A stretch of 64,000 bases of DNA from Nitrospirota bacterium (GTDB lineage Bacteria > Nitrospirota > Leptospirillia > Leptospirillales > Leptospirillaceae), in the NCBI GenBank assembly GCA_021801345.1, contig JAJYYA010000031.1, positions 1 to 64,000 of the forward strand, written 5' to 3'. Positions 1 to 64,000 of this stretch are shown piece by piece. Below the pieces are notes generated by a model. It saw only the letters and a program-made list of their open reading frames with translations. It was not told the origin of the DNA and did no database searches. A program made the position numbers and the translations under genes. Position 1 is the first letter of the stretch, and every line of letters starts with the position of its first letter.

Positions 1-363
1 GCCTTCCTGGCGATCAACATGGTGGTGGCGTGGCGGCTCTTCCATTTGACAAAGCTGGGACGGGAGATCCCCGATGCCCCCTGTACGGTCTTCTTCGAGG
101 AGGCCGAGTGGAAGGCCCTGTGCATCTACCACACCAAGAATCCCGAGCTCCCGGAGACGCCGCCCACGCTTCGGGATGCGATCCGGATGACGGCCAAGAT
201 GGGCGGGTTCCTCGGGCGCAAGGGGGACGGGGATCCTGGGACCGAAGTACTCTGGAAGGGGCTCGAGGCTCTCGAGAAGATTGCCGAGTTTTGGGAAATT
301 CTGGAGAGGATGCGCCGGGCCGGTCCCACATCTTCTGTGCACAAGCGTCGGAGATATGGGTAA
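1..363 (+). CDS. IS4-family (Tn5/IS50-type) transposase, C-terminal fragment
   Basis: The reading frame is open from the first base, so the gene begins outside the window; 120 residues are visible. The C-terminal part resembles Tn5 transposase: a PDAPCTVFFEEAEWKAL segment followed by PPTLRDAIRM and GGFLGRKGDGDPGTEVLW, the hallmark end of that DDE transposase subgroup. The three catalytic acidic residues would lie upstream and cannot be checked, so I cannot tell whether the element is intact. Just after the stop, at about 369-384, is an imperfect palindrome (CAGGT...ACCTG), but I could not define a terminal inverted repeat or target duplication. The element lies directly upstream of bioD. Confidence 0.8.
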   Translation, partial: AFLAINMVVAWRLFHLTKLGREIPDAPCTVFFEEAEWKALCIYHTKNPELPETPPTLRDAIRMTAKMGGFLGRKGDGDPGTEVLWKGLEALEKIAEFWEILERMRRAGPTSSVHKRRRYG

Positions 364-516
364 AGGTCAGGTCTTAAAACCTGGAAAGCAAAGGGCGATG
401 GAAGGGAAAATGCCTGACAGAAAACGACTTGGAAGAAGAAGGAGTCCGTTTTGGAGGTCCTTGATGAAACTGTCGGAGGCCTGGCCAAACTCTGTCCGGT
501 GTTAGGGAGGGCGGGG

Positions 517-1230
517 TTGAGGCGTGGCGTATTTATCACCGGAACCGATACCGGCGTCGGCAAAACCTGGATCGGGACGGCATTGGTGCGCCTTCTTTCC
601 GGGTCTGGAGTCGCGGTTCGTCCGCGCAAGCCTGTAGAATCTGGTTGTCCCAATGGCAACGGTGGATTGATTTCTCAGGATGGGGCGGCCTACCATGCGG
701 CGACGGGGATGGGGGAACCCCTGGGGCAGATTAGTCGCTTCCTCTTGGGTGCGGCCCTCTCCCCCGAGCGTGCGGCGGCCCTTCAATGCGTGGAGATCCG
801 AATGGGGGAGGTCGTTGCGGCGTGCCTCAATGGTGTTCAGGAGAATGATTTTCTGCTGGTGGAAGGGGCGGGAGGGTTCTGCTCCCCATTGACGGCTGAC
901 GGTCTGAACGCGGACCTTGGCATGGCCATGGGCTTGCCGGTGCTTCTGGTGACGGCGAACCGTCTCGGGGCGATCCATCAGACGCTGGCGACGGCGGAGG
1001 CCATCACCCGGCGCGGCCTGACCCTGGCTGGAGTGGTTCTCAATGAAGTGACCCCTGTCCAAGACTCCCGGATGGATAACGCAACCGACCTCTCCCGCTG
1101 GCTCGTGCGGGAGATCATTTCGATCAGGCACTGTCCCGGTCGGGGGATTTTCTCTTCGAATCGGCTCTTCACCGGCCTTTCGGGGTTGGCGGCCCGGTTG
1201 GCCCAGGGTTCGAATATGAAAGATGTCTAG
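517..1230 (+). CDS. bioD: Dethiobiotin synthetase
   Basis: Predicted to close the ureido ring of dethiobiotin from 7,8-diaminopelargonate, CO2 and ATP in the cytoplasm, the penultimate step of biotin synthesis. Seen: P-loop GTDTGVGKT at residues 9-17, a KPVESG segment, the VEGAGG motif, and ANRLGAIHQT near the middle. I chose the TTG at 517 because AGGGAGG lies six bases upstream and the protein then starts right before the P-loop strand, giving 237 residues, normal for the family. An upstream TTG at 451 would add 22 unsupported residues. No other bio gene is visible, so this is an isolated bioD beside a transposase remnant. Confidence 0.9.
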   Translation: MRRGVFITGTDTGVGKTWIGTALVRLLSGSGVAVRPRKPVESGCPNGNGGLISQDGAAYHAATGMGEPLGQISRFLLGAALSPERAAALQCVEIRMGEVVAACLNGVQENDFLLVEGAGGFCSPLTADGLNADLGMAMGLPVLLVTANRLGAIHQTLATAEAITRRGLTLAGVVLNEVTPVQDSRMDNATDLSRWLVREIISIRHCPGRGIFSSNRLFTGLSGLAARLAQGSNMKDV

Positions 1231-1446
1231 AGAAAGACGAGCCGTTCTCTGGCGGAGGAGGGCTATCCGGGTCTTGCGAAAAGGAATTGGAACCCGAACC
1301 GGAGCGCGCCGATATCAGAGACAGAACCATGCCGCCGGTTTCTCCGAAGACGTGTTGGAAAAGGAACCGGCCTCTACAAAAAACTTCAGGTCATCCAACG
1401 GAACGACTATCCGGAACAGTGAAGCATTATTCGTAAAAACAAGCCT

Positions 1447-2454
1447 ATGAATCCGGAAAGACTCTCGGAAGACGACATACAAGCTGCTGTTGCACTGTTG
1501 CGTGCGGGCGAAACAGTCGCATTTCCGACAGAGACTGTCTACGGCCTTGGGGCGGATGCCGGAAACCCGCTTGCCCTACAGAAAATCTTCTGGATCAAGG
1601 GCCGGCCGGCTGATCATCCACTGATCGTTCATATTGCCGATGTCTCCCATCTGGACCTGTGGGCGGAGAGCATTCCCGGAGCGGTATGGCGTCTGGCCGA
1701 GCGCTTCTGGCCGGGTCCCCTGACCTTGATCCTGCCCCGGCGGAGCGATGTGCCGAAGGAGGTAAGCGGCGGCCAGGATACCATCGGCCTTCGCATACCT
1801 GATCATCCGGTCGCGCTCTCGTTGTTGCGCGCCTTCGGTAGGGGAATTGCCGGGCCTTCGGCCAACAGGTTCGGGCGGGTGAGCCCAACCACGGCACAAC
1901 ATGTGCGCGATGGCCTGGGATCCAAAGTGGGAATGGTTCTGGAGGGGGGGACGTGCCGCGTCGGCGTGGAATCCACCATCGTCAGCCTGGTGAATGGAAA
2001 TGCGGTTCTGTTGCGCCCTGGAGGGATAGACCGCGAGGAAATCGAAGAGACCCTCGGTCAGAAAGTATGCTCAGGCATTTCCGGTTCCTGCAATGCGCGA
2101 GTCCCTGGCATGCTGGCTTCGCATTACGCTCCCGAGACGCCCCTTGAAATCTATCCGGGGGGCTTCTTGGGGCATCGGGCGCTTCAATTGGTCTGGCAGG
2201 GCTGCAAAGTCGCCGTGTTGAAACTGGGCGAAGACGGAGAACGCTTCGAAAGCCGCAGGATCATCACCGTTTGCATGCCTCGATCTGCGGCCGAGTACGG
2301 TCGCGTGCTCTATTCGACTCTGCATCGCCTCGACCGGGCCGGCTTCGACCGTCTTCTGATGGAAGCGCCTCCCGTTACGCCCGAATGGGTGGCAGTCAAT
2401 GACCGAATACAGCGAGCCGCTCACGACACGGTCAAGGAAAAAAAATCCGGGTAA
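1447..2454 (+). CDS. tsaC: Threonylcarbamoyl-AMP synthase (Sua5/YrdC family)
   Basis: Makes threonylcarbamoyl-adenylate from threonine, bicarbonate and ATP, the first step of the t6A modification at position 37 of ANN-decoding tRNAs. The N-terminal YrdC domain shows FPTETVYGLGADA near residue 27 and the family segments TIGLRIPDHP and GPSANRFG. A linker PGMLASHYAPETPL near residue 220 and a further C-terminal domain of about 100 residues make this the longer Sua5 form (335 residues), not the short TsaC form. A 216-base gap separates it from bioD, in which I see no gene. It is probably transcribed apart from the dcw cluster, which has its own promoter downstream. Confidence 0.9.
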   Translation: MNPERLSEDDIQAAVALLRAGETVAFPTETVYGLGADAGNPLALQKIFWIKGRPADHPLIVHIADVSHLDLWAESIPGAVWRLAERFWPGPLTLILPRRSDVPKEVSGGQDTIGLRIPDHPVALSLLRAFGRGIAGPSANRFGRVSPTTAQHVRDGLGSKVGMVLEGGTCRVGVESTIVSLVNGNAVLLRPGGIDREEIEETLGQKVCSGISGSCNARVPGMLASHYAPETPLEIYPGGFLGHRALQLVWQGCKVAVLKLGEDGERFESRRIITVCMPRSAAEYGRVLYSTLHRLDRAGFDRLLMEAPPVTPEWVAVNDRIQRAAHDTVKEKKSG

Positions 2455-2859
2455 CTGTTCAGAGGGTATGAAGGTGCCCGGATTGCTGGCAGGATGTCCT
2501 CAAGGGCAAGACCCAGCAGAACGTGTCTCATGGTTTCAGCACGCAAGTGGGAGCCAGCCTCTCTTCGATCTCATGAGCTACCCCCTCGCCCTCCGGAAAA
2601 ACGGCGTCAATATCTATCTTTCCCGGCCCCCACTCCGTCATGAAGGGCAAGGCTGTCTTCCTCTATTCCCGCAACGACTGAGCCTCCGATCCCTTCCGGA
2701 AAGCCGAATCCTCTTCCCCCTCGGGGCATGACTTCTGCGCGAGTTTCTTCCTCCAGACCTCTCAGGACCAACGGCTATCTGCGCTCTCACCCCCCCCGGA
2801 ATGTCGGTCGGGAGGGGTGAGGTTACCATTAAAAATTCAGAGTTGAAAGTGGGGAAGGA
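2455..2859. other. Intergenic region between tsaC and the mraZ promoter
   Basis: About 400 bases without a supportable gene. Short open frames run through it, but none has a ribosome site plus recognisable composition. The only clear structure is the hairpin at 2786-2821 listed separately. The stretch ends at the mraZ promoter. Confidence 0.6.
2786..2821. terminator. Strong hairpin upstream of the dcw promoter, possible terminator
   Basis: CTCACCCC (2786-2793) pairs with GGGGTGAG (2814-2821), and CCCG (2795-2798) pairs with CGGG (2809-2812), leaving a ten-base loop. That is twelve base pairs with one mismatch. It stands between tsaC and the dcw promoter, where a terminator would be expected, but no T-run follows on either side. 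An intrinsic terminator is therefore only a guess. Confidence 0.35.
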
Positions 2860-2887
2860 TTGACAGATGTTTTAGTCTCTCTATAAT
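2860..2887 (+). promoter_or_regulatory. Sigma-70-type promoter of the mraZ/dcw cluster
   Basis: TTGACA at 2860-2865 and TATAAT at 2882-2887 with a 16-base spacer: both hexamers match the consensus exactly. The predicted start of transcription is near 2894, about 30 bases ahead of the mraZ start codon, so the leader is very short and the MraZ-box repeats lie within it. Confidence 0.85.
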
Positions 2888-2901
2888 TGGGGGGTGATTA
2901 G

Positions 2902-2926
2902 TGGGGAAAAGTGGGGGAAAGTGGAT
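2902..2926 (+). promoter_or_regulatory. MraZ-box direct repeats (autoregulatory operator)
   Basis: Three copies spaced exactly ten bases apart: TGGGG at 2902 and 2912 and a degenerate TGGAT at 2922. Read the other way, AAAGTGG occurs at 2908 and 2918. MraZ of E. coli is known to bind TGGGN repeats with five-base spacers, and mycoplasma MraZ binds AAAGTG[T/G] repeats; both patterns fit. The repeats lie between the predicted transcription start and the ATG, so bound MraZ would cover the leader and the ribosome site. Confidence 0.75.
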
Positions 2927-3368
2927 GGCATTCTTCAGGGGACGATTTCTGCATAGTCTGGACGCCAAGGGGCGCGTGGCCATTCCGCAGCGCTTCCGGG
3001 AGTCCCTAGGGGGAGAAGAGGCGGAGATTCGCCTTGTGATGAGCGTCGACCCCGAAGGCTGTCTCGTCGTCTATCCGGAGGCCGTCTGGCGTGAGCTCGA
3101 ACAGAAGTGGGAGGCTCTTCCACAGATGAACGACGAGCTCAAAACCTATCTCCGCTTTATGGTGGGATGGGCCTCCGACGGGGCCCTTGACCGTCAGGGG
3201 CGCATTCTTGTTCCTCCTCCGCTCCGGGAGTATGCGGGGCTTGATCACGAGGTTTGGTTTGTGGGTGTCCTTCAGAACTTCGAAATCTGGAACGGAGAGC
3301 GTCTCGAAAAAGCGACCGGGAGTGACCGCGTCCGCTCTGTCACGCAGAAGCTGTCGGGGCTCTTTTGA
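2925..3368 (+). CDS. mraZ: Transcriptional regulator MraZ
   Basis: First gene of the dcw cluster; the family is a SpoVT/AbrB-like double-domain DNA-binding protein that controls its own operon. Seen: FLHSLDAKGRVAIPQRFR at the N-terminus and the matching second half SDGALDRQGRILVPPPLRE, the two swapped-hairpin repeats. I start at ATG 2925 (147 residues) because MraZ proteins begin right before the F-x-G...HSLDAKGR segment. A GTG at 2901 would place the operator repeats inside the gene. The stop overlaps the TTG of rsmH by four bases. Expected to act at the repeats just upstream. Confidence 0.93.
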   Translation: MAFFRGRFLHSLDAKGRVAIPQRFRESLGGEEAEIRLVMSVDPEGCLVVYPEAVWRELEQKWEALPQMNDELKTYLRFMVGWASDGALDRQGRILVPPPLREYAGLDHEVWFVGVLQNFEIWNGERLEKATGSDRVRSVTQKLSGLF

Positions 3369-4264
3369 CTCTCCCGGGGGAGCATCGGCCGGTCATGCTC
3401 GCCGAAACGATGGAATGGCTCGACATACAATCCAGTCAGTGGTATGTGGATGCCAATCTCGGAGGAGGGGGGCATACGCGGGCAATCCTTGAACGGGGGG
3501 GATCGGTCGTCGCCATCGACCGGGATCGGGAGGCGGTTCGACGGGCCGAAGAGACTCTTCTTCCCCTCTATCCGGGACGGCTTGAGATTCTTCGAGGAAA
3601 CAATCGGGACATGACGGCCCTCGTCTCGGAAACGGGCCATAAGGTTCTTGGGGTTCTCTTTGATCTTGGATGGTCGACTCTGCAAGGAGAAGATCCGGAG
3701 AGAGGGCTCTCCTTTTCTGAGGAAGGTCCCCTCGACATGCGCCTGGACACAAGTTCGGGGCCTACCGCCGAGGACCTTCTCGAATCCTTGTCGGAGTCCG
3801 AGCTCGAGAGCCTTTTTTCCGAAGGAGATGAACCGTTAGCCCTTCCTATCGCGAGGGCATTGGTTCAGGCCCGCCGCGAAGGACGTCTTCCCCGGACGAC
3901 CACCTCTCTTGCCGCATTTGTCTCCGGGGTCTACTACCGGAAGGGGTTCCGGCGGAGCCGGAGACATCCCGCGACCCGGGCTTTCATGGCACTCAGAATC
4001 CGGGTCAACGGGGAGTACGACAATCTCGAGGACTCTCTGTGCGGATCCCGCAAGCTCCTCGAAGACTCCGGTGGCCGCGTGATCGTTTTGAGCTTTCATT
4101 CGGGGGAGGATCGGATTGTGAAGAGACGTTTTCGCTCGTGGGTTTCGGAAGGGGCGGCTGAATTTCTCTTTCGCCGCTCTCTTTCGCCTAGCGAAAACGA
4201 GGTTTTTGAAAATCCACGGGCCCGGAGCGCCCGCATGAGAGGAGTCGTCGTTGTCCCACGATGA
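3365..4264 (+). CDS. rsmH: 16S rRNA (cytosine-1402-N4) methyltransferase RsmH
   Basis: Methylates N4 of C1402 in the 16S rRNA P site using S-adenosylmethionine. Seen: HRPVMLAETMEWL at the start, the SAM-binding VDANLGGGGHT and VVAIDRD motifs, LFDLGWST, FSEEGPLDMRLD, and the late FHSGEDRIVKR; 299 residues, slightly short of the usual 310. The TTG start at 3365 shares four bases with the mraZ stop, which suggests translational coupling. ftsL starts inside its last 14 bases. Confidence 0.94.
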   Translation: MTLPGEHRPVMLAETMEWLDIQSSQWYVDANLGGGGHTRAILERGGSVVAIDRDREAVRRAEETLLPLYPGRLEILRGNNRDMTALVSETGHKVLGVLFDLGWSTLQGEDPERGLSFSEEGPLDMRLDTSSGPTAEDLLESLSESELESLFSEGDEPLALPIARALVQARREGRLPRTTTSLAAFVSGVYYRKGFRRSRRHPATRAFMALRIRVNGEYDNLEDSLCGSRKLLEDSGGRVIVLSFHSGEDRIVKRRFRSWVSEGAAEFLFRRSLSPSENEVFENPRARSARMRGVVVVPR

Positions 4265-4541
4265 GGAGACTCTTCCCTTCTGGCGGCGACGCCCCCTGGC
4301 CTTTCTCTATTTTTTTTGCGGCATTTTGGCGCTTCTTCTTGCAATGTCCATTTCGATCGGTTCGGTCCGGATCAAGCGCCGCGTCACAACGCTTGGCCTC
4401 CAGATCCAGTCCGGAGAGTCCCGGGAAAAGTCCCTCGAAGAGGATCTTATCGCCCTCGGGCGGGAGTCGCGTCTCAGGGCCTATGCCCGGGCGAATCACC
4501 TTGAGAGAGCCCTCCCGGGAGAGGTTCTCTACGTTCCGTAA
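4251..4541 (+). CDS. ftsL: Cell division protein FtsL (FtsL/DivIC-like)
   Basis: Small bitopic septum protein expected to form a complex with FtsQ and FtsB. The 96 residues comprise a short cytoplasmic N-terminus, one membrane segment at about 16-37 (LAFLYFFCGILALLLAM), and a periplasmic coiled-coil stretch rich in Arg, Glu and Leu. Sequence conservation in this family is low, so the call rests on topology, size and position between rsmH and ftsI. TTG start 4251 has GAGAGGAG seven bases upstream and overlaps rsmH by 14 bases. Confidence 0.8.
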   Translation: MSHDEETLPFWRRRPLAFLYFFCGILALLLAMSISIGSVRIKRRVTTLGLQIQSGESREKSLEEDLIALGRESRLRAYARANHLERALPGEVLYVP

Positions 4542-4591
4542 AACAATCAGGGCGAGGGGATCACCGCAAGTCTCCCTCGAAGGCGCAGAGG

Positions 4592-6292
4592 ATGAAAACT
4601 CGGACAACCATTGCAGTGGCATGCGTCCTGATCGGATTTGCGATCGTGTTTGCCCGCCTCTTTACCCTGCAGGTTCTTGACTACCCGCTGTACCAGAGAC
4701 TTTCCCTGACAGAAAGACAGCGACTCTCTCCCCTAGAGGGTGCCCGGGGGATGATCCTGACTTCCGATGGAAAACCGCTTGCGGACAACCGGATTGTCAC
4801 AAGCCTTGCGGCCGATCCCGATCAGATCCGGAAGGCAGGAGGAGCCCGTCTTCTCGCCTTTCGACTCGCCCCGGTGCTTGGACTGACTGCTGAGACGATC
4901 GAACGGCGCTTGAGCCACCACGGGCGATTCGTCTGGTTGGCTCATGACATCAGCCCTGCGAAACGACGACTGATCGGATCTCGGGTGAGAGGTCTTTACT
5001 TCCTCCCTGAAAAACGCCGTATCTATCCCTATGGGAGGATCTTCCGACAAGTTGTGGGGGGGATACGCTCGGACGGGACGCCGACTTCGGGACTTGAAAA
5101 AGGGTACAACTCCTTTTTAAAAGGTCACCGGGGGGAACTCGTGAGAGAGGTCTCAGCCCGGGGACGATCCTATTTTCAGATGGAGTCGGAGAGTCTCGAC
5201 AGACTTTCGGGAGACACCCTTCAGACCACTCTGATCTCGAACCTCCAGTCCTATGCTCAGGATGCTCTTGATGAAGAGGTTGAGGGGACAAAGGCCCAGG
5301 GGGGAATCGTCCTTGTCATGGACCCTCGTACAGGAGCGGTTTTGGCGCTTGCCAGTCGGGGGGAGGGACGATGGGCGGGGGCCAGCCCGGGAGTCTCCAT
5401 CGTCTATGAGCCGGGATCAATCTTCAAGCTTGTAACGGCGAGTGCGGCTTTAAACGAGCATCGCGTTACGGAAGATGAAACCTTCTTTTGCTACAACGGA
5501 TCGATGCATATTCCGGGTGGGACCCTGCACGATGCCGAACCCTTGGGAACGCTGTCGTTGGGCGGAATCCTGGCCCACTCGAGCAATATCGGAATTGCCC
5601 AGGTGGCCCTTCGGCTTGGACCGGAACCCTTCGAACGTTATATCCGGGCGTTTGGTTTCGGGGCGAAAACCGGCATCGACTTTCCGGGGGAGAGTCGGGG
5701 ATTTTTCCGACCATCGCAAAGCTGGTCCCGGAGGTCGATCTATACGATCGCCATGGGCCAGGAGATCGGGGTGACCCCGATCCAGCTTGCGACAGCCGTC
5801 AGCGCAATTGCAAACGGAGGGGTCCTGATGCGCCCCTATATCGTCTCGAAGGTGATCGACCCTTCGGGAAAGGTCGTCGAACGCCATTCTCCGGTGATGG
5901 TGCGGCGGGTGATTACCCCGGAGACCTCCCGCAAGCTTCTCTCTCTTTTGACCGGCGTGGTCTCGCCAACGGGGACTGGTGCAAATGCGGCGATTACAGG
6001 CTTTGACGTTGCGGGAAAGACCGGAACTGCGGAGGTTTACGATCCGCAACGCCACGCCTATTCGAGGACGCGGACGGTCGACTCCTTTGTCGGTATTCTT
6101 CCGGCTTCCCATCCGTCCCTTGTCGTCCTCGTCGTGGTCATACAGCCTAAGGGAATCTCCTGGGGCGGGACGGTTGCGGCCCCCCTTTTCCGGAAGGTGG
6201 CGGAGATGGCTCTGGTTCACTTCAAAATCCCTGCCGGTGAAACGGGAGTGTCGACAGCGATGGCGAGAGCCGATGTCGGACTGAGGCAATAG
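4592..6292 (+). CDS. ftsI: Septal peptidoglycan transpeptidase FtsI (PBP3)
   Basis: Class B penicillin-binding protein that cross-links septal peptidoglycan. One N-terminal membrane span (about residues 7-27), then the PBP dimerisation domain and the transpeptidase domain with all three active-site motifs: SIFK (276-279, nucleophile S276), SSN (330-332) and KTGT (476-479). Length 566 is typical and no PASTA domain follows. The ATG at 4592 lies 50 bases after ftsL with AAGGCGCAGAGG just upstream. Expected to work with FtsW, encoded downstream. Confidence 0.95.
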   Translation: MKTRTTIAVACVLIGFAIVFARLFTLQVLDYPLYQRLSLTERQRLSPLEGARGMILTSDGKPLADNRIVTSLAADPDQIRKAGGARLLAFRLAPVLGLTAETIERRLSHHGRFVWLAHDISPAKRRLIGSRVRGLYFLPEKRRIYPYGRIFRQVVGGIRSDGTPTSGLEKGYNSFLKGHRGELVREVSARGRSYFQMESESLDRLSGDTLQTTLISNLQSYAQDALDEEVEGTKAQGGIVLVMDPRTGAVLALASRGEGRWAGASPGVSIVYEPGSIFKLVTASAALNEHRVTEDETFFCYNGSMHIPGGTLHDAEPLGTLSLGGILAHSSNIGIAQVALRLGPEPFERYIRAFGFGAKTGIDFPGESRGFFRPSQSWSRRSIYTIAMGQEIGVTPIQLATAVSAIANGGVLMRPYIVSKVIDPSGKVVERHSPVMVRRVITPETSRKLLSLLTGVVSPTGTGANAAITGFDVAGKTGTAEVYDPQRHAYSRTRTVDSFVGILPASHPSLVVLVVVIQPKGISWGGTVAAPLFRKVAEMALVHFKIPAGETGVSTAMARADVGLRQ

Positions 6293-6350
6293 TCAGAAAT
6301 ATTGAAGCTCTTGAACATCTTCAGAAAATCTGGTGCTGGAAGGGGGCGTG

Positions 6351-7886
6351 ATGGCGTTGGCGGAAAGCGAATACGGGCAGGGAGGGGAATGGATTGTTCG
6401 CCATCTTCCCCCCCCGCTGACCGGAACCCTCCCGGAACGTCTTTTCGGTTTGTCCGACGACAGTCGGACGGTGGGTCCCGGAAGCCTTTTTCTTCTTAGA
6501 GTCGAGGGAGAGTTCGAGAGAAAATATCTTGACGAGGCGATCAGAAAGGGTGCGGCCCTTCTGGTGGTCTCCCGAAAACATCTTCCCGGAGTCCTGGAAA
6601 GGCGGGGGGAAGTCGGGTCACACCTTCCTGTGTGTGTAGTGGAAAACATTCAGGAGGCCACGGGCGTGATCGCCTCCGCCTGGTGGGGAAATCCGAGTGC
6701 GGAACTATCGGTCGTCGGAGTCACGGGGACAAATGGAAAGACGACATCGAGTTTTCTTGTTCGCAGTATTCTTGAGTCTGCCGGACGGAGGACGGGACTT
6801 ATCGGGACGGTCTGGTTCGATCTGGGCGGGGGCCTTTCCGAGGCGCCGCAAACGACTCCCGGAGCCCTTACGCTCCAGAGGGCCTTCCGGCAATCTCTCG
6901 ACAATGGTCTGGCAGGGGTCTCCATGGAGGTGTCATCCCATGCCCTGGCGCAAGACCGTGTGGCTGGAACCACCTTCTCCGCCGTCCACTTCACCAACCT
7001 CACCCGGGACCACCTCGACTACCACAAGAGCTTCGAGGAGTACTTCCAGGCAAAGTCACGCCTCATTAACTGGATAAATCCGGACGGAACGATGCCGCCA
7101 GCCGTAATCAACACCGACGATCCTTACGGAGAAAGACTGACCAAAGAGGTTGGCCGAAAAGGAGGTCGGAGGGTTCTGACCTACGGCCATGCCAAAGATC
7201 GATCTATCTATCCCGACAAAATCAAAATCTCTCTCGACGGAATCGAGGGGAGTCTCGTGGTGCCAGGGGGACGGATCCGCATTGAGTCGCACCTTCCGGG
7301 AGACTTCAATCTCCAGAACATCATGGGCGCCGTGGGATGTGCCCTGGCAACCGGCATCTCCCCCCGCGCGATCGAAGAAGGAATCCGTTCTCTTTCCGGG
7401 GTCCCTGGACGCTTCGAGCGGGTCAATCCCGGCGGAAAGTTTGCGGTGATCGTAGACTACGCCCATACCGACGATGCCCTGAAAAATGTGATCACGGCAC
7501 TGCGTCCTCTGACTCCCGGACGAGTGATTACTGTTTTTGGGTGCGGCGGTGACAGGGACAGGGGGAAGCGGCCCCGAATGGGACGGGTGGCGGGAGATCT
7601 CTCGGATCTCGTCGTTGTGACATCCGACAACCCGCGGACGGAAAATCCCGATGACATTATCGACGAGATCGAGCCAGGGATCCGGGAAAGTGGACGGGAG
7701 TACTATCGGGAAGTGGACCGGCGGACTGCCATTGCCCAGGCCCTTTCGCTTGCAGCGCCCGGTGATGCTGTACTGATTGCCGGAAAGGGCCACGAACCTT
7801 ACCAGATCATCGGACGAGAAAAAAGTCATTTCGATGATCGTGAGACCGCCCGAGAGATACTTTCTTCGTTGGATCAGAAAAAGTGA
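6351..7886 (+). CDS. murE: UDP-MurNAc-L-Ala-D-Glu:meso-diaminopimelate ligase MurE
   Basis: Adds the third amino acid to the peptidoglycan precursor in the cytoplasm. Seen: P-loop GVTGTNGKTT, the TTPGALTLQ segment, SSHALAQDR, LTRDHLDYH, the central VDYAHTDDAL, and DNPR in TSDNPRTENP. DNPR is the motif that marks ligases specific for meso-DAP rather than lysine, consistent with a Gram-negative wall. I start at ATG 6351 (511 residues) because GGAAGGGGG precedes it at proper spacing; a GTG at 6333 would add six residues. The stop overlaps murF by four bases. Confidence 0.95.
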   Translation: MALAESEYGQGGEWIVRHLPPPLTGTLPERLFGLSDDSRTVGPGSLFLLRVEGEFERKYLDEAIRKGAALLVVSRKHLPGVLERRGEVGSHLPVCVVENIQEATGVIASAWWGNPSAELSVVGVTGTNGKTTSSFLVRSILESAGRRTGLIGTVWFDLGGGLSEAPQTTPGALTLQRAFRQSLDNGLAGVSMEVSSHALAQDRVAGTTFSAVHFTNLTRDHLDYHKSFEEYFQAKSRLINWINPDGTMPPAVINTDDPYGERLTKEVGRKGGRRVLTYGHAKDRSIYPDKIKISLDGIEGSLVVPGGRIRIESHLPGDFNLQNIMGAVGCALATGISPRAIEEGIRSLSGVPGRFERVNPGGKFAVIVDYAHTDDALKNVITALRPLTPGRVITVFGCGGDRDRGKRPRMGRVAGDLSDLVVVTSDNPRTENPDDIIDEIEPGIRESGREYYREVDRRTAIAQALSLAAPGDAVLIAGKGHEPYQIIGREKSHFDDRETAREILSSLDQKK

Positions 7887-9286
7887 GGGTGTCCGTTACC
7901 TCCAGCGAATTGGTGGCGGCATTAAAGGGGGCCTGGGCAGGAGATCCTCCTCGAGCCCCCCTCCTCTGGCTTAATGCCGGAACGGACTCTCGGAAAATAC
8001 TGCCAGGGGAGGTCTTTGTGGCGCTCCGTGGGGCACGCTCGGACGGCCACGATCATCTCCCGGAAGCCACAAGCAAGGGTGCGGTTTTAGCCGTTGTCGA
8101 GCGGCCGGTCTTGTCGGTTCAAATTCCCCAGATCGTGGTCTCCGATACAACCGTTGCGCTTAAGGAAATGGCTGTCCTTGCCCTCGCTGCTCACAGAGCT
8201 GCCGGACATCGCCTAATCGCACTGACAGGATCTGTCGGGAAAACGACAACCCGGGAGCTTCTGCGGGCAGGTCTCCCTCCGGGAGAGAGCCACGGGAGTG
8301 CTGGTAACGAAAATAACGAGATCGGCGTTCCTCTCACGATCCTCTCATGGTCAGAAAACTGCCGCTGGTGCGTCCTCGAGGCGGGAGTGAGAAAGCCTGG
8401 GGATATGGACTATCTCGCGCCACTTCTTTCGTCTGATATCGGGATTGTGACGGCGATTGCTCCGGGACACCTTGAGAATCTTGGAAGCGTAAGGGATGTC
8501 TGGCGGGAAAAATCGAAGCTATTAAGGGAGGTGGTAGAGGGGGGGGTGCGTATCCTTCCGGCCTCGGTTGCCCGGGGAGAGACGATGGCTATGCTCTTGT
8601 CCGACAAATCACGCCACCTCAAGACTGTCTCTCTCGACGGAGACGAAAGTGCCGAATTTCGGGGACGACTTCTGGAGAGTCCGGGAGGTCTTGTCTTGGA
8701 GGTTGAAAAAATGGAGCTTTCCCTTCCTCTTCCCTGGCCTTCGGCCGCCATCGGATGGTGCATGTTGATTGCCCTGGCCGCTCTCGAGGAAGAGAGGATC
8801 GACCTGGTTGCCGCCGCGAAACGCCTCACCTCCTATCAGGGGTTTCCCGGGCGGATGGAAAAACGGACCCACTCCTCGGGGCTCCTCCTCTTGCTCGACC
8901 ATTACAATGCCAATCCCGCCTCCATGACCGAGGCTCTCGACTGGCTCAAAAGAGAGACGGGACTCAGGCGGGGAGGAAACGGTTTTGCCATCCTCGGGGA
9001 CATGCTCGAGCTTGGTGAGGAAAGTGGAGCTTTTCACGAGGAGATGGGACGAAAAGCTGCTTCCTTGAAGATCAAAACCCTCTGGTATCGGGGAGAGCAT
9101 CTCGCGGATTTTCTGCGCGGATATCTTCGGGAGGGGGGGATAAAGGAGTCTGTTCGTCCGGCTTCGGATTTTGAGAAGGATCTAGAGAAGGGCTTGGGAC
9201 CAGGGAGTAAGGATGTCGTCTTGGTCAAGGGATCCCGTGGCATGAAACTCGAAGAGGTTGTCGCCCCTCTCCTGGAAGGAAAATAG
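7883..9286 (+). CDS. murF: UDP-MurNAc-tripeptide:D-Ala-D-Ala ligase MurF
   Basis: Adds D-Ala-D-Ala to give the pentapeptide precursor. Seen: TDSRKILPGEVFVALRG in the N-terminal domain, the P-loop TGSVGKTTTRELL, GNENNEIGVPLT, VLEAGVRKPGDM, and the C-terminal DHYNANPASM with AILGDMLELG; 467 residues. The GTG start shares bases with the murE stop (GTGA), a sign of coupled translation. The family usually has TNGKT or SxGKT in the P-loop; the SVGKT here is normal. Confidence 0.95.
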   Translation: MRVSVTSSELVAALKGAWAGDPPRAPLLWLNAGTDSRKILPGEVFVALRGARSDGHDHLPEATSKGAVLAVVERPVLSVQIPQIVVSDTTVALKEMAVLALAAHRAAGHRLIALTGSVGKTTTRELLRAGLPPGESHGSAGNENNEIGVPLTILSWSENCRWCVLEAGVRKPGDMDYLAPLLSSDIGIVTAIAPGHLENLGSVRDVWREKSKLLREVVEGGVRILPASVARGETMAMLLSDKSRHLKTVSLDGDESAEFRGRLLESPGGLVLEVEKMELSLPLPWPSAAIGWCMLIALAALEEERIDLVAAAKRLTSYQGFPGRMEKRTHSSGLLLLLDHYNANPASMTEALDWLKRETGLRRGGNGFAILGDMLELGEESGAFHEEMGRKAASLKIKTLWYRGEHLADFLRGYLREGGIKESVRPASDFEKDLEKGLGPGSKDVVLVKGSRGMKLEEVVAPLLEGK

Positions 9287-9289
9287 TCG

Positions 9290-10363
9290 ATGCTTTATCA
9301 GCTCTTCTATCTCCACAACAGCTTCCCGGTCCTCAATGTCTTTCGCTATATCACGTTTCGTTCAATCTATGCGACGCTGACCGCTCTTGCCATCGCACTC
9401 CTTCTCGGCCCGACACTCATCGGACTTCTTCGCAGGCTTCAGATTGGACAAGAAATCAGGGATGACGGTCCGAAAAGCCACCTGTCGAAGAAGGGGACTC
9501 CGACGATGGGCGGGATCCTCATCGTCGGTTCGCTTCTCCTATCGGTTCTGCTTTGGGCCGACCTTTCCAACCGATATGTCTGGATGGTTCTTCTCGCTCT
9601 TTTTGCAAACGGGACAATTGGCTTTGCCGACGACTATCTCAAGGTCATAAAAAAGCGTTCGAAAGGGCTTTCGGCTCGCCAGAAGTTCCTCTTGCAGCTC
9701 GCCGCCGGAGCCGCTCTTTCGATATGGTACATGTCGACGCTTTCCGGAGACGGACGGATCGTCGTCCCATTCATGAAAAGTCTGAATCCGGATCTGGGGA
9801 TCCTTCTCCTCCCTTTTCTCGTCACGGTTCTTGTGGGAACGGCCAACGCGGTGAACCTAACTGACGGTCTCGACGGGCTGGCTGTGGGGCCGACAATCGT
9901 GGCAGGGCTAGCCTTTGTTGTCATCAGCTACCTCGTTGGGCACCATGTCTTCGCCTCCTACCTTCGGATTCTGGAGGTCCCTGGGGCAGGAGAGCTGGCC
10001 GTCGTGATGGGGGCTTTGGTGGGTGCCGCTTTAGGATTTTTGTGGTTCAACACCTATCCGGCGCAGGTGTTTATGGGGGATACGGGGTCGCTGGCAATTG
10101 GCGGAGTCATCGGGATGACCGCGATCGTGACTCGGCAGGAGCTTCTTCTCCTCCTTGTGGGGGGGGTCTTCGTGGCGGAGGCCGTTTCAGTGATCCTTCA
10201 GGTCGGCTCCTACAAGCTCAGGAAAAAGAGAATCTTCCGTATGGCGCCGATCCATCACCACTTCGAGCTTGGCGGTTTGTCGGAGCCCAAGGTCATCGTC
10301 CGGTTCTGGATCGTCTCTGTGGTCCTGGCATTGGTTGCACTCTCCACATTCAAGCTCAGATAA
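9290..10363 (+). CDS. mraY: Phospho-MurNAc-pentapeptide translocase MraY
   Basis: Integral membrane enzyme that transfers phospho-MurNAc-pentapeptide to undecaprenyl phosphate, forming lipid I. 357 residues with about ten hydrophobic spans. Seen: KKGTPTMGGILI, FADDYLKV (the catalytic DD pair), NAVNLTDGLDGLA, FNTYPAQVFMGDTGS and the HHHFE motif near the C-terminus. It starts three bases after the murF stop. Confidence 0.96.
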   Translation: MLYQLFYLHNSFPVLNVFRYITFRSIYATLTALAIALLLGPTLIGLLRRLQIGQEIRDDGPKSHLSKKGTPTMGGILIVGSLLLSVLLWADLSNRYVWMVLLALFANGTIGFADDYLKVIKKRSKGLSARQKFLLQLAAGAALSIWYMSTLSGDGRIVVPFMKSLNPDLGILLLPFLVTVLVGTANAVNLTDGLDGLAVGPTIVAGLAFVVISYLVGHHVFASYLRILEVPGAGELAVVMGALVGAALGFLWFNTYPAQVFMGDTGSLAIGGVIGMTAIVTRQELLLLLVGGVFVAEAVSVILQVGSYKLRKKRIFRMAPIHHHFELGGLSEPKVIVRFWIVSVVLALVALSTFKLR

Positions 10364-10376
10364 AAGGGGGGGAGGG

Positions 10377-11846
10377 ATGTCAGAGCGCTTTGTCGGGAGG
10401 GGGGATCAGGTCCTGGTGGCAGGAGCCGGGCGATCCGGACTTCAGGCGGCACGACTGGTCCTCGAACGCGGGGGGAAGCCGGTGCTCGTCGACGATGATC
10501 CGCAGGCATTCGATGGTGCGCCGTGGGCCTCCGTCCTGGCTGAGGGTGGCCGGGTTCTCGAAGGGGCGAGAATCGGCCCATGGATCCGGGAGTGGGCTGG
10601 TCCGGTGGTGATGAGTCCCGGGATTCCCCCGATCCTCTGGTCGGGAAAGGCGGTCGCTCCCCCCCTCCCGAATGTGCGAGGGGAGCTCGAGTGGGCCGCG
10701 ACTCTCTGGGACCTGCCGGTGGTCGCCATCGCAGGGACAAACGGGAAGTCGACGACCACGGCCCTGATCGCCCATCTGCTCTCCTCGTTCGGATTCTCCC
10801 CCTTTCTGGGCGGAAACTTTGGAACCCCCTTTTCCGAAGGTGTGAGGCTTCTTCTGGAGGCCCGGAAAGCGGGAAGGAAGGATCCCTACGACGTGGGTAT
10901 CATCGAGGTCTCAAGCTTTCAGACCGAGTCGATGCAGTCCTTCTCTCCGGATCTCTACCTTCTCCTCAATATCACTCCGGACCATCTCGACCGCTACGAC
11001 TCATTAGAGCAGTACCGCCAGGCAAAACTCCATGTAATGAGACAATTTTCGGAGACGACCACTGTTGTCTGGAACGCGGGACAACAGGACTGGGAGTCCT
11101 TCCTTCAGAATATGAAGGCCCGGTCGGTCTTCGTCGGCGTCGAGTCGTCCCTCCCCGGACCGGGCATTGTCCTGGAGAATGGGATTCTCCGAACACAGGA
11201 TCTTGAAAGCAATATTCAGGTATCCGCCGCAAACTATCGACTGATTGGCGGAGGAAACCTCCAGAATCTGGCCTTTTCTGTTTTGGCGGCACATCTCTTC
11301 TCCGAGCGCTCCAAGCGTTCGCTTCCCCCCGGAAGCTTTGAAAAAGCCATTGCAGCATTTTCCGGCCTGCCCCACAGGATGGAATGGGTGGACACGGTGC
11401 GCGGGGTCTCTTTCGTCAACGACTCCAAGGCGACCAATGTAGGAGCTGTTGAGGCGGCATTGTCCGGGCTTCCAGAGACCGAACGCCCGAACGTTGTCCT
11501 GATTATGGGCGGACGGGACAAGGGGGGATCTTACCGCCCGTTAATTCCTGGTCTCAAAAAACATGTTCGGGAGGTGGTCATCCTCGGGGAGGCGCGGGAA
11601 AAAATTCGCCAAGAAATCGGTGGAGAGGTCCCGATCGAAGAGGCCCAAGATTTCTTTGAAGCGGTGGCGCGAGCGTTTTCGGTGGCCGACCCCGGAGAGA
11701 TGGTTCTGCTTTCTCCCGCCTGTTCGAGCTACGACATGTTCCATGGGTACGAGGAGCGGGGAGAGCGGTTCCGGGATGCCGTAAGACGACTTGCGGAAAA
11801 ATTCGGCGGGAAGAGGAGGAACGATGGAGCAGAGGGCAATGCTTGA
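10377..11846 (+). CDS. murD: UDP-MurNAc-L-Ala:D-Glu ligase MurD
   Basis: Adds D-glutamate to UDP-MurNAc-L-alanine. Seen: VLVAGAGRSGLQAARLV in the nucleotide-binding N-domain, AIAGTNGKSTTTALI (P-loop), GGNFGTPF, EVSSFQTES, NITPDHLDRY and VNDSKATN; 489 residues, on the long side because of a stretched N-terminal and middle region. ATG 10377 is preceded by GGGGGGGAGGG. The open frame extends upstream into mraY, but the SD and the start of the conserved domain fix this start. Its 3' end overlaps ftsW by 23 bases. Confidence 0.94.
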   Translation: MSERFVGRGDQVLVAGAGRSGLQAARLVLERGGKPVLVDDDPQAFDGAPWASVLAEGGRVLEGARIGPWIREWAGPVVMSPGIPPILWSGKAVAPPLPNVRGELEWAATLWDLPVVAIAGTNGKSTTTALIAHLLSSFGFSPFLGGNFGTPFSEGVRLLLEARKAGRKDPYDVGIIEVSSFQTESMQSFSPDLYLLLNITPDHLDRYDSLEQYRQAKLHVMRQFSETTTVVWNAGQQDWESFLQNMKARSVFVGVESSLPGPGIVLENGILRTQDLESNIQVSAANYRLIGGGNLQNLAFSVLAAHLFSERSKRSLPPGSFEKAIAAFSGLPHRMEWVDTVRGVSFVNDSKATNVGAVEAALSGLPETERPNVVLIMGGRDKGGSYRPLIPGLKKHVREVVILGEAREKIRQEIGGEVPIEEAQDFFEAVARAFSVADPGEMVLLSPACSSYDMFHGYEERGERFRDAVRRLAEKFGGKRRNDGAEGNA

Positions 11847-13047
11847 GGAGCCGGTTCGGGAAAGGGAGGCGCAAGAGGGGCTTTCATCCCTTCGACCCAT
11901 GAACGGGACGCTCGCCGTCGTCGTTTTTCTTCTCATGATGCTGGGGGCGACGCTCGTCATGTCGGCCCGGTTGGCCATGCATTCCCCCTACCAGCTCTTC
12001 TGGCGCCAGATCATATCAACCGGAATCGCCCTCTTCGTCATGCTGGGCGTTGCCCGGCTCGACTACCATCTCTGGGTGAAAAAGAGGGGACTGCTCTGGG
12101 GGGCAGGGCTGTTTTCCCTTCTGCTTCTTCTGGTGCCCCATGTGGGAGTCACCCTAAACGGCGCGCGGCGGTGGGTGCACCTGGGGTTTTTTACGCTCCA
12201 GCCCTCCGAGGTAGCGCGGGTCATTCTTGTCGTTCTCATGGCGGCTCTTCTGGCACGGGAAAAGGCCGTTTTGCCGGGAGGAAAGGGGGGAGTCTTCAAG
12301 ATCCGTCCGGACAAAGCGGCGGGATTCGCCCTTTTGATGATCCCCTATCTGGCCCTCATCCTTCACGAGCCCGACTTCGGTTCCGACCTTTTTATCGTAA
12401 TTGTCATGCTTGCCATGCTCTTTCTGTCGGGGGTGAGCCTCCGTCAGATCGGACTTCTTCTGGGAGTCCTGGGAGCCTGCGCCGCCGTCTTTCTCCTGCA
12501 TCATGCCTATGCGATCGCCCGCTTTCACAACTTTGCCCGGACCCACAATGCGACTCAGACCTTGGGAACACAACTGGGGCAGAGTCTGGTCGCCATCGGG
12601 TCGGGAGGAATCTGGGGGCAAGGGTTGGGACACGACTGGGTGGGGGGCGGGGTCCTTCCTGAGCCGGGAACGGACTTTATCTTTGCGCTGGTCGGCGAGG
12701 AGCTGGGGTTTGTCTGGTCGGTGGCGGTCGTCACCATCTTCGTCGTGATCTTCTTCGCCGGGATGAAGACGGCTGCCCGGGCTCCCGACTTTCTCGGTCG
12801 CATTCTGGTTCAGGGGCTCACCATGTCGATCGTTCTCGAGGCCCTTATGAATCTTGGGGTTGTCACCGGGATTTTTCCGACCAAGGGAATTCCCCTTCCG
12901 TTTATGAGCTTCGGGGGGTCTTCTCTCATGTCGAACGCTTGGGGGGTGGGGATCATTCTTTCTGTCTCCCGCTACCGGGCCCGGGTGCCGGAGTCTTCGG
13001 AAGTGCGGGGTGAGGCAGAAGTGGAGAGCCATGTCCCCGCTCTATGA
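11824..13047 (+). CDS. ftsW: Septal peptidoglycan polymerase FtsW
   Basis: SEDS-family glycosyltransferase that polymerises lipid II at the division site, the partner of FtsI. About ten membrane spans. Seen: the HLGFFTLQPSEVARV segment, LHEPDFGSDLF, the GLGHDWVGGGVLPEPGTDFIF region and the late GIFPTKGIPLPFMSFGGSS motif that identifies SEDS proteins; 407 residues. I chose ATG 11824 because AAGAGGAGGA sits right upstream. It overlaps the end of murD by 23 bases and the start of murG by 17. Confidence 0.95.
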   Translation: MEQRAMLEEPVREREAQEGLSSLRPMNGTLAVVVFLLMMLGATLVMSARLAMHSPYQLFWRQIISTGIALFVMLGVARLDYHLWVKKRGLLWGAGLFSLLLLLVPHVGVTLNGARRWVHLGFFTLQPSEVARVILVVLMAALLAREKAVLPGGKGGVFKIRPDKAAGFALLMIPYLALILHEPDFGSDLFIVIVMLAMLFLSGVSLRQIGLLLGVLGACAAVFLLHHAYAIARFHNFARTHNATQTLGTQLGQSLVAIGSGGIWGQGLGHDWVGGGVLPEPGTDFIFALVGEELGFVWSVAVVTIFVVIFFAGMKTAARAPDFLGRILVQGLTMSIVLEALMNLGVVTGIFPTKGIPLPFMSFGGSSLMSNAWGVGIILSVSRYRARVPESSEVRGEAEVESHVPAL

Positions 13048-14110
13048 TCTCAAGCGGGGGCTCCTCGTCACCGGGGGCGGAACGGGTGGGCATGTAATAC
13101 CGGCGATTGAGCTCGCCCTGGCGCACAGGAATCTGTCGTCGTCCTCCGTCACCTATGCTGGAACCCCGGGAAGTCTTGAGGAAAGACTTTCTGGACGTCA
13201 TCAGATCCCATTTGCTGCGGTCAGTGCAGGGGGGCTGGTCGGGAAGTCACTGCTAGGAAAAATCTCGGGAGGGGTCGCCATACTTCGGGGGACTCAGGGT
13301 GCGATGGCGTTGATCCGACGCCTTTCTCCGGGACTTGTGATCGGAACGGGTGGCTATGTGCAGGTTCCGGTTATTATTGCCGCAAGGATTCTTGGGGTTC
13401 CGTGCGTCCTTCTCGAACCCAACAAGATTGCGGGGCTGGCAAACAAAGTCCTGGCTCCCTTCGTCTCTCATGTCGTCAACGGCTGGGATACTGGTGGCGG
13501 GATTCCCCTGGCGCCCGATGTTCGAAAGGCGCCGCCTGATCCCGTGCGATTTTCCCGCAATCCCCTTCGCTTTCTCGTCATGGGGGGAAGTCAGGGAGCC
13601 CGCTCAATAAACGAGAGGATTCCGGGGATCGTGGCCTCGGCTCTTCGAAGAATGCCGGAGAGCCGGGTCGAAATCATTCATCAGAGCGGGGATCGATGGC
13701 TCTTCGACACAGAGGCGCGCTATAAAAATTTGGGAGTCCCGGCACGGGTAACGGGATTTTTGCCCGGTATCGCCTCTCTTTTCGGAGAGCAGTCGCTTGT
13801 CTTCGCTCGCGCAGGGGCCATGACGGTCGCGGAGATCACTGCCTCCGGCACCCCGGCAATCTATTGCCCGTTTCCCCATTCGGCAGGGGGGCATCAAAAG
13901 GCCAACGCGCTGGCCGTTTCGGAAGCGGGAGGCGGATGGTGCTGGGACGAGAGCCGCCTTTCCGACACAGACTCCTGTGCCAGAGATCTCGCCGCGATTC
14001 TGTGTGACAGAAATCACCTCTTCGAACGCGGACGGAAAGCATGGGAAAAATCTCCAGGAATCCCTGCATCTGAATGGCTTCTAGGATTGGAAAATCTAGA
14101 TGTCCGATAA
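13031..14110 (+). CDS. murG: Lipid II synthase MurG (GlcNAc transferase)
   Basis: Peripheral membrane enzyme that transfers GlcNAc from UDP-GlcNAc to lipid I. Seen: GGGTGGHVIPAIELA in the N-terminal fold, VIGTGGYVQVPVIIAA, LEPNKIAGLANK, MGGSQGARSINE in the donor-binding domain, and FARAGAMTVAEITASGTPAI; 359 residues. ATG 13031 with GGAG four bases upstream is preferred; a GTG at 13010 would add seven residues. The next 89 bases are free of genes and hold a possible internal promoter. Confidence 0.94.
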   Translation: MSPLYDLKRGLLVTGGGTGGHVIPAIELALAHRNLSSSSVTYAGTPGSLEERLSGRHQIPFAAVSAGGLVGKSLLGKISGGVAILRGTQGAMALIRRLSPGLVIGTGGYVQVPVIIAARILGVPCVLLEPNKIAGLANKVLAPFVSHVVNGWDTGGGIPLAPDVRKAPPDPVRFSRNPLRFLVMGGSQGARSINERIPGIVASALRRMPESRVEIIHQSGDRWLFDTEARYKNLGVPARVTGFLPGIASLFGEQSLVFARAGAMTVAEITASGTPAIYCPFPHSAGGHQKANALAVSEAGGGWCWDESRLSDTDSCARDLAAILCDRNHLFERGRKAWEKSPGIPASEWLLGLENLDVR

Positions 14111-14146
14111 GTTTTTCTATTTGTCTGTTTTTTGGATTTGGAAACC

Positions 14147-14175
14147 TTGGAAAATTCAAGGAAATCCGTTAATAT
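14147..14175 (+). promoter_or_regulatory. Possible internal promoter ahead of murC
   Basis: TTGGAA at 14147-14152 and TAATAT at 14170-14175 with a 17-base spacer, in a distinctly AT-rich 89-base gap, the longest break in the mra/mur part of the cluster. An AGGAGG ribosome site (14189-14194) five bases before the murC ATG follows. This could supply extra expression of murC through ftsQ. Confidence 0.5.
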
Positions 14176-14199
14176 AAACCCGAGATACAGGAGGACCTG

Positions 14200-15615
14200 A
14201 TGGGGAAGGCGAAGGGATCGATGGTTCATTTTATCGGGATTGGCGGAGCCGGCATGGCTCCGATTGCGGAAATTTTGCTCGAAAGAGGGGTTCCGGTCTC
14301 GGGATCGGATCAGGGGGCAAACGACTGTACCCGGAGGCTGGCAGAGAAGGGGGCGACGATCCTCACGGGCCATTCCGCCGCGCATCTTTCCGACCGGGTG
14401 GGAAAGGTCGTGGTCTCTTCCGCCATCCGTCACAATAATCCCGAATGGATCGCCGCCGTTACGCGCGGGATCCCTGTCATTACCCGCGGGGAGATGCTGG
14501 CGTCTCTTGTCAATCCGGTCTTTGGAATTGCCGTGACGGGTTCACACGGGAAGACGACGACGACCTCCATGATCGCTTCCCTCCTCGTTGCTGCCGGCCT
14601 CGATCCAACATGCGTTGTCGGAGGGCGCGTATCGAGCTTTCCCGGATGCGCGCTCGTCGGCCGTTCTCAGTACTTTGTCACCGAGGCGGACGAAAGCGAC
14701 GGTTCCTTTATGAAGCTCGAGCCCCGGCTTCGGATCGTCACCAATATCGACCGCGAACATATGGACTTCTATGGAACTTTCGACAATCTCCTCCAGGCCT
14801 TTTCCACCTATCTTGATGCCGGCGAGACCGGCGGGATCGGAATCCTTTGCATCGACGACCCCGGTGTCGCTTCCCTAGTCGACCGCATCTCGACCATTCC
14901 TCTGACCTACGGCCTCTCCCCCGATGCCCGCGTTCGAGCGGAAAACATTGTTCATGAGGGGATCGGGTCCTCCTTCGACGTCCGGGTCGACGGCTTTCTC
15001 TGGGGCCGTTTCTTTCTCCAAGTTCCGGGCCTCCACAACATTCTCAACGCCTTGGCCGCGATCTGTGCAGGAATCTGTCTCGAGATTTCTCCCGAGACCA
15101 TGCGAGGCGCCCTTTCTCGATTCGAAAGTGTGGGGCGCCGCTTCACTCTTCTGGGGGAACGCGACGGCATCGTCGTTGTCGACGACTACGGACATCACCC
15201 GACAGAAATCCGGGCGACTTTGGCGGCAGCCAGACTGGCCTATCCGGGGCGCCGTATCGTGGCCGTCTTCCAGCCCCACCGCTTTACCCGGGTCCGGGAT
15301 CTACAGAACGCCTTTATCGAGTCCTTCGGAGACGCGGACAAGATCCTTGTGACAGAGATCTACTCTGCGGGGGAAGATCCGATCCCTGGCATCGGGAGCG
15401 AAGGGCTTTACAAGAAGATGCGGGACCGATGGGATGACCGGGTCGATTATGAACCCCGTCGTGACCGCTGGGTCGAAAGGCTGAATGGGATGCTCAAATC
15501 GGGAGACCTTCTTCTGACATTGGGAGCGGGAGACATTACCCGTCTTGGAAAGGACTTTCTTCTGTGGCAACCGCGATCCGTCTCCGCCCGCGCCTCCGAT
15601 GCCGTGAGCGCCTGA
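14200..15615 (+). CDS. murC: UDP-MurNAc:L-alanine ligase MurC
   Basis: Adds L-alanine to UDP-MurNAc, the first amino acid of the stem peptide. Seen: VHFIGIGGAGMAPIAEIL at the N-terminus, VTGSHGKTTTTSMIA (P-loop), TEADESDGSF, NIDREHMDFYG, VVDDYGHHPTEIRATL and FQPHRFTR; 471 residues. Strong AGGAGG ribosome site. The 3' end overlaps murB by 52 bases in another frame. Confidence 0.96.
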   Translation: MGKAKGSMVHFIGIGGAGMAPIAEILLERGVPVSGSDQGANDCTRRLAEKGATILTGHSAAHLSDRVGKVVVSSAIRHNNPEWIAAVTRGIPVITRGEMLASLVNPVFGIAVTGSHGKTTTTSMIASLLVAAGLDPTCVVGGRVSSFPGCALVGRSQYFVTEADESDGSFMKLEPRLRIVTNIDREHMDFYGTFDNLLQAFSTYLDAGETGGIGILCIDDPGVASLVDRISTIPLTYGLSPDARVRAENIVHEGIGSSFDVRVDGFLWGRFFLQVPGLHNILNALAAICAGICLEISPETMRGALSRFESVGRRFTLLGERDGIVVVDDYGHHPTEIRATLAAARLAYPGRRIVAVFQPHRFTRVRDLQNAFIESFGDADKILVTEIYSAGEDPIPGIGSEGLYKKMRDRWDDRVDYEPRRDRWVERLNGMLKSGDLLLTLGAGDITRLGKDFLLWQPRSVSARASDAVSA

Positions 15616-16508
15616 GCCGCTTTTCCTCGATCCGTATCGGGGGACCGGTGGCCGCCGTGGTCTCCCTCTCCTCGAGCGAGGTTCTGGGCGAGGTCTTCGA
15701 CATGCTCTGCCGGGGAGAGATTCCCGGTCCCCTTGCGTTTGTGGGCAGGGGGAGCAATATTCTCTTCCCCGATGCCGGACTGGGGGGAACCCTCGTTCGC
15801 TTCGAGCACGGGGACGGAGCCTCTGGATGCCGATGGCTTCCCGATGGCTCCGTCGATGTCGATGCCGGACTTTCGCTTCCTGCCCTGGCGCGGGATGCCG
15901 CCCGAAGGGGAATTGCCGGCTTCGAGTTTCTGTCGGGGATCCCGGGAACCGTTGGAGGGGCAACCGTCATGAATGCCGGTGCCGGAAGTGGTCAGTGGTC
16001 GGACCTTTGCGAGTCTGTCACTGTGACGACGGCATCCGGATCGGTCGAGACTCTTTCCGCCCGAGAGCTTTGTTATGGCTACCGCACTTCCGCCCTTCTT
16101 TCGGAGGGGGAGGACGGAAAAGGCCATGCCTTGTCCGGTGCGGTGGTTCTCTCCTCCCGGCTGCGGGGACCATTTGCCGATCCGAAAGAATGTCAGGCGC
16201 GGCTCTCTGCCCTCCTCGACTACCGACGGGGGACCCAGCCTCTTGAAGAGCCGAGTCTGGGGTCGGTCTTCCGAAATCCCTCGGGGGGGCCCCCCGGTTA
16301 CTCAGCGGGACGCCTGATCGAGGAGAGCGGCCTTAAGGGACGTTCGGTGGGAGGCGTGATGGTCTCCCCCCGCCACGGAAACTTTTTCGTCAATACCGGG
16401 GGGGGGAGGGCCAGTGATTTTCTTGAACTCATGTACGCCGTGTCGAAGACGGTCAAGGAGACATGGGGTGTCGTTCTCGAGCCCGAGGTGAGAATATGGA
16501 ACGCATAA
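15564..16508 (+). CDS. murB: UDP-N-acetylenolpyruvoylglucosamine reductase MurB
   Basis: FAD enzyme that reduces UDP-GlcNAc-enolpyruvate to UDP-MurNAc with NADPH. Seen: SSIRIGGPVAAVV, GRGSNILFPDAG, the GIPGTVGGATVMNAGA FAD-binding segment, ELCYGYRTS, SVFRNPSGGPPGYSAG, LIEESGLKG and HGNFFVN; 314 residues, the type without the E. coli-like insert as far as I can judge. The GTG start at 15564 lies inside murC (52-base overlap). A start further downstream would cut into the conserved SSIRIGGP segment less than 20 residues in, so this one is reasonable. Confidence 0.92.
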   Translation: MATAIRLRPRLRCRERLSRFSSIRIGGPVAAVVSLSSSEVLGEVFDMLCRGEIPGPLAFVGRGSNILFPDAGLGGTLVRFEHGDGASGCRWLPDGSVDVDAGLSLPALARDAARRGIAGFEFLSGIPGTVGGATVMNAGAGSGQWSDLCESVTVTTASGSVETLSARELCYGYRTSALLSEGEDGKGHALSGAVVLSSRLRGPFADPKECQARLSALLDYRRGTQPLEEPSLGSVFRNPSGGPPGYSAGRLIEESGLKGRSVGGVMVSPRHGNFFVNTGGGRASDFLELMYAVSKTVKETWGVVLEPEVRIWNA

Positions 16509-17476
16509 GTTTGGAATCTCTGACCGCGAGAGGGATCCGTCGGATTGCCGTCCTGTCGGGGGGGGAGTCGGATGAGGCCGAGGTCTCCAGGGTGTCGGCA
16601 CGCGCGGTGACCCAGTCCCTTCAGGGGGCGGGGTTCGACGTCATGGAGTTTGAGGCCGATCGCACCCTGGCGGCGACGCTTGCAGGATTTTTGCCGGATG
16701 TGGCCTTTCTGGCGACGCATGGCGGGGGAGGAGAGAACGGGACGCTCCAGGGATTTCTCGAAACGATGAAAATCCCCTATACCGGCTCGGGGGTTCTGGC
16801 ATCGGCCATCGGAATGTCCAAGATGCGGTCGAGGGCCTTGTTTCGGGAGAGAGGATTGGCCGTTCCCCTGACCTACGCGCACCGGACGGGCGACTTGTTT
16901 TCTCCGGGCCTGATTTCCTTTGACCCCCCCTACATGGTCAAGCCGGAAGCCGCCGGCTCCTCGCTCGGAGTCCGGCGCGTCTCAAGCCGTTCGGAGCTTT
17001 CTGAGGCCGTTGACGAGGCCGGACGATACTCCCGGTGGGTTCTGGTCGAACAGCTGATCCCGGGCAGGGAGATTCAGTCGGCTCTTCTCTCTGGCCGATA
17101 TCTCGGAGCGATCGAGATTATTCCCGACAAGGCCGAGCCTTTCTACACCTACGCCTCCAAGTATGTTCCGGGGGGCTCCCGCCACATCAGTCCCGCTCCG
17201 CTTTCCTCCGAGGAGTCGGCGGAGCTCGCGAGGATCACCCTCGAGGCTTGCCGGGTACTCGATGTGAGGGGTGCCTGCCGCCTCGATACGATCCAGAATG
17301 AAGAGGGGGTCTTTGTCCTTCTTGAAATCAATACTCTCCCGGGTCTGACTCCGACCTCTCTGCTTCCGGAAATTGCCTCCCATGCCGGGCTTTCTTTCCT
17401 TGATCTTCTTTTCGAGCTAATCGCCACAGCCGCTCTCGATGAGCGGGGGGCGTCCCCCGTCCTCCCCGTCCACTGA
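16496..17476 (+). CDS. ddl: D-alanine:D-alanine ligase
   Basis: ATP-grasp ligase that makes D-Ala-D-Ala for MurF. Seen: AVLSGGESDEAEVS at the N-terminus, FLATHGGGGENGTLQGFLE, PYTGSGVLASAIGMSK, VKPEAAGSSLGV, LVEQLIPGREIQSALL, and the metal-binding ending FVLLEINTLPGLTPTSLLP; 326 residues. ATG 16496 follows GAGGTGAG; it overlaps murB by 13 bases. Its stop shares one base with the ftsQ start. Confidence 0.94.
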   Translation: MERISLESLTARGIRRIAVLSGGESDEAEVSRVSARAVTQSLQGAGFDVMEFEADRTLAATLAGFLPDVAFLATHGGGGENGTLQGFLETMKIPYTGSGVLASAIGMSKMRSRALFRERGLAVPLTYAHRTGDLFSPGLISFDPPYMVKPEAAGSSLGVRRVSSRSELSEAVDEAGRYSRWVLVEQLIPGREIQSALLSGRYLGAIEIIPDKAEPFYTYASKYVPGGSRHISPAPLSSEESAELARITLEACRVLDVRGACRLDTIQNEEGVFVLLEINTLPGLTPTSLLPEIASHAGLSFLDLLFELIATAALDERGASPVLPVH

Positions 17477-18333
17477 TGGGCTCCCCGACTCCCGAGTCGG
17501 ACGTCCCGGGGACTTCTGGAGGGGGAAGGATCCGGCCGAAGACAGGTCGGTACGTTCTCCTTCTCCTCTTCTGGCTGTTTTGGGGAGGGGCGGTTGCCGC
17601 AGGGTTTTTCCGAATGCACAGTCGTCCCCTTCAGACCGCTGTGATCGGCCTTCCCGTCCTTTCCCCGGAAACGGTACGGGGGTGGGTGGTCCCCCTCTCC
17701 TTTCGGACACTTCCCTACGCCAACAGGGAGCTCCTCGCCGATCTTGTGCATTCCCATCCCTGGATCTCCCAGGCGAGCGTCAAGCTCGTTTTGGGCGAAG
17801 GCAGGGTTGTTCGTGTTCGGCTCAAGAAGCCTCTCGCCGTTCTGCTCCCTTCTTATGGATTTTTGGCCTTTCAGGTTCAGAAGCCCAGAGCGGCCCCTCT
17901 CCGCTCCTCCTATCTTGTCGAGGGGGGACAGGTTCTCTCCGGAGAGAGTCTTCCGGGGGCCGGAGTTCTTCCCCAGGTGATCGTCAAGTCGCCGCTGACT
18001 CACGATGTCGGCCGGCGTCTGGCCAGAACGATCGAGACTGTTGCCCGCTGCTGGAAGGAAGGCTCTCCTGCCGGGAGGTGGTATAGTTTGACCGGTCCTC
18101 ACGAAATCCGCTTCGATCCCGGCCGTCAGTCTCCGGTCCTTCTTTTGGGAACCGATCTCGGCTGCGCCCCTTTTCGACTCTATGACTCCTACAGGAATCA
18201 TTCGGGAGGACAGGCCCTGGGGAAGATCCCGGAGGCTGTCGACCTGCGATTTTCGGGAATGCTGATCCTTCGACCGGTTCTGGATCCTCCGAAGAAAAAC
18301 TCCGGCCACGAACCCGTCTCCCTCCGATCCTGA
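17476..18333 (+). CDS. ftsQ: Cell division protein FtsQ (POTRA-domain)
   Basis: Bitopic membrane protein of the FtsQLB complex. 285 residues: a Pro/Gly-rich cytoplasmic N-terminus, one membrane span at about 29-49 (LLLLFWLFWGGAVAAG), and a periplasmic part. The stretch LLADLVHSHPWISQASVKL fits the end of a POTRA domain, where FtsQ proteins typically have HPWI followed by a V-x-R/K segment. Overall similarity in this family is weak; position between ddl and ftsA is the strongest support. TGATG overlap with ddl. Confidence 0.85.
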   Translation: MGSPTPESDVPGTSGGGRIRPKTGRYVLLLLFWLFWGGAVAAGFFRMHSRPLQTAVIGLPVLSPETVRGWVVPLSFRTLPYANRELLADLVHSHPWISQASVKLVLGEGRVVRVRLKKPLAVLLPSYGFLAFQVQKPRAAPLRSSYLVEGGQVLSGESLPGAGVLPQVIVKSPLTHDVGRRLARTIETVARCWKEGSPAGRWYSLTGPHEIRFDPGRQSPVLLLGTDLGCAPFRLYDSYRNHSGGQALGKIPEAVDLRFSGMLILRPVLDPPKKNSGHEPVSLRS

Positions 18334-18462
18334 CAGACCTCTCCGGGGTCTCTCCATATCTATTTTGAGTCTTGGTTGAGGGCGAGCCCGGATTGTGCGA
18401 AAATGGGCACGCCTGTACGGCTGTGCGGTCGATACGACATTAAAAACGATTTGGGGAATCTC

Positions 18463-19758
18463 ATGACGGAACAACCGATTTTTGCGGCCATCGATCTTGG
18501 ATCCACGAAGGTATGCGCCGTGGTGGGGCAGGTTCTTGAAGAGGACATGTTCGAGATTGTCGGAATAGGAACGGCCTCCACGCATCACGGGATCAGGAAC
18601 GGGACGATCGTCGATGTTCAGCAAACCGTAGCGGCCATTCGCAAGGCGGTTGATATCGCCGGACGCAAGGCCAGCCATCCCCTGACCCGGGTTGTGGTGG
18701 GCTTTGCCGGGGGAGAGATCGAGGGACAGGATCAGCGGGTGATGATCGCACTCAAGGACCGCGAGGTTCTCGAATCCGACATCGCCCGGATCCTTCAGGA
18801 GGCCCGGACAATGATGGGATGCTCCTCCTCAGAGCTTCTCCACACCATTCCCAAGGGGTATCGCATCGACGAACAGGGAGGGATTTTAAACCCTGTCGGC
18901 ATGGTGGGAGCGAGGCTTGAGGCCCAGGTCCATGTTATCCGTGGTTCGGACATGGTTTTGGCCAACTTGAAGCGAAGCGTGGAGCGGGCAGGTCTTGAGG
19001 TGCGCGACGGAGATCTAGTCCTCCAGCCCCTGGCCAGCGCAAGGGCGGTCCTGACCGAAGACGACAAGGAACTGGGTGTTTGCGTTGTCGACATCGGCGG
19101 CGGCACGACCGGTATGGTTCTCTTCCAAAATGGCGCGCTTTCGGGAGTTCGCGTCGTTCCCCTCGGGGGGGCGGCCATGACGAAGGACCTAGCGGCCGTT
19201 CTCCGGATTTCCCAGGCCGATGCCGAGCGGATCAAGCGAGAGGTTTTCAGCACTCCGGGCCATGCAGAACCCCCCCTCCCGGAGGGCGAGGAGATCGGGA
19301 CGCTCTCGGCGGAGGAGCTTACGGCTGCCGGACGGCGGGTCCAGGTCCGGGAGGTTGTGGAGGCCCGGCTTGAGGAGATTCTCCGAAAGGTCAAGACCGA
19401 TCTCGATCGCCTCAGGCAGGGATCCTTTCTTGCCCGGGGAGTCGTCCTCACCGGAGGGGTCGCCCGGATGCCGAATATCACCTCCTTTGCGGAAAAGATC
19501 TTTGAAATGCCCGTGTCGGTTGGCCACCCGGGCGATCGGGTCCAGGGTCTTGTCGACCAGACCTCCGGGCCGGAGTATGCATCGGCGGTGGGCCTTCTCT
19601 ACTTTGCAAGGGACCAGTGGGTTCCCTCCGATGTCCCCGTCCGTGAGGCGGGTCCCCCATCCGATTCCGAGCCAGTCGCTTCTGAGTCGCCCAGGAAGGA
19701 AAGGGATGGGCCTCCCGCCGGCGTACGCCTGTGGAACTGGCTTAGGGAAATCATCTAG
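18463..19758 (+). CDS. ftsA: Cell division protein FtsA
   Basis: Actin-like ATPase that tethers FtsZ to the membrane. Seen: FAAIDLGSTKVCAVVG (phosphate 1), VVVGFAGGEIEGQ, CVVDIGGGTTGMVLF (phosphate 2), GGAAMTKDLA, VVLTGGVARMPNI (adenosine motif), and the C-terminal amphipathic membrane-targeting helix VRLWNWLREII. ATG 18463 gives 431 residues; an upstream TTG would add 29 unconserved residues. The 129 bases before it are free of genes, with no convincing promoter. ftsZ follows after 47 bases. Confidence 0.95.
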   Translation: MTEQPIFAAIDLGSTKVCAVVGQVLEEDMFEIVGIGTASTHHGIRNGTIVDVQQTVAAIRKAVDIAGRKASHPLTRVVVGFAGGEIEGQDQRVMIALKDREVLESDIARILQEARTMMGCSSSELLHTIPKGYRIDEQGGILNPVGMVGARLEAQVHVIRGSDMVLANLKRSVERAGLEVRDGDLVLQPLASARAVLTEDDKELGVCVVDIGGGTTGMVLFQNGALSGVRVVPLGGAAMTKDLAAVLRISQADAERIKREVFSTPGHAEPPLPEGEEIGTLSAEELTAAGRRVQVREVVEARLEEILRKVKTDLDRLRQGSFLARGVVLTGGVARMPNITSFAEKIFEMPVSVGHPGDRVQGLVDQTSGPEYASAVGLLYFARDQWVPSDVPVREAGPPSDSEPVASESPRKERDGPPAGVRLWNWLREII

Positions 19759-19805
19759 CAGAAGCGGGCCAAGGGAGAAATCCCGGGCCTTCCGGGAGAG
19801 TCGTC

Positions 19806-20990
19806 ATGGAGTCAGAGTGGGGCGATGAGCCCATCATCGATTATAAGCAGTCGGGGATTCTTGGGGCCCGGATCCTAGTGATTGGCGTGGGCGGGGGCGG
19901 ATGCAACGCCATCCGCTCGATGATCCAGTCGGAGCTCAAGGGAGTCGAGTTCGTCGCTGTGAATACCGATGTTCAGGCGTTGAACCGTATCGATGCCCAG
20001 AGAATCCAGATTGGAAGCGCCGTAAGCCGAGGGCTAGGCGCCGGCGCCAATCCGGACGTGGGTCGCCGTTCGGCGATCGAGGACATGGACAAGATCCGGA
20101 GCGTGGTCGTCGGTGCCGACATGGTCTTTGTGACTGCCGGCATGGGCGGTGGCACCGGAACGGGCGCGGCTCCCGTCATTGCCCAGGTGGCTCGCGAGGC
20201 GGGAATCCTGACGGTGGCGGTCGTGACGACCCCCTTCGGATTCGAGGGGCCCAAGCGCGGGCGCAACGCCGAAGAAGGTCTCCGGGAGCTCAGGCGTTAT
20301 ACCGACACGCTTATCGTCATTCCGAACGACCGGCTCGAATCGGTGGTCGACCGGGGAACCCCCCTGATCGATGCCTTCAAGAAGGCCGACGACGTCCTTC
20401 GCCAGGGTGTTCAGGGAATCTCTGACATCATTACCCGCCCGGGGCTTATCAATCTCGACTTTGCCGATGTCAAGACGACCATGTCCAATATGGGGCGTGC
20501 TGTCATGGGGATCGGCACGGCCTCCGGGCCGGACCGCGCCCTCGTCGCCGCCCGGGCGGCGATCAATAGCCCCCTTCTCGAGGATAGCTCGATTCGCGGG
20601 GCGCGGGGGATCCTCGTGAACTTCCGGGGCGGTTCGAACATGACGCTCAACGAGATCACCGAGGCCTCCCGTCTGATCGAGGAGGAGGCAGAGAAAGGGT
20701 CGGCGAACCTTATCTTCGGAACGGTTGTGGAGGACCATCCGATGGAGGAGATCCACATCACCGTCATCGCCACGGGCTTCGACCGGCCGGTCGAGGAAGA
20801 GGCCTCGGCGGAGAGCTCCGGGGAAGAGGTCTTCGCGGAGGGGCAGGAGGAAATGCCGGCCTATCTTCGGCGCCAGGCTTCCCAGCATCCCCGCCCTCCC
20901 GTCCGGGAACCGGCGTCACCGTCGGTCGCCGCCGAGGAGGAGGGACTCTCGGAACGCCCGGCCATTTGGCGAAAGCGGAGTGACCCCTGA
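19806..20990 (+). CDS. ftsZ: Cell division GTPase FtsZ
   Basis: Tubulin homologue that forms the division ring. Seen: VIGVGGGGCNAI, the GTP-binding signature GGGTGTGAAP, the T7-loop segment NLDFADVK, and 394 residues overall. The usual C-terminal peptide that binds FtsA appears as EEMPAYLRRQAS (about 349-360) but is followed by some 35 residues ending in RPAIWRKRSDP, so it is not at the extreme end. ATG 19806 follows CGGGAGAG. The stop TGA overlaps the ATG of the next gene by one base, joining it to pgeF and the genes beyond. Confidence 0.97.
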   Translation: MESEWGDEPIIDYKQSGILGARILVIGVGGGGCNAIRSMIQSELKGVEFVAVNTDVQALNRIDAQRIQIGSAVSRGLGAGANPDVGRRSAIEDMDKIRSVVVGADMVFVTAGMGGGTGTGAAPVIAQVAREAGILTVAVVTTPFGFEGPKRGRNAEEGLRELRRYTDTLIVIPNDRLESVVDRGTPLIDAFKKADDVLRQGVQGISDIITRPGLINLDFADVKTTMSNMGRAVMGIGTASGPDRALVAARAAINSPLLEDSSIRGARGILVNFRGGSNMTLNEITEASRLIEEEAEKGSANLIFGTVVEDHPMEEIHITVIATGFDRPVEEEASAESSGEEVFAEGQEEMPAYLRRQASQHPRPPVREPASPSVAAEEEGLSERPAIWRKRSDP

Positions 20991-21658
20991 TGGACCTTTC
21001 CCATTCCCTGCTGGCTCTCTTGGGTGTGGAGCACGGCTTCGGAACCCGATTTTCGGAGGGGGAGACCGGACGGGGGAGGGGAAAAAGTGGCGAGGCGGTC
21101 ACGCTTCGGCAGGTTCACGGAACGACCGTTCTCAAGGAAAGCGAGAGCGTGTCCTCCGGCGTGCCTGCCTCGGGGGATGGCCTCTTCTCAGGGCCGGGGG
21201 GGCGTCCCGTTGGCGTCTGGACCGCGGATTGCCTTCCCATTCTTCTCTCCTCCGCTTCGGGGCGCCATGTGGCGGCACTTCATGCCGGATGGCGGGGGGC
21301 GACCGCCGGGATCGCTCGGGAAGGGGTTCTCCGACTTCTTCGGGAGGGGGGCGGGCCGACGCGGGAGATGCGGGCGGTTATGGGCCCTTCCATCGGCGTC
21401 TGCTGCTATGAGGTCGGCCCCGAGGTCTGGGAGGCTGTCGAAGAGGGAACGCCCGGCTACCGTCCGGCCTCGCTCTCCAATCTCGACATCCGGGGGCTCG
21501 TGGCCTTCCAGCTTGAAGAGATGGGCCTTCTTCCGGAAAATATCGGGAGCCTTTCCCTCTGTACCCGATGCCATCCCGATCTCTTTTTCTCCCACCGGGG
21601 CATGGGGGGGGAGCGAAAAGGCCGTTCAATGATCAACTATATTCTTCCCCGACCATGA
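20990..21658 (+). CDS. pgeF: Multicopper-like purine nucleoside phosphorylase/peptidoglycan editing factor (YfiH/PgeF family)
   Basis: Member of the YfiH/DUF152 family. Related proteins remove L-Ser-containing wall intermediates or act as purine nucleosidases with a zinc site. Seen: TLRQVHGTTV, DGLFSG, the metal-site segments TADCLPILL and ALHAGWRGATAGI, GPSIGVCCYEVG, and SLCTRCHPDLFFSHR (the DLFFSHR/SYR ending); 222 residues. It directly follows ftsZ with a one-base overlap, a common arrangement, and its stop overlaps the yggS start by four bases. Confidence 0.88.
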   Translation: MDLSHSLLALLGVEHGFGTRFSEGETGRGRGKSGEAVTLRQVHGTTVLKESESVSSGVPASGDGLFSGPGGRPVGVWTADCLPILLSSASGRHVAALHAGWRGATAGIAREGVLRLLREGGGPTREMRAVMGPSIGVCCYEVGPEVWEAVEEGTPGYRPASLSNLDIRGLVAFQLEEMGLLPENIGSLSLCTRCHPDLFFSHRGMGGERKGRSMINYILPRP

Positions 21659-22359
21659 TCGCAGAGAGGGTTGCTGCCAATCTCGCTTCCGTCCGCCGGC
21701 AGATCGAAGAGGCGGTCCGGGCCGCCGGACGCTCCGACCTTCCTCGTCTTGTGGGGGTAACCAAGGGGCGAACCTTCCCGGAGTTTTTTGCCCTTGTCTC
21801 GGCCGGACTTTCCCATTTGGCAGAAAATCGCTGGGAGAGCTGGATTTCCCGGATCGAAGAGCTTCCGGAAGAGTTCTCTTCTCCGCTCTTCTGGCATTTT
21901 ATCGGGCCGATCCAGACACGGTCTCTCAAACGTTATTACCGCCCTCTTTACCGGATCGATACCGTCGACAGCCTCTCTCACGCGGAGGCGCTCTCTCGGC
22001 TCGCCGCATCGTCGGGGATCCGGCAGGGCGTTCTGATCGAGGTTAACGTCTGTCGGGACCCCGGCCGGACCGGGATCCTTCCTGAGGCTCTAGTTCGCGA
22101 GATCGACGCTATGGCGGCTCTCCCTGGGATTCTTTGCGAGGGGCTCATGATCATGGGCCCGGATCCCAAGGACAAAGGCGCTCCTCCTGTAAGGGAGGTT
22201 TTTTCGGAGGGGCAGCTCCTCTGGCGGGAGGCCCTGAAGATGCTTCCGACAATGAAGACCCTTTCCATGGGGATGTCGGAGGACTTCGCAGAGGCGATCC
22301 GGTGCGGGTCGACCGAGGTCAGAATCGGACGGATTCTTTTCGAGGAAGGGACGCGGTGA
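21655..22359 (+). CDS. PLP homeostasis protein (YggS/PROSC family)
   Basis: Pyridoxal-phosphate-binding alanine-racemase-fold protein involved in B6 and amino acid balance; no catalysis is established for the family. Seen: RLVGVTKGR with the PLP-binding lysine, AENRWESW, WHFIGPIQTRSLK, EVNVCRDPGRTG, GLMIMGP, and MGMSEDFAEAIRCGSTEVRIG near the end; 234 residues. ATG 21655 overlaps the pgeF stop (ATGA). The frame is open further upstream within pgeF, but conservation starts here. It forms a tight series with proC and yggT, a frequent bacterial neighbourhood. Confidence 0.92.
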   Translation: MIAERVAANLASVRRQIEEAVRAAGRSDLPRLVGVTKGRTFPEFFALVSAGLSHLAENRWESWISRIEELPEEFSSPLFWHFIGPIQTRSLKRYYRPLYRIDTVDSLSHAEALSRLAASSGIRQGVLIEVNVCRDPGRTGILPEALVREIDAMAALPGILCEGLMIMGPDPKDKGAPPVREVFSEGQLLWREALKMLPTMKTLSMGMSEDFAEAIRCGSTEVRIGRILFEEGTR

Positions 22360-23234
22360 GAGAGCCAAAGAAGTCGGCCGGAACGGTCCGAAGAAGCGGG
22401 GGGATGGGATCGGAGATCTCGGGACCGGTCTTTGTCGTGGGGGGGGGACAAATGGGGGGGGTGCTTGCTCGGCATCTCTCCGGGCACGACGGCCCCTTCG
22501 GTCCGGTTCGCGTGGTCGATCCGGGCGTGGAGGTGCAGAAGAGCCTGAAGGGAGAGGGCATCGATGTCTTTCCCACACTGGCCGAGGCCGCGAAGAAGGC
22601 GGACCGCCCCGGGCTTGTGCTCCTGGCCGTCAAGCCGGGCGTATTCCTCCATCCTGGAGGGGAACTTGCCTCCGGACTTTCGCTTATCCCTCCCGGGACG
22701 CTGGCCCTTTCGGTCATGGCGGGAGTCTCTCTTGAACGTCTGAGAGCGGGAGCCTCCGGCCTCCGATGGGTCAGGGCTATGACCAATCTGGCCCTTTCTG
22801 CCGGGCGGGGGATGACCCTTCTTGCGGCCGGCCCCGATGTCGCCCATGGAGAACAAAGTGCCCTGTATGGAGTCTTTGCCGGGATGGGGCGTGCCCTTTG
22901 GCTTCCGGAAGAGTCCTTCGATGCGGCCACGGCACTCGCCGGGTCCGGACCAGGAATCCTTGCTCTCGTCGCCGAGGCGCTGGCCGACGGGGGGGTCCGG
23001 GAAGGGCTCTCCCGGGAGACGGCAACGCTTCTTTCTTCGTGGGCTCTCTACGGGACGGGGGCGCTCCTGGCCGACAAGGGGATCCTGCCGGAAGCCCTCA
23101 AGTCCCGTGTGGCCTCGCCTGCAGGGACGACGATCGAGGGGCTCGCCGTGCTCGAACGCCTGGGAGTTCGCGGTGCCTTGATCGAGGCCGTCCGGTCCAT
23201 GACCGAGCGATCCCGGACGCTCTCTCGCTATTAA
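22356..23234 (+). CDS. proC: Pyrroline-5-carboxylate reductase
   Basis: NAD(P)H-dependent last step of proline synthesis. Seen: VFVVGGGQMGGVLARHL (dinucleotide fold), LLAVKPGVF, SVMAGVSLERL, VRAMTNLAL, the ALAGSGPGIL segment and SPAGTTIEGLAVLE, the family signature. I start at GTG 22356, which overlaps the yggS stop (GTGA) and has AGGAAGGG five bases upstream, giving 292 residues. ATG 22404 (276 residues) is the alternative and sits nearer the conserved fold. Confidence 0.93.
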   Translation: MREPKKSAGTVRRSGGMGSEISGPVFVVGGGQMGGVLARHLSGHDGPFGPVRVVDPGVEVQKSLKGEGIDVFPTLAEAAKKADRPGLVLLAVKPGVFLHPGGELASGLSLIPPGTLALSVMAGVSLERLRAGASGLRWVRAMTNLALSAGRGMTLLAAGPDVAHGEQSALYGVFAGMGRALWLPEESFDAATALAGSGPGILALVAEALADGGVREGLSRETATLLSSWALYGTGALLADKGILPEALKSRVASPAGTTIEGLAVLERLGVRGALIEAVRSMTERSRTLSRY

Positions 23235-23255
23235 TAAAAAACGAAGGAGGATTCC

Positions 23256-23492
23256 ATTTCGCTCTTTGCTCATATTCTCAATGCGTTTACATGGATTGTC
23301 ATCATTCGTGCGCTCCTCTCCTGGGTCCGTCCGGATCCCAATAATCCCATCATCCGCTTCATGGACTATGTGACCGAACCGTTTCTTCACCCGATCCGGC
23401 GCCTTGTTCCGCCGGAGAAGATGGGGGGGCTCGATCTCTCTCCCCTGATTCTGATTTTTATCATCCAGGCCATCGAACGGTTTATCTACTGA
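23256..23492 (+). CDS. YggT family membrane protein, apparent ATT start
   Basis: 78-residue protein with two hydrophobic segments (about 2-21 and 60-76). It carries the family features: RALLSWVRPDPNNPIIRF, TEPFLHPIRRLVPP and LDLSPLILIF. YggT proteins are implicated in cell shape, osmotic behaviour and thylakoid or septum organisation; the molecular role is not settled. No ATG, GTG or TTG is available upstream of the conserved part, but an AAGGAGG ribosome site (23244-23250) stands five bases before ATT 23256, and an in-frame TAA lies at 23235. ATT is therefore the best start. It sits between proC and divIVA, a classic context. Confidence 0.82.
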   Translation: MSLFAHILNAFTWIVIIRALLSWVRPDPNNPIIRFMDYVTEPFLHPIRRLVPPEKMGGLDLSPLILIFIIQAIERFIY

Positions 23493-23538
23493 CAATGGGG
23501 GAAGACCCTCGAGGCCTCCTGCAAAGAAAGGAGACGGC

Positions 23539-24072
23539 ATGATTGACCACACCCGCCTGTCCGAACTTCGAAGCCACGAGTTTTCAAAGAGCCTCCGCGG
23601 TTACTCCCCCGGGGAGGTCGACGACTTTCTCCACCGTCTTTTTGACGATGTGGCGGCGCTCCTCGAAGGGGCAAAAGATGCGGCCGGGCAGCTCCGGGCG
23701 CTCGAAGAGGAGAGGGAATCTCTCCGAAAGCGGGAGGAGAGTTTGGGGGCAACTCTTCTTGCGGCACAGGCCGCAGCGGAAGAGTGGAAGGCTGTGGCCC
23801 GCCGTGAGGCGGACCAGATCCTTCGCGATGCCCGAAGTCAGGCCGAGGAGGTGGCACGGAAGGCGCGCCTCGAAGCCGAAGGGATCCTCCGGGAGGCTCG
23901 TGAACGGTCGGGGATCCTCGAGGAGGGGCGCGGACGTCTTAAGCAGGAGCTTTCCCTGACCCTTTCCCGTTTGCGGGGCGAGTTCGATGCCCTCTACGAG
24001 GCGATCGACCGATGGGAAAAGGGGATGTCCGATCTGGAAAGGGGGAGGGGTGGCGAAGAGGACTTTCCCTGA
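23539..24072 (+). CDS. divIVA: DivIVA domain protein
   Basis: Coiled-coil protein that gathers at curved membrane (poles and septa). Seen: the N-terminal LRGYSPGEVDDFL motif at about residues 20-32, which is the lipid-binding domain of the family, then a long charged coiled coil to about residue 170 with many Glu, Arg and Ala. The start ATG 23539 is preceded by AAAGGAGACGGC. Its TGA stop lies in the first unit of the downstream 15-bp repeat array. In this setting it likely helps position division or wall growth. Confidence 0.88.
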   Translation: MIDHTRLSELRSHEFSKSLRGYSPGEVDDFLHRLFDDVAALLEGAKDAAGQLRALEEERESLRKREESLGATLLAAQAAAEEWKAVARREADQILRDARSQAEEVARKARLEAEGILREARERSGILEEGRGRLKQELSLTLSRLRGEFDALYEAIDRWEKGMSDLERGRGGEEDFP

Positions 24073-24496
24073 AAGATCGGGCCCTGAAAGATCGGGCCCT
24101 GAAAGATCGGGCCCTGAAAGATCGGGCCCTGAAAGATCGGGCCCTGAAAGATCGGGAAAGACCCCTTCCAAGAGTGTAAGATCGGAGGAGCCGGTCTCTT
24201 GGTGTTTTGTGATTACGGTCAAGCCGGGTCAGTCCAAGATATTCCTCCGTCGGGAAAGCCCGGGAGAAAAAGAGCCGGTCTGGATCCTCGGAGTGAGGGA
24301 GCCGGCCCGTGATGGCTTGGCCAATCTCGCCTCCGTTCGCGCTCTTGCGGAGATCCTTGATGTTTCGCCCTCCTCGATTGCGATTCTGAGGGGGCAGTCA
24401 AGCCGAACAAAGCGGATCGAGGTAACCGGCATCGAGAAGTCTCTGGGGGAGGCGCGCCTGACTGCGGCGACCTCCCGAACCCCTAGTCGAATGTGA
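24050..24496 (+). CDS. DUF167/YggU family protein with repeat-encoded N-terminal extension
   Basis: The C-terminal ~95 residues match the YggU/UPF0235 family: FVITVKPGQSK, then a segment fitting the pPvdGkANk region (REPARDGLANLASVRALAEIL) and SSIAILRGQSSRTKRIEV. Function of the family is unknown. The first beta strand appears to begin before GTG 24209, and no start codon lies between that and GTG 24050, so I place the start at 24050 (148 residues, overlapping divIVA by 23 bases). The six ERSG(P) units made by the 15-bp repeats would then be translated. The start remains uncertain. The end overlaps the convergent next gene by 14 bases. Confidence 0.65.
   Translation: MAKRTFPERSGPERSGPERSGPERSGPERSGPERSGKTPSKSVRSEEPVSWCFVITVKPGQSKIFLRRESPGEKEPVWILGVREPARDGLANLASVRALAEILDVSPSSIAILRGQSSRTKRIEVTGIEKSLGEARLTAATSRTPSRM
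24069..24156 (+). repeat. 15-bp tandem repeat array at the divIVA/yggU junction
   Basis: Five identical copies of CTGAAAGATCGGGCC (24069-24143) and a sixth that matches for 13 bases before diverging. The unit is a multiple of three, so copy changes keep frame. One frame reads ERSGP repeatedly; the divIVA frame meets TGA in the first unit; the third frame reads LKDRA. Confidence 0.97.
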
Positions 24497-25118
24497 CCGT
24501 TTCGTTCCGGATTTCGTGGCCATCGTCGATGCGCATCAGGATGGTGATCGAGTAGACGGGAGAGCCTCCGAGCCAGAAGGCCCGAGATGTCTCTTCTTTG
24601 GGCGAAAGCGGCTCGAACATGAGGTAGGCCGGAGGGAGTTTGAGGGGAACGATGTCCCCGTTTCCGATCTTGTACCGCGCTCCCAGCATCTGGAGTTTGA
24701 TCGGAGCCGGACCTTCGAGGGTGTACTTCATGTAGGCCACCGAAGGCGAGAGAAGCATGGACATGTTCAGCCGCCAGCCGTTCCCCTGAATGACCCGGAA
24801 CGTGGTCCGGGCGCTGATGCTGCGCTGGGAGACGAGCTTGTGGGGTTTTCCTAAGGGGCCGGACTTTAATCCGATGATCGACCCCCCGATCCCTGCAACG
24901 AGGAGAAGTCCGACAACGATATAGATGGCTATCGTGACAGGGCTGAATCCCTGCTCCTCCCGGGGGCGGGACGGACTGTAAAGCTCTTCGAACTCCCGGG
25001 GGGAAATGTCTTTCGATTTTCCGGGACGTCCTGAGGGGCCTGAGGGGCCTGAAGGGTTTGGTACGGAGGGTGGCTTTTTTTCCGCTTCCGGTCCATTTCC
25101 CGATGTCGACTCTGTCAT
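24483..25118 (-). CDS. Single-span membrane protein of unknown function
   Basis: 211 residues. Layout: a hydrophilic N-terminus with a PSGPSGPSGRPG tract at about 27-38, a segment SPREFEELYSPSRPREEQ, one membrane span at about 64-86 (TIAIYIVVGLLLVAGIGGSIIG), and a C-terminal domain of about 120 residues with alternating hydrophobic beta-like stretches, probably periplasmic. I recognise no family. Start: ATG at 25118-25116 with GAGG upstream; a longer frame exists but lacks support. A possible promoter lies at 25231-25260. It is convergent with yggU. A second single-span protein of the same length at 34178-34813 has a similar layout but no obvious sequence match. Confidence 0.7.
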   Translation of the reverse strand: MTESTSGNGPEAEKKPPSVPNPSGPSGPSGRPGKSKDISPREFEELYSPSRPREEQGFSPVTIAIYIVVGLLLVAGIGGSIIGLKSGPLGKPHKLVSQRSISARTTFRVIQGNGWRLNMSMLLSPSVAYMKYTLEGPAPIKLQMLGARYKIGNGDIVPLKLPPAYLMFEPLSPKEETSRAFWLGGSPVYSITILMRIDDGHEIRNETVTFD

Positions 25119-25230
25119 CAAATCCTCGCTAAAGGCTCTGCCTCGAACTCTTATCCGCCATAAAAATCCAGTCCATCCTGAGAAAATCCTGCATGACGGG
25201 AAAACTCCTCCCGACTGCATGCATCTTTTA

Positions 25231-25260
25231 ATTCTACTAAAGAATCCGTGATTCGGGCAA
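25231..25260 (-). promoter_or_regulatory. Possible promoter for the unknown gene at 24483-25118
   Basis: Read on the - strand: TTGCCC (25260-25255), an 18-base spacer, TAGAAT (25236-25231). The expected transcription start near 25224 gives a leader of about 105 bases. The region is AT-rich compared with its surroundings. Confidence 0.45.
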
Positions 25261-25351
25261 GAATTATCGAGACTTTCTCGTGACGAAGCGCATCGCCCCG
25301 GAAGCAGCTTTTTCCAGTAAAAACCTTGATCAATGGGAAGATTCCCAGTGG

Positions 25352-26140
25352 TCAGGAGGAAAGATCTCCGGGGGCGGCCTCGGAGTCGACAAAAAATGTC
25401 GTGGGATGTCCGTGGCCGCTCGCCTCCCGCAGGAGCCATTGGGCAGGAAGATCCCCCTCTAAAGAGAGAACTTTTTCGAGTATGGGCCGTTTTTCCTGAC
25501 CACAGACAAGAAAGATGCGTTCTCCCCCTCCGGCGAGCATGCGGTAGGTCAGGGTGATTCGGGCGAGACGATCCCCTGTCGGGGGGACGGGAATAACCAG
25601 TCTGTGGCGGTCGTCTTCGGGCGATGTTCCGGGGAAAAGGCTTGCGGTGTGACCATCGGGGCCCAATCCCAAGAGGAGGATGTCGATGACGGGAGGATGG
25701 GGAACGGCCGGTCCGAGTATGTCTGCGAGAAGACGTTCGTAGCGCAAGGCTTCAATGTCCGCATGGGTATTTTCTCCTTCCATGCGGAAGACGCAGCGGT
25801 CGTCGATCCCGGCGGGAGCAAACAGGGTCTCTTTGGCCATGCGGTAGTTGCTTTGGGGATCTCCCGGAGGAACACATCGTTCGTCCGAAAAAAACCAGAG
25901 AATCCTCTCCCGCTTCTTCTCGGGCCATTCCGAAAACAGGCGGGAGGCCATCTCCCGGAAGACGGGAGCAGGGGTGGATCCTCCCGAGAGGGCGATGGAG
26001 ACGGTTTCCTGCCGGGAGAGGCGTGCCTCGAGGCGCGCGAGAAGAAGGTTGGCTCCTCCTGCGATCCAGTCAGCTTTCGAGGGACATCGCACGAGTGTCA
26101 CTCCCGCGTTTCCCGGTACTCCTCCGGAGAGTCTGTTCAC
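25352..26140 (-). CDS. pgl: 6-Phosphogluconolactonase
   Basis: Hydrolyses 6-phosphogluconolactone in the oxidative pentose phosphate pathway. Seen: SIALSGGSTPAPVFREMA, WFFSDERCVPPGDPQSNY, and the signature LLLGLGPDGHTASLFPG near residue 156; 262 residues, DevB/NagB-like fold. GTG start 26140 with GGAGG upstream. It lies 18 bases after glk on the same strand, so glucose phosphorylation and this step are probably co-transcribed; zwf is not in the window. Confidence 0.92.
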   Translation of the reverse strand: MNRLSGGVPGNAGVTLVRCPSKADWIAGGANLLLARLEARLSRQETVSIALSGGSTPAPVFREMASRLFSEWPEKKRERILWFFSDERCVPPGDPQSNYRMAKETLFAPAGIDDRCVFRMEGENTHADIEALRYERLLADILGPAVPHPPVIDILLLGLGPDGHTASLFPGTSPEDDRHRLVIPVPPTGDRLARITLTYRMLAGGGERIFLVCGQEKRPILEKVLSLEGDLPAQWLLREASGHGHPTTFFVDSEAAPGDLSS

Positions 26141-26158
26141 AAGGGCCTCCTGTCGTTT

Positions 26159-27160
26159 TTAGTTTTTTTCTCCGATCGATCGGGCGATCGCGGCCGCTCC
26201 CTTGATGCCGATCTCGGGGTCGGTGGCGATCAGAACCGGAACCCTCAGAAGAAGATCCCGATAGCGCCCTTTTGCGGAAAAACTTTCCATGAAGTCCTTG
26301 GGATCAAGAAAAGGGGCGATTTTCTCTGGAATTCCTCCTGCGAGTACGACCCCTCCTGTCGCGAGAGCCTTGAGAGCCATGTTTCCGGCCTCTGCAGCGA
26401 GTAGTCTCCAAAAGTGGCCGAGGATCTTTTGCGCTAGAGGATTGCCCCGGGCGGCCTCTCGCGAGACACCCTCCGGAACGATTTCGTCGGGCGTGTCCGG
26501 GGGAAGGGGATGATCCTTTGGGGGGATCGACCGGATATGAAAGTGATACAGGAGGGCGATTCCGGGTCCCGAGAGAAGTCGCTCCGGGCTGGCATGGCCA
26601 AAGGCCTTCCAGAGCCATTCAAGGAGCGGAAGATCCTCCGGTGTGGGAGGCGCCCAATCCACATGCCCTCCCTCGGTCGGAAGAATGACGGGCGTCTTGC
26701 CCGAGAATCCAATGATCGCCTCTCCCAGCCCTGTTCCCGGGGCCACAACGACTCGGGCCCCCCCGGCGTCGGAGGCGCCTTCGTTGATGCTCTTGAGATT
26801 CTCTGGAGAGGCGACGGTCGATCCCCAGGCGATGGCGACGAGGTCGTTTACGAGAGCCCCAGCGCCTCGGGAAAGCGAGAGCAGGTTCTCGAGAGAGCCC
26901 GTGTCGACGATCCAGGGAAGGTTTGTCGTCCGGCAGCGGCCGTTTATGACCGGCCCTGCTACGCCGAAGGCGGCGGAGTTGATTCGAAGGCGAGGAACGA
27001 TCGGGACAACGTCCTTCATGAACAGGGAGAGGATCGACTCAAGGGAGGGATGGTCCCGGGATGGGTAGGAGCGGAGGAAAATAGGAGGTTCGTCGGGGCT
27101 TGTGGCAGAGAAGAGTCCCAAGAGTGTTTTCGTTCCGCCGATGTCGCCTGCCAGAATCAT
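26159..27160 (-). CDS. glk: Glucokinase (ROK-independent, Glk family)
   Basis: Phosphorylates glucose with ATP. Seen: LAGDIGGTKTLLGLF (phosphate-binding), FGVAGPVINGRC, TTNLPWIVDT, LVNDLVAIAWG, VVAPGTGLGEA and LPTEGGHVDWAP; 333 residues, matching the E. coli-type Glk family (PF02685) rather than ROK kinases. ATG 27160 has GGAAGGA upstream. It begins the glk-pgl pair and is divergent from hpnH with a 234-base gap. In an autotroph this pair may serve glycogen or storage sugar turnover (inference). Confidence 0.92.
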   Translation of the reverse strand: MILAGDIGGTKTLLGLFSATSPDEPPIFLRSYPSRDHPSLESILSLFMKDVVPIVPRLRINSAAFGVAGPVINGRCRTTNLPWIVDTGSLENLLSLSRGAGALVNDLVAIAWGSTVASPENLKSINEGASDAGGARVVVAPGTGLGEAIIGFSGKTPVILPTEGGHVDWAPPTPEDLPLLEWLWKAFGHASPERLLSGPGIALLYHFHIRSIPPKDHPLPPDTPDEIVPEGVSREAARGNPLAQKILGHFWRLLAAEAGNMALKALATGGVVLAGGIPEKIAPFLDPKDFMESFSAKGRYRDLLLRVPVLIATDPEIGIKGAAAIARSIGEKN

Positions 27161-27236
27161 AAGCCGATCCTTCCCGGTTGAGATTCCTTTTGACGTTGTG
27201 CGAATGGGTTTGGGGGATCTGTGGCGGCGACCTTCC

Positions 27237-27266
27237 TTGACAGGAAAGCGACCGCCTCCGTATCAT
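27237..27266 (+). promoter_or_regulatory. Promoter of hpnH
   Basis: TTGACA at 27237-27242 (exact consensus), 18-base spacer, TATCAT at 27261-27266. A CATAAT at 27269 is an alternative -10. The leader to hpnH would be about 120 bases. Confidence 0.6.
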
Positions 27267-27394
27267 CTCATAATGATCTTAGATTGTCGGTAATTTTTTG
27301 TCATCCCTCTTCGGTTGCGGTGATGATTCCGCTTTGTTCGGATATGTCAAATCGGACGGTGCTTCGCATAGGCCTCCGGGAAAGGGTGTTTCTC

Positions 27395-28411
27395 ATGTCC
27401 ATCCCTATTCAGCAGGCACTGAAGGTCGGCTCCTATGTCATGAAGAAAAAATGGTCGGGGCAGAAGCGCTACCCGCTTGTCCTGATGCTCGAGCCGCTCT
27501 TCCGGTGCAACCTTGAATGTGCCGGTTGCGGCAAGATTCAGTACCCGGAAGAGATCCTGAAAAAAAGGCTTTCCCCGGAAGAGTGCTTTAACGCCGTTGC
27601 AGAGTGCGGGGCTCCGGTTGTCACGATCGCCGGGGGGGAACCCCTCATTCATCCCGAGATCGGAGAAATCGTCTCGGGGATGATCGCCCGCAAGAAATTC
27701 GTCTACCTTTGCACGAACGGTCTTCTTCTCGAGCGTGCGCTCGAGTCCGTCAGCCCTTCTCCCTATCTGACCTTCAGCGTTCATCTTGACGGTCTGCGGG
27801 AGACCCATGATCGGCTTGTCTGCCGCGACGGCGTTTTTGACATTGCGGTTCGAGCGATCAAGACGGCCCTTGGCCGGGGATTCCGGGTGACGACAAACAC
27901 CACGGTCTTTGAGGGAGAAGATCCAGAAGAGCTCAGGCGTTTCTTCGACTTTGCCAGAGATCTCGGGGTCAACGGGATGATGATCTCCCCTGGCTATTCC
28001 TACGCATGGGCTCCGGACCAGGATCATTTCCTGAGACGGGAACGGACGGCGGACCTTTTTCGGGCGATTCTGGCCGACAGGGCGGGCAAGGGGTGGAACT
28101 TCAACCACAGCCCTTTCTATCTCGACTTTCTCGAAGGGGAGAAGGACTACGACTGCACTCCGTGGGGAAGTCCAAACTACTCTGTGCTCGGCTGGCAGCG
28201 TCCCTGCTATCTCCAAAACGAAGGGTACGCAGCCACCTATCGCGAACTCATCGAAGAGACGGACTGGAGCCTTTACGGCCCTTCTTCGGGAAATCCCAAA
28301 TGTCGTGACTGTATGGTCCACTCGGGATTTGAGCCCTCGGCCGTCGGTGATGCGACCTCATCGCTTAAAAATACGGTGCGGTCCCTTTCAAGCCTCCTTC
28401 CGGCAGGCTGA
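27395..28411 (+). CDS. hpnH: Adenosyl hopene transferase HpnH (radical SAM)
   Basis: Radical SAM enzyme that joins a 5'-deoxyadenosyl group to diploptene, opening the route to C35 extended hopanoids. Seen: the N-terminal [18 protein letters not shown], the cluster-binding CNLECAGC (C-x3-C-x2-C), [31 protein letters not shown] and a Cys-containing ending with [11 protein letters not shown]; 338 residues. I prefer ATG 27395 (GGGAAAGGG upstream) over longer frames because the family starts here. Squalene-hopene cyclase is not in the window. Confidence 0.93.
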
Positions 28412-28428
28412 CCGAAGGAAGCCCGCGA

Positions 28429-29103
28429 ATGGCCACCTATGTGGTGGGAGATCTTCACGGGCAGTCTCCCCTCTTTGATCGGCTTCTCGAAAAGATCCGC
28501 TTCGACCCGATGGCGGACCGGATCATCGCCACGGGAGACGTGATCGATCGGGGATCGGGGACCGGGGACCTTTTGACGCGTCTCTACGAAGGCGCCAAGG
28601 AGGGGTGGTTCCTTTCGGTCCTGGGAAATCACGAGGCCTCCTTTCTGCGTCTTAGGGACGGCGACAGCGTTCCTTTCTACGAAGATCCCGAGTTTGGAGG
28701 AACCAGAACGCTCGAGTTTTTCGGACGTCTTGGTCATACCCGGGCTCGGGCCTTCGAGTCGTGGCTCAGCTCCTGGCCTCTTGTCTGGTCCGATGCGAAT
28801 CATATTGTCGTCCACGGTGGACTTCCGGCCGTTCCCGGAACACGCCAGGGCGATATCCTTCTCTGCGAAACCCGCCTCTCCCCTCCGGGGATCCTTCATG
28901 AATGCCTCGACCTTCGTCCTCCGAACATCGTTCCTTCCTGGGATGGACGCACTGTGGTCTCGGGGCATACGATTGTCCGGAAGGCGAAGGTCTATCGGGA
29001 GGGGATCGTCATGGTGGATACGGGAGCCTATCGCACGGGACGGCTCTCCGCCTACTGCCTTGAGACCGGCAGCTTTCATTCTGTTTTGGGAAGTCCCTGC
29101 TGA
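28429..29103 (+). CDS. Calcineurin-like metallophosphatase (PPP-type Ser/Thr phosphatase)
   Basis: 224 residues with the full PPP set of metal-binding motifs: GDLHG near residue 7, GDVIDRG near 40, GNHE near 68, HGG near 131, and SGHT near 180. Bacterial relatives include PrpA/PrpB protein phosphatases and ApaH-like enzymes that cleave Ap4A; the compact size and motif order fit PrpA-type more than ApaH. The substrate cannot be told from sequence. It starts 17 bases after hpnH on the same strand and may share its transcript. It is convergent with the next gene (22 bases apart). Confidence 0.85.
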   Translation: MATYVVGDLHGQSPLFDRLLEKIRFDPMADRIIATGDVIDRGSGTGDLLTRLYEGAKEGWFLSVLGNHEASFLRLRDGDSVPFYEDPEFGGTRTLEFFGRLGHTRARAFESWLSSWPLVWSDANHIVVHGGLPAVPGTRQGDILLCETRLSPPGILHECLDLRPPNIVPSWDGRTVVSGHTIVRKAKVYREGIVMVDTGAYRTGRLSAYCLETGSFHSVLGSPC

Positions 29104-29125
29104 CAGACGGCCTCAGGGGAAGGAA

Positions 29126-30508
29126 TCAGTCTTTCGGTGTGGTCAGGATCTTTTCCGCGGCGCGGACTCCGGAGGTGAAACTCTGGGAGACCGAGACACC
29201 GGCGAGATAGGATCCGGCGAGATGCAGCCCGGGGGGAAGGGCGGACTGAATCGACACCACTTTTTGTCCGTGTCCTGGCGTGGTTTGCGGGATGGCCCCT
29301 CCCCAACGCTGGATGCGGACGTAAGAAGGACGACCGGAGGTTTTCAGAATCGATTCGACCTCCCCCGTCACAAGGGGGAGGAGCTCTTCGTCGAAGGATG
29401 TGGCGAGTCTGGGCTGGTTCATCCCCCCCGCGAAGACGGTCAGAAGGGCGTGGCCTTCGGGGGCTCTTCCCGGAAAGAGGGAGGAGGAGAAGAGGATGCC
29501 AAGGATTTTCCGGCGCTCCCGGGAAGGGACGAGAAGTCCGAAGCCGTCGAGCGGATGCGCGATGCGCTCCCTCGGATACCCCAGGTAGACCACCGCAACG
29601 GGGGCGTAAGGGATCCCGGCGAGGAGCGTGGCGGCGTCAGGCGCCAGTGGCTCAAGTAGCTCCGCGGCCTGTGGGGCGGAAATGGCAAGAACAAGGTGCC
29701 TAGACCGGATGTAGTAGGTCTCGTCTTCGAAGAGGAGGGCCGTTTTAAAGCCCCAGTCGGAGCGGGAGCATCCAATGACCTCGGCGTTCGATCCGGCATC
29801 GCTGCCGAGCTCCTCCGCCAACGCGCGAGGAAGGGCTTCCATGCCACCTTCGAAGGAGAGAATCTCCCGGGAAAGCGGGGGAGCGGGTCCTTTATTTTTT
29901 CTGGCAAGCGCCAGCCCCCCCTTCACGAGAGAGCCGTAGCGCTCCTCCAGATCCACAAGGCGGGGAAATGTGTCTGCCATGGAAAGAATTCGGGGGTCGG
30001 AGGCGAAGACACCCTTGACGAAAGGATCGATTAACGCTTCAAGAAACTCGTCTCCCAGTCGGCGCCGGACAAAGTCCGCCACGGTCTCGTCTTGAGACTG
30101 GGCGGGTTCGATTCTTGAGATAAAGGGTTCCTTCAGGAGACGGAGCTTCCCTGCCAGGGAGAGAAAGGGCGAGGTGAGTCCTTCGGAGAGGCTCATGGGA
30201 AGGGCGACGGGACGTCCGTTTTTCAGGATGTAGCGTTTTTTCCCCGTGGTGCCGGCCCGCTGAACCTTTTTGTCGAGGCCCATGAGAGAGAGTGTCTCGA
30301 GGAGTGGCTCTCCGGCACGAACAAGGAGGCTGTTCGGTCCGGTTTCGATCTGGTAGCCGCTGTCCGAAAGGGTGCGTATCACGCCTCCGAGATGGTCATC
30401 TCTCTCCACCAGTCTGACTGTGCGGCCATTTCTCTTCAGGTGGGCGGCACAAGCAAGGCCGGATATGCCGCCTCCGACGACTAGTGTCTCGACATCTTCT
30501 ATTGGCAA
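29126..30508 (-). CDS. hemY: Protoporphyrinogen oxidase (oxygen-dependent HemY/PPOX type)
   Basis: FAD enzyme oxidising protoporphyrinogen IX to protoporphyrin IX in haem synthesis. Seen: TLVVGGGISGLACAAHLKR (FAD binding), ERDDHLGGVIRT, ETGPNSLLVR, FVRRRLGDEFLEALIDPFVKG split over two conserved PPOX blocks, and the late LAGSYLAGVSVSQSF near the C-terminus where FAD is contacted; 460 residues. No other hem gene is nearby. A good promoter lies 60-90 bases upstream. Confidence 0.9.
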   Translation of the reverse strand: MPIEDVETLVVGGGISGLACAAHLKRNGRTVRLVERDDHLGGVIRTLSDSGYQIETGPNSLLVRAGEPLLETLSLMGLDKKVQRAGTTGKKRYILKNGRPVALPMSLSEGLTSPFLSLAGKLRLLKEPFISRIEPAQSQDETVADFVRRRLGDEFLEALIDPFVKGVFASDPRILSMADTFPRLVDLEERYGSLVKGGLALARKNKGPAPPLSREILSFEGGMEALPRALAEELGSDAGSNAEVIGCSRSDWGFKTALLFEDETYYIRSRHLVLAISAPQAAELLEPLAPDAATLLAGIPYAPVAVVYLGYPRERIAHPLDGFGLLVPSRERRKILGILFSSSLFPGRAPEGHALLTVFAGGMNQPRLATSFDEELLPLVTGEVESILKTSGRPSYVRIQRWGGAIPQTTPGHGQKVVSIQSALPPGLHLAGSYLAGVSVSQSFTSGVRAAEKILTTPKD

Positions 30509-30568
30509 GCGGTTCTCCCAAGGGATCTGTGATGTGAGGAGAGGGGCGGAACCCTCTTCCCCGGAAAC

Positions 30569-30596
30569 TGTATACGTTTCCTTCCGGAAAGGTCAA
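30569..30596 (-). promoter_or_regulatory. Promoter of hemY
   Basis: On the - strand: TTGACC (30596-30591), 16-base spacer, TATACA (30574-30569). Transcription would start near 30562, about 54 bases before the hemY ATG. It is divergent to the tig promoter. Confidence 0.6.
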
Positions 30597-30645
30597 TATC
30601 GGCAACTTTTCGGGGGCGGGCGGGTTTTTTCGGAGCCTTCGTTTC

Positions 30646-30654
30646 TGCTAGAAT
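30646..30654 (+). promoter_or_regulatory. Possible extended -10 promoter of tig
   Basis: TGCTAGAAT (TGn plus TAGAAT at 30649-30654), an extended -10 element; the -35 position (30626-30631) reads only TTTTTC. The start would be near 30661, about 107 bases before tig. Confidence 0.4.
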
Positions 30655-30767
30655 AAAAAGATGATCTTTTGGAGAAGATTCTGTTGTCGGACGGGGCGTG
30701 TGGCTTGTCCGGCGGGAACCGCCTTGTCCAATACTGCCAACAATGTTTGAGGAAGGAAGCGTGTCCG

Positions 30768-32156
30768 ATGGATTTAAAGATCGAGCCGGATGAGGGAGCA
30801 AAGAGAAAATTTCAGGTGATCTATACCGGTGATGAGGTCCGGACGAGGGTGGATCGGATGGTGCGTGAGGCACTGAAGGATGTGAAGGTGCCCGGATACA
30901 GGACCGGCCACGTTCCGGCCTCCTATGCCCGGACCCGTCCCCCGCTGATGGCCTCCATCCATGAGGATGTGACCCGAAACATCCATGCCGAGATCATCGA
31001 GGCTCTCGTGAAGAAGTCCGAAGAAGTCGTTGTTTTTCTTGATCCGGAGGATTTTTCCTTGACCCCGGAGCATGAAAAGACCGGGCTTTCTGTCTCGGGG
31101 AAACTTGAGGTTTTTTCTCTCCCCCAGGGGTTCGTCTACGAGAAGATCGCCCTATCGCCTGAGTCTGTTCCTTCCGTCGACAAGGACGAGGTTGAGAAAA
31201 CGATCGATCTTCTCGCAAGGCGGGGCGCGACCCAGTTCGTGACAGGTCTCCCTGAGGATACGTCGGCAGAGGAGTCCGATGTCGTTGACTTTACCTTCTC
31301 CTTTGTCGATCCGACCACCGGACTTTCCCGGGATGGTCGCCAGTCTATCACTGTGGGGGATCCGGCCGTTCCCGAAGTCCTGACCCGTTCTCTCATCGGC
31401 AAGAAGGCAGGCGAATCTTTTACCGGAAAGATTCCCTTCAGTATCCCCGGAGAAAAAAAAGGGGCGCCTGGCCGCACCGAGACGCTTGAAGCCACGATCG
31501 GTGTCCTTTCTGTCCGCCGCATGAAACCCCTGACTCACGAAGAGCTCCTCTCTGCGATGCTAGGCGGAAAAGAGCCTTCGGAGGGGGAGACACTGGAGAG
31601 TCTTGTGGAGAAGCGGCTTGTGGAGCAGAAGGTCACCGAGACTCTGAACCGGAAGACGGAAGAGCTTGTCGTTGAGGTCCTCTCCCGGAACGCAATCCCG
31701 GTTCCCGAAGGTCGGGTCGACCTTGAGATCGACCGGATGAAGCGTGCGGGAATCTCTGACACGGAGATCGACAGGGAGAGGATCAAACGGGACACGGTCT
31801 GGTGGTTTATTCTCGATTCTCTGTCGGAAAAGATCCCGGTCAATCCCGGTATTCAGAGGGTCGAACAGGAGTTTTTCGCCCTTGTTCAGCGTGCGGGAAG
31901 TCCGGGAAAGGACGAAGCCAAGCGGAGGGAGTATATCGAGCAGGCGATGACGTCGGCCCGTAGAAGACTGACCGAGGAGTATCTTCTCAGAAAGTCGACC
32001 TTTTCCGGATGGGAAGACTTCTTTGGTCCCAAGGGTCTTCTGGAGACTTTGGGATGGAGCTCTTTTGGAGTTCTGCCCTCTCCGCAAGAGCAGGCCGCTC
32101 ATGATCACGACCATGACCATGACCACGACCACGACCACAAGGGCCATCGCCACTAG
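30768..32156 (+). CDS. tig: Trigger factor with His-Asp rich C-terminal tail
   Basis: Ribosome-bound chaperone that shields nascent chains. 462 residues: an N-terminal ribosome-binding domain with VPGYRTGHVP where the family has the G-F-R-x-G-K-x-P loop, a middle FKBP-like region (SDVVDFTFSF...), and the C-terminal arm domain. The final residues after QAA are six His-Asp pairs followed by HKGHRH, a metal-binding type tail not part of the usual fold. ATG 30768 follows GAGGAAGGAAG. clpP and clpX follow on the same strand, the standard tig-clpP-clpX order. Confidence 0.92.
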   Translation: MDLKIEPDEGAKRKFQVIYTGDEVRTRVDRMVREALKDVKVPGYRTGHVPASYARTRPPLMASIHEDVTRNIHAEIIEALVKKSEEVVVFLDPEDFSLTPEHEKTGLSVSGKLEVFSLPQGFVYEKIALSPESVPSVDKDEVEKTIDLLARRGATQFVTGLPEDTSAEESDVVDFTFSFVDPTTGLSRDGRQSITVGDPAVPEVLTRSLIGKKAGESFTGKIPFSIPGEKKGAPGRTETLEATIGVLSVRRMKPLTHEELLSAMLGGKEPSEGETLESLVEKRLVEQKVTETLNRKTEELVVEVLSRNAIPVPEGRVDLEIDRMKRAGISDTEIDRERIKRDTVWWFILDSLSEKIPVNPGIQRVEQEFFALVQRAGSPGKDEAKRREYIEQAMTSARRRLTEEYLLRKSTFSGWEDFFGPKGLLETLGWSSFGVLPSPQEQAAHDHDHDHDHDHDHKGHRH

Positions 32157-32221
32157 GGCCTCTTGATATTTTGGGAGGCCTTCGGGTCTTCCGTACACAT
32201 TAGCCGGGGAGAGTTTTTTCG

Positions 32222-32827
32222 ATGCTTATACCAATGGTTGTGGAACAGACAAACAGGGGAGAGCGCGCCTACGATATCTACTCGCGCCTTCTCCGTGACA
32301 GGATTATTATCCTTGGAACTCCGATCGACGACAATGTGGCCAATCTCGTCATTGCCCAGATGCTCTTTCTCGAGTCGGAAGACTCGACGAAGGACATCAA
32401 TCTCTATATCAACTCTCCCGGGGGGATCGTCACTGCAGGGCTTGCAATCTATGATACGATCAAGTTTATAAAGCCTGATGTTGCGACGATCTGTATCGGG
32501 CAGGCCGCGAGCATGGGGGCTTTTCTCCTTTCAGCTGGAGCCAAGGGAAAGCGGACTGCCCTTCCCAATGCCCGGATCATGATTCACCAGCCGATGGGAG
32601 GGTTCCAGGGGCAGGCGACAGATATCGAGATCCATGCCCGGGAGATTCTGAAGCTCAAGGCCGATTTGAACCGGATGATGGCGGACCATTGCGGACAGCC
32701 CGTCGAAAAGGTGGCCCAGGACACAGACCGGGACTATTTCATGTCCGCTTCGGAGGCCAAGGATTATGGTCTGATCGATGCGGTCATCACGTCTCACAGG
32801 ATCGAAGCGGACAAGTCGTCAAAGTAG
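32222..32827 (+). CDS. clpP: ATP-dependent Clp protease proteolytic subunit
   Basis: Serine protease chamber that works with ClpX. Catalytic triad in the expected places: S97 in [10 protein letters not shown]122 in MIHQPMGG, D171 in [14 protein letters not shown] and the LxxN interface regions are present; 201 residues. The start ATG 32222 is followed by MLIPMVVEQ, the usual N-terminus that becomes the axial loops after processing. It lies 65 bases after tig and 36 before clpX. Confidence 0.97.
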
Positions 32828-32863
32828 GACATAACGGCCAAAGGCAAGAGAATCGGGGGAGAT

Positions 32864-34168
32864 ATGGCGAAGGATCGAAAGGACAAAAGCGGGACCGGAG
32901 ACTCGGGGATCGCCTGCTCATTCTGCGGGAAGCGCCGGGAGGATGTGCGGCGACTGGTTTCCGGACCCGGTGTTTATATTTGCGACGAGTGTATCGATCA
33001 GTGTGCTGCCATCATTGCCGAGGCTTGGGAGGCCGAACCGGAAAAGGTCGCGGCACCCAATCTTATGAAGCCTGTCGAGATCAAGCGGGCGCTTGACCAG
33101 TACATTATCGGCCAGGACAAGGCAAAGAAGATTCTCTCCGTTGCGGTCTACAACCATTATAAGCGGGCCCGGGCGAACAAGATCTCCGAGGATGTCGAGC
33201 TCCAGAAAGGCAATATCATCATGCTCGGACCCACGGGAACAGGGAAGACGCTCCTGGCCCAGACGCTTGCCCGTATTCTCGACGTTCCCTTTGCCATCGC
33301 AGACGCTACGACCCTGACGGAAGCCGGCTATGTGGGAGAGGATGTGGAGAACATCATTCTCAAGCTCCTTCAGGCGGCCGACTATGACGTGGAGAAGGCG
33401 GAGTGGGGGATCATCTATATCGACGAGATCGACAAGATCAGCCGGAAGTCGGAGAATCCCTCGATCACCCGGGATGTTTCGGGGGAGGGGGTCCAGCAGG
33501 CCCTTTTAAAGCTTGTCGAGGGGACGGTTGCCAATGTTCCTCCCCAGGGGGGGAGAAAGCATCCCCATCAGGAGTTCATCCAGGTCGACACCACAAATAT
33601 TCTCTTCATATGTGGCGGGGCCTTCGTTGGACTTGATGCGATCATCTCTCAGAGGCTGGCACGCAAGACGATGGGCTTTGGTGCAGAGGCGAAGCCGGCC
33701 CAAGACCGTGTTCTCTCCGGGAAGCTGTTCATGGAAGCACGTCCAGACGACCTTCTCAAGTACGGGATCATCCCGGAGTTTATCGGGCGTTTCCCGGTCA
33801 TGGCGATTCTCGAGGATCTCGACGAAGAGGCCTTTCTCCAGATCCTGACCCAGCCCAAGAATGCCTTGGTCAAGCAGTTCGAAAAACTCTTTGCCCTCGA
33901 GAAGGTGAAGCTTCGCTTTACAGAAGAGGCCTTGCGCGCGGTGGCCCACAAGGCTTATACGCAAAAGACCGGAGCCCGCGGTTTGCGGGCGATCCTCGAA
34001 GAGGTCATGCTCGATCTGATGTACGACATTCCCTCCTTGTCGAATCTCTCGGAGGTGGTCGTAGGCGAGGGGGCGATTACGGCGAAGGAGACCCCCACGC
34101 TGATCTGGGGAGAAAAGAAAAAGGACGCCCCCGTCCCGGGAGAAGATCCGGGAACGCTCTCCGCCTGA
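32864..34168 (+). CDS. clpX: ATP-dependent Clp protease ATP-binding subunit ClpX
   Basis: AAA+ unfoldase feeding ClpP. Seen: zinc-binding domain with C18, C21, C40 and C43 (CSFC...CDEC), LGPTGTGKT (Walker A), IIYIDEIDK (Walker B), the pore loop GYVGEDVE, and GRFPVMA with the IGF-type ClpP-binding region nearby; 434 residues. The C-terminal tail is Pro- and charge-rich. It is the last gene of the tig-clpP-clpX cluster; the next gene is convergent with only nine bases between. Confidence 0.97.
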
Positions 34169-34177
34169 GCGGCGGAT

Positions 34178-34813
34178 CTATCGAGATTGAAGGACGTGCG
34201 AAGCGGGGACCGGCGGCGTCGCTTTGCCCTTCGCGAAGTGAAAGAGAACGTCGGGAAAGTCTCCGGTCTTCCGGCTCATGTGGGCAAACCTGACGGTAAA
34301 GTGTTCGGGGCTTTCGATGAATCTTGGAAAGACGAGAATGCCTTTCCTTTCATACCCAGGAAAGACCCGGGCCGAGGGAATATAGGTCATTCCTACAAGC
34401 TTTCGTGCGATCCGTATGGGCTTTGCCGCTCCCATAAAGCCGTTGGACAGACCCTCCTGAACCTCGTCGACATTCATGGCCCGGTCGATCTTTTTGGATC
34501 CCCTTTCCAGAAAAAAATTCATCGGGTCAAAGTCGATGTAGTCGGCTCCCCCGTTTTTGATCGTGACGAGGAAGGCGTTGAACTCTGCGGCCAAGAGAGA
34601 GTTGTAGTACGGAGAATCCTTGGGGATGTATGAAAGCGTGAAGGTAATCCCGTCGATCGTCTGTGTTCCGGGGGTGACCTGGTAGTCGGTATCGATGAGG
34701 TGAAACCCCTTGAGATAGTACATGCTTGTAGCGATGCGGTTTCCGATGGATACGACAATGATGACGAGGATCAGAGCGATCAGTGCGAGGGTGTAGTTGA
34801 TCTTGAACTTCAA
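34178..34813 (-). CDS. Single-span membrane protein of unknown function
   Basis: With the TTG start at 34813 (GGAAGGAC upstream) it is 211 residues: one membrane span right at the N-terminus (about 7-27, TLALIALILVIIVVSIG), then an extracytoplasmic domain. The domain has a DGITFTLSYI region, AFLVTIKNGGADYIDFDP and FFLERGSKK, the beta-sandwich-like pattern of DUF4352-type proteins. I do not recognise a family. The frame is open further upstream (to 34951) but that part would overlap the divergent gene at 34833 and lacks support. Its start codon is only 20 bases from the start of the divergent lipoprotein gene. Confidence 0.65.
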   Translation of the reverse strand: MKFKINYTLALIALILVIIVVSIGNRIATSMYYLKGFHLIDTDYQVTPGTQTIDGITFTLSYIPKDSPYYNSLLAAEFNAFLVTIKNGGADYIDFDPMNFFLERGSKKIDRAMNVDEVQEGLSNGFMGAAKPIRIARKLVGMTYIPSARVFPGYERKGILVFPRFIESPEHFTVRFAHMSRKTGDFPDVLFHFAKGKATPPVPASHVLQSR

Positions 34814-34832
34814 GAGGGGCGTCCTTCCTTTT

Positions 34833-36236
34833 ATGTCGGGCAAAATTCCATCGATGCCGCCGCGGCCTTCTCGAACGGGTTTTTTCGCGGTCGCCGTCCC
34901 CGAAGGGTCTTCTCTTGCACGTTTGATTGTCGGAGGGACCCTCGCCCTCATGTTTTTTTCAGGCTGCGCCGGGTCAGGGGCCCTTCATCCCCATCGCGGA
35001 GAGAAGGGTGTTCTCGTTCCGGTCGAGGATCCCGACGGGCTTATCCCGGACCGTGATGCGCTGACGCTCTACCTGGGAGATCTCTTCAACGCCCGGCGCG
35101 ACGGAGGCCGTGTTCTTTTTGGCGAAAAGCTGGAAAAGCGTCTCCGACAGTATCAGGGGATCCAGGTAACGGAGATCTGCCGGAGTTTCCCCTGCTATGC
35201 CCGGGCCGCGGCCGCATGGAAGAGGGGGTTTATTCTCGAGGCCCGCGTCAGGAAGGACGATGACCGGGCGCACCCGGGCGGGCTTCTCGTTCTGACCCGC
35301 TGGTCTGTCTCGCCCCTCTTTCCGAAGACGACCGTTCCGGTGAGATTCCCGATCGATCGGGGCGCTCCTCTTGCGCTTGAGCCCCAAATCGACCGCGCGA
35401 TATCCCTCATGATGGTCAGGATGGCCCCCCGTCCGAAAGGAAAGATCCGCAAGGATCTCTCCGACGAGATCGCCGATCTTCTCGCCCGTGGAAAGACCGA
35501 ACTGGCCCTCAGAAAAGGCGAAGAGGCCTTTACGGCCGGTCGGGTGGAACCCGACTCCTTCTACATCTCATTGTACAGCCTCGAAATGAGCGCTGGCAAA
35601 CCCCGAATGGCTATGATGGTGGGGGAGAGAGCGATCGCTCTTCGACGGATCTCTGCCGAGCTTCTTCTCCGGATGGTCCGGGATGCGAGGGAGGCCCGCG
35701 ATCCCGAACGGGAGCGGAACCTGCTCTTCGAGGGTCTTTCTCTGTTTCCGAACGACAGAGAGTTCTGGCGGGGACTTGTCCATCAGGACCTTCGGGACAA
35801 GCACTATGCGAAGGCTCTCTCGACGATCCGCCTCTACCAGCGACGGAACCCCCCGCGACCGGGCCATTCCCCATTTGTCCGGGAGACCTATGCTGCCCTT
35901 GTCGGGCTTGGGCGGGGCGACGAAGCCGACCTGTGGTTTCGAAAGGAGATCGACCGCAACTGGATGGAAGGCCCTCGTCCTTCGCTCGTCTTGGCCCATG
36001 CCGTCATTGAGCGCGAACTTCAGAAAGGCGAGTGGGGGAGGGCTGAAAAGGTCGCCCGCCTCCTGGTCGCCCGTGGAGTTCGTTCGACGGAGATCTACCG
36101 GGATTGGATGACGGCGCTCGGAGCCATGGGAAATCCTATCGGAGAGGTTCATGCCGGTCGTCAGGCCATTGAGGGCGGATACGGATCGGGCTGGATCCGG
36201 AGTCAGGTGACATTTCTCGAGCAGAAGGGGTATTGA
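34833..36236 (+). CDS. Putative lipoprotein with TPR-like C-terminal half
   Basis: 467 residues from ATG 34833. A hydrophobic segment ends in LALMFFSGC (about residues 32-43), a plausible lipobox with the lipid-bearing cysteine, but the preceding N-region is unusually long and the start could be ATG 34854. The mature N-terminal half has no recognised domain. From about residue 215 on, helical repeats appear (FTAGRVEPDSFYISLYSLEMSAG and following), resembling tetratricopeptide repeats for protein binding. It is followed after seven bases by pgsA. The role is unknown; envelope assembly is possible. Confidence 0.65.
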   Translation: MSGKIPSMPPRPSRTGFFAVAVPEGSSLARLIVGGTLALMFFSGCAGSGALHPHRGEKGVLVPVEDPDGLIPDRDALTLYLGDLFNARRDGGRVLFGEKLEKRLRQYQGIQVTEICRSFPCYARAAAAWKRGFILEARVRKDDDRAHPGGLLVLTRWSVSPLFPKTTVPVRFPIDRGAPLALEPQIDRAISLMMVRMAPRPKGKIRKDLSDEIADLLARGKTELALRKGEEAFTAGRVEPDSFYISLYSLEMSAGKPRMAMMVGERAIALRRISAELLLRMVRDAREARDPERERNLLFEGLSLFPNDREFWRGLVHQDLRDKHYAKALSTIRLYQRRNPPRPGHSPFVRETYAALVGLGRGDEADLWFRKEIDRNWMEGPRPSLVLAHAVIERELQKGEWGRAEKVARLLVARGVRSTEIYRDWMTALGAMGNPIGEVHAGRQAIEGGYGSGWIRSQVTFLEQKGY

Positions 36237-36243
36237 TCCGAAT

Positions 36244-36801
36244 TTGACAATTCCCAACATTCTTTCAGTTCTGCGAATTCTTCTTGCCCCGGTCTTCTTT
36301 GGACTTGTTGCCTATGGCAACATGGTCTGGGCCTTCTGGGTCTTTTTTGTGGGGGGGCTCACCGATGGCCTTGATGGATTCTTCGCCCGAGTTCTCAACC
36401 AGCGGAGCGATCTTGGGATCATTCTCGACCCGGTGGCCGACAAGGTTTTTCTCTCCTCGTCGGCACTGGCGTTGGGAATCTATGGGATCATTCCACGCTG
36501 GGTCGTGATTCTCTTCGTGGCGAGGGATGCCGTTCTGATTTCCGGAGTGCTCCTTCTCAAGCTGATCGACTGTCCCATTCCCGTCTCGCCCCATGTTTTG
36601 GGGAAGGTGACAACCGGCTTCCAGGTCTTCTACCTCGGAACGGCAGCGCTGGCCCTTGTCGGGATGCCCCTTCCCGGGGCTCTTCGCTTTCTCGAGGCAG
36701 GAGCGGTGGTCATGTCGCTCATTTCGGGGGGGTACTACATCCACAGGGGCCTGACTTGGGTCCAGAAGGGTAAGAATGGAATCGGCCGAATCGATCGATG
36801 A
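36244..36801 (+). CDS. pgsA: CDP-alcohol phosphatidyltransferase (PgsA-like)
   Basis: Integral membrane enzyme, probably making phosphatidylglycerol phosphate from CDP-diacylglycerol and glycerol 3-phosphate. Seen: TIPNILSVLRILLAPVFF at the N-terminus and the full active-site pattern DGLDGFFAR, eight residues, GIILDPVADK (D-G-x2-A-R-x8-G-x3-D-x3-D); four to six spans; 185 residues. TTG start 36244. The substrate alcohol is inferred, since CDP-alcohol transferases share the motif. It overlaps the next gene by 26 bases. Confidence 0.85.
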   Translation: MTIPNILSVLRILLAPVFFGLVAYGNMVWAFWVFFVGGLTDGLDGFFARVLNQRSDLGIILDPVADKVFLSSSALALGIYGIIPRWVVILFVARDAVLISGVLLLKLIDCPIPVSPHVLGKVTTGFQVFYLGTAALALVGMPLPGALRFLEAGAVVMSLISGGYYIHRGLTWVQKGKNGIGRIDR

Positions 36802-38170
36802 GACCCGGGAAGGTCTCGAATATTCTGAAGCTCGTGGTCTCAGGGTCCGGGAAGTTTTAGACGGAAGTCCGGCATGGGAGGCCGGCATAAAAGCGGACGA
36901 CAGTATCCTGAATATCAACGGGAATCTCCTTCGGGATCTCATCGATCTTGAGTTTTATCAGGCCGAGTCTCTGGTTCGCCTCCGGTACAGGAGGGGGACT
37001 GAGAGCCGCTCTGTCCGCATTCGGAAGGACCCCGACCTCTCTCTGGGGATCGTGGTCGATCCTCCGCCGATTCGCCGATGTCCGAACGACTGTTCATTCT
37101 GTTTTGTGGACCAGATGCCCGCAGGCGCCCGAAAGACCCTCTACATTCGGGACGAAGACTACCGGTACAGCTTTCTCTACGGGAACTTCATCACACTTAC
37201 GAATCTCACCGAAAAAGACTATCTGCGGATCCTCGAACAGCGCCTTTCCCCACTTTATATCTCTGTTCATGCCACCGATCCTGTCCTTCGGCGGAAGATT
37301 CTCAAAAACGAGAGGGCGCCGGATGTCATTCCCCTTCTGGAAAGGCTCTGCAAGGGAGGGATCACCCTTCATACCCAGGTCGTTCTTATGCCCGGGGTGA
37401 ACGACGGGGAGGCTCTTCGGAAGACGTGGGAGGATCTGTCTGCGCTTTACCCGCGCGTGGCCTCGCTTGCGGTGGTTCCTGTGGGGCTGACCTCTCACCG
37501 GGAAGGACTTCCCCCTGTTGCCTCAATCGACAGCGCTATCGCGAAACGGATGATTCGGGACGTTGTGGCACTTCAGAAAATGGGCATGAAAAAATGGGGA
37601 GATCCTTTTGTCTACCCCTCAGACGAGTGGTACATCATTGCTCAGGAACCCTTTCCGGCTCTTTCCCGGTATGGGGACCTTCCCCAGTTGGGAAACGGCG
37701 TTGGACTCGTTCCGCTCTTCCGGAAGGAGTGGAAGGGAGGGATTCGTCGCCTTACGGGAACTCTTCCCCGCCCCCTCGCCCTGGTCACCGGGATGGGTTT
37801 TTTTGCCACCCTGTCCGAGTTGGTGACGCTCTGGGAGAAGGGGGCGGAGGTCGGTGAAGGGCGCATCCGGGTGTTGGGAGTCGACAATGTTGCGATGGGT
37901 GAGTCTGTGACTGTCGCAGGACTTCTCGGCGCCGGAGACATTTCCCGGGCGGTAAAGAAGGCCGATCTGCCCTCGGACGCCCTCGTCCTTGTCCCGGACG
38001 TGGCTCTTCGGGACGGGACGGAGATCCTCGTCGACGACGGGTCGATCGGGGATATTGCGTCTATGACCGATCGGGATGTGTGCGCGGTGCCCTCGACGGC
38101 ACGTGCGTTTTTCCAGTGGCTGGGGGAGACCTTTCCCTCGCTATTGGCGAAAAGGGAAAAGGGGGGGTGA
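36776..38170 (+). CDS. PDZ-radical SAM-DUF512 protein
   Basis: 464 residues with three parts: an N-terminal PDZ-like domain (about 15-80; VLDGSPAWEAGIKADDSILNINGN, cut here to its recognisable GSPAWEAGIKADD core), a radical SAM region with CPNDCSFC (C-x3-C-x2-C, about 102-109), and a C-terminal DUF512 domain with PSDEWYI and LVTG. This family occurs widely in Firmicutes and Nitrospirota; its reaction is not known. An ATG at 36776 within pgsA is used. It overlaps ispE by one base, so pgsA, this gene and ispE are likely one transcript. Confidence 0.85.
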   Translation: MESAESIDETREGLEYSEARGLRVREVLDGSPAWEAGIKADDSILNINGNLLRDLIDLEFYQAESLVRLRYRRGTESRSVRIRKDPDLSLGIVVDPPPIRRCPNDCSFCFVDQMPAGARKTLYIRDEDYRYSFLYGNFITLTNLTEKDYLRILEQRLSPLYISVHATDPVLRRKILKNERAPDVIPLLERLCKGGITLHTQVVLMPGVNDGEALRKTWEDLSALYPRVASLAVVPVGLTSHREGLPPVASIDSAIAKRMIRDVVALQKMGMKKWGDPFVYPSDEWYIIAQEPFPALSRYGDLPQLGNGVGLVPLFRKEWKGGIRRLTGTLPRPLALVTGMGFFATLSELVTLWEKGAEVGEGRIRVLGVDNVAMGESVTVAGLLGAGDISRAVKKADLPSDALVLVPDVALRDGTEILVDDGSIGDIASMTDRDVCAVPSTARAFFQWLGETFPSLLAKREKGG

Positions 38171-39072
38171 TGTCAAAAACGGTGTATCTGAGAAGTCCGG
38201 CCAAGATCAACCTCTCCCTTCTCATCCTGTGCCGGAGGCCCGATGGCTATCACGAGCTTTTGACCGAGATGGCGATGATTGACCTCTTCGACAACCTGAA
38301 GCTTGAACGGACGAGAGCCGAGGGGGTGCATATTTCCCTTTCCGGACGTCCGATCGACGGAGACCCCAGGAAAAACCTCGTGGTTCGAGCCCTTGAGGCG
38401 CTTACAAAAAAGGCGATGGAAAAAGGGGAGAGGATCTCGGGGGGATTTGCCGTCGACCTCGAGAAGAATATTCCCGTGGGAGCGGGACTGGGAGGGGGGT
38501 CGTCCAATGCGGCCATTGTTCTTTGGGGGGGAAATCGCTTGCTGGGAAGCCCTTTGACCCGAGACGAGTTGGAGGCCATTTGTCGGGATCTCGGTTCGGA
38601 TGTGCCCTTCTTTCTCGGGGGCCCCAGGGCGATGGGCGTCGGACGGGGGGAGAGGCTCGTAGCGCTTCCTCCTCCTGCTCCAGGAACGGTCCTCCTTTGG
38701 AACCCCGGGGTTCCCTTGCCGACGGCCTCCGTTTACAAGGCCCTGGATCCGTCGACCTTTCCGGTGCAGGGACCCTGCGAATTGACAGAAGAGGACCGTT
38801 CTATTAAAATTGGTAGTCTTTTGAAGTCCGGAAAACTTCTTAACAGCCTCGAGGCCCCGGCTCTTTCTATTTGCCCGCAAATATCCAAGGGAATAGAGTT
38901 TCTTGAGCGGTATCGTCCGGGGAACGTGCGGATGACAGGATCCGGTCCGACCGTCTTTGCCCGCTGTGACAGCCGGGAGGAAGGTCAGTCTCTTTCCGGA
39001 AGAATTGTCGCAGAGCTCGGCGGATGGTCCGGCGTCCATGCCTACCTCGAGGATCCTCCCGTCTCCTTTTAG
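38170..39072 (+). CDS. ispE: 4-Diphosphocytidyl-2-C-methyl-D-erythritol kinase
   Basis: GHMP kinase of the MEP (non-mevalonate) isoprenoid pathway. Seen: LRSPAKINLSLLIL, RPDGYHELLTEMAMI, the ATP-binding VGAGLGGGSSNAAI, LGSDVPFFL, and the closing MTGSGPTVFA; 300 residues. TGATG overlap with the previous gene. Isoprenoids from this pathway feed hopanoids (hpnH), undecaprenyl carriers (mraY, murG) and quinones. tRNA-Gln and prs follow; ispE-prs-rplY-pth-ychF is a common order. Confidence 0.95.
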   Translation: MSKTVYLRSPAKINLSLLILCRRPDGYHELLTEMAMIDLFDNLKLERTRAEGVHISLSGRPIDGDPRKNLVVRALEALTKKAMEKGERISGGFAVDLEKNIPVGAGLGGGSSNAAIVLWGGNRLLGSPLTRDELEAICRDLGSDVPFFLGGPRAMGVGRGERLVALPPPAPGTVLLWNPGVPLPTASVYKALDPSTFPVQGPCELTEEDRSIKIGSLLKSGKLLNSLEAPALSICPQISKGIEFLERYRPGNVRMTGSGPTVFARCDSREEGQSLSGRIVAELGGWSGVHAYLEDPPVSF

Positions 39073-39113
39073 AGACTTTCCGGGACCCGGGAGTTCCTGT
39101 CATGAAGACTGAC

Positions 39114-39188
39114 TGGGGCGTCGACAAGCGGCAAGTCACGAGATTTTGGATCTCGCATTCCCAGGTTCGAATCCTGGCGCCCCAACCA
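39114..39188 (+). tRNA. tRNA-Gln (TTG)
   Basis: Acceptor TGGGGCG pairs with CGCCCCA, followed by discriminator A and an encoded CCA. D stem GAC/GTC; anticodon stem CGAGA/TCTCG with loop TTTTGGA giving anticodon TTG (reads CAA/CAG); T arm CCAGG-TTCGAAT-CCTGG. Length 75 including CCA. It lies between ispE and prs. Confidence 0.97.
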
Positions 39189-39260
39189 TATTTATTTCTG
39201 TCTGCTTTTTTCTGCTACTGGGGTCGGCTTGGCCGTTGACCGGGAGAACAGGATACCGTC

Positions 39261-40202
39261 GTGAGAGAGATCAAGGTTTTTTCGGGGAACGCCAATATTG
39301 CACTGGCACAGGAGATCGTGGACTATCTCGGTTTCTCCTTGTGCACATCGACTGTCTCCTCTTTTTCCGACGGGGAGATTCGCGTCAGGATCGATGAAAA
39401 TGTTCGAGGGAATGATGTCTTTCTGATCCAGTCGCTGTCCCATCCCGTCAATAATCACTTGATGGAGCTTCTGGTCATGATCGACGCCGTGAAGCGCGCC
39501 TCTGCCCAGAGGATTACAGCGGTTCTTCCCTATTATGCCTATGCCCGTCAGGACAGGAAGGATCAGCCCCGCGTTCCGATCACGGCGAAGCTCGTGGCCG
39601 ATCTGATCACCACGGCGGGGGCCTCGCGCATCCTGACACTCGATCTTCATACGGGCCAGCTTCAGGGATTTTTCAATATCCCGGTGGACCACCTTCACGG
39701 GACTCCGGTGCTGATCGAGCCCCTTCGAAGGATCGCCAGCCAGGAAAAGATTGTCATCCTCTCCCCCGATGCCGGTGGTGTCGAGCGCTCCCGGGTCTTT
39801 GCCAAGAGGCTTCAGGCGCCCCTTGCCATCATCGACAAGCGGCGGGAAGGTCCCAATCAGTCGCAGGTCATGAACATCATCGGTGATGTTGGCGGAAGGA
39901 CGGCGCTCATTCTCGATGACATGATCGATACGGCGGGCACGATTACGCAGGGCGCCCAGGCCGCGATTGATGCCGGGGCCAAAAGGGTTGTCGCGGTGGC
40001 AACCCATCCGATTCTTTCGGGAAAGGCGCTTGAGCGTCTCAACGCTTCCGTTATCGACGAGGTCATTGTCACAAACTCCATTCCCATCATGGGGAAGGAT
40101 GAACAGTGTCGGAAGATTCGGGTCTACTCCATTGCGCCCCTTCTGGGCGAGGCGATCCGGAGAATCCATGACGACGAATCGGTCAGTTCCCTGTTTATTT
40201 AA
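39261..40202 (+). CDS. prs: Ribose-phosphate pyrophosphokinase
   Basis: Makes PRPP from ribose 5-phosphate and ATP for purine, pyrimidine, His, Trp and NAD synthesis. Seen: FSGNANIALAQEI, SFSDGEIRVRI, the PRPP synthase signature DLHTGQLQGFFNIPVD, and the PRPP-binding loop LILDDMIDTAGTI; 313 residues, class I. GTG start 39261. A hairpin (40208-40227) follows the stop. Confidence 0.96.
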   Translation: MREIKVFSGNANIALAQEIVDYLGFSLCTSTVSSFSDGEIRVRIDENVRGNDVFLIQSLSHPVNNHLMELLVMIDAVKRASAQRITAVLPYYAYARQDRKDQPRVPITAKLVADLITTAGASRILTLDLHTGQLQGFFNIPVDHLHGTPVLIEPLRRIASQEKIVILSPDAGGVERSRVFAKRLQAPLAIIDKRREGPNQSQVMNIIGDVGGRTALILDDMIDTAGTITQGAQAAIDAGAKRVVAVATHPILSGKALERLNASVIDEVIVTNSIPIMGKDEQCRKIRVYSIAPLLGEAIRRIHDDESVSSLFI

Positions 40203-40207
40203 GGTGT

Positions 40208-40227
40208 GGCCCGTCCGTAGACGGGCC
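40208..40227 (+). terminator. Perfect hairpin between prs and rplY
   Basis: GGCCCGTC (40208-40215), loop CGTA, GACGGGCC (40220-40227): eight G-C-rich pairs. It starts five bases after the prs stop. There is no T-run after it, so it may be a weak terminator, a processing or stability element, or part of the rplY leader. Confidence 0.45.
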
Positions 40228-40262
40228 GTGTCGTCTCGAACAGTCAATGCAAGGAGGAATGC

Positions 40263-40838
40263 GTGGAACACAGCAAGCTCAAAGTATCGGTCCGGGAGTC
40301 GACAGGAAAGGGCGTGGCCAGGACTCTCAGACGATCCGGTCATATTCCGGCGGTGGTTTATGGATCCGGAAAGGCGCAGTCCCTTTCGGCACTTCTCAAG
40401 GATGTGGAAAAGGCGATGCAGGGCCACGCAGGAAGAAATGGTCTCTTCGACCTCGAGATTCAGGAGGGAAAGAAGAACCGGACGGCGCTGACTCTCGTTC
40501 GGGATATTCAGCGGGATCCCATCACCGGAAAAATCCTCCACGTCGACTTTCTTGAGGTGTCGGAAAAGGCGAAGATCCGGAACAAGGTGCCGGTCGAGGT
40601 CATCGGAACAACCCCCGAAGGGGTCAAGAAGGGCGGCATCCTCGACATCGTCCACCGGGAGCTTCATGTGGAGTGTCTGTCCTTCCAGATGCCGGATCAC
40701 ATTACGGTCGATGGCTCGGCTCTCGACATCAACCAGACACTGCATGTTCGCGAACTGGTCCTTCCTGCCGGCGTCACCGTTCTCGATGACCCGAGTTTGG
40801 TTGTGCTCCATGTGATTCCGCCCAAGGCCGAAGCCTAG
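40263..40838 (+). CDS. rplY: 50S ribosomal protein L25 (Ctc/TL5 type)
   Basis: 5S rRNA-binding protein of the large subunit, long form. 191 residues: an N-terminal L25 domain with TGKGVARTLRRSGHIPAVVYG and a second domain containing VEVIGTTPEGVKKGGIL and the LHVRELVLPAGVTVLDD segment that marks the TL5/Ctc form. GTG start 40263 with AAGGAGG upstream. It is followed by pth after 23 bases. Confidence 0.94.
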   Translation: MEHSKLKVSVRESTGKGVARTLRRSGHIPAVVYGSGKAQSLSALLKDVEKAMQGHAGRNGLFDLEIQEGKKNRTALTLVRDIQRDPITGKILHVDFLEVSEKAKIRNKVPVEVIGTTPEGVKKGGILDIVHRELHVECLSFQMPDHITVDGSALDINQTLHVRELVLPAGVTVLDDPSLVVLHVIPPKAEA

Positions 40839-40861
40839 CCGGAAGGTCGCAGGAGGCAGGC

Positions 40862-41416
40862 GTGTCCCTGGCTGTGATCGGCCTGGGGAACCCGGGGAGC
40901 GATTATGAGGGGACCCGCCACAATGCGGGAAAGATCCTTCTCGACCATGTCGCGTCCCTCGCCGGGATCTCCTTGGGGAGAGTTCAGGGGGAGATCCGTT
41001 TCGGTGAGGGGCACTGGTTGGGGGAGAGAATTTTTCTCGTCTTTCCTGAGACCTTCATGAACCTGAGCGGTCGGGTTGTCCCCTGGCTCAGGCTTCACGG
41101 AGTCGAAAGTCCTTCGGAGTGGCTCCTCCTCCACGACGACCTCGATACGCCCTTCGGGATGGTTCGTTTTCGGGAAAAGGGCGGTAGCGGAGGACAGCGG
41201 GGGCTTCGCTCGATTCTCGCCGCGGCGGGCTCGGAGACGATCGCCCGGGTCAAGTTTGGCATTGGTCGGCCCCTCTCTCCGGGCGCCGACATTAGTCAGT
41301 ATGTTCTTTCGCCCTTCACCAAGGATGAGCGGCTCCGTCTTCCGGAGCTCCTCCAAACCGGAGGCCATCTGGTGGAACGGTGGATTCAGTCGCGTTTGTC
41401 GAAGGTCAAGGGGTGA
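40862..41416 (+). CDS. pth: Peptidyl-tRNA hydrolase
   Basis: Recycles tRNA from prematurely released peptidyl-tRNA. Seen: VIGLGNPGSDYEGTRHNAG with the catalytic His in RHNAG, FMNLSG, LLHDDLDTPFGMVR (catalytic Asp) and GGSGGQRGLRSI; 184 residues. GTG start 40862. The late family segment VKFGIGRP is present. It stands five bases before the ychF start. Confidence 0.95.
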   Translation: MSLAVIGLGNPGSDYEGTRHNAGKILLDHVASLAGISLGRVQGEIRFGEGHWLGERIFLVFPETFMNLSGRVVPWLRLHGVESPSEWLLLHDDLDTPFGMVRFREKGGSGGQRGLRSILAAAGSETIARVKFGIGRPLSPGADISQYVLSPFTKDERLRLPELLQTGGHLVERWIQSRLSKVKG

Positions 41417-41420
41417 TGGT

Positions 41421-42515
41421 GTGGGGTTGTCCTGTGGTATTGTCGGTCTTCCCAATGTGGGGAAGTCCACTCTTTTTAACGCGCTGACGGCTTCGGCCGT
41501 CCCCGTGGCGAACTACCCCTTTTGCACCATCGATCCCCACTCCGGGATCGTTCCTGTCCCGGATCATCGGCTTGGGCGTCTTTCGGCGATGTACCAAACT
41601 CGAAAGACCGTTCCGACGACCGTCGAGTTCGTGGACATTGCCGGGCTCGTGAAGGGGGCAAGCGAAGGTGAGGGTCTGGGAAACCAGTTTCTCGGGCACA
41701 TTCGCTCGGTCGATCTGGTCGTGCACGTTCTCAGGGGATTTGAGGATGGAGAAATCACCCATGTGCACGGGGAGGTGAACCCCCTCTCGGATCTCGAGGT
41801 TATCGAGACCGAGCTACTGCTCTCAGACCTGTCATCCCTGTCGGCCCGCCTCCCGAAGCTTGAGAAGCAGTGGAAGTCGGCTCCCAAGGAGCAGGAGATC
41901 CAAAAGCCCGCATTTACGGCTATCCTTTCCGCCCTCGAAGAGGGGAAGCCCGCTCGCGGGGTGCAGCTTGATCCTCTGGCGGAGAGCTTTCGCAAGGGTC
42001 TCGGCCTTCTGACCGACAAGCCGGCCCTTTATGTGGCCAACGTGGCGGAGACGGAGGTTCGCTCTCCCTCGAAAACGGTTCAAAGGCTTGAGGAGGCCAT
42101 CGGAAAGCGGGGTGGAGTCCTGATTCCGATCTGTGCCAAATGGGAGGCGGAGATCGCCGAGCTTCCCGAAGAGGAGCGGGCTGCCTTTCTTCGGGAGCTG
42201 GGGCTCGATCGTTCGGGGCTCGATCGTCTGGTTACGGAAGGATACCGCTCTTTGGGCCTTGTGACCTTTTTGACGGCGGGAGAGGTCGAGGTTCGGGCCT
42301 GGACCGTTCCCCAGGGAACGACCGCACCCAAGGCGGCCGCAGAGATCCACTCCGACATCGAGCGGGGGTTCATCAGGGCCGAGGTCATGCGTTACGAGGA
42401 TCTTGACAGGCTGGGCTCGGAAAAGGCCGTCAAGGAGAAAGGTCTTCTTCGACTCGAGGGCAAGGAGTATGTCGTTCAAGATGGAGATGTCGTTTATTTC
42501 CGCTTTCACGTCTAG
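41421..42515 (+). CDS. ychF: Redox-regulated ATPase YchF (Obg-like)
   Basis: Ribosome-associated P-loop ATPase of the Obg-related group. Seen: GIVGLPNVGKSTLFNALT (P-loop), DIAGLVKGASEGEGLGNQFL (G3 region), a NVAE motif in place of NKxD (typical of the ATP-specific YchF), and the C-terminal TGS domain with GTTAPKAAAEIHSDI and FIRAEVM; 364 residues. GTG 41421 gives the family N-terminus MG-x-x-CGIVG and has AAGGGG seven bases upstream; TTG 41427 is the alternative. Confidence 0.95.
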   Translation: MGLSCGIVGLPNVGKSTLFNALTASAVPVANYPFCTIDPHSGIVPVPDHRLGRLSAMYQTRKTVPTTVEFVDIAGLVKGASEGEGLGNQFLGHIRSVDLVVHVLRGFEDGEITHVHGEVNPLSDLEVIETELLLSDLSSLSARLPKLEKQWKSAPKEQEIQKPAFTAILSALEEGKPARGVQLDPLAESFRKGLGLLTDKPALYVANVAETEVRSPSKTVQRLEEAIGKRGGVLIPICAKWEAEIAELPEEERAAFLRELGLDRSGLDRLVTEGYRSLGLVTFLTAGEVEVRAWTVPQGTTAPKAAAEIHSDIERGFIRAEVMRYEDLDRLGSEKAVKEKGLLRLEGKEYVVQDGDVVYFRFHV

Positions 42516-42529
42516 ATCAATTTGACACG

Positions 42530-42548
42530 CCCCGGAGAGGGTCCGGGG
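42530..42548 (+). promoter_or_regulatory. Leader hairpin just before the rpsF ribosome site
   Basis: CCCCGGA (42530-42536), loop GAGGG, TCCGGGG (42542-42548), directly upstream of an AAAAAAGGGGG ribosome site. In several phyla the S6-S18 pair binds a structured rpsF leader; this hairpin could serve a similar control, though I did not see the full known motif. An alternative is a terminator for ychF, but no T-run follows. Confidence 0.35.
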
Positions 42549-42565
42549 AGAAAAAAGGGGGTTTT

Positions 42566-42952
42566 ATGTACTTCTATGAATGTGTTCTTCTTCTGAAGCC
42601 GACGCTTTCCGATGAGGAAGCTCAGGGTGTTGTTTCCCGTTATGAAAAGATTGTCGAGGAAAAAGGCGGACGCCTTCATGCGACCCAACGACTGGGCAAG
42701 AAAAGACTCGCCTACGAGTTGCGCAAGGAGAAGAAGGCCGATTATGTTATACTGTATGCCGAGTTCAAGAGTCCTTCCGACCAGCTCGAGATCGAGCGTG
42801 TGGCGCGGCTCGACGAGCGCGTCATCAAGAGCATGATCCTCCGCCGCAAGACCCTCGTGGTTCCCTCCATGGACTCTTCGTCGGAGTCGGCGGCGCACAA
42901 CACAGAAGCGGGTGCGGCGTTTGTGGGGGCACCTGAAGGAGAGGCCATTTGA
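42566..42952 (+). CDS. rpsF: 30S ribosomal protein S6
   Basis: Small-subunit protein that binds next to S18 on the platform. Seen: MYFYECVLLLKPTLSDEE, GRLHATQRLGKKRLAYELRK and the HhH-type VARLDERVIKSMILRR; 128 residues with an extra acidic and Ala/Ser-rich C-terminal tail of about 35 residues. AGGGGG lies five bases upstream of ATG 42566. It shares four bases with ssb (TTGA). Confidence 0.96.
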   Translation: MYFYECVLLLKPTLSDEEAQGVVSRYEKIVEEKGGRLHATQRLGKKRLAYELRKEKKADYVILYAEFKSPSDQLEIERVARLDERVIKSMILRRKTLVVPSMDSSSESAAHNTEAGAAFVGAPEGEAI

Positions 42953-43383
42953 GCAGCTTCAACAAAGTTGTCCTGATGGGGAACCTGACCCGAGACCCCG
43001 AGATCCGGGTCACGGGGGGGGGAATGCCTGTCGGTTCCTTCAGTCTTGCCATCAACAACAACCGCGGTAAGGCGGGAGAAGAGAAGGACGATGTCAGCTA
43101 TATCGACTGCGTGACCTTCGGAAAGCAGGCCGACTTCGTTCGGGACTACCTCTCCAAGGGGATGCCGATCCTCGTCGAGGGACGCCTCCAGCAGAACCGC
43201 TGGGAGCAGGAGGGGCAGAAGCGGTCGAAGGTTGAGGTGATCGTTCAGACGCTGACCTTCGTCGGTCCGCCCAAACGCTCGGGTGGAGGTCACTCGGATC
43301 AGGGAGGGCGTTCCCAGGACTCCTACCCCGATCCGGGTTCAGGGTCGGGATTTCAGGTCCCGGAGTCGGATATCCCGTTCTAA
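42949..43383 (+). CDS. ssb: Single-stranded DNA-binding protein
   Basis: OB-fold protein that covers ssDNA in replication and repair. Seen: NKVVLMGNLTRDPEIRVT at the N-terminus, YIDCVTFGKQADFVRDYL, KGMPILVEGRLQ, and a Gly/Ser/Pro-rich linker ending in the acidic tip ESDIPF that binds partner proteins; 144 residues. TTG start 42949 overlaps the rpsF stop. The rpsF-ssb-rpsR order is the classic one. Confidence 0.96.
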   Translation: MSSFNKVVLMGNLTRDPEIRVTGGGMPVGSFSLAINNNRGKAGEEKDDVSYIDCVTFGKQADFVRDYLSKGMPILVEGRLQQNRWEQEGQKRSKVEVIVQTLTFVGPPKRSGGGHSDQGGRSQDSYPDPGSGSGFQVPESDIPF

Positions 43384-43390
43384 AATCATG

Positions 43391-43409
43391 GGAGTGTCAG
43401 TGACACTCC
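43391..43409 (+). promoter_or_regulatory. Perfect palindrome between ssb and rpsR
   Basis: GGAGTGTCA (43391-43399), one central G, TGACACTCC (43401-43409). As RNA it would fold as a short hairpin; as DNA it could be an operator. A T-containing but not T-run sequence (CACCTTTTCC) follows. Possible attenuator tuning rpsR relative to ssb. Confidence 0.4.
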
Positions 43410-43455
43410 TCACCTTTTCCGGTTTGTCCGGATATAGAGGAAAGGACAGTTTTCC

Positions 43456-43686
43456 ATGGCAGGTCAGGCCCGTTCGTTTCAAAGAAAAAAAGTGTGCCGT
43501 TTTTGCACCGAGACGCTTGCAATCGATTACAAGGATCAGACGACCCTCCACTCCTACTTGACAGAGCGCGGAAAGATTCTTCCCCGCCGTCTCACCGGAA
43601 CCTGCTCCCACCACCAGCGGGCGGTCTCCAAGGCGATCAAGCAGTCGAGAAATGTTGCCTTCCTCGCGTTTGCCGAGGAAAACTGA
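43456..43686 (+). CDS. rpsR: 30S ribosomal protein S18
   Basis: Small-subunit protein partnering S6. Seen: CRFC near residue 14, the first half of a zinc-binding set (a third candidate Cys at [11 protein letters not shown]), [27 protein letters not shown] and [15 protein letters not shown]; 76 residues. The usual neighbour rplI (L9) does not follow here; a DUF2232 gene takes the next place. Confidence 0.96.
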
Positions 43687-43693
43687 TCTGAAC

Positions 43694-44950
43694 ATGCCAT
43701 TTCCCGCCGCGCCATTTTTGTCGGCGGTTTCCTTTTCGACGGCGTTGTTTTTGTCCCTCCTGACCTTTCCGCGGCTGGGGATTTTTGTGGCAATGTTTGC
43801 AGGGGTTCCCGTTGTCCTGGCACAGCTCCGTTATCCCGCACTTCTTCTGGGAACGGGCGCCATGGTGACCTCGGGCGGGCTGGTTTTTCTTGTGGCCTCC
43901 CTTCTCAAGACCCCCATGCCCGGACTTTCCGTCCTGCTTTACGTCGGGCTTTGCGGGCTTCCGGCCCTTGTTGTCGCAGCCTCTCTCCAGCGGGGGACAA
44001 AGTCGCTCTGGATCATTCTCCTTGCCGCGACGCAGATTCTTGTTTTTCTCGGGGGGATCGGATTTTTCCTCTATGAGAAGACGAGCGGCGAGCTCTGGAC
44101 CGCCGTTTCCAAGGCCGTCCACCAGGCGGTTCTTCTCGTGATGAATACGGCCATCCAGAATGCCCAGTCGACGCTGACCCCTGACGACAAGACCCGGCTT
44201 CTTGCCCTTGAGCCGATGATCTACAAGACATTTCTGGCCTTGATCCCCGGGCTTTTTGCAAGCCTCGGGCTTTTGACTGCCATGGTTCTCTGGGGAACGA
44301 CGACGGCGCTCCGGGAGAAGACGGGAGAGGCGGTCCGGGGATCCGGGCCGGAGACCCTACTTCTTCCGGATCCGCTGGTTTTTGCTTTTATTGCTGCCCT
44401 GGCGCTCTTGCTTGTTCCCTCCCTTGATGTGCGAATCTTCGGCACAAATCTTCTGATGCTTCTGGGGACTCTCTATTCGGGACAAGGGGTTGCCATTTTG
44501 GTAAACTACGTCAGAAAAAGAGGCTTCGGGCTCTGGTTCTGGTTTGTCGCCGGCTTTTTCGTCTTGCTTCAGCCTCTCTTTTTGGCGATCTTTGCTCTGG
44601 TGGGGATCCTGGATGTCTGGTTGGACTTCCGGGGTCTCCGGGGTTCGCCCGGAGGCGGGAAAAGTGACTCGGAACGTACCGTCGACAATGGAGGGGATCC
44701 AAGGGATGTGTCTGGTCCGAAGAATGACAGCCATCGGGATGCTCTGTCTTTTAGCTTCCTGCGCCTCGGAGATCGGAAAGCCCATTTCCTGGGGACGTGC
44801 AGGGGAAGATTCCTCCAGCGTCGCTCGATTCGGATCCCAGGACACGGCTGTTCTACCCGGGGAGCCTGGCATGACGCAGGTTGGACGGGCCTCCTGGTAT
44901 GGTCCGACCTTTTACGGGAAGAAAACGGCCAGCGGGGCCATCTTTCATAA
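43694..44950 (+). CDS. DUF2232/YybS-like membrane protein
   Basis: 418 residues with about nine hydrophobic spans between residues 5 and 315, fitting the YybS/DUF2232 family that often stands between rpsR and rplI; function unknown. The context is the main support. After RGLRG (near residue 317) the frame continues for about 100 hydrophilic residues; the last 81 codons lie over the start of rlpA in another frame (245 bases). That tail looks unlike a folded domain, so either the protein really has a dispensable tail or the true stop has been lost through mutation or a read error. Confidence 0.7.
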   Translation: MPFPAAPFLSAVSFSTALFLSLLTFPRLGIFVAMFAGVPVVLAQLRYPALLLGTGAMVTSGGLVFLVASLLKTPMPGLSVLLYVGLCGLPALVVAASLQRGTKSLWIILLAATQILVFLGGIGFFLYEKTSGELWTAVSKAVHQAVLLVMNTAIQNAQSTLTPDDKTRLLALEPMIYKTFLALIPGLFASLGLLTAMVLWGTTTALREKTGEAVRGSGPETLLLPDPLVFAFIAALALLLVPSLDVRIFGTNLLMLLGTLYSGQGVAILVNYVRKRGFGLWFWFVAGFFVLLQPLFLAIFALVGILDVWLDFRGLRGSPGGGKSDSERTVDNGGDPRDVSGPKNDSHRDALSFSFLRLGDRKAHFLGTCRGRFLQRRSIRIPGHGCSTRGAWHDAGWTGLLVWSDLLREENGQRGHLS

Positions 44951-45419
44951 ACACGACCTGACGGCGGCACATCGAACCCTACCCTTGGGTACGGAGGTTC
45001 GCGTCACGAATCTGGCCAACGGTCGGTCGGTCGATGTCACGGTCAACGATCGCGGGCCCTTTGTCTCCGGGCGAATCATCGACCTTTCCTGGGAAGCGGC
45101 CAACCGTATCGGGATTATCGGCCCCGGGACGGGGCTCGTCAAGATTACGGTGTTGGACGTTCCCGGGGGAAAGAGGCTTTCTCCTGCGACCTACCTCGTC
45201 CAGGTTGCCTCGTTTTCGGCCTATGATCAGGCGACGCGATATGCCCGGAGCCTTTCCCGATACCCCGATCCCAAGGTCGGACGAGGGACGGTGGGGAGCC
45301 GTCGGGTCTATCGAGTCTTTGTCGGACACTTTCGCAATCCCGAGCAGGCCAAAAAGTTAGCCCGCCGGGTCAAGAGCGAATTGGGGCATGCCTTCGTCGT
45401 GGAGGCCGATTCCCGCTAA
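44706..45419 (+). CDS. rlpA: RlpA family lipoprotein (DPBB plus SPOR)
   Basis: Outer membrane lipoprotein, in Pseudomonas a lytic transglycosylase acting on denuded glycan at septa. 237 residues: signal peptide with lipobox LLASC (about 15-19), a double-psi beta barrel with GRASWYGPTFYGKKTASG and VTVNDRGPFVSGRIIDLS, and a C-terminal SPOR domain from about residue 160 (YLVQVASFSAYDQA) that binds division-site glycan. ATG 44706 has GGAGGGG eight bases upstream; ATG 44688 is possible. It lies inside the tail of the upstream gene and probably acts with the dcw products at division. Confidence 0.9.
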   Translation: MCLVRRMTAIGMLCLLASCASEIGKPISWGRAGEDSSSVARFGSQDTAVLPGEPGMTQVGRASWYGPTFYGKKTASGAIFHKHDLTAAHRTLPLGTEVRVTNLANGRSVDVTVNDRGPFVSGRIIDLSWEAANRIGIIGPGTGLVKITVLDVPGGKRLSPATYLVQVASFSAYDQATRYARSLSRYPDPKVGRGTVGSRRVYRVFVGHFRNPEQAKKLARRVKSELGHAFVVEADSR

Positions 45420-45459
45420 ATGCATGAAAAACTACAAGGATGTTTTAAAGGAGGAATGA

Positions 45460-45663
45460 ATGACTAAGGCCGTATCTGAGAAACTCGAAAAAAGAATGTC
45501 GGTGACCAAGGAACTTCTTAAAAAGCGCAAAAGCGAGGTCCCGGCGGAGGCCCGGAAGGCCGATCCTGAGCTTCGCCGTCTCAAGAAGATCGTCCGGCGT
45601 ACTGCAGGGAAGAAGAAGCGCCAGGCAGGTCCCTCGGCCGGAGCTCCTGCCAAGGAAGGGTAG
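45460..45663 (+). CDS. Small basic protein of unknown function
   Basis: 67 residues, very rich in Lys, Arg and Ala (KELLKKRKSEVPAEARK, RRLKKIVRRTAGKKKRQ), probably helical; it could bind nucleic acid or ribosomes, but nothing specific is recognised. Support for translation: AAAGGAGG (45447-45454) five bases before ATG 45460. A second small gene follows three bases after its stop. Confidence 0.6.
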   Translation: MTKAVSEKLEKRMSVTKELLKKRKSEVPAEARKADPELRRLKKIVRRTAGKKKRQAGPSAGAPAKEG

Positions 45664-45666
45664 TTC

Positions 45667-45834
45667 GTGGCGATGAACTGGGAGTACAGGGTTGTCCCCA
45701 TCAGCCGGGAGCAGGTCGAAAACCAGCTCAACTTTTTGGGGCTCGAAGGGTGGGAGCTTGTTCAGATCGTTGTGATGAACAGCCCCGAGATCCCCTATCA
45801 GGGTTTCTTCAAGCGTCTCAAATCCGGCAAGTAG
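45667..45834 (+). CDS. Small DUF4177-like protein
   Basis: 55 residues from GTG 45667 (53 from ATG 45673). The pattern NWEYRVVP, a helix with NQLNFLGLEGWELVQIV, and the closing GFFKRLKSGK matches the short DUF4177 family (W-E-Y-K...L-N-x-L-G-x-E-G-W-E-L-V...F-K-R). Function unknown. It sits three bases after the basic small protein, so both are likely translated from one message. Confidence 0.7.
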   Translation: MAMNWEYRVVPISREQVENQLNFLGLEGWELVQIVVMNSPEIPYQGFFKRLKSGK

Positions 45835-45841
45835 AGCCTCC

Positions 45842-46297
45842 CTAACGGGCGTTCTTTGCGATCAGGTCGCGGATGCGCTGCTCCACCGCCGAAAGGATTT
45901 TGATGGCGGAGCGATCGAGGGCTCCCAGGCTTTTTGTCGCCCTGTCGAGCTCCCCGCTCAGAATAGAGATCTCGCTGGCGGAAATCGCTTTCCCTTCAGA
46001 GTTCTGGAGGTACTTTTTCGCCGAGCCGACGGCGGTCCGAGCCTCTCCGAAGTTTTCGTCGAGGGTATCGTGGATGGCGGTTTCGATGCTTGTCTCTGCC
46101 ATATGCAGGTTGAGGGAGCGATGGAGCCGGTCGTAGGACTCCTTGATGGTCTTGCCCTGGATGCCGAGCTGGGCCTTGAGCGTATTCAGCTGTGACTGCA
46201 TGTCGTTGACCTTGGCGTTGTCCTCTTTTTTTCCCATCGAATAGGCAATCAAGATGGTGACCGCGATGGCGACCGCCAGAACCAATTTTATGATCAT
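45842..46297 (-). CDS. Membrane-anchored coiled-coil protein of unknown function
   Basis: 151 residues: an N-terminal membrane anchor (about 2-20, IIKLVLAVAIAVTILIAYS), then a charged helical region with long stretches fit for coiled coil (KVNDMQSQLNTLKAQLG and later). No family recognised. ATG 46297 has AGGAAAGAG upstream. A much longer open frame upstream on this strand is a shadow of rimO. It is convergent with the DUF4177-like gene, eight bases apart, and divergent from rimO. Confidence 0.65.
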   Translation of the reverse strand: MIIKLVLAVAIAVTILIAYSMGKKEDNAKVNDMQSQLNTLKAQLGIQGKTIKESYDRLHRSLNLHMAETSIETAIHDTLDENFGEARTAVGSAKKYLQNSEGKAISASEISILSGELDRATKSLGALDRSAIKILSAVEQRIRDLIAKNAR

Positions 46298-46381
46298 CGC
46301 TCTCTTTCCTGTTGATTGGGTGCCGGGGTGGATGGAGATCTTGGGGAAATTTTTTCGATTGTAACATGATCGTAGGTTCTT

Positions 46382-47749
46382 ATGAAAAAAGAGATCAGCT
46401 GGAACGAGAAAACCGTGGGGATCGTAAGCCTGGGATGCCCCAAGAACTCCTCCGATACGGAACGGATGATCAGCGATCTCTCCTCCCGGGGCTATCAGGT
46501 CGTCCCGGATCTCGAACAGGCTGAGATCCTTCTCGTCAACACCTGCAGTTTTGTCACCGATGCCCGCCGGGAGTCGGTCGAGACCCTTCTTGAACTCTCC
46601 CGCTACAAGGAGGAGGGGAAGGCGCGCTTCCTCGTGGGGGCAGGATGTCTTGTCTCCCGCTACCGCGACCAGATGGGGGAGCTGATCCCGGAGATCGACC
46701 TGGCCCTGACAACCTTTGACGAGCACCGTCTGGGGGAGATCCTTGACTCTGTCGGCGGGGCGGGCCGTTCCTCCGCACCCATAAAACCTTCTCTTTTTCC
46801 GCTCTCCTCTGCCCGACTCACCCCTCCCCATCGCGCTTACGTGAAGGTCTCCGAGGGATGCGACCATCCGTGCACCTTTTGTTCGATTCCCCTGGCGCGG
46901 GGGGGGCAGGTCAGCCGACCTCTTGAAGAAGTCCAAGCGGAGATCCGGGAGCTTGCTGCCCGCGGGACCAAGGAGGTGACCCTCATCGCGCAGGATCTGA
47001 CCCGTTACGGGCAAGATCTTGGGCTCTCTGACGGCTTGGCGGATCTTCTCGAGCGCATCGATGGCGAAGGAGGTGTTCCCTGGGTCCGCCTTCTCTATGC
47101 CTATCCGACCCTGGTGACGGAGCGTCTCCTGTCGGTCATGGCCCGCTCCCGAACGGTTCTTCCCTACCTCGACATTCCTCTCCAGCATGTAGAAGAGCGC
47201 ATTCTTGGTCTGATGAAACGGCCGGGAAACGTCGACTTCATGAAACGGCTCGTCGATCGGGTCCGCACGGCCCTTCCGGGTGTGGTCCTCCGCACCACCT
47301 TCATTACCGGCTTTCCGGGAGAGACGGAGGAAGAGTTCCAGTCTCTTATGAAGTTCGCCGAGTGGGCACGGTTTGACCACGTCGGGGTCTTTGCCTTTTC
47401 CCGGGAGGAGGGGACCCCCTCTTATGATCTGCCGGGACAGCTTCCCCACCGGATCAGAATGCGACGTCGGAAGGATCTTCTGGCTCTTTGCGGGAGAATC
47501 TCGCTCGAAAAGAACCGGGAGCTGGAGGGGCAGGTTCTGCCGGTTTTGATCGAAGGGCTCTCCGAACAGTCGGATCTCGTCCTTTCCGGACGGACGAAGG
47601 GGATGGCTCCGGACGGCATCGACGGGGAGGTTCTGGTTCTCTCCGGGCAGGGAAGGCCGGGAGAGATCGTCGACTGCCGTATCGTCCGCGGCCGTCCTTT
47701 CGACCTCGAGGCTTGGGAGGTCGGGGTTCCCGAGATTCCGGAGGAATAA
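46382..47749 (+). CDS. rimO: Ribosomal protein S12 methylthiotransferase RimO
   Basis: Radical SAM enzyme with two 4Fe-4S clusters that adds a methylthio group to Asp of ribosomal protein S12. Seen: IVSLGCPKNSSDTE with the first cluster cysteines, NTCSFVTDAR, the radical SAM motif CDHPCTFC (about 161-168), QDLTRYGQDLG, and a C-terminal TRAM-like domain; 455 residues. S12 modification versus MiaB-type tRNA work is judged from the GCPKN and GCD-x-x-CTFC-x-IP pattern. Confidence 0.92.
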   Translation: MKKEISWNEKTVGIVSLGCPKNSSDTERMISDLSSRGYQVVPDLEQAEILLVNTCSFVTDARRESVETLLELSRYKEEGKARFLVGAGCLVSRYRDQMGELIPEIDLALTTFDEHRLGEILDSVGGAGRSSAPIKPSLFPLSSARLTPPHRAYVKVSEGCDHPCTFCSIPLARGGQVSRPLEEVQAEIRELAARGTKEVTLIAQDLTRYGQDLGLSDGLADLLERIDGEGGVPWVRLLYAYPTLVTERLLSVMARSRTVLPYLDIPLQHVEERILGLMKRPGNVDFMKRLVDRVRTALPGVVLRTTFITGFPGETEEEFQSLMKFAEWARFDHVGVFAFSREEGTPSYDLPGQLPHRIRMRRRKDLLALCGRISLEKNRELEGQVLPVLIEGLSEQSDLVLSGRTKGMAPDGIDGEVLVLSGQGRPGEIVDCRIVRGRPFDLEAWEVGVPEIPEE

Positions 47750-47810
47750 TGATTGTCGTTCGGGATCGGGGGAGATCTCCGGAGGAGTCTTCGGGGAGGA
47801 ATGGTAGGCG

Positions 47811-48887
47811 ATGAGCCGTCTCCCTCCCGAGCCTCTTCGGGGGAGAGGAGCCCTCTCCCTTCCCGACAACCGCTTTGAAAATGAGCAACGGGAGTTCATC
47901 GTCGATGGCGTCGAGGGACCGTCTCTCGATAACCGCACGCGGCTGATCGCCGAGACGGCCCGGACGATCATTACGGAGAATGACTCTCCCGATGTGGGGT
48001 TTTCCCGTTCAGTCAATCCCTATCGCGGCTGCGAGCACGGGTGCATCTACTGCTTTGCCCGCCCCTCCCATGCGACAGTGGGCCTCTCTCCCGGCCTCGA
48101 CTTCGAACGCACGATTCTCTTCAAGAAAGAGGCTCCCCGCCTTCTTGCGGAGGAGATCTCACATAAAAAATACAAGGCACTCCCCATTGCTTTGGGGATC
48201 AACACCGATGCCTACCAGCCTGCCGAAGAATCCCTTCGGATCACCCGGGGCCTCCTCGAGGTTCTCTCCCGAGCCTCCCATCCGGTGATTCTTGTCACAA
48301 AGTCTTCCTTGATCGAGCGCGATCTCGACCTGCTCTCCTCGATGGCGACCCGAGGGCTTGTCCATGTCCACATCTCTCTTCCCACGCTCGATGACGGACT
48401 CTCCCGTCGACTCGAACCCCGGGCGACCACGCCCTTGCGCCGCCTCGAAACTCTGAAAAGGCTTTCCCGTGCGGGAGTTCCGACGGGGGTTTTCGTGGCT
48501 CCGGTCATTCCCGGCCTAACCTGCCACGAACCGGAATCGATTCTCAGGAGCGCCCGGGAGGAGGGGGCTCTTGCCGCTGATCATATTCTTCTTCGCCTCC
48601 CTCTTGAGCTTCGCGATCTTTTTTCCGAATGGCTCACGCACCATTATCCCGACAAAGCGGCATCGGTTCTTTCCCGACTCCGGGAGTATCACGGGGGAAA
48701 GCTCTATAATGCCGGCTTCGGCGTCCGGATGCGGGGGGAGGGACCGTTGGCGGAGCTTCTGTCGCGGCGCATGGAAATCGCTATGAGGAGGTTAGGGTTT
48801 CCTGGCCTTCCTCACCTGAATACGGATCTGTTTTCTCCTCCGGCTCGAAACGCCCCCTCCCGGCTCTTTCCGGACTTCACCCCCTGA
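47811..48887 (+). CDS. PA0069-type radical SAM protein (SplB-like)
   Basis: 358 residues. Seen: RGCEHGCIYCFARP (C-x3-C-x2-C cluster site, about 71-78), LPIALGINTDAYQPAEE, VTKSSLIERDLDLL, and HISLPTLDDGLSR. It belongs to the widespread PA0069/Rv2578c group related to spore photoproduct lyase; the reaction is not established. It follows rimO by 61 bases on the same strand. The conserved AYQPAEE region is where the family's N-T-D-x-Y-Q-P-x-E motif is expected. Confidence 0.85.
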   Translation: MSRLPPEPLRGRGALSLPDNRFENEQREFIVDGVEGPSLDNRTRLIAETARTIITENDSPDVGFSRSVNPYRGCEHGCIYCFARPSHATVGLSPGLDFERTILFKKEAPRLLAEEISHKKYKALPIALGINTDAYQPAEESLRITRGLLEVLSRASHPVILVTKSSLIERDLDLLSSMATRGLVHVHISLPTLDDGLSRRLEPRATTPLRRLETLKRLSRAGVPTGVFVAPVIPGLTCHEPESILRSAREEGALAADHILLRLPLELRDLFSEWLTHHYPDKAASVLSRLREYHGGKLYNAGFGVRMRGEGPLAELLSRRMEIAMRRLGFPGLPHLNTDLFSPPARNAPSRLFPDFTP

Positions 48888-48902
48888 CTGCCGAGGAGTC
48901 CC

Positions 48903-49250
48903 GTGCGCCAGACGCCCCTTTTTACCGCACTTGCCCTGCCCTTACTCTCTCTAGTCTGGGACTACAACTGGGTCGTCATGAAGAGCGCCCTGGCGGACTG
49001 TCCGCCGCTTCACTTTACGGCGATGCGAGTTTTGGGGGGAACTCTTGTCCTCTTTTTGATCCTTTGTGCGATGGGCCGTCCCCTCGTCATGGCGCCAATC
49101 CCCTACGTTCTTCCTCTGGGACTTCTCCAGTCGACCGGATTTGCGGGGTGCACCCTCTGGGGATCGCCCTCGCCGCTGTCTGAAACGGACGAAGACCGGC
49201 TCCGTTCTATCGGGTCTGACTGTGTCTGTCGTCCTTGCCAAATCCCATAA
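48903..49250 (+). pseudogene. Truncated EamA/DMT transporter (N-terminal remnant)
   Basis: The first ~85 residues look like the start of a 10-span EamA drug/metabolite transporter: two to three membrane spans with VWDYNWVVMKSAL, HFTAMRVLGGTLVLFLIL and LPLGLLQSTGFAGCTLWG. After that the sequence becomes hydrophilic and stops at 115 residues instead of about 300. The rest of the transporter is not found downstream, where the hipBA genes begin. The stop codon lies in the left arm of the hip operator palindrome, suggesting the insertion or deletion joint is near 49165-49240. Confidence 0.7.
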
Positions 49251-49262
49251 AAGGGTTAATAT
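49235..49262 (+). promoter_or_regulatory. Promoter of hipBA
   Basis: TTGCCA (49235-49240), 16-base spacer, TAATAT (49257-49262). The -10 element lies at the inner edge of the left arm of the operator palindrome, so a bound repressor would block it. The leader to hipB is about 25 bases. Confidence 0.55.
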
Positions 49263-49286
49263 AGTACTTGTTAACCTTTTTATGGG
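49244..49286. promoter_or_regulatory. 43-bp operator palindrome of hipBA
   Basis: A 16-base left arm (49244-49259, CCCATAAAAGGGTTAA) and a right arm (49271-49286) that is its reverse complement at 15 of 16 positions, separated by 11 bases. It covers the predicted -10 element and reaches the hipB ribosome site. HipB-type HTH dimers typically bind such sites, with HipA as co-repressor. Confidence 0.8.
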
Positions 49287-49293
49287 GTGAAAG

Positions 49294-49626
49294 ATGAAAA
49301 CTCTTGTAACGAAGGAGGGACTTCCTCCCAGCTCGAAAATAACTCTTGAAGAACTGGGTCGGCGGCTCCGTTCCCTCAGAAAGACCTGTGGTTACAGTCG
49401 GGAGAGATTGGCGGCGTTGACCTTTCTCGGGAGGAATACCATTGTCAGGATGGAATCCGGGGATCCCGGGGTGTCGATCGGAGCATGGGCCCAGGTGATT
49501 CACGTATTGGGAAGCGATCGCACCCTGACCTTTCTCCTTGATCTTCCGAAGGAGGACAGAGACGGATTCAAGGGGAGGAAAAATGGAAAATCCCAGGATA
49601 TTGACGCCCTTGCAGAGTCGTTATGA
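49294..49626 (+). CDS. hipB: HipB-like antitoxin (HTH XRE)
   Basis: 110-residue DNA-binding antitoxin. An Xre-type helix-turn-helix lies at about 19-75 (LEELGRRLRSLRKTCGYSRE, GRNTIVRMESGDPGVSIGAW), and a C-terminal stretch with LTFLLDLPKED. It should repress its own operon at the palindrome just upstream and neutralise HipA. Its last four bases overlap the hipA start (ATGA), normal for this pair. Confidence 0.88.
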   Translation: MKTLVTKEGLPPSSKITLEELGRRLRSLRKTCGYSRERLAALTFLGRNTIVRMESGDPGVSIGAWAQVIHVLGSDRTLTFLLDLPKEDRDGFKGRKNGKSQDIDALAESL

Positions 49627-50858
49627 GCGAGATTATTTACGTTTTTCATACGCTTCCCAAAAACGAGACGCCCGTTCTTGCCGGGGTGTTCCAGTACGAT
49701 ACTCCCGGTGGACCAGGAAAATTTCGATATGTCAGAAGCTATCTCGATCGTGAGGATGCCCTTCCCGTATCTCCTGTAGACTTGTCGACGCTCAATTCGG
49801 AAGTCGTTTGGTCCGGAGACCGGAATGAAGGAGTGTTCGGAGTGTTCCGTGACGCGCTTCCTGATTTTTGGGGACGGCTCGTCTATGCCTCGAACAATTC
49901 CCTTCCCTCCACAAGTGTGAGCAATGTCATGCTCATGAGGAGGCCGGATCCTCTCCGGATCGGAGCCCTCGATTTTTCAAGCGAGAACCGGCTTCCCGAA
50001 TCAAAGACGATTACAAATGTTCATGATATGGCCCGTCTCGTTTCGGCCGCCCAAATGATCCTTGATGGGGACGAGGGTGGTCTGAATCTGGAAGAGCGGC
50101 GGCTTCTTTTGATGGGAAGCAGCATGGGAGGCGCGAGGCCGAAGACCACCGTTCTCCATGATGGAAAACTGTTTCTGGCAAAGTTCCCTGCAAAGGGCGA
50201 CCGTTTTGACTATGCACGGGTCGAGAGGGCCATTTCCGACCTGGCCAGGTCGGTCGGGATAGAAACCCCGAACACGCAGCTGATTTCCCTTCCTGACGGA
50301 AGAGGAGTATTCCTTTCGGAGCGGTTCGACCGGGAGCCCGTTCCGGGAAAAGCCGGTTCCTTCTTCCGGAAAGGATTCATAAGCGCCCTGACTCTCCTCG
50401 GCTTCGACGAGAGTGAGAATCTTTTTGGATCCTATCCTGCCATTGCAGATGCGGCCCGCAGGGCCGGAATCGATTGCGGCTTGGAACTATATCGTCGAAT
50501 GGTGTTCAATATCGCTGTTCGAAACTCCGATGATCATCTCAGAAATCACGGATTCATTCGGGAAAAATCCGGATGGAAGATTTCTCCGGCCTATGACCTG
50601 ATGCCGACCCCAGCCGTTCCTGGCATCAGCACCTTCTTCGACCTTTCGATCGGAGTCGGGAAAATGGGGCGAAAGGCGACACGCGAAAATGCCCTTTCGG
50701 AGTCGGCGAGATTCGGTCTGTCGCGAAGCGAGGCGGAGGAGATTTTTACGGTCGTCTCCGAGGGGGTGAGTCATTGGCGGACTTTTTATGCCAACAATGG
50801 GGTCACAGGATCTGACGCCGAGAAATTCTCGGGGAGCTTTTCGAGCCTTCTCCCGTAA
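49623..50858 (+). CDS. hipA: HipA-like serine/threonine kinase toxin
   Basis: Type II toxin kinase; E. coli HipA phosphorylates glutamyl-tRNA synthetase and causes persistence. 411 residues. Seen: SSMGGARPKTTVL (the Gly-rich loop that in HipA carries the self-phosphorylated Ser), LFLAKFPAKGD with the ATP-binding Lys, NSDDHLRNHGF (catalytic Asp loop) and SPAYDLMP (metal-binding Asp). All key residues appear intact. N-terminal Couple_hipA domain about 1-105. The target is not known. It lies between the truncated transporter and the 3' end of tRNA-Leu. Confidence 0.9.
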   Translation: MSEIIYVFHTLPKNETPVLAGVFQYDTPGGPGKFRYVRSYLDREDALPVSPVDLSTLNSEVVWSGDRNEGVFGVFRDALPDFWGRLVYASNNSLPSTSVSNVMLMRRPDPLRIGALDFSSENRLPESKTITNVHDMARLVSAAQMILDGDEGGLNLEERRLLLMGSSMGGARPKTTVLHDGKLFLAKFPAKGDRFDYARVERAISDLARSVGIETPNTQLISLPDGRGVFLSERFDREPVPGKAGSFFRKGFISALTLLGFDESENLFGSYPAIADAARRAGIDCGLELYRRMVFNIAVRNSDDHLRNHGFIREKSGWKISPAYDLMPTPAVPGISTFFDLSIGVGKMGRKATRENALSESARFGLSRSEAEEIFTVVSEGVSHWRTFYANNGVTGSDAEKFSGSFSSLLP

Positions 50859-50949
50859 ATGCCTTTGGAAGAATTTTAAGGTCTGCCTCTCCGGGCTTAA
50901 ATATTGGTTTCCTTGAGGGTATTTCTCTGAGCGGAACATTCATAATCGA

Positions 50950-51033
50950 TGGTGCGAGAGGGGGGACTTGAACCCCCACGGGTTGCCCCGCCAGATCCTA
51001 AGTCTGGTGCGTCTGCCGTTTCGCCACTCTCGC
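50950..51033 (-). tRNA. tRNA-Leu (TAG)
   Basis: Read on the - strand: acceptor GCGAGAG pairs with CTCTCGC, then A and an encoded CCA. Anticodon stem CCAGA/TCTGG with loop CTTAGGA gives anticodon TAG (reads CUA and relatives). A long variable arm CGGGGCAACCCG marks a class II tRNA, and the T arm is GGGGG-TTCAAGT-CCCCC. Length 84. Its 3' end faces hipA. Confidence 0.97.
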
Positions 51034-51069
51034 TTTCTGAGGAGTTCATTCTATGTGGTTTGAGCCGCG

Positions 51070-51936
51070 TTGACAATCGAGGACGGACAGGGCTTCCAAA
51101 AGGGGCTCCGGATCATTGCTCAGGCCAACATCCTTCTTTCGTGTGTGATGTTGGGATATTTCCGCCCGAGGCTGTCTACTCCCCTTTTTGAGTTTCCCCT
51201 CCTCGCCACTCTCCATCTCTTTGTCCTCGGAGGGATCCTGCCCCTTCTGATGGAGCGCTGGTGCCCATTTTCCCGAACGTTTCGACTGGCCGTCCTTTTT
51301 TCCCTGAGCGGGACCGCCGTTCTCGTTGCGGGGTTTCTCCTGTACCCACGATCGCCTCTCCCGCTGGAGGGGGGCCTCCTCGTCAGCTCCGGCCTTCTCC
51401 TTGTTCTTCTGTCGATTCCCCGGGGAAGCCCGTCCTTTCTTTCTTGGGTCTTCTTTTGGATCGCATCTCTTTTGGGGATCTCTTTGGGAGGCGTCCTGGC
51501 AAGACCTGTGGTCGACCCCATTCCCTTCAGCGCGATCTCGGTTCACGCGATTATGGGAGCGGGAGTTGGTCTCTACGCCCTCTGCTGGATCGGCAGATCT
51601 TTCGGGCGATCCCTGTTTCGGGAGGGCGCACTCCTTCTTGCGACGGCTCTGGGGCTCTTTCTGGTTCTCCGGCACACTCTTGTCGACAGGACGATGGTGG
51701 TCTTTTCCCTGGGGGCACTCGGGATTCTCCTGGCGGAGATCCGGTGGGCGGGACGGATTCTGGCCCTTGTTCTTGCGGGGGGAGTCTCTGCCGCCGGCAT
51801 TGCCGGGCTGCTCCTCCCCGGGACTTGGGTCTCGGATTTGGCTGCGGTTTTTGTGCTGGGCGGGCTTGCGGGCCTTCTGCCAACGGTCAGCCGGCGATCG
51901 CCGAGACGACGGAATGCTGAGGTTCGGAAGCCATAG
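51070..51936 (+). CDS. Multi-span membrane protein of unknown function
   Basis: 288 residues almost wholly hydrophobic, with eight or nine spans (for example LATLHLFVLGGILPLLM, AVLFSLSGTAVLVAGFLL, GALLLATALGLFLVL). A conserved-looking HLFVLGG near residue 49 and SVHAIMGAGVGLYAL near 157 place histidines in spans, a feature of haem- or metal-binding membrane families, but I do not recognise one. TTG start 51070. Its last 50 bases overlap the 3' end of the convergent AAA-like gene. Confidence 0.7.
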   Translation: MTIEDGQGFQKGLRIIAQANILLSCVMLGYFRPRLSTPLFEFPLLATLHLFVLGGILPLLMERWCPFSRTFRLAVLFSLSGTAVLVAGFLLYPRSPLPLEGGLLVSSGLLLVLLSIPRGSPSFLSWVFFWIASLLGISLGGVLARPVVDPIPFSAISVHAIMGAGVGLYALCWIGRSFGRSLFREGALLLATALGLFLVLRHTLVDRTMVVFSLGALGILLAEIRWAGRILALVLAGGVSAAGIAGLLLPGTWVSDLAAVFVLGGLAGLLPTVSRRSPRRRNAEVRKP

Positions 51937-54900
51937 GGGCCCCTTCGGTGAGCTGGATCTGGTTGTCGACGATTCCGATGAGACGCGAACTCTCCGGGGT
52001 CATCCCCGCGGCGGCCTGCTCGAGATCCTTGAGCGCGGGAAGCAGAAGGGATTGAGCCTTCCTCTGGAGCTGGGCAAGGGTGACCAGCGCAGGATCGAGC
52101 TGATAGGCAATGAAGGCCGGGACCTCCGGATCGACATCGAGAAACCCCTGAAGAGGATGGGTGGCAAGGAAGTCGCTGAGCGTCTGGTAGACGGTTCTCC
52201 GGGCGAGGTCGATCAGATCGGCGTCGGTGTATGTGGGAAAGGGGACGATCAGGTCGAGGGTGTTCAAAAGCTCTCGTCCAAAGACCGGAAGATGGGCGAG
52301 CCGGCTGTTTTTTTCCGCAAGCTTGTCCAGGATCATGGCGGCGCGGTTGCCTCCCTTGATCTCCTCCATCTCGTCTCCGGAGAAGAGGGATGTTCCCAGG
52401 ATGAGCGTGCTCCTCGGAACTCCAAGGCGCTTCTTCCCGTTGCTCATGATCCCGTCGGCCACATACTCCTGGAGAAAGTCCCAGGCCGAGGGGTGGGCCT
52501 GCTCGATATTGTCGAGGTAGAGGACGGAGTCGGGGCGATCTTCGAGAACCGACAGAAGCCCGACCGGGACGGGGCTCGACGCCGTCGATCCCAGCGGACG
52601 CTGGAGCAGCATGCTGGCAAAGAGGCGGTCGGAGAAGAGCCCCATGTCCCGGACAACGAGGGAGGGCTTTTCCGGCGAGAGATACTTGGCCACGGCCTTG
52701 GCGGCCTCGAGCTTTCCCGTTCCGCGGGGGCCGGAAAACAGGAAGGCCCCGAGTAGTCCCGAGCCGCCTTTTTTGATTCCGTACCGGCCGGCTTCGAGGA
52801 TGGAGCGGACCTCGATCTGGGTCTCCGGGCGTCCCGGATAGCCCGGAAGTGCCTCTGCGGGGGGCTGTGCCATGAGAAAGTGCAGCCCCGATTCCATCTC
52901 TTCTGTCCCCCCCTCGACGGCTTCCGCCGCAGGCTCTTCGGTATGGTCGAACTCCGCAAAGTTGATCTTGTCTGGTTCGACGCCTTCGAGAACCTTCCCC
53001 AGAGCAAACTCCTCGAGTTCGGAAAAGAGCGATCGGCCGAGTTCGGCAAGGTCGAGCAGGGAGGAGAATCTCCGGGCAATGAAGGGGTCGATCTTATTGA
53101 CATCGTCGGCTCCCCCGATGAGCCAGACGTTTTTGTCCTCGTTGGCCTGGGAGAGCTCCATGACCTTTTGGTTATAAAGCTCCCCGTGGTAGCCGTAGTT
53201 GGAGAGCTGAACCTTGGGAAAGAGTTCTTCGACGGGATCGACGAAGACGGTCGAGGGACGGTGTTTCCGGCTCCTGAGCAAAAGGTTCCGGAACTCCGTT
53301 CCATCGAGACGCTTCTCGTCGGGTGTCGTCATGAAGGTGTAGCCGACGATCGTGGAGAGTCTCTCGGCAATCTGCCGCCGGATTGTGCGGTTTCGGCCGA
53401 TGATCAGGATCGATTCATGAGACTTCTTCTGACGTCCGGAAAAGAGTTCGCTCGTCCGACGAATCAAGAACGGCGCCATCGTGTCGTCGTTGAGGCGTGC
53501 TCGAACCCGTTCCATGGGCCCTGCCGTCGGGTCCTTCCAGTTCTGGGCCTTTCTCCGGATCGAGACGTCGATATCGAGCTGACGCAAGGCGCGACGGAGC
53601 TTTCGTGCATAGTCGACGGCGTGGATGACGACCTCCCGTATGTCCTCTGCGGCAAATCCTTGCATCAGGGCAGAAAGCTTGCCCAGGTCGAAGCCCTGGA
53701 TCATCTCTGCGGTCAGAAGAGGGACGCTTCCCGGAAGGAGCTCGTTCTTCTTGGCCTCTTCGAGGAGGAATCTCCCGAGAAGGGTCTTCCTCATCTCGAT
53801 GTCCGGCATGGGAATCGGGATCGTCCAGTGAATGATGGGAGGGGTGACGAAGGTCTTGGGCAACTCGTCGGGATGGTCGGCCGAGGTGATGAGAAGATGG
53901 GTCCTGTTCTTTGCCAGTCTTAAAAGAAAGCTCTGGAGGTTGTGGAGACCCTGGGGATTTCCCTGGGCGGCTTTGATGAGATCCCCGTAGTTTTCGATGT
54001 AGATCACGAGGGGGTTAAAGGGTTTTATCTTGAAGAGAAAGCCCTTCCAGTGGTTTTCAAAGCCCTGAGCGTCAAGGGTGAGGAGCGAGTCGAGGATGAG
54101 GTTAAAGAGGGGACGCTTGTACTCTCCGGCCAGGGCGCGGACGAAGATGGTGCGTCCGATCCCGGACGATCCCGTCAGGAGAATCCCGTTAGGAACGGCG
54201 CCGACCGCCTTCTGGGCATTGGTTACCTGATAGAGGATCTGGGCCATTTCGCTCTTGACCTCGGGGTTCCCGGCAAGCTGGGCGAAGTCCTCGGCGGGGA
54301 CAAGAAGCTTGGTCTTCGTGGCGGCATGTTCGTCGTCGGAGATTCCCATGCGGAAAAGGGCGACCAGGGAGAGAATGGTGGCCCCCAGAAGCCAGCCGGC
54401 CCCCGTGCCCATGCTAATGAGTGAGACGATCCCTGATGTGCTGGCGATGGTTGCTCCGGCGACGAGGAAGAATCCTCCGTAAACAATGGCGGAGCTCCAG
54501 AAGTAGATCGCCTTGGGGGCCATGCGGACCGGGTTCGGCTTGAAGATGATCTCCCCTTCGGCATTTTCCGAATGAACCTGTGAGGGAATGAGAAGAAAGC
54601 ACAGGGAGGCCAGAAGGGTCACTCCTCCGAGGATCCAGAGGGCCATGGCAAGTGAGCCGGGCTGGGAGCGGAAGGCCGTTCCTCCGATCATCGCGCAGAG
54701 AGCGATGAAGCTCCATGTGACCACGAAGGAGAAGGAAGGGGGAGGGATCCCCTGGCCCCCCTTGCTCTTCTTTTTTTTCGACAGATAGGGGCGTCCGAGA
54801 TTTCTCCCGATCCCGGCTAAAACGACGGCATGAAGAAGCAGGACCAGGAGGATGACGAGGCTTGCCATCAGGGGCATCTGGTTGTAGAGCGGGTCGATCT

Positions 54901-54970
54901 CGTGTCGGAAGAAGAGCGCGGCGGAGACCCAGCTAAGCCCCACGAACATGATAATGATGGGCTGAATCAT
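51887..54970 (-). CDS. Membrane-anchored protein with three degenerate AAA+ modules
   Basis: 1027 residues. About six membrane spans between 2 and 207, then three ATPase-like modules. Module 1 (about 218-460): GSSGIGRT at 267-274 in place of Walker A (R for K), IEN at 325-327 in place of DE, sensor-like ITSADHPDEL. Module 2 (about 519-650): IGRNRTIRR where a P-loop should be, FVDPVEE, sensor/arginine-like GGADDVNKIDPFIARRF. Module 3 (about 735-960), ClpB-like: GPRGTGKL at 747-754 (Lys kept, S/T lost), YLDNIEQAHP at 818-827 (N for the catalytic E). ATP hydrolysis therefore looks impaired throughout; binding may remain. ATG 54970 overlaps the uvrC stop by four bases. No family name is known to me. 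Confidence 0.85.
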   Translation of the reverse strand: MIQPIIIMFVGLSWVSAALFFRHEIDPLYNQMPLMASLVILLVLLLHAVVLAGIGRNLGRPYLSKKKKSKGGQGIPPPSFSFVVTWSFIALCAMIGGTAFRSQPGSLAMALWILGGVTLLASLCFLLIPSQVHSENAEGEIIFKPNPVRMAPKAIYFWSSAIVYGGFFLVAGATIASTSGIVSLISMGTGAGWLLGATILSLVALFRMGISDDEHAATKTKLLVPAEDFAQLAGNPEVKSEMAQILYQVTNAQKAVGAVPNGILLTGSSGIGRTIFVRALAGEYKRPLFNLILDSLLTLDAQGFENHWKGFLFKIKPFNPLVIYIENYGDLIKAAQGNPQGLHNLQSFLLRLAKNRTHLLITSADHPDELPKTFVTPPIIHWTIPIPMPDIEMRKTLLGRFLLEEAKKNELLPGSVPLLTAEMIQGFDLGKLSALMQGFAAEDIREVVIHAVDYARKLRRALRQLDIDVSIRRKAQNWKDPTAGPMERVRARLNDDTMAPFLIRRTSELFSGRQKKSHESILIIGRNRTIRRQIAERLSTIVGYTFMTTPDEKRLDGTEFRNLLLRSRKHRPSTVFVDPVEELFPKVQLSNYGYHGELYNQKVMELSQANEDKNVWLIGGADDVNKIDPFIARRFSSLLDLAELGRSLFSELEEFALGKVLEGVEPDKINFAEFDHTEEPAAEAVEGGTEEMESGLHFLMAQPPAEALPGYPGRPETQIEVRSILEAGRYGIKKGGSGLLGAFLFSGPRGTGKLEAAKAVAKYLSPEKPSLVVRDMGLFSDRLFASMLLQRPLGSTASSPVPVGLLSVLEDRPDSVLYLDNIEQAHPSAWDFLQEYVADGIMSNGKKRLGVPRSTLILGTSLFSGDEMEEIKGGNRAAMILDKLAEKNSRLAHLPVFGRELLNTLDLIVPFPTYTDADLIDLARRTVYQTLSDFLATHPLQGFLDVDPEVPAFIAYQLDPALVTLAQLQRKAQSLLLPALKDLEQAAAGMTPESSRLIGIVDNQIQLTEGAPMASEPQHSVVSAIAG

Positions 54971-56841
54971 GGCGTTTCCCCGGGAAGAAGGGGAAGGCCG
55001 GGAGGCTCCTGGCCCCCCAAGTGTTCTGCGATCCGGGCGGCAAGGGCGACGGAAATGGCCCCTTTCTTGGCGATCGTGTCGGCATCGGCTCCCCGGAGGG
55101 CCTCCACCGAACCGAAGGCCACGAGAAGCTGCTTTTCGCGGGAGGGGCCGATCCCCGGGATGTCGAGAAGTCTCGACCGGGTCAAGGCCTCCTCCCGGAG
55201 CTTCCGGTGGTAGGTGATGGCGAAACGGTGAGCCTCGTCGCGGACCCTCATCAAAAGAAGTGTCGCCGGGCGATGGGGGGGAAGGATCAGGGGGGCGTCG
55301 AACTCCGGGGCGACGAGCCGTTCGAGGTGGCCCGTCCGGCTTCGCTCCTTGGCGATTCCCATCACCTGTCGGGGAACGGGTGTTCGACCGATCTGGTGGA
55401 GTGCGGAAAGGGCGGCCCGGAGCTGGGGAAGTCCCCCGTCGATCAGGAGAAGGTCGGGAAGGGGACGGTCGTCGAAGTGGCGGGAAAGCACCTCGGCAAG
55501 CATTCTGAAGTCGTCCTGTCCCCGGTCGTAACGGATCCTGAACCTCCGGTAGAGGGATTTGTCGGGAAGGCCGTCCGTAAAGACGACGAGCGAGGCGACG
55601 GGAAAGGAGTCTCCCGTATTCGAGATGTCGACGCATCCAATCGTCGCGGGGATTCTGGAAAGACCAAGCATCTCCCGGACCTCTTCCAGGGCTCGGAAGA
55701 GGTCCTCCCTGCTCTTTCCCCGTTCTCTCAGTGCCTCTCTGGCATTGTTTTGTGCGAGCTCTACCACGGTCTTCCTCTCTCCTCGCCTGGGGGAATTCAC
55801 GACGACCTTTGCACCTTTCTTTTCGGCCATCCATCCGAGGTTCTTGAGCCCCTCCTCTGAAAGGGGGTGGGAGAGAAGGATCTCGTCCGGCAGGGCGGTG
55901 GTCTCCTGGGAGTAGTGCTGCTCGAGAAAGGCGAGAAGGATCTCTTCCGGATTGTCGAGGTCGTGGTTCTTTATATGGACCTCCCGGCGGCCGGCGATTC
56001 GGCCGTTTCTGACGGAAAGAAGCTGGATCTGGGCGGCCCCGTCAAGCGTCTCGAGGGCAATTGCATCGAGGGGATGCATGACGGTGAACTCGACCGTCTG
56101 GCGCTCGAGGACGGTCCGGACGCTCTCGAGCCGGTGCTTTGCCCGGGCAGCCTTTTCGAAGTCGAGATTCTTGGCGTGTCGGACCATCTCGTTGTGGAGA
56201 AGGGCTTCAAGATCCGTGTTCTTGCCCTCGAGAAAGAGGCGGACCCCATCGGCCATCGTCCGGTAGTCCTCTCGGGAGACCAGGCCGGCACAGGGTCCAA
56301 GGCATCGGCCGATCTGGTATTCGATACAGGGTCTGTCGATCGTCTTTCCCAGGTCGAGAGAGCATGTGGCGAGGGGGAAGTTGCGGGAGATCATGCCAAG
56401 AGTCTCCCGGAGGGCGCCCGGGTTGGCGTAGGGTCCGAACGTGAGGTCCTGTCCCCGCGTGACCCTTCGGGTGACCGAAAGGCGAGGAAAGTCTTCGGAG
56501 TAGGAGAAGCGGAGGTAGGGGTAGGTCTTGTCGTCCCGAAAGAGAACGTTGAATCGAGGCCGGTATTTCTTGATCAGGGTGTTTTCGAGGATGAGCGCGT
56601 CGAGCTCGCTCCGGGTTACCATGGTCTCGATATTGGTGACTTTCTCGGTCATCTTGCGAATGCGGGGGGATGTGGGGCGGGTCTTCTGGAAGTAGGAGCG
56701 GACCCGGTCCTTCAGGCACTTGGACTTTCCCACATAAAGGACCTCTCCGGCGTCGTCCTTCATGAGGTAAACCCCGGGAGAGTCGGGAAGGAGCCGGAGC
56801 TTCTCCTCGAGAAGAAAGGGCGTCTGGTCGTCCTTGTCCAT
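54967..56841 (-). CDS. uvrC: Excinuclease ABC subunit C
   Basis: Makes both incisions in nucleotide excision repair with UvrAB. Seen: GIY-YIG nuclease (about 12-95; PGVYLMKDDAG, VLYVGKSKCLKDRV), the UVR region around residue 210 that binds UvrB, the RNase H-like C-nuclease with GCVDISNTGDSFPVAS, and a closing helix-hairpin-helix pair (LDIPGIGPSREKQLL, FGSVEALRGA); 624 residues. The start ATG 56841 is followed downstream in the transcript by the membrane AAA-like gene with a 4-base overlap. The promoter for this strand was not identified. Confidence 0.95.
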   Translation of the reverse strand: MDKDDQTPFLLEEKLRLLPDSPGVYLMKDDAGEVLYVGKSKCLKDRVRSYFQKTRPTSPRIRKMTEKVTNIETMVTRSELDALILENTLIKKYRPRFNVLFRDDKTYPYLRFSYSEDFPRLSVTRRVTRGQDLTFGPYANPGALRETLGMISRNFPLATCSLDLGKTIDRPCIEYQIGRCLGPCAGLVSREDYRTMADGVRLFLEGKNTDLEALLHNEMVRHAKNLDFEKAARAKHRLESVRTVLERQTVEFTVMHPLDAIALETLDGAAQIQLLSVRNGRIAGRREVHIKNHDLDNPEEILLAFLEQHYSQETTALPDEILLSHPLSEEGLKNLGWMAEKKGAKVVVNSPRRGERKTVVELAQNNAREALRERGKSREDLFRALEEVREMLGLSRIPATIGCVDISNTGDSFPVASLVVFTDGLPDKSLYRRFRIRYDRGQDDFRMLAEVLSRHFDDRPLPDLLLIDGGLPQLRAALSALHQIGRTPVPRQVMGIAKERSRTGHLERLVAPEFDAPLILPPHRPATLLLMRVRDEAHRFAITYHRKLREEALTRSRLLDIPGIGPSREKQLLVAFGSVEALRGADADTIAKKGAISVALAARIAEHLGGQEPPGLPLLPGETP

Positions 56842-56862
56842 GAAAAGCCTCCCGGTCGGCTA

Positions 56863-56892
56863 TTGTCGGAAAAGAGTCGGGTCTCTTATAAT
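56863..56892 (+). promoter_or_regulatory. Promoter upstream of the 92-residue membrane protein gene
   Basis: TTGTCG (56863-56868), 18-base spacer, exact TATAAT (56887-56892). Transcription would begin near 56899, leaving a GC-rich leader of about 160 bases in which I see no gene or known RNA. Confidence 0.6.
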
Positions 56893-57059
56893 CATTACAA
56901 GGATAGAAAAAGACGGAGGCGGGACCGGCCCGTATTCCTTCCGGGCTTTTGTGCCGGCCCCGGATCTGGCCCCGGCCGATGGTCCCTCAGGACCCCCGCC
57001 GAGCCCATCCGGCATCGTCTTATTGTACCACGTCGCCCCTTCGGGGTAAGGAGGGCCCA

Positions 57060-57338
57060 ATGGTCCAGGATCAGGAGAAACGACCTCCGACAGTGCCCGA
57101 AGCGCCTCTCGAAAACACGTCCGAAAGCGGCGAACCCTCCCCCCTCCTTTCGGAGCCCATGACCGGGAGGGAATGGTGGGGTCTCGCCCGCTATTTTTTG
57201 GGGGGATTGGCCGTGGCCCTCTTTTTTTTCTTTATGATGGCCAACGGTCCGAAAGGGGTCCTTGTGGGAGGGGTTTCGCTTCTGGCAGGTCTTCTGGTCT
57301 GGGTGGTCTACCGATTTGTCTTCCGCGAGGTGGACTAG
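57060..57338 (+). CDS. Small two-span membrane protein
   Basis: 92 residues: a Pro/Glu-rich cytoplasmic N-terminus of about 40, the segment MTGREWWGLARYF, and two membrane spans (about 48-66 and 70-86) joined by ANGPKGV. No family recognised. ATG 57060 has AAGGAGG five bases upstream and a good promoter further up. It is convergent with ftsY, 39 bases apart. Confidence 0.65.
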   Translation: MVQDQEKRPPTVPEAPLENTSESGEPSPLLSEPMTGREWWGLARYFLGGLAVALFFFFMMANGPKGVLVGGVSLLAGLLVWVVYRFVFREVD

Positions 57339-57377
57339 GAATCACCTTCCAACCCCCGTCTCCGGCCTCTTTTCGGG

Positions 57378-58289
57378 TCACTCCTGCCGCAGGATGGAGC
57401 GAACGAAGAGCCGCGGATCGAAAGGCAGAAGATCGTCGGCCTTTTCTCCGACCCCGATGAACCGGACGGGGATCCGGTGGCGTCGGGCCAGGGCGACGGC
57501 GACCCCGCCCTTCGAGGTTCCGTCGAGCTTGGTGAGGACCAGCCCGGAGATCGGGGCGATCTTCATGAATTCGTCGAGTTGGGAGAGTGCGTTCTGGCCG
57601 ATGGTGGCGTCGAGGACTAAGAGGATTTCGACGGGGGAGTCCGGCGCCTCCCGGCTTACCACCGAGCCGATCTTCTTGAGTTCGGCCATCAGGTTCTGCT
57701 TGTTCTGAAGACGACCTGCGGTATCGATGATTGCGAGGTCGAGCCCCCGGGCCCGGGCAGCTTTGACGGTATCGAAGGCGACCGATGCGGGGTCGGCGCC
57801 GGGCTTCTGGTGGACGACGGGAACGTCGAGCCGTTCGCCCCACTTGATGAGCTGCTCGATCGCCGCCGCACGGAAGGTGTCCGCCGCTCCGAGGATGACC
57901 GATTTCCCCTCCCCCTTGAACCGGGCGGCAAGCTTTCCGGTCGTTGTGGTCTTTCCCACTCCGTTGACCCCCACCATGAGAAGGACAAGCGGTGCAGGAC
58001 GGGCAGGATCCTCCCAGGGCGGCGGGACATCGGGAAAAAGGGCCGACATCGTCTCCTCGAGATGGGCGAGGCTCAGAGCGGGGGAGGCGGGGGATGTGGC
58101 CTTCTCCCAACTCCTGAGGTCCTCAACGATCTCTTTTGCAACGATCGGGCCGACATCCGCGGAGATGAGGATCTCCTCAAGCTCCTGATAGAAGCCCGGG
58201 TCTCGCCGGTGAAAGAGCGACTCGACTGACCGGGCGACCTTGTCGCGGGTCTTCTGAAGGCCCTGCCTGATCTTTTCCAAAAATCCCAT
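57378..58289 (-). CDS. ftsY: Signal recognition particle receptor FtsY
   Basis: GTPase that docks ribosome-SRP complexes at the membrane. 303 residues with a short N domain and no long acidic A domain. Seen: GVNGVGKTTTTGKLA (G1), AADTFRAAA, DTAGRLQNK (G3), TKLDGTSKGG (G4) and GVGEKADDLLPFD. Its start shares one base with the ybeY stop, so it is the last gene of usp-phoH-ybeY-ftsY. Confidence 0.96.
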   Translation of the reverse strand: MGFLEKIRQGLQKTRDKVARSVESLFHRRDPGFYQELEEILISADVGPIVAKEIVEDLRSWEKATSPASPALSLAHLEETMSALFPDVPPPWEDPARPAPLVLLMVGVNGVGKTTTTGKLAARFKGEGKSVILGAADTFRAAAIEQLIKWGERLDVPVVHQKPGADPASVAFDTVKAARARGLDLAIIDTAGRLQNKQNLMAELKKIGSVVSREAPDSPVEILLVLDATIGQNALSQLDEFMKIAPISGLVLTKLDGTSKGGVAVALARRHRIPVRFIGVGEKADDLLPFDPRLFVRSILRQE

Positions 58290-58834
58290 CAGACCGTCTT
58301 TCTCCGTTTTTGCGCGCGGTTTTCTTCGGGCATCGTGTCCTTAGCTCCCTCTCCGGGAATCTTTCCCGTCACATGTCTTAGCGCCTCCGGACGACCTTCC
58401 CTCTCCCGGATCTCCCGGGCGGCCTTCTCTTCGGCCTTCTTCATGAGGCGCAGCTCCTTGTCGCCCTTTTCGTGGTCGTAGCCCAGAAGATGGCAGATCC
58501 CGTGGATGGCGAGGTTGGTGATCTCGTCATCCGGCGGGATGCCGGCCTCTCTGGCCTGACGGAAGGCCCGGGGAAGGGAGATCACGATCTCTCCCAAAAA
58601 ACGTTCCCCCTTCCCGGGGGGCGCCGGGGGGCCTTCGAAGGAAAGGACGTCGGTCGTGGCGCTTTTTCCCCGATAGGTCCGGTTGAGAAGGCGCATTCGT
58701 TTGTCGCCCACAAGAACGAGGGAGAGTGAGTCCTTGCCCCGCCGATGGGCCTCGAGTGTCCATCCGGCGTGGCGGACAAGGCGGTCACGGTCAAAGGAGT
58801 AGGTCCGCTGGAGGTTGAGAAGATCGACGGCCAT
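58289..58834 (-). CDS. ybeY: Endoribonuclease YbeY
   Basis: Single-strand RNase for 16S rRNA 3' end maturation and ribosome quality control. Seen: DVLSFEGPP, LGEIVISLPRA and the zinc motif HGICHLLGYDH (H-x3-H-x5-H); 181 residues including a C-terminal tail of about 40 charged residues beyond the core. I start at ATG 58834 with GAGG upstream; a longer frame overlaps phoH. It lies ten bases after phoH. Confidence 0.93.
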   Translation of the reverse strand: MAVDLLNLQRTYSFDRDRLVRHAGWTLEAHRRGKDSLSLVLVGDKRMRLLNRTYRGKSATTDVLSFEGPPAPPGKGERFLGEIVISLPRAFRQAREAGIPPDDEITNLAIHGICHLLGYDHEKGDKELRLMKKAEEKAAREIREREGRPEALRHVTGKIPGEGAKDTMPEENRAQKRRKTV

Positions 58835-58844
58835 CGGGGTTTCC

Positions 58845-59858
58845 TCAGGAAGGTTTCCGGGGGGTGCGGGGCGGCCGGGGGCGTTCCCTGTCGGACTTCT
58901 TACCGCCGGCCTCGTAGCGCTCGTAGGCCTTGACGATCTCCATGACCAGACGGTGGCGAACGACGTCGACATCGGAAAAATGGGTAAAGACAATCCCGTC
59001 GATCCCCTTTAGCACCTCCTGGGCCTCGATGAGGCCGCTGTAGCGGTCCTGGGGAAGGTCGATCTGGGTGGTGTCGCCGGTGATGACCGCCTTGGAGTTG
59101 AAGCCGATGCGGGTCAGGAACATCTTCATCTGCTCCACGGTCGCGTTCTGCGCCTCGTCGAGGATGACGAAGGAGTCGTTGAGCGTTCGTCCGCGCATGA
59201 AGGCCAGGGGGGCGATCTCGATCTCCCGCCGCTCCATCATCCGGTTCACCTTTTCTACGTCGATCATGTCGAAGAGGGCGTCGTAGAGAGGGCGAAGATA
59301 GGGGTTGATCTTCTCGGCGATGTCGCCGGGAAGAAAGCCCAGGCGTTCTCCGGCCTCGACGGCAGGACGCACCAGGATGATCCGCCGGAAGGCTCCCTTG
59401 AGAAGATGGTGGACGGCCAGCGCCACTGCCAGATAGGTCTTTCCCGTTCCCGCGGGGCCGATGCCGAAGACGATGTCCTTCGTTTTCATCGCCCGGATGT
59501 ATTCGAGCTGGTGGAGGCTTTTCGGAAAGATCACCCGTTTTTTACTGTTGATCGGAACATATTCGGAGAGAAGATCCTTGAGGGAGATGTGGGGCGAACT
59601 CCGGGAGACGGTGATCGCCTGTCGGATCTCCTCCTCCCGGATCGTGTACCCTGCCGCCATGAGAGAGGTCAGGTCGTCGATGACCCGTGATCCCTGCCGT
59701 ACAGCCTCCTCCTCCCCCACCATCGTGAGGACGAGTCCATTGACGGAGATGCGGAGCCGGAAGGCCTCCTCAAAAAGATGGATGTGCCGGTTCATCTCGC
59801 CGAGAAAGCCCGCCGTATCGAGATTGGGTGGAAGATCGAGGTTCTGTCGGATGGCCAT
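58845..59858 (-). CDS. phoH: PhoH-like ATPase (YbeZ)
   Basis: P-loop ATPase that teams with YbeY in RNA metabolism. Seen: GIGPAGTGKTYLAVALAV (Walker A, near residue 133), ILVRPAVEAGERLGFLPGD, FVILDEAQNAT (Walker B) and ITGDTTQIDLP; an N-terminal KH-like/R-binding region precedes it; 337 residues. ATG 59858 shares one base with the preceding usp stop. Confidence 0.94.
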   Translation of the reverse strand: MAIRQNLDLPPNLDTAGFLGEMNRHIHLFEEAFRLRISVNGLVLTMVGEEEAVRQGSRVIDDLTSLMAAGYTIREEEIRQAITVSRSSPHISLKDLLSEYVPINSKKRVIFPKSLHQLEYIRAMKTKDIVFGIGPAGTGKTYLAVALAVHHLLKGAFRRIILVRPAVEAGERLGFLPGDIAEKINPYLRPLYDALFDMIDVEKVNRMMERREIEIAPLAFMRGRTLNDSFVILDEAQNATVEQMKMFLTRIGFNSKAVITGDTTQIDLPQDRYSGLIEAQEVLKGIDGIVFTHFSDVDVVRHRLVMEIVKAYERYEAGGKKSDRERPRPPRTPRKPS

Positions 59859-60400
59859 CAGCCGACCGTCACGGCGGCTGAGGCTGCGCGGGGGCGAAGG
59901 GCCTCCCCGGTGACGTGTTCAAGGGCCGAAAGTGCGAGCTCGCGGCTCCGGCTCATCTCTTTGAGGACGAGTACGGGAACGGGAGAGAGAGGGAGGAGCG
60001 ATCCCGGAAGCGATCCCGTTACGATCCGGCTCAAGAGGGAGCGGCCATGGGAGACGAGGAGGATCAGGTCGAAGGGGTGCGCGGCCGCAAGGGCGGCCAG
60101 AGTCCGGTCCGCCCGTCCGGAGTAGACCCCGGTCGAGAGATTTCGGGCCACATCTCCCAATGAGCGGGCGATCGCGTCGAGGCGGGCAAGCGCTTCTTGG
60201 GCGACAGGTTCGAGAGTGAACCCCCCCATGGCCATCTCGGTGGGAACGTTCTGGAGATCTTCGAGGACAAAGGCCAGATGAATCTCGTCGGGAAGGTCCG
60301 AACCCTTCGGTCCGAAGAGCGATCGCATCTGTTGAAGGATGTCCTCAGGAAGAGGCGAGAGGTCGGATGCGACAAGAATGCGACGATAGCATGCTGGCAT
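59858..60400 (-). CDS. Universal stress protein family protein
   Basis: 180 residues. Seen: YRRILVASDLSPLPEDIL at the N-terminus (the Asp in VASD is the usual nucleotide-contact residue) and ILLVSHGRSLLSRIVTGSLPGSLL, matching the G-x2-G-x9-G-S loop region only loosely. PVPVLVLK closes the fold. Nucleotide binding is therefore possible but not sure. ATG 60400 is chosen because the family begins here; the frame is open for another 80 codons upstream. It heads the phoH-ybeY-ftsY group. Confidence 0.75.
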   Translation of the reverse strand: MPACYRRILVASDLSPLPEDILQQMRSLFGPKGSDLPDEIHLAFVLEDLQNVPTEMAMGGFTLEPVAQEALARLDAIARSLGDVARNLSTGVYSGRADRTLAALAAAHPFDLILLVSHGRSLLSRIVTGSLPGSLLPLSPVPVLVLKEMSRSRELALSALEHVTGEALRPRAASAAVTVG

Positions 60401-60658
60401 GAAGCTCAAATCCCCCGGGTGAGGGTCCTGGAAATAGAGGGCAAAGGGGAGAGAACCGTTGGACGCCGGCGGGCCGGCGGAGTCGTCCCCGTCACAGAAA
60501 TTCTTTTCGGTTATCCTATCACACAAGGCTTGCAAAAGCACTCCTTCGCGTGACCTGTTCGCGCTTTCTGCAGGGGCTTGGGGTCCCTTTAAAGGGTTTT
60601 TCTCTGCGATCAGGGATCTATTTTGGTCAAAGCGCATCAAGGAGAGCTCTTTGTCCTC
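60401..60658. other. Gap between the usp gene and the dehydrogenase gene
   Basis: 258 bases with no supportable gene. It should hold the promoter of the usp-phoH-ybeY-ftsY group, but I found no convincing -35/-10 pair on the - strand. It contains the perfect palindrome CCCTTTAAAGGG at about 60588. Confidence 0.5.
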
Positions 60659-61537
60659 CTAAGATATGCCTGCCCGGTCATAGTGGGAAAGGACGAGGGC
60701 CGACCAGTCGAGGGGATGCCGCCCCCGGGCCAGACCCGCCAGAAGGGAGTCCCGGATGACTCCAGCCAAAGGGAGCGGAACCCGGAGGGCCTCCGCGGCA
60801 TCGAGAACGAGACGGATATCCTTGAGGCCTAGGTCCATCGTGAACCCGGCCGGCTCGTAGCGCTTTTCCGCCATGATGTTTCCGTAGTTTTCATAAAGGG
60901 GAGATCGAAAAAGGGCGTCGTTGATGATCTCGAGAAAGAGGGCCGGATCGACTCCAGCCTTTTGAACCAGCGAGAAGGACTCCCCCAGGGCTTCGAGCGC
61001 CGATCCGATCATAAAGTTTCCCGAGAGCTTGACCAAGTTGGCGACCGGAGGAGAGTCTCCCAGTCTGAAAACTTTTGATCCGAGGGCCTCGAGCACCGGA
61101 AGGACAATGTCGACACTGGCGGGATCCCCTGCACAGAGAACTCGGAGACGGCCGGCGACGACCGCATCGGGCCGTCCAAAGACGGGGGCCGAGACGTACC
61201 CCTGTCCCCGCCGGGAGTGTTCTTCCTCAAGTATTTTTGATGCGGCCACGCTGATGGTCGAAAGCGACACGTGGATCGCCCCTTTGGGAAGGGCGTCCAA
61301 AACGCCTCCGCCACGGAGAAGAGAAAGTACGGCCGAGTCGTCGGAGAGAACGGTGGCGAAGACGGCGGCATTTTCTGCCGCCTCTTTGGGGGAGTTCGCC
61401 CAGAGCGCTCCTTTTGCGATCAACGGATCGGCGCGCTCGCGGGTCCTGTTGGTGACGGTGAGAGGAAATCCTCTGTCGAGAAGACGGTCGGCCATGGGCC
61501 GACCCATGTTGCCGAGTCCTGCAAGGGCGATATTCAT
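60659..61537 (-). CDS. Beta-hydroxyacid dehydrogenase (3-hydroxyisobutyrate dehydrogenase family)
   Basis: NAD(P)-dependent oxidoreductase; 292 residues. Seen: IALAGLGNMGRPMADRLLDRG (dinucleotide fold), SLSTIS followed by the substrate-region SAPVFGRPDAVVAG, and the catalytic-lysine stretch NLVKLSGNFM near residue 170. In this family the exact substrate (glyoxylate, tartronate semialdehyde, succinic semialdehyde, 3-hydroxyisobutyrate) cannot be told from these motifs; the PVFGRP pattern resembles GLYR/succinic semialdehyde reductase types. ATG 61537 overlaps the pilD stop by four bases. Confidence 0.85.
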   Translation of the reverse strand: MNIALAGLGNMGRPMADRLLDRGFPLTVTNRTRERADPLIAKGALWANSPKEAAENAAVFATVLSDDSAVLSLLRGGGVLDALPKGAIHVSLSTISVAASKILEEEHSRRGQGYVSAPVFGRPDAVVAGRLRVLCAGDPASVDIVLPVLEALGSKVFRLGDSPPVANLVKLSGNFMIGSALEALGESFSLVQKAGVDPALFLEIINDALFRSPLYENYGNIMAEKRYEPAGFTMDLGLKDIRLVLDAAEALRVPLPLAGVIRDSLLAGLARGRHPLDWSALVLSHYDRAGIS

Positions 61538-62328
61538 GGGAGGATCTCCAGGAGTATATGGTTGATAAGGCGGGAGAACCCCGGGGCGAGAAGAGCGGTC
61601 AGGGCGCCGAGCGAGAGGAACGGGCCGAAGGGCATCGCAAGGGAAAAAAGAGAGGATCCTGTGCGGCTTCTTTTGTAAAGGCCGTAAAGGTAGATGAGAA
61701 GGGTCGCGAAAATGCCGGTTGACGAGGCGACGAAAAGGACGAGAGAAAGGGCTTCAGGGCCAGTATAAGCGCCGATGGCGGCAAGCCAGATGGCATCCCC
61801 CATTCCGAGCCCCCGGGGGTAGAAGATCGCCACAAGTGCGAGAGGGAGAAATCCCAGAAGAGCCCCGAGAAGGGCGTCGATGAGTCCGTGCGGTCCCCGG
61901 GAGATCCCGGAGGCAAGGATTCCTGCCGCAAGGCAGGGAAGGGTCAGCCGGTGGGGCAGACGGTGGTGGCGGATGTCGATCATGGTGAGCGGAAGCGCAA
62001 AAGAGAAGAGTATTGCGGCCAGAAGTCCCCGCAAAACGGATGGGGCAAAGAGAACCGTCGCCCCCATGAAGAGGGCGGTCAGAATCTCTGAGAGAAGGAC
62101 TTCCGGAAGGATTCGCCCGTGGCAGGTGCGACATCGGCCCCTGAGAAGGATCCAGGAGAGAAAGGGAACAAGATCGCGGGGAGATAGGCGGGTCCCGCAA
62201 TGGTCGCACCGGGAACCGGGGTGGATGATGGAGGTCTTTCCCGGAATACGGACGGCCAGCACCCCCAGAAAGCTTCCCCAGACCCCTCCTCCGAGAAGGG
62301 CAAGCCCAAGCGCCAGCGCCGTGGGCAC
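61534..62328 (-). CDS. pilD: Type IV prepilin peptidase
   Basis: Membrane aspartic peptidase/methylase that cuts and N-methylates prepilins and pseudopilins. Seen: two CxxC pairs in CDHCGTRLSPRDLVP and CRTCHGRI, the first catalytic Asp in TMIDIRHHRLP, and the second in GLGMGDAIWL (GxGD type); about eight spans; 264 residues. It implies a type IV pilus or type II secretion system elsewhere in the genome. It is followed by the dehydrogenase gene with a four-base overlap. Confidence 0.92.
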   Translation of the reverse strand: MPTALALGLALLGGGVWGSFLGVLAVRIPGKTSIIHPGSRCDHCGTRLSPRDLVPFLSWILLRGRCRTCHGRILPEVLLSEILTALFMGATVLFAPSVLRGLLAAILFSFALPLTMIDIRHHRLPHRLTLPCLAAGILASGISRGPHGLIDALLGALLGFLPLALVAIFYPRGLGMGDAIWLAAIGAYTGPEALSLVLFVASSTGIFATLLIYLYGLYKRSRTGSSLFSLAMPFGPFLSLGALTALLAPGFSRLINHILLEILP

Positions 62329-62366
62329 TCATACCCCCTGTTGTGTTGTCGGGAAAGGGTCCCCCT

Positions 62367-62651
62367 TCAGGCCGTGACTCCGGTGTCCTGGGTGGCCAAC
62401 GCGGGGTCCTTGAGCCGGATATTGAAGCCCAGACGCAAAAGGATATTGATGCGCTCCTTCGTGATGCGGTCGCGCTCTTCCTTCGTCGATTTTTTCTTCT
62501 CGAGAAAGGCAAGGGAGTTTTTGATGGTGGAGATTGCGTCCTTGATCGCGTCTTTGTTCAGGTCGTTTGACAGAGCGGCTGACTGGTCGACGAGATGGTC
62601 GATGTCGATCTCAGTCCATCGGTCGATGTCGGTCCATGTACGGAATCCCAT
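62367..62651 (-). CDS. Small helical protein of unknown function
   Basis: 94 residues, soluble and mainly helical, with many Asp, Lys and Ile; an N-terminal TDIDRWTEIDIDHL acidic patch and a charged stretch FLEKKKSTKEERDRITKERI. No family recognised. ATG 62651 is preceded by AAGGAG on the - strand. It lies 38 bases upstream of pilD and may be co-transcribed. Confidence 0.6.
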   Translation of the reverse strand: MGFRTWTDIDRWTEIDIDHLVDQSAALSNDLNKDAIKDAISTIKNSLAFLEKKKSTKEERDRITKERINILLRLGFNIRLKDPALATQDTGVTA

Positions 62652-62852
62652 GGCAGGGTTACTCCTTGGAAAATGTGGTCGGAAAGATTATGGAGAGGGG
62701 ACGTTTTCGATGGTTCCGTTAGGAAAACGACGATGTCCTGCCCCGTAAGGGCGGCACTCGGACCTCCTCCTTGATGCGGCTTCGGTTTGACGATGGAAAC
62801 TATTCTATCCCGCCCGAAAGGTCGGACTCAAGGATCTGGCCGCAAAGGTTTG

Positions 62853-63869
62853 TCAGGGTGTTTTCGGGATCGACAAGGCCTGCTTGATCTCGGCATATGT
62901 CAGATAGCCCTGCCTCACCTGACCGTCTAGGATAAAGACGGGGGGGGTGGGAACGCCCATCTTGGCGGCAAGGGTATTTCCGGCCTTTGAGATCGTCGGA
63001 AGAGGACGACTTTCGTCCATGCAGCGCTTTACCGCTGTCGTCGAAACTCCTGCCTGCAACATGAATCCTGAGAAAATCGGGGTCAACCCCGCCTTGTCGA
63101 TATCCTTGAGTTCAACGCGTCGGTCGATCTGGTCATGGATTGTCCAGAACGCGGCGGGCTTGGCCTCGAAGGCGCACATTTCGAACAAGGCCGCCGGAAG
63201 GGCATTCCTGTGAATCGTGACCTGAGGGTAGGGGATGTAGACAAAACGGATGGAAGGATCTTTTCTGACCGACTCCTCTTCCTTTCTGTTCCATCGTCTG
63301 CAGGGCCCGCACTGCTCGTCTCCGAACAATATGACAAGGTGAGGCGCGTCCTTCTTGCCGGTCGATGGGAAGCTGTCGAGATCGAACTCCGTAGACGAAA
63401 GCGAGAGTGCGATCGGCTGGGGGGGGGGAATGCTCGGGACGACGGAGTAATGCCGGGCGATATCGAGAAGAGGTGTGGTCACGAGATAGCGATGGTTGAT
63501 CACGTAGACGGGAAGAATGATCTTCTGTGCGCCCACGTCGACGGAGAAGGGGAGTGCCAAAATGGCGCTGTCGACAACCTTCGGGGCCATCCAGACAAAG
63601 TTCTTGTAGGGAATCCTCTGTCGCGCAAGGGACTCGAGGATGACCTTCTTGAGTCGGGCCTGGAAGGTGGCCGGATCGTTCCCCAGAGGCTCCGGGGCAG
63701 TGTCGGAGCCCGGTGTCTTTTTTGGGAGGGAGGCATCCTGTGCCAGAACGATATTGTCGGGGTTTTCCGGGAAAAGGGACGGTCCTGAAAGGATCCCGGC
63801 AAAAGCCATCATTGTCAGAAGAGCGTTAAGAGAAAGTTTTCGTGGGCGCAGGTCGGCGTGAAAGGGCAT
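62853..63869 (-). CDS. Secreted thioredoxin-fold protein (DsbC/DsbG-like)
   Basis: 338 residues from ATG 63869 (GAGG upstream). An N-terminal signal peptide (basic RPRKL, then LNALLTMMAFAGIL) directs it to the periplasm. A region of about 150 residues of unknown fold follows, then a thioredoxin-like domain with FGDEQCGPCRRW (CGPC, near residue 190) and a cis-Pro loop region GVPTPPVFILDG. DsbA/DsbC-type thiol oxidoreductase or isomerase activity is likely. CGPC is the thioredoxin-like dipeptide. Upstream 63870-64000 holds nothing recognisable. Confidence 0.8.
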   Translation of the reverse strand: MPFHADLRPRKLSLNALLTMMAFAGILSGPSLFPENPDNIVLAQDASLPKKTPGSDTAPEPLGNDPATFQARLKKVILESLARQRIPYKNFVWMAPKVVDSAILALPFSVDVGAQKIILPVYVINHRYLVTTPLLDIARHYSVVPSIPPPQPIALSLSSTEFDLDSFPSTGKKDAPHLVILFGDEQCGPCRRWNRKEEESVRKDPSIRFVYIPYPQVTIHRNALPAALFEMCAFEAKPAAFWTIHDQIDRRVELKDIDKAGLTPIFSGFMLQAGVSTTAVKRCMDESRPLPTISKAGNTLAAKMGVPTPPVFILDGQVRQGYLTYAEIKQALSIPKTP

Positions 63870-64000
63870 GGGCCTCAGTCTTTCTTTTTGGCTGGCGGGG
63901 CGAATCGTCCTGTGGTCGGCTATGCCGTATGCCTCTGGTGCGAAGGCCATCAGACGGCAAATGCAGTGAATGGCAGTGATGTGAGGTTTGATGCATCAAC

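Follow-up and report, generated by a model that had tools for sequence, protein, structure and literature searches.

The window, a stretch of 64,000 nucleotides of Nitrospirota DNA, encodes a membrane protein with three consecutive AAA+ modules, none of which retains the catalytic Walker-B glutamate in any orthologue examined (20-21). The gene is under strong purifying selection, and its product is a selected pseudo-AAA+ protein rather than the remnant of a decaying gene. What can be discerned about its role? The reading we favor, with a probability of roughly 45%, is that of a triple AAA+ protein, anchored in the membrane and without catalytic activity, that would form an oligomeric scaffold at the inner membrane, in which the third module may bind nucleotide and the second would dock on a partner.

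The gene is a single uninterrupted frame on the minus strand, from an ATG at 54970 to a stop at 51887, and its product has a predicted six-span membrane part, behind which lie three AAA+ modules (m1, m2 and m3):

51887..54970, minus strand: whole gene of the membrane pseudo-AAA+ protein, 1027 aa, ATG start, stop included
54344..54967, minus strand: six-span membrane domain, residues 2-209 (hydropathy and AlphaFold helices)
53570..54298, minus strand: m1, residues 225-467, classic AAA core with helical lid (Pfam, AlphaFold, profile, motif tally)
52985..53473, minus strand: m2, residues 500-662, classic AAA core with one helix in the lid's place (profiles, motif tally, models)
51941..52858, minus strand: m3, residues 705-1010, ClpB-D2-like AAA+ core with C-terminal helices (Pfam, profile, motif tally)

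The presence of three AAA+ modules is far beyond chance. In Pfam, AAA matches three stretches of the protein (E 3e-16) and AAA_2 residues 741-889 (E 4e-11), both above cut-off. Family profiles, built one per module (m1, 222-467; m2, 468-672; m3, 705-1010) and compared with PDB sequences, place m1 nearest the D2 domain of p97/Cdc48 (E 5e-25), m2 with p97/Cdc48-like proteins (VCP-like ATPase/p97, E 6e-12) and m3 with ClpB D2 (E 3e-25). The weakest module by sequence is m2, which reaches Pfam AAA in 15 of 15 members at E<=0.1. Folded alone (pLDDT 84, pTM 0.77), it matches FtsH, p97 D1, Vps4 and the Ycf2-FtsHi complex (8xku) in Foldseek at E about 1e-6, with an rmsd of about 3 A over 137 residues to several p97 chains. 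Pfam, the module profiles and the m2 model thus agree on membership of the AAA+ superfamily. In the full-length AlphaFold model (mean pLDDT 76.5), three alpha/beta modules come after six long helices at the N terminus. Double-ring Clp proteins are its top matches in the PDB, but as its pTM (0.36) and the TM-scores of these matches (only 0.21-0.25, by query length) are low, it does not predict how the modules are arranged.

The membrane domain belongs to no known family, with no relative in Pfam or the PDB. Its long helices are modelled at residues 2-31, 33-59, 80-99, 105-126, 154-175 and 180-209, and hydropathy gives six hydrophobic spans in each of three diverged proteins, that of the window and two orthologues (34-37% identical). 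The topology prediction puts the N terminus inside (N-in) and the Lys-rich loop 64-71 in the cytoplasm. An earlier note, made from the sequence of this DNA, had read about six N-terminal spans and three AAA+ modules from it, and both readings hold: the spans by hydropathy and modelled helices, the modules by Pfam and profiles for all three, by the fold of the full-length model and by the separate fold of m2.

The extent to which the catalytic apparatus has been dismantled becomes apparent from an alignment of the orthologues, in which the following elements can be located:

54149..54172, minus strand: degenerate Walker A of m1, GSSGIGRT, residues 267-274 (orthologue alignment)
53990..53998, minus strand: degenerate Walker B end of m1, I-E-N, residues 325-327 (orthologue alignment)
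53375..53398, minus strand: former Walker A of m2, GRNRTIRR, residues 525-532 (orthologue alignment)
53147..53236, minus strand: best-conserved 30-residue stretch, in m2, residues 579-608, PxExLFPxVQLSxxxYHGExYNQKVxELxQ (conservation scan)
53069..53074, minus strand: retained arginine-finger positions of m2, R633 and R634 (sequence alignment)
52709..52732, minus strand: Walker A of m3, GPRGTGKL, residues 747-754 (orthologue alignment)
52508..52513, minus strand: Walker B of m3, D820-N821, invariant DN (orthologue alignment)

The motifs quoted earlier (GSSGIGRT, GRNRTIRR, GPRGTGKL, IEN, VDP and LDN) are all present, and the replacement of the Walker-B glutamate, noticed in this one protein, is common to all orthologues examined: N (13) or D (8) stands in its place in m1, m2 has an invariant VDP or IDP (DP in 20/20), and m3 has DN in 20/20, with the first aspartate kept and the glutamate changed to asparagine. 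The Walker-A lysine is kept in none of 21 orthologues in m1 (R in 18, otherwise Q, H or C) and in none of 20 in m2 (R in all); in m3, the glycine and lysine persist in 19 of 20 and the Thr/Ser is gone from all. Of the sensor and arginine segments that the earlier note took to be retained, only the arginines of m2 are. The sensor-1 asparagine and the pore-loop aromatics are absent from all three modules (0 in 20-21 orthologues), the sensor-1 position of m3 being leucine in 20/20; the position of the FtsH phenylalanine is D, E, S or N in m1 and m2, and the two tyrosines of the ClpB pore loop GYVGYEEGG have become S/T/A/E/D and V/L in m3. Both arginine fingers of m1 and that of m3 have likewise disappeared from the orthologues (0 in each). 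In m2, the finger is present in 20/20: R633, whose arginine-finger position is assigned by sequence alignment and not from a solved complex, is always Arg, and R634 is Arg or Lys in all 20. By alignment, m2 is therefore the only module to keep the putative trans-acting arginines.

No module combines a Walker-A lysine, found in m3 alone, with a Walker-B glutamate, and the aromatic pore-loop residues of the threading unfoldases FtsH, ClpB and p97 are missing throughout. With these residues gone, none of the modules should be able to hydrolyse ATP by the usual mechanism, and a threading loop is missing from each. Nucleotide binding may still be possible in m3, with its retained Walker-A lysine and first Walker-B aspartate. 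The notion of a membrane pseudo-ATPase of three modules is well supported, and a search for orthologues with canonical Walker residues found none among 20.

In m2, 36 of 163 columns are invariant across orthologues that are 35-94% identical. The most conserved part of the whole protein, residues 579-608, lies on the Walker-B/pore-loop-2 side of this module, and 20 of its 30 columns are invariant across full-length orthologues. Together with a dN that is lowest in m2 in most pairs, this points to a conserved contact surface. In both models a single helix comes after m2, followed in the full-length model by a low-confidence acidic linker (676-694), so m2 would be without a normal lid. The lids of m1 and m3 are helical in the models.

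Pseudo-AAA+ domains, membrane AAA proteins and tandem modules are all established ingredients, and a search of open-access papers found no described protein with the present combination. Profiles, and in the case of m2 also the predicted fold, show m1 and m2 to be homologues of the classic AAA core of p97/Cdc48 and FtsH. FtsH also has an N-terminal membrane anchor, but one of two spans rather than six, and the Pfam search gave no M41 match, which places the protein outside the FtsH family; compared to p97 and FtsH, it lacks Walker A/B, sensor 1 and pore loops, and adds a third, Clp-type module. This module retains the GxxxxGK and hhhD-x-xE-x-AHP frame of ClpB/ClpC D2, but has DN for DE and has lost the GYVGYEEGG pore loop, sensor 1 and the arginine finger. 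The Clp N domain and a D1 partner are missing, and a whole-protein comparison with ClpB/Hsp100 captures only the D2-like part, scoring 55 bits where the cut-off is 1232. The Ycf2-FtsHi chloroplast motor, the complex matched by the m2 fold (8xku), is likewise built from membrane AAA proteins that have lost activities, here joined in a hetero-complex where FtsHi has lost its protease site and is mixed with other subunits (PMC8197885); our protein, by comparison, is one chain of AAA and Clp-type modules. A further parallel is LAP1, a membrane-bound protein without Walker motifs and C-terminal domain that provides Torsin with an arginine finger (PMC4358337). Of the three modules, only m2 matches the pattern of LAP1/LULL1, that is, no Walker motifs, no lid, an arginine finger and a membrane anchor, which is a likeness and not a claim of homology or sequence relation; LAP1 and LULL1 are eukaryotic and lumenal, with one module, while our protein is bacterial, with three.

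On this basis, pseudo-AAA+ chains would oligomerise into a scaffold at the inner membrane. Binding of nucleotide to m3 without hydrolysis, as its kept lysine and aspartate and its glutamate-to-asparagine exchange suggest, could hold the assembly together, and m2, which has lost its ATP site and lid but kept its arginines and the best-conserved surface, would dock on a membrane partner. The likeliest partner would be either an AAA+ protein that is active or the substrate complex of such a protein, recruited or activated much as Torsin is by LAP1/LULL1. The role of scaffold, adaptor or regulator imagined in the earlier note fits these data, and we retain it as a proposal. To our knowledge, the regulation of live AAA+ modules by dead ones is known mainly from eukaryotes (LAP1/Torsin). 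Here, three dead modules from the classic AAA and Clp branches are fused to a six-span domain in a conserved bacterial chain, which would allow the question of what pseudo-AAA+ rings do to be tested in bacteria. The gene is, moreover, universal in the sampled genomes of industrially important acidophiles, iron-oxidising and Leptospirillum-like.

Less probable, though the strongest competitor to such a docking scaffold, is a passive platform that assembles or anchors a membrane complex specific to this family, such as a respiratory or envelope complex of iron oxidisers. Its AAA+ folds would serve only to bind proteins, and it would regulate no AAA+ enzyme at all. The loss of all motor features, with fold and surfaces conserved, would agree with this, as would the invariant residues that the membrane domain carries of its own, and the distribution of the gene, which within the phylum is confined to one family, Leptospirillum and its relatives. 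It occurs as one copy in each of 21 family genomes from five genera, and profile searches found no credible orthologue in about 375 phylum genomes outside the family. Matches to the m2 profile (396 phylum genomes) were restricted to the family apart from one in genome G031, rejected as an E-value of 3e-7 is what ordinary AAA proteins can give; those to the membrane-domain profile (296 phylum genomes) apart from one in G217, rejected as weak (1e-4) and interrupted by an internal stop. A search of viral contigs yielded no confirmed match, and one of plasmids only FtsH/Clp-like partial matches of at most 46% coverage. A scan of genome contigs, by exact-peptide patterns that do not reach distant relatives, returned only the same genus and Clp-like partial matches, the named relatives being Nitrospirae metagenome bins. 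A passive platform would, however, require another explanation for the sole retention of the arginine-finger arginines in m2, and the neighbourhood comparison revealed neither conserved complex genes nor a functional clue. As no partner gene was found, the earlier rating of this protein as the strongest candidate for an undescribed system is not borne out.

If the arginines of m2 are taken at face value, the protein could go further than docking and form mixed rings with an active inner-membrane AAA+ enzyme, activating it through the m2 arginine finger. We regard this as unlikely. The docking scaffold itself is weakened by the lack of a partner among the ATPases inspected in this genome for one without its own arginine finger: FtsH, two ARC-like proteins and those of the ClpC and ClpB/ClpV types all keep their arginine-finger segments, leaving no obvious Torsin-like client among them.

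We are similarly doubtful of m3 as a weak or switch-like ATPase that binds ATP and hydrolyses it slowly, or cycles by exchange, and so drives conformational changes in the membrane domain, with m1 and m2 as structural elements. The precedent would be EccC/EssC, bacterial membrane proteins in which three or four ATPase modules follow one another, several of them degenerate, showing that such proteins can operate with one working module (PMC11154593), and the Walker-A glycine and lysine and the first Walker-B aspartate of m3 are indeed kept under selection. Against it, m3 has in all orthologues lost the catalytic glutamate, the Walker-A Thr/Ser, the sensor-1 asparagine and the arginine finger, and neither of its pore-loop tyrosines remains. 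EccC/EssC further differ in their FtsK/SpoIIIE-type modules, active D1, two spans and secretion locus; no FtsK/SpoIIIE family is among the Pfam matches of our protein, and no type VII secretion locus surrounds its gene.

The gene context could suggest a link to DNA repair, as the gene lies directly behind uvrC:

54967..56841, minus strand: uvrC, immediately upstream with a 4-base overlap (ATGA), separate from the pseudo-AAA+ protein (neighbourhood comparison)

The ATGA overlap on which a coupling to uvrC had been proposed is real, and the adjacency extends to all 21 family genomes and five genera, mostly with overlapping frames (junctions are ATGA, TGATG or a 2-base gap). This strict adjacency makes co-expression with uvrC likely, but does not show a common function. 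A functional tie to UvrC in DNA repair at the membrane seems very improbable: at nine uvrC loci of other families, other genes follow and the pseudo-AAA+ gene is absent, which means that UvrC can do without it; no DNA-binding domain is seen in the protein, and inherited gene order alone could give the adjacency. Finally, a decaying gene or assembly artefact, derived from a former FtsH/Clp fusion as the degenerate motifs might suggest, has practically no chance, given the single copy and open frame in all family genomes, the conservation of m2 at such divergence and a dN/dS of about 0.06-0.10 in eight pairs; the gene is split over contig ends in two of the family genomes, and none has an internal stop.

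Around this gene pair, the genera examined share the upstream order phoH-ybeY-ftsY-uvrC, in which ftsY and uvrC are separated by a small divergent ORF of two spans. The downstream genes vary by genus, and in other genera are thiC, a MetH-activation-domain protein and metH.

The following features lie around the gene of the pseudo-AAA+ protein (window positions):
48903-49250, +: EamA fragment, 115 residues
49294-49626, +: HTH, HipB-like member of a pair
49623-50858, +: HipA_C, HipA-like member of the pair
50950-51033: tRNA-Leu, after the pair
51070-51936, +: 288-residue membrane protein, convergent with the AAA gene
56949-57338, +: small two-span ORF, divergent, between uvrC and ftsY

The small two-span ORF, which is without a Pfam match and whose position is kept across the genera examined, is a possible membrane partner. 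Likewise without a Pfam match, the 288-residue protein is found only in the window's genus, and its gene overlaps the end of the AAA gene.

The HipB/HipA-like pair adjoins the EamA fragment (48903-50858, +). The corresponding site of the relative G003 holds a 425-residue gene (L068:4319-5596) and lacks the pair, and in the window tRNA-Leu comes next; an insertion is probable.

Among the products encoded at L002, L003, L105 and L114 of the same genome, two are AAA ATPases of the ARC/Mpa-like kind. A DUF5925 stretch occurs in another AAA protein, and there is also a ClpV-like or ClpB-like ATPase of 923 residues.
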